A DNA stretch of 11,636 bases from Pseudomonadota bacterium. Its GTDB lineage: Bacteria; Myxococcota; Bradymonadia; UBA4248. This document shows positions 1-11,636 of the stretch, piece by piece (the stretch's first letter is position 1; every line of letters starts with the position of its first letter). Made by a program: the position numbers and the translations under genes. Below the pieces are notes generated by a model. It was not told where the DNA came from. It made no database searches and saw nothing but the letters and a program-made list of their open reading frames with translations. Location of the stretch: NCBI GenBank assembly GCA_017613855.1, contig JAGACY010000004.1, forward strand, positions 1-11,636, given 5' to 3'.

Positions 1-366
1 ATGAATAGCATTAGAGGGAAGAGAAGGACTCACCCGTAAAATGAGTTATAAACTATAAGCTATAAGCTTAATTTATATCCATGTTTGTTCAACACAGCCT
101 AATGTAAAGGCTGGACCACAGTGCTTTGTGCATGGTTTGGATAGCGGTTAGCTAGTTTTGGTTTATGGTACACCTCTTAAATATTAGAATTTTTGTACCA
201 TATTGTAAAGGCTTTCGGGGGGCCGTATACGCGAATCGCCGCGTATGGCGCGTATGCGCCATAGCGGCGATGGCGAGCTGTAGGGGCGGCCCTGCGTGGC
301 CGCCCCAAGGCGAGCAGCGGCGTTCCGTATGCCGCAGGCATAGGCACGCCCCATGATAAATGTTTA
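1..366. other. intergenic region containing hairpin element A
   Basis: No convincing gene is visible. The first ~210 bases are AT-rich, with a short direct repeat of TATAAGC near 57-68 and a weak AGCC...GGCT inverted repeat near 96-115. From about 217 the base composition becomes GC-rich because of hairpin element A, listed separately. Short open frames that cross the element on either strand merely read through its inverted repeats; their peptides, rich in R, A, Y and G, recur at element C for that reason, so I do not call them genes. The region lies downstream of the minus-strand lipoprotein gene that ends at 367. Confidence 0.7.
235..344 (+). repeat. hairpin element A (three hairpins, REP-like)
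   Basis: Three consecutive hairpins are visible. The first has arms 235-251 and 256-271 around the loop GTAT, with 16 paired bases and one unpaired G at 243. The second has arms 283-291 (GGGGCGGCC) and 298-306 (GGCCGCCCC), a perfect 9-bp stem. The third has arms 325-333 and 337-344, the core TATGCC-GCA-GGCATA, and an unpaired G at 327. Hairpin one recurs in element C and hairpin three in element D. There is no T-run on either side to make this a classical intrinsic terminator, although it could protect or end the transcript of the adjacent minus-strand gene. I interpret it as a REP-like mosaic repeat. Confidence 0.75.
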
Positions 367-2025
367 TTAATTTTTAGGACAATAGGATTTATCCACCGGA
401 ACCCAGCGAGCAGTACCATCTGTCATGACTTTGCACATTACGCAGAAGGCTTTAAATCTATACGTAGAATCAGGATACTTCATTCCAGTCAAATTATACT
501 TATCTCCTTCCCCAAATGTTACGGTGAATGTGGGATCATCACTATGATATTGTGCTACTTGCGTTTTTCCTATTTCCGTGCACGATGAATATTCATCAAA
601 TTCTTTACATGTGGCACCAATACCATCTTTTGCATAGATACATCCGGATTTGCATGATAAAAAGATGACACCACCTTGCCACCCCTCACCTTCACCTCCC
701 CCATGTAGAGTGTCATCCATATAACCGCAATAATTTAGACTCGTATTGTAGCAGAAAGAAAATGTATTACTGCAGTCCTGCCACTTTTTAACAGAAATGC
801 AGCTATCCGTATTGAGTGGACAATAGGGCGTTTGGTTGGGGCAGCTGGCGGTCGTCCATTGGCCGTTTTTACAGGTCTTAAGGCTGTGATAATCATCGGC
901 ACACATCGTTTTGCCATTCTCACACTCGCTGCATACACCATCCTTGCATACTTTACCACCACTGCAATTCTCGCTTTCCCAGTGGCCTTCGTCATTACAT
1001 TTGTACACTTGTTTATCGCTTAAGCATTTCTTTTCGCCCGGTGAGCATTCTTTGGGGGCTTCTTCGCAGGCATTATTTTTACAGACGGGTTTGTCGTCGG
1101 GGCATTTCTTATAATCCCAGGCATTGTCGACACAGGTGGCGAGTGTTTCATCGTCGGCGCATTTGATTTGTGCCTCCGTGCATTGGGCGGGGCCGCATTC
1201 ATTTTTCTCCATATCACAAACGGGGATATCCTTGGGGCAGTCGGTAAACTGCCAGTATTTATCCTGTCCGCATACCTGTACGCGCGTTGAGGAGACGCAT
1301 TTTTGCTGTCCGATATCATTGCACGGCAATTTGCTCGTGATATCTTCGCCTGCACACTGGCCATTTTTGCAGGAGGTATTGCCGGTACAGGGAATGGTAT
1401 CGGACCATGTGCCCGAAACGCATACGCGGTACCCCTTGTTGTCGGGCGTGCATTCGGGTTGTGTAGCGGTGCAGGTTTCTTTTGGAGTGACGCATTCGCT
1501 ATCCTCTTCGTCACTGCAAATCGTCCCTTCGGCACAGTTAAATACGTCCGATGACCACTGGCCGTTTGCACCATTGCCGGCGCATACGACGTATCCCTTA
1601 TGATCTTCGGTGCATTTTTTATCGCCAGTTTCGCAAACGTCATCTTCACTGACGCATTTGCCATTCAGGCAGGCTTGATCATCTTCACATGGGATGCGCT
1701 CTGACCAAAAGCCGCCATTGCAGAGACGATAGCTATGTTTGCCCTGGCATTCGGGCGGTTGGTTGGTGCATGTTTCACTGGATACTGCACTGCAGTTGCC
1801 TTCGAAGCACTTCTGATCCCCGCCGCATGAGTGCATTTCTTCTTCGCCATTGACACATATAATGGCCATGACGTCGGATAAACAGTAGGGAGTACACTCC
1901 TCTTCATTATTATTGGCTTTTTTACTGTCTTCGCCGCACGACAGTGCTGCAACGCTCAGTGTTCCTAACAAAATGGCAATGAGTGCATGATATTTCATAG
2001 AGGGGAGAGTTGTACCGGTTATCAT
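367..2025 (-). CDS. cysteine-rich lipoprotein with eight six-Cys modules
   Basis: Predicted exported lipoprotein of 552 residues; molecular function not recognised. The N-terminus has a hydrophobic segment (about 11-29) ending in A-A-L-S-C, so Cys30 is the likely lipidated residue. A Glu/Asn/Lys-rich spacer follows. Residues 44-409 hold eight modules of roughly 40 residues, each with exactly six cysteines (for example 86, 93, 102, 113, 119, 124 and 327, 334, 343, 354, 360, 365), usually with G-x-W shortly before the fourth. This is consistent with three disulfides per module. Residues 410-552 form a different C-terminal domain with ten cysteines. I chose the ATG at 2025 because AAGGAT (2035-2040) lies 9 nt upstream, as in the neighbouring gene. 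An alternative ATG at 1998 would give a more typical short signal peptide (Cys21) but lacks a ribosome site. The gene has a separate, good promoter, so it need not be co-transcribed with the gene at 3518. Likely role: surface binding or adhesion (inference). Confidence 0.85.
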   Translation of the reverse strand: MITGTTLPSMKYHALIAILLGTLSVAALSCGEDSKKANNNEEECTPYCLSDVMAIICVNGEEEMHSCGGDQKCFEGNCSAVSSETCTNQPPECQGKHSYRLCNGGFWSERIPCEDDQACLNGKCVSEDDVCETGDKKCTEDHKGYVVCAGNGANGQWSSDVFNCAEGTICSDEEDSECVTPKETCTATQPECTPDNKGYRVCVSGTWSDTIPCTGNTSCKNGQCAGEDITSKLPCNDIGQQKCVSSTRVQVCGQDKYWQFTDCPKDIPVCDMEKNECGPAQCTEAQIKCADDETLATCVDNAWDYKKCPDDKPVCKNNACEEAPKECSPGEKKCLSDKQVYKCNDEGHWESENCSGGKVCKDGVCSECENGKTMCADDYHSLKTCKNGQWTTASCPNQTPYCPLNTDSCISVKKWQDCSNTFSFCYNTSLNYCGYMDDTLHGGGEGEGWQGGVIFLSCKSGCIYAKDGIGATCKEFDEYSSCTEIGKTQVAQYHSDDPTFTVTFGEGDKYNLTGMKYPDSTYRFKAFCVMCKVMTDGTARWVPVDKSYCPKN

Positions 2026-2249
2026 GTTATTTGTATCCTTATATTATAAGACAATAATACTGCACATGCAGTCAGTCACATCAGCAACGCAGCTTATACA
2101 ACATTATTCAGTGCTTTTCAAATCAGGCTATGTAATATACCGGTTGGTACCGGTGTTTTTTGTGCTCAAACTCCCCCATTTGAATGTCTGCATAACGAAT
2201 CTTTCTATGCTGATGTGGCGGATAAGATTTATATTTTAAGTCCTTATGA
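2026..2249. other. intergenic region between the two cysteine-rich lipoproteins
   Basis: This AT-rich 224-bp gap holds a promoter for the downstream gene (2093-2121, minus strand). It also contains ACCGGT-TGGT-ACCGGT (near 2139-2154) followed by a run of T on the plus strand, and a small CTGCA-CA-TGCAG inverted repeat at 2060-2071. No gene is visible. Confidence 0.6.
2093..2121 (-). promoter_or_regulatory. sigma70-type promoter for the gene at 2025
   Basis: Read on the minus strand, TTGAAA (2116-2121) is followed after exactly 17 nt by TATAAG (2093-2098). These match the -35 and -10 consensus at 4/6 and 5/6 positions. Transcription would start near 2086 and leave a leader of about 60 nt before the AAGGAT ribosome site and the ATG at 2025. 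A second TATAAT at 2043-2048 is too close to the ribosome site to serve the same start codon. Confidence 0.5.
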
Positions 2250-3518
2250 TTACCAGTTGCAAATCGACTTGCAGTTCTGGCAGCTGTCCCCATTGCAGTA
2301 GGCTGTGGTACTGCTTGGGTAACATGTATTGCTCGTTGCGCACATATCCGTGGGACAGGTCGATTTTTCGACCTTACCTTTTCGGCATGTCAGACTCGTT
2401 CTATTTGAACAATAGGAGAAGCTGTAAAAACACTCGCCACAGTTGATGCCGTCTTCCTGACATGCAGAAACGCGATATTCACGGCCTGTTGTTTTGCCAT
2501 TGCTATCGTAACCATAGACTGTGATGATATCCTTCGTGCCAAGTGTGTAAGTGGGCAATTGTTCGTTCGGCAAATGGCCATAAAAACAGTTCTCGGGATC
2601 ATCTATTTTCAGTGGTTCCCATTTGCCATGGATGCACTTGGAACGCTTGCCGATGATGAATCCCTGAGGAAGGGTGAACTTGGCACCATAATAGTCGAAA
2701 TAGCTAAAATCTTCGGGGACGTTGCCGTCTTCGCATTTGAAAGAGCCTTCCATGCATTCGCCGCAAATCTTTTCATCGATATGCGTGCAGGGAGTGTCTT
2801 TGTCTTCGCATTCGTCAAGTGCAAGGCAGGAAACACTCTCACATGTCTTGGTTTCGACCCATGCACCCTCGCGGCAAGTATAAATGACGCCGTTTCCATC
2901 TTCGCCATTCTCGCACTTGGTTTCGTAATTGCGGCATTCGCCGCATTTTTCACTGCCGGCGCAGGATGCATTCTTTTTGCATACGTTACTTTCGCAGTTC
3001 TCAATATCCTTACACTGACCAATCCCCTTGTCATTGTTCTTACAAGCGGGTTCGGGCGGTTCTGTCGGTGGGCACGTTGAACAGTCGTTGGGACATTCCT
3101 CGCACTTGGGGCCGCATGCATCGCATTTGGGGTCGCATTCGTCGCATGTACTGCATTGCTCGCATTTGGGGCCGCATGCATCGCAGTTATTGGGGCATTC
3201 GTCACAGGTACAAGGTTCTCCCGGTTCTTTGCATTCACATTTAGGGCACTCAGGAGTGGCGGGGCAATTGTTCGGACAGTTTGCACAAACGTCCGGGTCA
3301 GTCGCCGAACCGGAGCTGCATTTGCCTTTTGAATCACACCATTTGGCATCAGCGCATTTTTCACCGCTGCAGACGCATGCGTCTCCATCCAGGGTACCGC
3401 CGGTTTGTTCGCAAAGGCTCAACTTGTTGCCCGTTTCGGATGGCGATGGATCATCATCACAAGCAGTTATTCCCAAACATGCGCCCAAAAGCGCGATTAC
3501 TATCCATTGATTTCGCAT
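2250..3518 (-). CDS. cysteine-rich lipoprotein with a CxxC/Pro-rich segment
   Basis: Predicted exported lipoprotein of 422 residues; no family recognised. The signal peptide ends I-T-A-C, so Cys20 is the lipidation site, followed by D-D-D. Residues 36-67 form a small six-Cys module (36, 48, 50, 55, 61, 67). Residues 78-149 are extremely rich in Cys, Pro and acidic residues, with many C-x-x-C pairs and a repeated C-D-A-C-G-P-K-C unit at 112 and 132. The remainder carries three units that start C-G-E-C (192, 252, 360), then C about six residues later, then C-x-x-G-x-W or similar. They resemble the last modules of the neighbouring lipoprotein. The middle unit contains a long Tyr/Phe-rich insertion. 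The ATG at 3518 has AAGGAT 4 nt upstream. The acidic C-x-x-C belt could bind metal or form a disulfide-rich stalk; neither is shown by the sequence. Confidence 0.85.
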   Translation of the reverse strand: MRNQWIVIALLGACLGITACDDDPSPSETGNKLSLCEQTGGTLDGDACVCSGEKCADAKWCDSKGKCSSGSATDPDVCANCPNNCPATPECPKCECKEPGEPCTCDECPNNCDACGPKCEQCSTCDECDPKCDACGPKCEECPNDCSTCPPTEPPEPACKNNDKGIGQCKDIENCESNVCKKNASCAGSEKCGECRNYETKCENGEDGNGVIYTCREGAWVETKTCESVSCLALDECEDKDTPCTHIDEKICGECMEGSFKCEDGNVPEDFSYFDYYGAKFTLPQGFIIGKRSKCIHGKWEPLKIDDPENCFYGHLPNEQLPTYTLGTKDIITVYGYDSNGKTTGREYRVSACQEDGINCGECFYSFSYCSNRTSLTCRKGKVEKSTCPTDMCATSNTCYPSSTTAYCNGDSCQNCKSICNW

Positions 3519-3625
3519 ATAAATCCTTTACTCTGCTGTTTTATCGTTCGTTATTGAGTTTTAAAGTGAGCGCTTTTCTGGCCTCAGGCGGTACATACCG
3601 TGTGTCCATCGCCTGCTCTGCGGTC

Positions 3626-3654
3626 AATTTAGTTTTTTACATGATCGTTTTCAA
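3626..3654 (-). promoter_or_regulatory. candidate promoter for the gene at 3518
   Basis: On the minus strand TTGAAA (3649-3654) is followed after 17 nt by TAAATT (3626-3631). The -35 box equals that of the neighbouring lipoprotein gene, but the -10 box matches consensus at only four positions. The leader would be about 100 nt and would include the CGGTA-CA-TACCG palindrome. Confidence 0.3.
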
Positions 3655-3659
3655 GTTAC

Positions 3660-4085
3660 TCAAGAGCGAGTCCTCTCTTCCTTTGATTTTGAACAATCGC
3701 ATGGCTTCTGCTTTGTTATATTCAGTCTGCCTTTGTATTCGTGCACCACGTTGGTCATGGCAAACCTCTTTTGCGTTGAGCCGGATTCCCCAAAAGCGTT
3801 ATAGAGTATAGCGGCATTATCGGGATTTGCCGATGCATTTGGGGATTGGAATGCGCTCATCCCAAAACGACAACGGCCGGCGTATCGATTTGCGATAGCC
3901 GGCCGCAAATGCGCGTCCGTATACGGCCTCACCGACTCTCGGCCGCTTTGCAGCGATCCCTTCTTCCTATACAATTTGCCGAAGGAAGGGACATTTATAA
4001 TTATCTCTAATTTCCTTGTTTTTGTGGGGAACCCAACGGGGGGGGTATCATTGGGGATGTCCCTGATGTTTTGGTCAATGAACAT
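3660..4085 (-). other. doubtful open frame, possible gene relic
   Basis: An uninterrupted 141-codon minus-strand frame starts at an ATG at 4085, but it runs straight through hairpin element B and an eight-C run, and I see no clear ribosome site. Its last third (about 3660-3800) is less repeat-like. In that stretch a second minus-strand frame, ending at the TAA at 3637-3639, also reads like protein, including a short amphipathic, Lys/Leu-rich end. Two plausible overlapping frames and no confident start suggest either chance or the eroded end of an old gene. No function or family is recognised, and I do not call it a gene. Confidence 0.2.
3864..3927 (+). repeat. hairpin element B
   Basis: The main hairpin has arms 3874-3887 and 3893-3905 with loop ATTTG. 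Thirteen bases pair perfectly around one unpaired G at 3882. It is followed by the palindrome CCGTATACGG (3917-3926). Over about 60 bases, including flanks on both sides of the hairpin, the sequence matches element D between the ankyrin genes, with only scattered substitutions and a small indel. Confidence 0.7.
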
Positions 4086-4142
4086 TTCCCGATCATAATA
4101 ATTCCAGTGAGAATGGCGATGTTACATTCGGCAGCAAAAAAA

Positions 4143-4209
4143 ATCGCCGCGTATGGCGCGAATGCACCATAGCGGCGATAGCAAGCCGTATCGGCCAAAA
4201 GCCGATAGG
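4143..4209 (+). repeat. hairpin element C
   Basis: The first hairpin has arms 4143-4159 and 4164-4179, loop GAAT, an unpaired G at 4151 and one mismatch (4157/4166). It is nearly the same as the first hairpin of element A. The second has arms 4186-4195 and 4201-4209 with loop CAAAA and an unpaired G at 4188. It occupies the place of the TATGCC/GGCATA hairpin of elements A and D but has different stem bases that still pair. The sequence immediately after it, GGCGCGCCACCAT, is shared with element D. It ends about 139 nt before the ankyrin start codon. Confidence 0.7.
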
Positions 4210-4276
4210 CGCGCCACCATCAGAAGATTCATTATGGTTCCTGCAGAATCGTAATGATGAATTATTTATTCAATGT

Positions 4277-4282
4277 TATAAC
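4277..4282 (+). promoter_or_regulatory. candidate -10 box of the first ankyrin gene
   Basis: TATAAC (5/6 match) sits in AATGTTATA, a string preserved at the corresponding place before the second ankyrin gene (8168-8176, giving TATAGT at 8173-8178). No good -35 box is seen 16-18 nt upstream in either copy. The leader would be roughly 60 nt. Conservation in both copies is the only real support. Confidence 0.3.
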
Positions 4283-4300
4283 AGGCTCGGTCGTTCCTTG

Positions 4301-4342
4301 ATGTTATGTAAGCATGTGAAATCCTTATCCGAACCGGAGTAA
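4301..4342 (+). other. possible short upstream ORF in the ankyrin leader
   Basis: An ATG at 4301 opens a 13-codon frame (M-L-C-K-H-V-K-S-L-S-E-P-E) that stops 5 nt before the ankyrin ATG at 4348 and overlaps its ribosome site (GGAG, 4336-4339). The corresponding place before the second ankyrin gene also has a short frame, M-K-L-C-K-H-V, at 8194-8217. The peptide resembles the first residues of the ankyrin protein itself (M-L-C-K ... S-L). There is no clear ribosome site of its own, so it may be a duplicated start region and not a translated leader. Confidence 0.25.
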
Positions 4343-4347
4343 AAATA

Positions 4348-7300
4348 ATGTTGTGTAAAGAAATTTTGTCCCTGAGACGCTCTCATTTTTCAGGAATAAC
4401 CCGGCTCTCATCTATCCTGTTGTGCATGGGAATTTCGGCTCTTACTGCCGGCTGCAATGCCCCGAATGTGCAGCAGCCATTGGTAAATGAGGTAACACAG
4501 GAGGCGCCGTCGGGAGAGGCAAATGGAGCTGCGACGCAGTCAGTGCCTGAGACTGCCGCCAACGAAGCCAAACAACCGGAAAATGGGGTGTCAAACGATA
4601 CCGCTGTCGTACCCGAAACACCGCAGCCTGCACTCGATAATCTCCCATCTGGGGAGTCCAAGCCTGAATCCGGTCACCCCAATGCAGAAACTGAGGTTAC
4701 AGACGACAGGGATGCGATTTTGGAAGAAATCGTCAAGTGTTATCCATGCTTTGCAAATCCAAAAGCGGATAAATGCAATTCGAGTAAGGAATGCGATGGT
4801 GTTGAAGAATTGGTCAAAAACGGAACCTATCTGAGTCGTTTTTTTGATAACAATCAGGCCGCTTTTGATGCAAGACTTAAAATATTGCAAAAAGAGATCG
4901 ATGAATGTGTAGATGCGTTTGTAAATCGTGAAACTTATACGGCAAGAAGTGAACCAGAATGTGATTATGTATTTGGAGAATACAGTACTTTGAGGGAACT
5001 TCAATCGGAGAAAGCGGATGCGGATTGGCTAAAAGCGCATAAACTGCCGGATAGCTATCGAATAAAGAATGAAAAAGAATGGGGTTTTAAAAGTTACTGC
5101 GGATGTAGCGAATGCCGCAATAAGTCCGGTTATGTGATTACGAATTCTTTTGATTTTGCTGAAACCAATGAAGAATTACTTCCGGATATCATATCTGTAG
5201 GAACGATCGAATTGAATAAAGCAGATGAAGACGGCAATACGCTGATGCATCGGTATGGCCGTAATCCGGCAATAGCCAAAGCGCTTATTGAAAAAGGAGC
5301 GGACTTGACGCTGAAAAATAAAGATGGCAAGTGCGCATTTTACGGCATCGAAGAGTCGCTTCGCCGTGAGTTGATCTTATCGGGGTTGGATACGAGCAAA
5401 GTGATCAACTCCGATGGCAATACGACGCTTCACAGTTATGCGAATGATGTGGAAGTCGCAAAAGTACTTATTCAAAGCGGTGCTGATGTGCATCAGAAAA
5501 ACGAGGAGGGACGCACGCCCATTTTTTATGCCCGAAGCGTGGATGCTTTCAAACTGCTGATAGATCGCGGCGCGGATATCAAAGCATTGGACAATCATCA
5601 TCATACCCTGCTTCATGCGGCTTTAAATACCGAAATTCTGTCATTTCTGCATGGGCTGGGGCTAGATGTCAACGCGCAAAACGATGATGGTCGGACGCCG
5701 ATTTTCTTTGCAGACAGTATGGATGCGTTAAAATGGTATATCGATCACGGTGCAGATGTTAAAGTGACAGACAAACATGGCAATAACCTGCTGCACTCGA
5801 AAGCATTTAATTCTGAAATGCGTGGGATGATGTTAAATTACAATCTGGATATCAATGCCCAAAACGACGAAGGGCAAACGCCGCTGTTTTTAGTTGATCT
5901 AAAGAATACGGATCTACTTTCTGCCTATATCAAAGCTGGAGCGGATATCAATGCCGAAGACAAGCTGGGAAATACCATCGCACATTACCAGTTTGCACCC
6001 AAAGATTCATGGGAATTGCTTTTACAATCGGGGTTTAATATCAATACGAAAAACGACCGTGACGAGCCTGCCTGGTTTGTACGCTATAAGCAGGAATGCT
6101 TAGGAGCCGGCGACAGAGTCGTGGACAGTTGGGAATTGGGCAAGCAAGAAGAAGAATTATTGGATGCATATCTTGTGCATGGGGCGGATGTCCATGTCCA
6201 TGACGACCATGGCAATACGCTGCTTCATAGAACTTTAAAATGCGACATAAAAGATGACAAAGAAATCGATTGTTACGATGAATCTTTACAATTTAGTAAA
6301 TCACGGATTGAAAAGCTGATCAAAGCCGGTATTGATGTCAACGAACGCAATGAGGAGGGCTATACCCCAATTTTTAGCTGTATTTATAAGGAAGCGAGTT
6401 GGCTTGCTCAATACGATGATGACTGTTTTAATCTTTTGAAAGAACTTGGTGCAGACATTCATGCCACGACCAACAAAGGCGATAATTTGTTCACAGAATG
6501 CATCCGCGAAGCCTGTAATTATTATAATTTACTCTTTAAAAATCAACTGCATCAAAACTTGTCTGAAACGACGATTCAGCTTGCGCTTGAAGCTTATAAA
6601 AAAACTGTATTTGATCGTGATGCTACTTGTAGATCTGTTCAGACTTATGATCCGGCTGATGATGGTATCGATGAATATTGCTGGTCCTATCTTGAAGATC
6701 AGCAATTATTGCCACTCATGATGGATTACGGTCTTGATTTGAAAGACGGCTATATGTGTATTCTCGGTGCGCCGAAAGCAGAGACGAATGAGCAGAAACA
6801 AAAGGTTGCAGATGTCATCAACGAAAAAATATGCGGTGGTGGCTGCACTGCGTTTAATCAAAGAAATTGGTCTGAGTCAGAGATAGACCGCTTTATCCGT
6901 GCCGGTGCGGACATCAATACCCAGGATGATGAAGGCAAAACACCGCTGATGAAGAACGGCATCGATTTCGATGGTACGGATGCCGGCCCCTACGATTGCA
7001 TCAATGTGAATAAAATTACTCAATTTGTAAAAAACGGCGCGGACATCAATCTGCGCGATCATGATGGTAAAACGATTCTGAACTATGTGATTCATTTATT
7101 GAATGATGGATCGAATTCTTATTGTCCGGGAACTCCTTGTGGGTTGAGTGCGGAATGCAATATTGATATTGTCTCCTATCTGATTAAAAATGGCGCGGAC
7201 GTCAGTAGCCGCATTGGCAACGGCGAAACGATTCTTATGTATGCGACCGATCATTGTAATGAAAAACTCATTAAACAGCTCATAAACAAGGGCGCGGATG

Positions 7301-8028
7301 TCAATGCCAAAGACAATAGCGGCAAATCCGCTCTCATGTATGCAGTTGTCAAGCCGTGCGATGAAAAACTCGTCAAATTGCTCATAGCCAAAGGCGCAGA
7401 TGTGAATGCCAAAGATAATGACGGTACATCCGTTCTCATGCATGCGGCAGAAAGGGGCGGCCAAGAAGTCATCAAATTGCTCATAGCCAAAGGTGCGGAC
7501 ATCAATGACAAAGACAATGATGGCACATCCGTACTCGCTTATGGGGCTGCGGAGTGCAATGAAAACCTTATCAAGCAACTCATAGCCAAAGGTGCAGATG
7601 TGAATGCCAAAGACAATAAGGGCAAATCTGTTCTTATGTACACATCTGTTAGTGTGTATGGAGATGCATATGAAAAGTGCAGTGGCCCCATTGAACTGCT
7701 TATAAATAAAGGCGCGGATGTGCACGCCAAAGACAATGGCGGCAAATCCGTTCTCATGAATGCGCGCCAAACGGCAGAATACATCGAACATCTCATAGCC
7801 AAAGGTGCTGACGTCAATGCCCAAGATGACAACGGCAAATCCGTTCTCATGTATTCAATCCAAAAGTGTAATAGACGACTCATCGAACTGCTCATAGACA
7901 AAGGTGCAGACATCAACGCCAAAGACAATACGGGTAAATCCGTTCTCGAGTATGCTGCAGGATGCAACGAGGTGATTAAAGAATTGCTCAAAAATAAAGG
8001 GGCAAATGAAGAAAGAGCCGCAAACTGA
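4348..8028 (+). CDS. giant ankyrin-repeat lipoprotein, copy 1
   Basis: Exported protein of 1226 residues built mainly of ankyrin repeats, a protein-binding fold; partner unknown. A signal peptide ends L-T-A-G-C, with Cys36 the likely lipidated residue. Residues 37-111 are a Pro/Glu/Ala/Thr-rich linker. Residues 112-290 are a unique domain with C131-x-x-C134, C143, C149 and C251-G-C-S-E-C256. About two dozen ankyrin repeats follow: a divergent block (about 292-680) that alternates T-x-L-H and T-P-x-F repeats, a less regular part (about 690-955), and a uniform block (about 957-1220) with the core G-K-S-V-L-M-Y-A ... L-L-I-A-K-G-A-D-V-N-A-K-D. GGAG at 4336-4339 is well placed for the ATG at 4348. 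The next gene is its tandem paralogue. The type of signal peptide and the paired cysteines indicate a periplasmic or surface location, not a cytoplasmic effector. Confidence 0.9.
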   Translation: MLCKEILSLRRSHFSGITRLSSILLCMGISALTAGCNAPNVQQPLVNEVTQEAPSGEANGAATQSVPETAANEAKQPENGVSNDTAVVPETPQPALDNLPSGESKPESGHPNAETEVTDDRDAILEEIVKCYPCFANPKADKCNSSKECDGVEELVKNGTYLSRFFDNNQAAFDARLKILQKEIDECVDAFVNRETYTARSEPECDYVFGEYSTLRELQSEKADADWLKAHKLPDSYRIKNEKEWGFKSYCGCSECRNKSGYVITNSFDFAETNEELLPDIISVGTIELNKADEDGNTLMHRYGRNPAIAKALIEKGADLTLKNKDGKCAFYGIEESLRRELILSGLDTSKVINSDGNTTLHSYANDVEVAKVLIQSGADVHQKNEEGRTPIFYARSVDAFKLLIDRGADIKALDNHHHTLLHAALNTEILSFLHGLGLDVNAQNDDGRTPIFFADSMDALKWYIDHGADVKVTDKHGNNLLHSKAFNSEMRGMMLNYNLDINAQNDEGQTPLFLVDLKNTDLLSAYIKAGADINAEDKLGNTIAHYQFAPKDSWELLLQSGFNINTKNDRDEPAWFVRYKQECLGAGDRVVDSWELGKQEEELLDAYLVHGADVHVHDDHGNTLLHRTLKCDIKDDKEIDCYDESLQFSKSRIEKLIKAGIDVNERNEEGYTPIFSCIYKEASWLAQYDDDCFNLLKELGADIHATTNKGDNLFTECIREACNYYNLLFKNQLHQNLSETTIQLALEAYKKTVFDRDATCRSVQTYDPADDGIDEYCWSYLEDQQLLPLMMDYGLDLKDGYMCILGAPKAETNEQKQKVADVINEKICGGGCTAFNQRNWSESEIDRFIRAGADINTQDDEGKTPLMKNGIDFDGTDAGPYDCINVNKITQFVKNGADINLRDHDGKTILNYVIHLLNDGSNSYCPGTPCGLSAECNIDIVSYLIKNGADVSSRIGNGETILMYATDHCNEKLIKQLINKGADVNAKDNSGKSALMYAVVKPCDEKLVKLLIAKGADVNAKDNDGTSVLMHAAERGGQEVIKLLIAKGADINDKDNDGTSVLAYGAAECNENLIKQLIAKGADVNAKDNKGKSVLMYTSVSVYGDAYEKCSGPIELLINKGADVHAKDNGGKSVLMNARQTAEYIEHLIAKGADVNAQDDNGKSVLMYSIQKCNRRLIELLIDKGADINAKDNTGKSVLEYAAGCNEVIKELLKNKGANEERAAN
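7213..8010 (+). repeat. uniform ankyrin-unit tandem repeats in copy 1
   Basis: About eight tandem units of roughly 96-120 bp encode the sequence G-K-S-V-L-M-Y-A plus a variable stretch and L-L-I-x-K-G-A-D-V-N-A-K-D. The DNA is also similar from unit to unit, with recurring strings such as CTCATAGCCAAAGGTGC and GCCAAAGACAAT. This points to recent unit duplication. Unit lengths differ because of insertions in the variable loop, such as the eleven-residue V-S-V-Y-G-D-A-Y-E-K-C stretch. Confidence 0.75.
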
Positions 8029-8036
8029 ATTGTATT

Positions 8037-8117
8037 AAAAACGCCAACGTCCGGCGTATCGCTTTGCGATAGCCGGCCGCTATGCGCGTCCGTATGCCGC
8101 AGGCATAGGCGCGCCAC
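8037..8117 (+). repeat. hairpin element D between the ankyrin paralogues
   Basis: The element begins 9 nt after the stop codon of the first ankyrin gene. Its first hairpin has arms 8051-8062 and 8066-8076 with loop TTT and an unpaired G at 8056. The second has arms 8090-8098 and 8102-8109 with loop GCA and an unpaired G at 8092. The first half matches element B and the second half matches the end of element A, so it is a mosaic. It may act as a transcript end or stabiliser between the two genes. There is no T-run, so a standard intrinsic terminator is not supported. Confidence 0.7.
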
Positions 8118-8172
8118 CATTAAAAGATTCATGGTAATTTCGGCGAAAATTATGATGTATCATTTTAAATGT

Positions 8173-8218
8173 TATAGTAATCACGGCAGTCTTATGAAGT
8201 TATGTAAGCATGTATAAT
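8173..8218 (+). promoter_or_regulatory. candidate promoter region of the second ankyrin gene
   Basis: Two -10-like boxes are seen: TATAGT at 8173-8178, aligned with the box before copy 1, and a perfect TATAAT at 8213-8218 that copy 1 lacks (TGAAAT there). Neither has a strong -35 box. If the second is used, the leader would be only about 20 nt and just contain the ribosome site. The two paralogues may therefore be expressed differently. Confidence 0.3.
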
Positions 8219-8244
8219 CCTTATCCCAAATGGAGCCATCAATC

Positions 8245-11200
8245 ATGATACATTTTAAAGGCATTTTGTCCCGGGGAAGCTTTCATTTTCTAAGAATAAC
8301 CCGGATTTCATCTTCTCTGTTGTGTATGGGAACTGCGGCCCTTGCTGTTAGCTGCCATGTCCAGACAGTTATCCCCAATCCCCCTGGGGTAGGTCAACCT
8401 GATGCAGAAACTGAGGTTACAGACGACAGGGATGCGATTTTGGAAGAACTCGTCAAGTGTTATCCATGCTTTGCAAATCCAAAAGCGGATGAATGCAATT
8501 CGGATAAGGCATGCGATGGTGTTGAAGAATTGGTTAAAAACGGAACCTATCTGAATCGATTTTTCGAGAACAACCAGGCCGCTTTTGATGCAAGGCTTAA
8601 AATATTGCAAGAAGATATCGACTCATGTGTAGATGAATATGTCAATCCAGAACAATACAGTGCACGTTCAGACCCAGAGTGTTATTATGTATTGGATGAA
8701 TACAGTTTGCTTGGGGAACTTCAATCGGAGAAAGCGGATGCAGATTGGCTTAAAGCGCATAAACTGCCAGATAACTATAGACTTAAAAATACAAAAGAAT
8801 TGGAATTTAGAGAATATTGCGGATGCAGCGAATGCCGCAACAGTTCTGGTTATGAGATTACGAATTCTTTTGAATTTGATGAAAATAATGAAAAAATACT
8901 CCCGGATATCATATATGCTGAGACGATCGAGTTGGATAAAGCAGATGAAGAAGGCAATACACTGATGCATCGATATGGTCGTAATCCGGCAATTGCTAAA
9001 GCGCTCATTGAAAAAGGGGCCGATTGGACGCTGAAGAATAAGGACGGCAAGTGCGCATTTTACGGTATCGAAGATTCGCTTCGCCGCGAATTGATTTTAT
9101 CGGGGCTGGATACGAGCAAAGTGATCAATTCCGATGGCAATGCGGTGCTTCACACTTATGCGAACGATATTGAAATCGCAAAAGCACTTATCAAGAACGG
9201 CGCTGATGTGCATCAGAAAAATAAGGCGGGACGCACGCCCATTTTTTATGCCCAAAGCGTGGATGCATTTAAGCAGCTGATAGAGAATGGTGCGGACATC
9301 AAAGCTGTGGACAATCATCACAATACCTTGCTTCATGCTGCTTTAAACCCAGAAGTTCTGTCATTTCTGCATGGGCTGGGGCTGGATATTAATGCACAAA
9401 ACGATGACGGTCAGACGCCGATTTTCTTTGCAGAAAGTGCGGATGCTTTAAAATGGTATATCGATCACGGCGCTGACGTCAAAGTGACAGACAAACACGG
9501 CAACAACCTGCTGCATTCGAAAACGTTTAATCCAGAAATGCGCGGGATGATGTTAAATTACAATTTAGATATCAATGCCAAAAACGAGGAAGGCCAAACG
9601 CCTTTGTTCTTTGTCGATCTTAAGAATACAGATTTACTTTCGGCCTATATCAAAGCCGGTGCGGATATCAATGCCAGAGACAAACATGGCAATACGATTG
9701 TACATTACCAGTTTGCGCCCAAAGAATCCTGGAAACTGCTTTTACAATCGGGCTTTCATATCAACACGAAAAACGACCAAAAAGAGCCCGCCTGGTTTGC
9801 ACGCTATAAACAAGAATGCATACAATCCGGCCACAGTTGGCATGCGTACTACGATGATGAAGATGAAGAAAATATATTGGATGCATATCTTGAACTTGGT
9901 GCGGACGTCAATGTTCATGACAAGTATGGCAATACGCTGCTTCATCGAACGCTGAAATGTGGTAAAATAGGTGACAAAGAGATCGATTGTTACGATGAAT
10001 CTTTACAATTTAGTAAATCACGGATTGAAAAGCTGATCAAAGCCGGTATTGATGTCAACGCTCGCAATGAGGAAGGCTTTACCCCCATTTTTAGCTGTAT
10101 TTCTCATGATGATGGTCTCGGTGAATTGAATAAAGAGTGCTTTAATCTTTTAAAAGAACTTGGGGCAGATATTTATGCCACGAGCAACAAAGGCGATAAT
10201 TTGTTCACAGAATGCATTCGCAAAGGATGTACCGATTATGATTTTAGGGGGGGCTATCCTCTAATCTTTGAAAACCAACTGCACAAAAACTTGTCCGAAA
10301 AGACGATTCAGCGTGCGCTTGAAGTTTATAAAGAAGCTGTGTTTGGTCGTGATGCGGAGTGCAGATGGTGGGATATTTATGATCCGCTCGCTGATGTTGA
10401 ATGTGGTTTTTATTATGCAGATAAGAAGTTATATCCCCTCATGATGGATTGGGGGCTTGATCTAAAAGACGGCTATATGTGCATTCTCGGAGTGCCGGAA
10501 GCAAAAACGGATGATCAGAAACAAAAGATTGCAGCCGTCATCAACGAAAAAATATGCGGCGAGGGGCGCACGGCGTTAAATCAAAGAGATCAATGTGTCA
10601 GCTGTTTTGTTCATGCCGGCGCGGATATTAATACCCAGGATGATGATGGCAAAACGCCGTTGATGAAGAATGGCATCGGTTTCGAAGCTATGGATCAAGC
10701 GACGTATGACTGTATTGATGTGGATTCTATTATTTGGTTTGTAGAAAACGGCGCGGATATCAATCTGCGAGATAATGCCGGCAAAACGATTCTGAACTAT
10801 GTGCTGGACTTAGATGACACTTATTGTCGGGATACCCCTTGTTATGATGGAGAGAAATGTAATATCGATATTATTTCCTATTTGATTAAGAATGGTGCGG
10901 ACGTCAATAGCCGCAACCGGGGCAAAACATATCTCATGTATGCGCTCGATATGGGCAATGATAAATACATCAAACAACTTATACACAAAGGTGCGGATGT
11001 GAATGCCAAAGACAAAGACGGCAAATCGGTACTCGCTTATGCAGCCGGGGGCGATGAAGCTATCATCAAATTGCTCATACACAAAGGCGCGGACGTCAAA
11101 GCCAAAGATAACAAAGGCAAATCGGTACTCGCTTATGCAGCCGGGTGCGATGAAGCTATCGTCAAATTGCTCATAGACAAAGGCGCGGACGTCAAAGCCA

Positions 11201-11636
11201 AAGATAACAAAGGCAAATCCGTACTCATGTATGCTACCGAAGAGGGCAATGAAGCACTCATCGAACAGCTCATAGAGAAAGGCGCAGACATCAATGCCAA
11301 AGACAATGACGGCAAATCCGCTCTCATGTATGCTGTCGAAAAGGATCATGAAAAACTCATCAAACAGCTCATAGAGAAAGGCGCAGACGTCAATGCCAAA
11401 GATAGCACGGGTAAATCCGTTCTCGTGTATGCGGTCGAAAAATATACAAGTGAATTCTACAAAGATATTAACAAGAGTGAATTCATCGAACTGCTCATAG
11501 CCAAAGGTGCAGACGTCAATGCCAAAGACAATACAGGTAAATCCGTTCTCGTGTATGCGGTCGAAAAATATACAAGTGAATTCTACAAAGATATTAACAA
11601 GAGTGAATTCATCGAACTGCTCATAGCCAAAGGTGC
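8245..11636 (+). CDS. giant ankyrin-repeat lipoprotein, copy 2 (3' end outside window)
   Basis: Open from ATG 8245 (GGAG at 8232-8235) to the window edge: 1130 complete codons plus two bases, with no stop. It is a paralogue of the preceding gene, with the same order of parts. The signal peptide ends A-V-S-C (Cys37). The linker is only about 15 residues, 59 shorter overall than in copy 1. The unique Cys domain (about 53-230, with C-Y-P-C and C-G-C-S-E-C) and the alternating ankyrin block are preserved, often at about 90% DNA identity. The middle part differs more, including six extra residues around a run of seven G (10247-10253). From about residue 892 the repeats become uniform, as in copy 1, and the last units are longer. 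The array is still in progress at the window end, so the total length is unknown. A role as a surface or periplasmic binding protein is inferred. Confidence 0.88.
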   Translation, partial: MIHFKGILSRGSFHFLRITRISSSLLCMGTAALAVSCHVQTVIPNPPGVGQPDAETEVTDDRDAILEELVKCYPCFANPKADECNSDKACDGVEELVKNGTYLNRFFENNQAAFDARLKILQEDIDSCVDEYVNPEQYSARSDPECYYVLDEYSLLGELQSEKADADWLKAHKLPDNYRLKNTKELEFREYCGCSECRNSSGYEITNSFEFDENNEKILPDIIYAETIELDKADEEGNTLMHRYGRNPAIAKALIEKGADWTLKNKDGKCAFYGIEDSLRRELILSGLDTSKVINSDGNAVLHTYANDIEIAKALIKNGADVHQKNKAGRTPIFYAQSVDAFKQLIENGADIKAVDNHHNTLLHAALNPEVLSFLHGLGLDINAQNDDGQTPIFFAESADALKWYIDHGADVKVTDKHGNNLLHSKTFNPEMRGMMLNYNLDINAKNEEGQTPLFFVDLKNTDLLSAYIKAGADINARDKHGNTIVHYQFAPKESWKLLLQSGFHINTKNDQKEPAWFARYKQECIQSGHSWHAYYDDEDEENILDAYLELGADVNVHDKYGNTLLHRTLKCGKIGDKEIDCYDESLQFSKSRIEKLIKAGIDVNARNEEGFTPIFSCISHDDGLGELNKECFNLLKELGADIYATSNKGDNLFTECIRKGCTDYDFRGGYPLIFENQLHKNLSEKTIQRALEVYKEAVFGRDAECRWWDIYDPLADVECGFYYADKKLYPLMMDWGLDLKDGYMCILGVPEAKTDDQKQKIAAVINEKICGEGRTALNQRDQCVSCFVHAGADINTQDDDGKTPLMKNGIGFEAMDQATYDCIDVDSIIWFVENGADINLRDNAGKTILNYVLDLDDTYCRDTPCYDGEKCNIDIISYLIKNGADVNSRNRGKTYLMYALDMGNDKYIKQLIHKGADVNAKDKDGKSVLAYAAGGDEAIIKLLIHKGADVKAKDNKGKSVLAYAAGCDEAIVKLLIDKGADVKAKDNKGKSVLMYATEEGNEALIEQLIEKGADINAKDNDGKSALMYAVEKDHEKLIKQLIEKGADVNAKDSTGKSVLVYAVEKYTSEFYKDINKSEFIELLIAKGADVNAKDNTGKSVLVYAVEKYTSEFYKDINKSEFIELLIAKG
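11020..11211 (+). repeat. 96-bp ankyrin tandem repeat (two near-identical units)
   Basis: Units at 11020-11115 and 11116-11211 differ at only three bases by my reading: GGC/TGC, ATC/GTC and CAC/GAC codons. A third, more diverged unit starts at 11212. Each encodes 32 residues containing G-K-S-V-L-A-Y-A-A-G. All three differences change the amino acid, whereas silent sites are identical, which indicates very recent duplication. Confidence 0.85.
11410..11636 (+). repeat. exact 126-bp tandem repeat running off the window
   Basis: The 101 bases 11536-11636 are identical to 11410-11510, giving a period of 126 bp (42 codons), and the second copy is cut by the window end. Each unit is an ankyrin repeat with an extra loop (T-S-E-F-Y-K-D-I-N-K-S-E-F) containing AGTGAATTC twice. 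Confidence 0.9.

Follow-up and report, generated by a model that had tools for sequence, protein, structure and literature searches.

An unpaired G marks a high-copy family of hairpin repeats in one clade of Myxococcota

The hairpins of the window, the 11,636-nt stretch of contig JAGACY010000004.1 analyzed here, are members of a repeat family that one mostly gut-dwelling clade of Myxococcota carries at high copy number. The structure of these repeats, its conservation, their copy number, their dispersal, and their arrangement in strand-defined doublets were all directly observed. We give an even chance to the reading that they are a REP-like non-autonomous family in which a protein reads the bulge and the doublet is dispersed in trans, most likely by a Y1 HUH enzyme of the RAYT/IS200 type. 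The unpaired G is probably a handle for recognition by a putative protein.

The original prediction described seven hairpins in four elements, each with an unpaired G before TA, and all seven folded in this way. They are all on the forward strand and, as was also predicted, lie between genes, outside the four long ORFs taken as such. Two of these ORFs encode ankyrin-repeat proteins, one of them with a 79% identical relative in locus L017 (goat omasum MAG RGIG2907), and the other two encode cysteine-rich proteins that have no match in Pfam. Element 1 carries a hairpin at 235-271 (bulged G at 243, predicted fold) and another at 319-350 (bulged G at 327, from the fold of 300-352 and the pattern). 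Element 1 also holds a GTAG at 280 followed by a bulge-free hairpin (about 280-305, forward strand), which we read from the sequence as canonical REP-like and outside the bulged-G family. Relatives of positions 249-329 are present in L002, L058, and L079. The predicted hairpin of element 2 is at 3874-3905 (bulged G at 3882), and a second CCGTAT at about 3917-3925 looks like a decayed second hairpin copy. Element 3 has predicted hairpins at 4143-4179 (bulged G at 4151) and 4185-4210 (bulged G at 4188). The stems had been described as paired throughout outside the bulge; the folds agree, except that the tip of 4143-4179 is imperfect. Element 4 has a predicted hairpin at 8051-8076 (bulged G at 8056) and one at 8084-8114 (bulged G at 8092, from the fold of 8080-8120 and the pattern). 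Both together form a doublet unit (8046-8117, forward strand), with copies at 85-86% identity in L017 and L089; one of the L017 copies was seen in unrelated flanks. The pattern CGTATN{4,30}ATAG matches the window nine times, compared with a mean of 1.65 in shuffled sequence, and none of 200 shuffles reached nine; the match at 808 is not such a hairpin, and two of the nine overlap within 235-271.

Elements 3 and 4 are placed alike before the two paralogous ankyrin genes (4180-4350 and 8100-8230). The sequence downstream of the two elements is similar and their hairpin stems are unlike, as if the hairpins had been swapped after the ankyrin gene duplicated. Separately, positions 41-97 have an 82% match in L213 (genome G004) and are perhaps another repeat.

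A 22-nt pattern taken from the second hairpin matched 111 stretches in genome contigs. The 80 of these matches that were listed came mostly from six MAGs (RGIG464, RGIG2907, RGIG4413, RGIG7731, UBA4248, and SRR12081292_bin.20), four of which have ruminant gut as their sample source; UBA4248 belongs to the Myxococcota in the NCBI taxonomy. A genome-wide search with a covariance model, as the original prediction had proposed, found many copies. The model was built from 30 hairpins and run at an E-value of 0.1, and it gave at least 173-200 matches in each of 8 of the 38 relatives and 0-2 in the other 30, numbers that are lower bounds. In a sample of 282 genomes from the phylum, which includes all eight hairpin-rich genomes, nine had a match at 0.001: the same eight and one genome with a single match; copy counts from this sample are lower bounds as well. 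By direct counting, the density per Mb was 127 hairpins in G008 and 235-251 in G004, G005, and G007; on contigs chosen blind to matches, the densities were 137 (G008), 203 (G004), and 226 (G005) per Mb. At 127-251 hairpins per Mb, each genome would carry roughly 300 to 1,100. Far from having few further copies, the family thus numbers hundreds per genome in eight genomes of the clade. A scan of viral contigs with the pattern returned no matches.

The unpaired G is conserved genome-wide, as predicted. When single-bulge Watson-Crick hairpins were enumerated without reference to the motif at 98 pattern loci, with seed matches removed and with L082, L094, and L097 left out as not of the clade, 147 of 166 carried C[G]TA. 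A shuffled control produced seven hairpins, with no C[G]TA among the four classes listed. The same class made up 108 of 138 single-bulge hairpins on 60 contigs picked regardless of matches, and the control genome G009 gave nine single-bulge hairpins with no C[G]TA among the top five classes listed. In 1.6 Mb from four genomes, hairpins with a TA foot and a lone 5′ bulge had G in 207 cases and another base in 11 (A 4, C 6, T 1). A two-base bulge was counted 8 times and no bulge 28 times, the latter amounting to about 14 hairpins read on both strands. The 15 other dinucleotide feet were mostly without a bulge. Of the 207 G-bulge hairpins, all but one (206) had C-G as the pair below the bulge and T as the third base.

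The rest of the hairpin is free to vary. Across 30 aligned hairpins, the only invariant parts are C, G, TAT, and ATAG, and the other eight pairs vary on both sides. Changes on both sides filled 65 cells of this alignment vs. 15.0 in shuffles; the rows were selected as paired, and their paired percentage is therefore circular. We counted 122 different upper stems among 320 hairpins, with pairing kept by compensating changes. The 5′ arm of the upper stem favors T over A (172 vs. 29); in the outer stem the two are equal (69 and 69). Most loops have 3 or 4 nt. Single mismatches on the strand of the bulged G were G.T in 47 cases and A.C in 24, which counts for folding of that strand, though the excess of G.T is modest and some of the outer mismatches just mark the end of a stem. 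No flank position rose above 47% toward a fixed motif; both counts include L082, L094, and L097, which are outside the clade. A frequent context of short-stem hairpins is a GA on either side, as in GCGA-GCC...GGC-GAGC (L115, L063, L002, and others). These flanks could form tandem G.A pairs, and among outer mismatches A.G and G.A are the most frequent.

A free tip above a fixed foot suggests that the recognised part is the foot and bulge. The oriented strand would fold as a hairpin of single-stranded DNA, and a protein would read the bulged G and the adjoining TA step on that one strand rather than the stem sequence. The doublet itself would be non-autonomous and owe its dispersal to an enzyme acting in trans, for which a Y1 HUH transposase of the RAYT/IS200 type is the likeliest candidate.

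Dispersal is visible in the doublets themselves. Comparison of 207 doublets and triplets gave 254 pairs with 80% or more similarity across 85% of the length, and in 64 of these, involving 66 elements, both members were in the same genome with both flanks unrelated. A hairpin-bearing stretch present in L002 is missing from the nearly identical L079. A clean empty site between genomes was not found among 875 junction queries, whose 86 spanning matches were mostly the locus itself; cases at orthologous sites are few because most genome pairs are only 67-82% alike. L127, L129, and L123 share one locus whose array is conserved, with two of its hairpins retained, though the flank on one side has diverged. 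The third hairpin there has a longer stem in L127, extended on both arms, and its bulge is an A in L123. Such a conserved array could also speak for sites maintained by the host, where the bulged hairpin would be bound by a protein of the nucleoid, of replication, or of recombination rather than copied by a transposase. We regard this as possible but on the unlikely side: similar doublets dispersed in unrelated flanks look like copying, presence and absence at matched loci also count against it, and hairpin positions are too little conserved in these data for a broad test.

How stems diverge can be followed in a 91-nt repeat of G008 (L321-L350), which has at least 40 copies, from 44 matches, and consists of three successive hairpins with the bulged-G one in the middle. 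In 27 copies the flanks are 84-88% alike, compared with 62% for the upper stems. Both arms differ in 648 of 1686 compared pairs, a comparison in which the zero count of one-sided changes arises by construction. The left stem is in view in 31 copies, and 27 of these have a complementary tip. Arm complementarity may be kept by templated correction of one arm from the other. Such correction ought also to erase the bulge; that the bulge persists therefore suggests either that it is under selection or that bulged copies are preferentially copied. The loop of some G008 copies contains inserts. One is a GTAG hairpin in a single orientation (L201); another, a branched multi-copy stretch of about 110-150 nt, occupies bulged-G loops in L344, L205, and L204, also of G008.

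The hairpins are mainly, but not exclusively, intergenic as had been expected: on contigs chosen blind to matches, 96 of 150 lie outside ORFs of at least 90 aa, which cover 87-90% of bases. Their position relative to genes bears on whether they act in transcripts, as 3′ ends, stabilizers, or protein-binding sites. The 3′ end was the nearer gene end for 165 of 238 placed clusters, and between-gene sites were fewer for divergent genes (6) than for convergent ones (19), as such RNA elements might be distributed. Clusters had a mild tendency to point at the nearer gene (135 vs. 103; among those clearly off-centre, 81 vs. 48). The orientation of the hairpins does not follow that of the genes. At tandem-gene sites, 24 were sense and 18 antisense (these counts and the divergent and convergent ones include L082, L094, and L097, outside the clade), and near 3′ ends, 69 were sense and 96 antisense. 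This lack of preference for the sense strand of neighboring genes speaks against an RNA element, and Rfam gave no match in the window at gathering score and two weak ones, below gathering, in six loci. We therefore consider a role in RNA very unlikely.

Orientation is instead ordered among the hairpins. Neighbors less than 40 nt apart had the same orientation in 106 of 106 cases, in 92 of 92 after removal of non-family loci and repeats, and in 43 of 44 on blind contigs; the inverse pairing at short range that is typical of BIMEs and REPINs was absent from the set of 92. The doublets are head-to-tail and about 65-75 bp long, and only 6 of 340 clusters are of mixed orientation. Between clusters the order changes. 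Neighboring clusters within 1.5 kb were arranged -..+ 25 times, +..- 3 times, and in the same orientation 10 times. Within 5 kb, G004, G005, G007, and G008 together had 20 same and 72 opposite neighbors, an alternation not equaled in 5000 label shuffles, in a dataset where some contigs were chosen for holding matches. At 5-20 kb in these genomes there was no alternation (31 same, 41 opposite, p 0.44). Pattern loci of G001, G002, G003, and G006 within 5 kb (13 same, 26 opposite, p 0.36) are not significant alone, 60 blind contigs gave 20 opposite and 15 same at spacings above 300 nt, and the window itself has all four elements on the forward strand. The strand alternation of four genomes is among the points in favor of host-maintained sites.

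A different account of the orientation is that the hairpins are the ends of a mobile unit. Two bulged-G hairpins in the same orientation would be the left and right ends of a single-stranded DNA element of a new class, recognised by the bulge alone with the stems free. We think this unlikely. If it held, two neighboring copies in the same orientation would bracket the intervening genes as a segment that could be excised, and the opposite orientation of most neighbors within about 5 kb would result from the loss of such arrangements.

The original prediction had proposed looking for a Y1/RAYT gene in the same genome, and several genomes of the clade do have one. A search with PF01797 found Y1 genes in five of the first six genomes, the only Y1 type in G002 being an IS200-like gene. 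NF047646 matched six of eight genomes at an E-value of 1, above the cut-off in G004, G005, and G008. This does not extend to every genome: the hairpin-rich G006 and G007 have no credible Y1 match, though both are MAGs and may be incomplete. G006 had only a match at 0.2 with an internal stop for NF047646 and none for PF01797, and G007 had none for NF047646 and one at 0.38 for PF01797. High copy in all eight genomes, including these two, is again what host-maintained sites would lead one to expect.

Linkage of hairpins to RAYT genes at first seemed strong. Arrays are 19-50 nt from the RAYTs of L123, L124, L127, and L129 and 23 nt from that of L116. There was no hairpin within 200 nt of the RAYT in L130, L134, L252, L254, or the partial L137, L138, and L139. 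Counted by distinct locus, three of eight have a bulged-G hairpin within 200 nt, or four of eight if a fused frame is counted whole. The distances are 19-50 nt at three loci and 505 nt at one (L130); at the fused frame the hairpin is 127 nt from the frame end and 691 nt from the RAYT part, and the remaining three have no hairpin in view. We downgraded this linkage, since 99 of 397 ordinary genes (25%; L082, L094, and L097, outside the clade, included) have a hairpin cluster within 200 nt, L123, L127, and L129 represent the same orthologous locus, and other RAYT loci are without hairpins in that range. Hairpins occur near the IS200-like Y1 genes of L117 and L118 and about 250 nt from that of L115, and none near those of L112, L113, L114, and L275. 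The RAYT type of L252 and L253 lies amid its own GC-rich in-frame tandem repeats. In both loci this RAYT (NF047646, about 93 bits) shares one open frame with other coding sequence, which in L253 is methyltransferase-like by eye. No cognate enzyme of the bulged-G hairpins was found among the Y1 genes of the clade. The suggested likeness to REPs and RAYTs thus holds for high copy, mainly intergenic position, a conserved irregularity, and RAYTs in several genomes. It falters on RAYT proximity near background, on at least two RAYT types with their own repeats, and on the lack of GT[AG]G.

Canonical repeats are nevertheless close by. The RAYT gene of L123 has an in-frame GTAG...CTAC double-foot hairpin, a feature reported for RAYT subclass 2.4 (PMC6006769), of which this gene may be a member. 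Of 133 hairpins tagged with GT[AG]G, 28 lie within 40 nt of a bulged-G hairpin, 22 of them in the same orientation, compared with 4 of 133 random positions. This enrichment indicates that the two kinds share sites, and the window has a mosaic of this sort in element 1. RAYTs of the clade with canonical GTAG repeats could then also move bulged-G hairpins as passengers of mosaic elements. Such carriage seems quite unlikely to us: on the same contigs (1.6 Mb), 320 bulged-G hairpins compare with 57 tagged perfect ones, most of the former are without a tagged neighbor, and MAGs without a RAYT still carry them.

If the family is REP-like and dispersed in trans, it bears on the open question of how RAYT-type enzymes choose their hairpins. 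It varies nearly everywhere except at the bulged G and its TA neighbors, in hundreds of copies per genome, and thus isolates the recognition signal by natural experiment. The orientation pattern along the chromosome, should closed genomes bear it out, would be a trace left by the activity of the element itself.

Among known systems, the ends of IS200/IS605 elements such as IS608, and their miniature derivatives, are strand-specific hairpins with an extrahelical base, two of them in the same orientation, one at each end of the unit. The bulged-G units differ in that they have no inner gene, their stems vary by copy, and putative ends and guides were not identified in them. No family with the bulged-G signature was found in Rfam or in the open-license PMC literature, in line with the original prediction, and no account of REPs in this clade was found in that literature. 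Genome-wide REP searches have depended on the GT[AG]G tag (PMC6006769), which this REP-like family lacks: within 0-2 nt 5′ of the hairpins it occurs in 5 of 317, with 5.05 expected by chance. A CGTC-like tag (CGTC, TGTC, or CCTC) at the 5′ end was found in 2 of 317, with about 15 expected. Repeats tagged with CGTC, e.g., dRS3, are similar palindromes with A/T first pairs, and a dedicated transposase was not found for them in the survey that describes them (PMC3733652). Their dimers are mostly head-to-head, with head-to-tail ones negligible, and most REP families likewise have few head-to-tail dimers or none at all (PMC3733652). The bulged-G doublets, in contrast, are head-to-tail, unlike either the CGTC dimers or the inverted pairs of BIMEs and REPINs. 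The closest parallel is with group 2 REPs of E. coli (TnpA_REP/RAYT), which likewise number in the hundreds and are short intergenic hairpins whose imperfect stem has a conserved irregularity; the bulged-G family shares with REPs the character of high-copy, mainly intergenic palindromes. The activity of the E. coli REP is reported to need its AA-GC bulge, with C27 contacted by the protein (PMC8266576). The family described here has a single G at the TA step instead of the AA-GC mismatch, no linked transposase was found for it, and its stems are free in sequence where the bulge is fixed.
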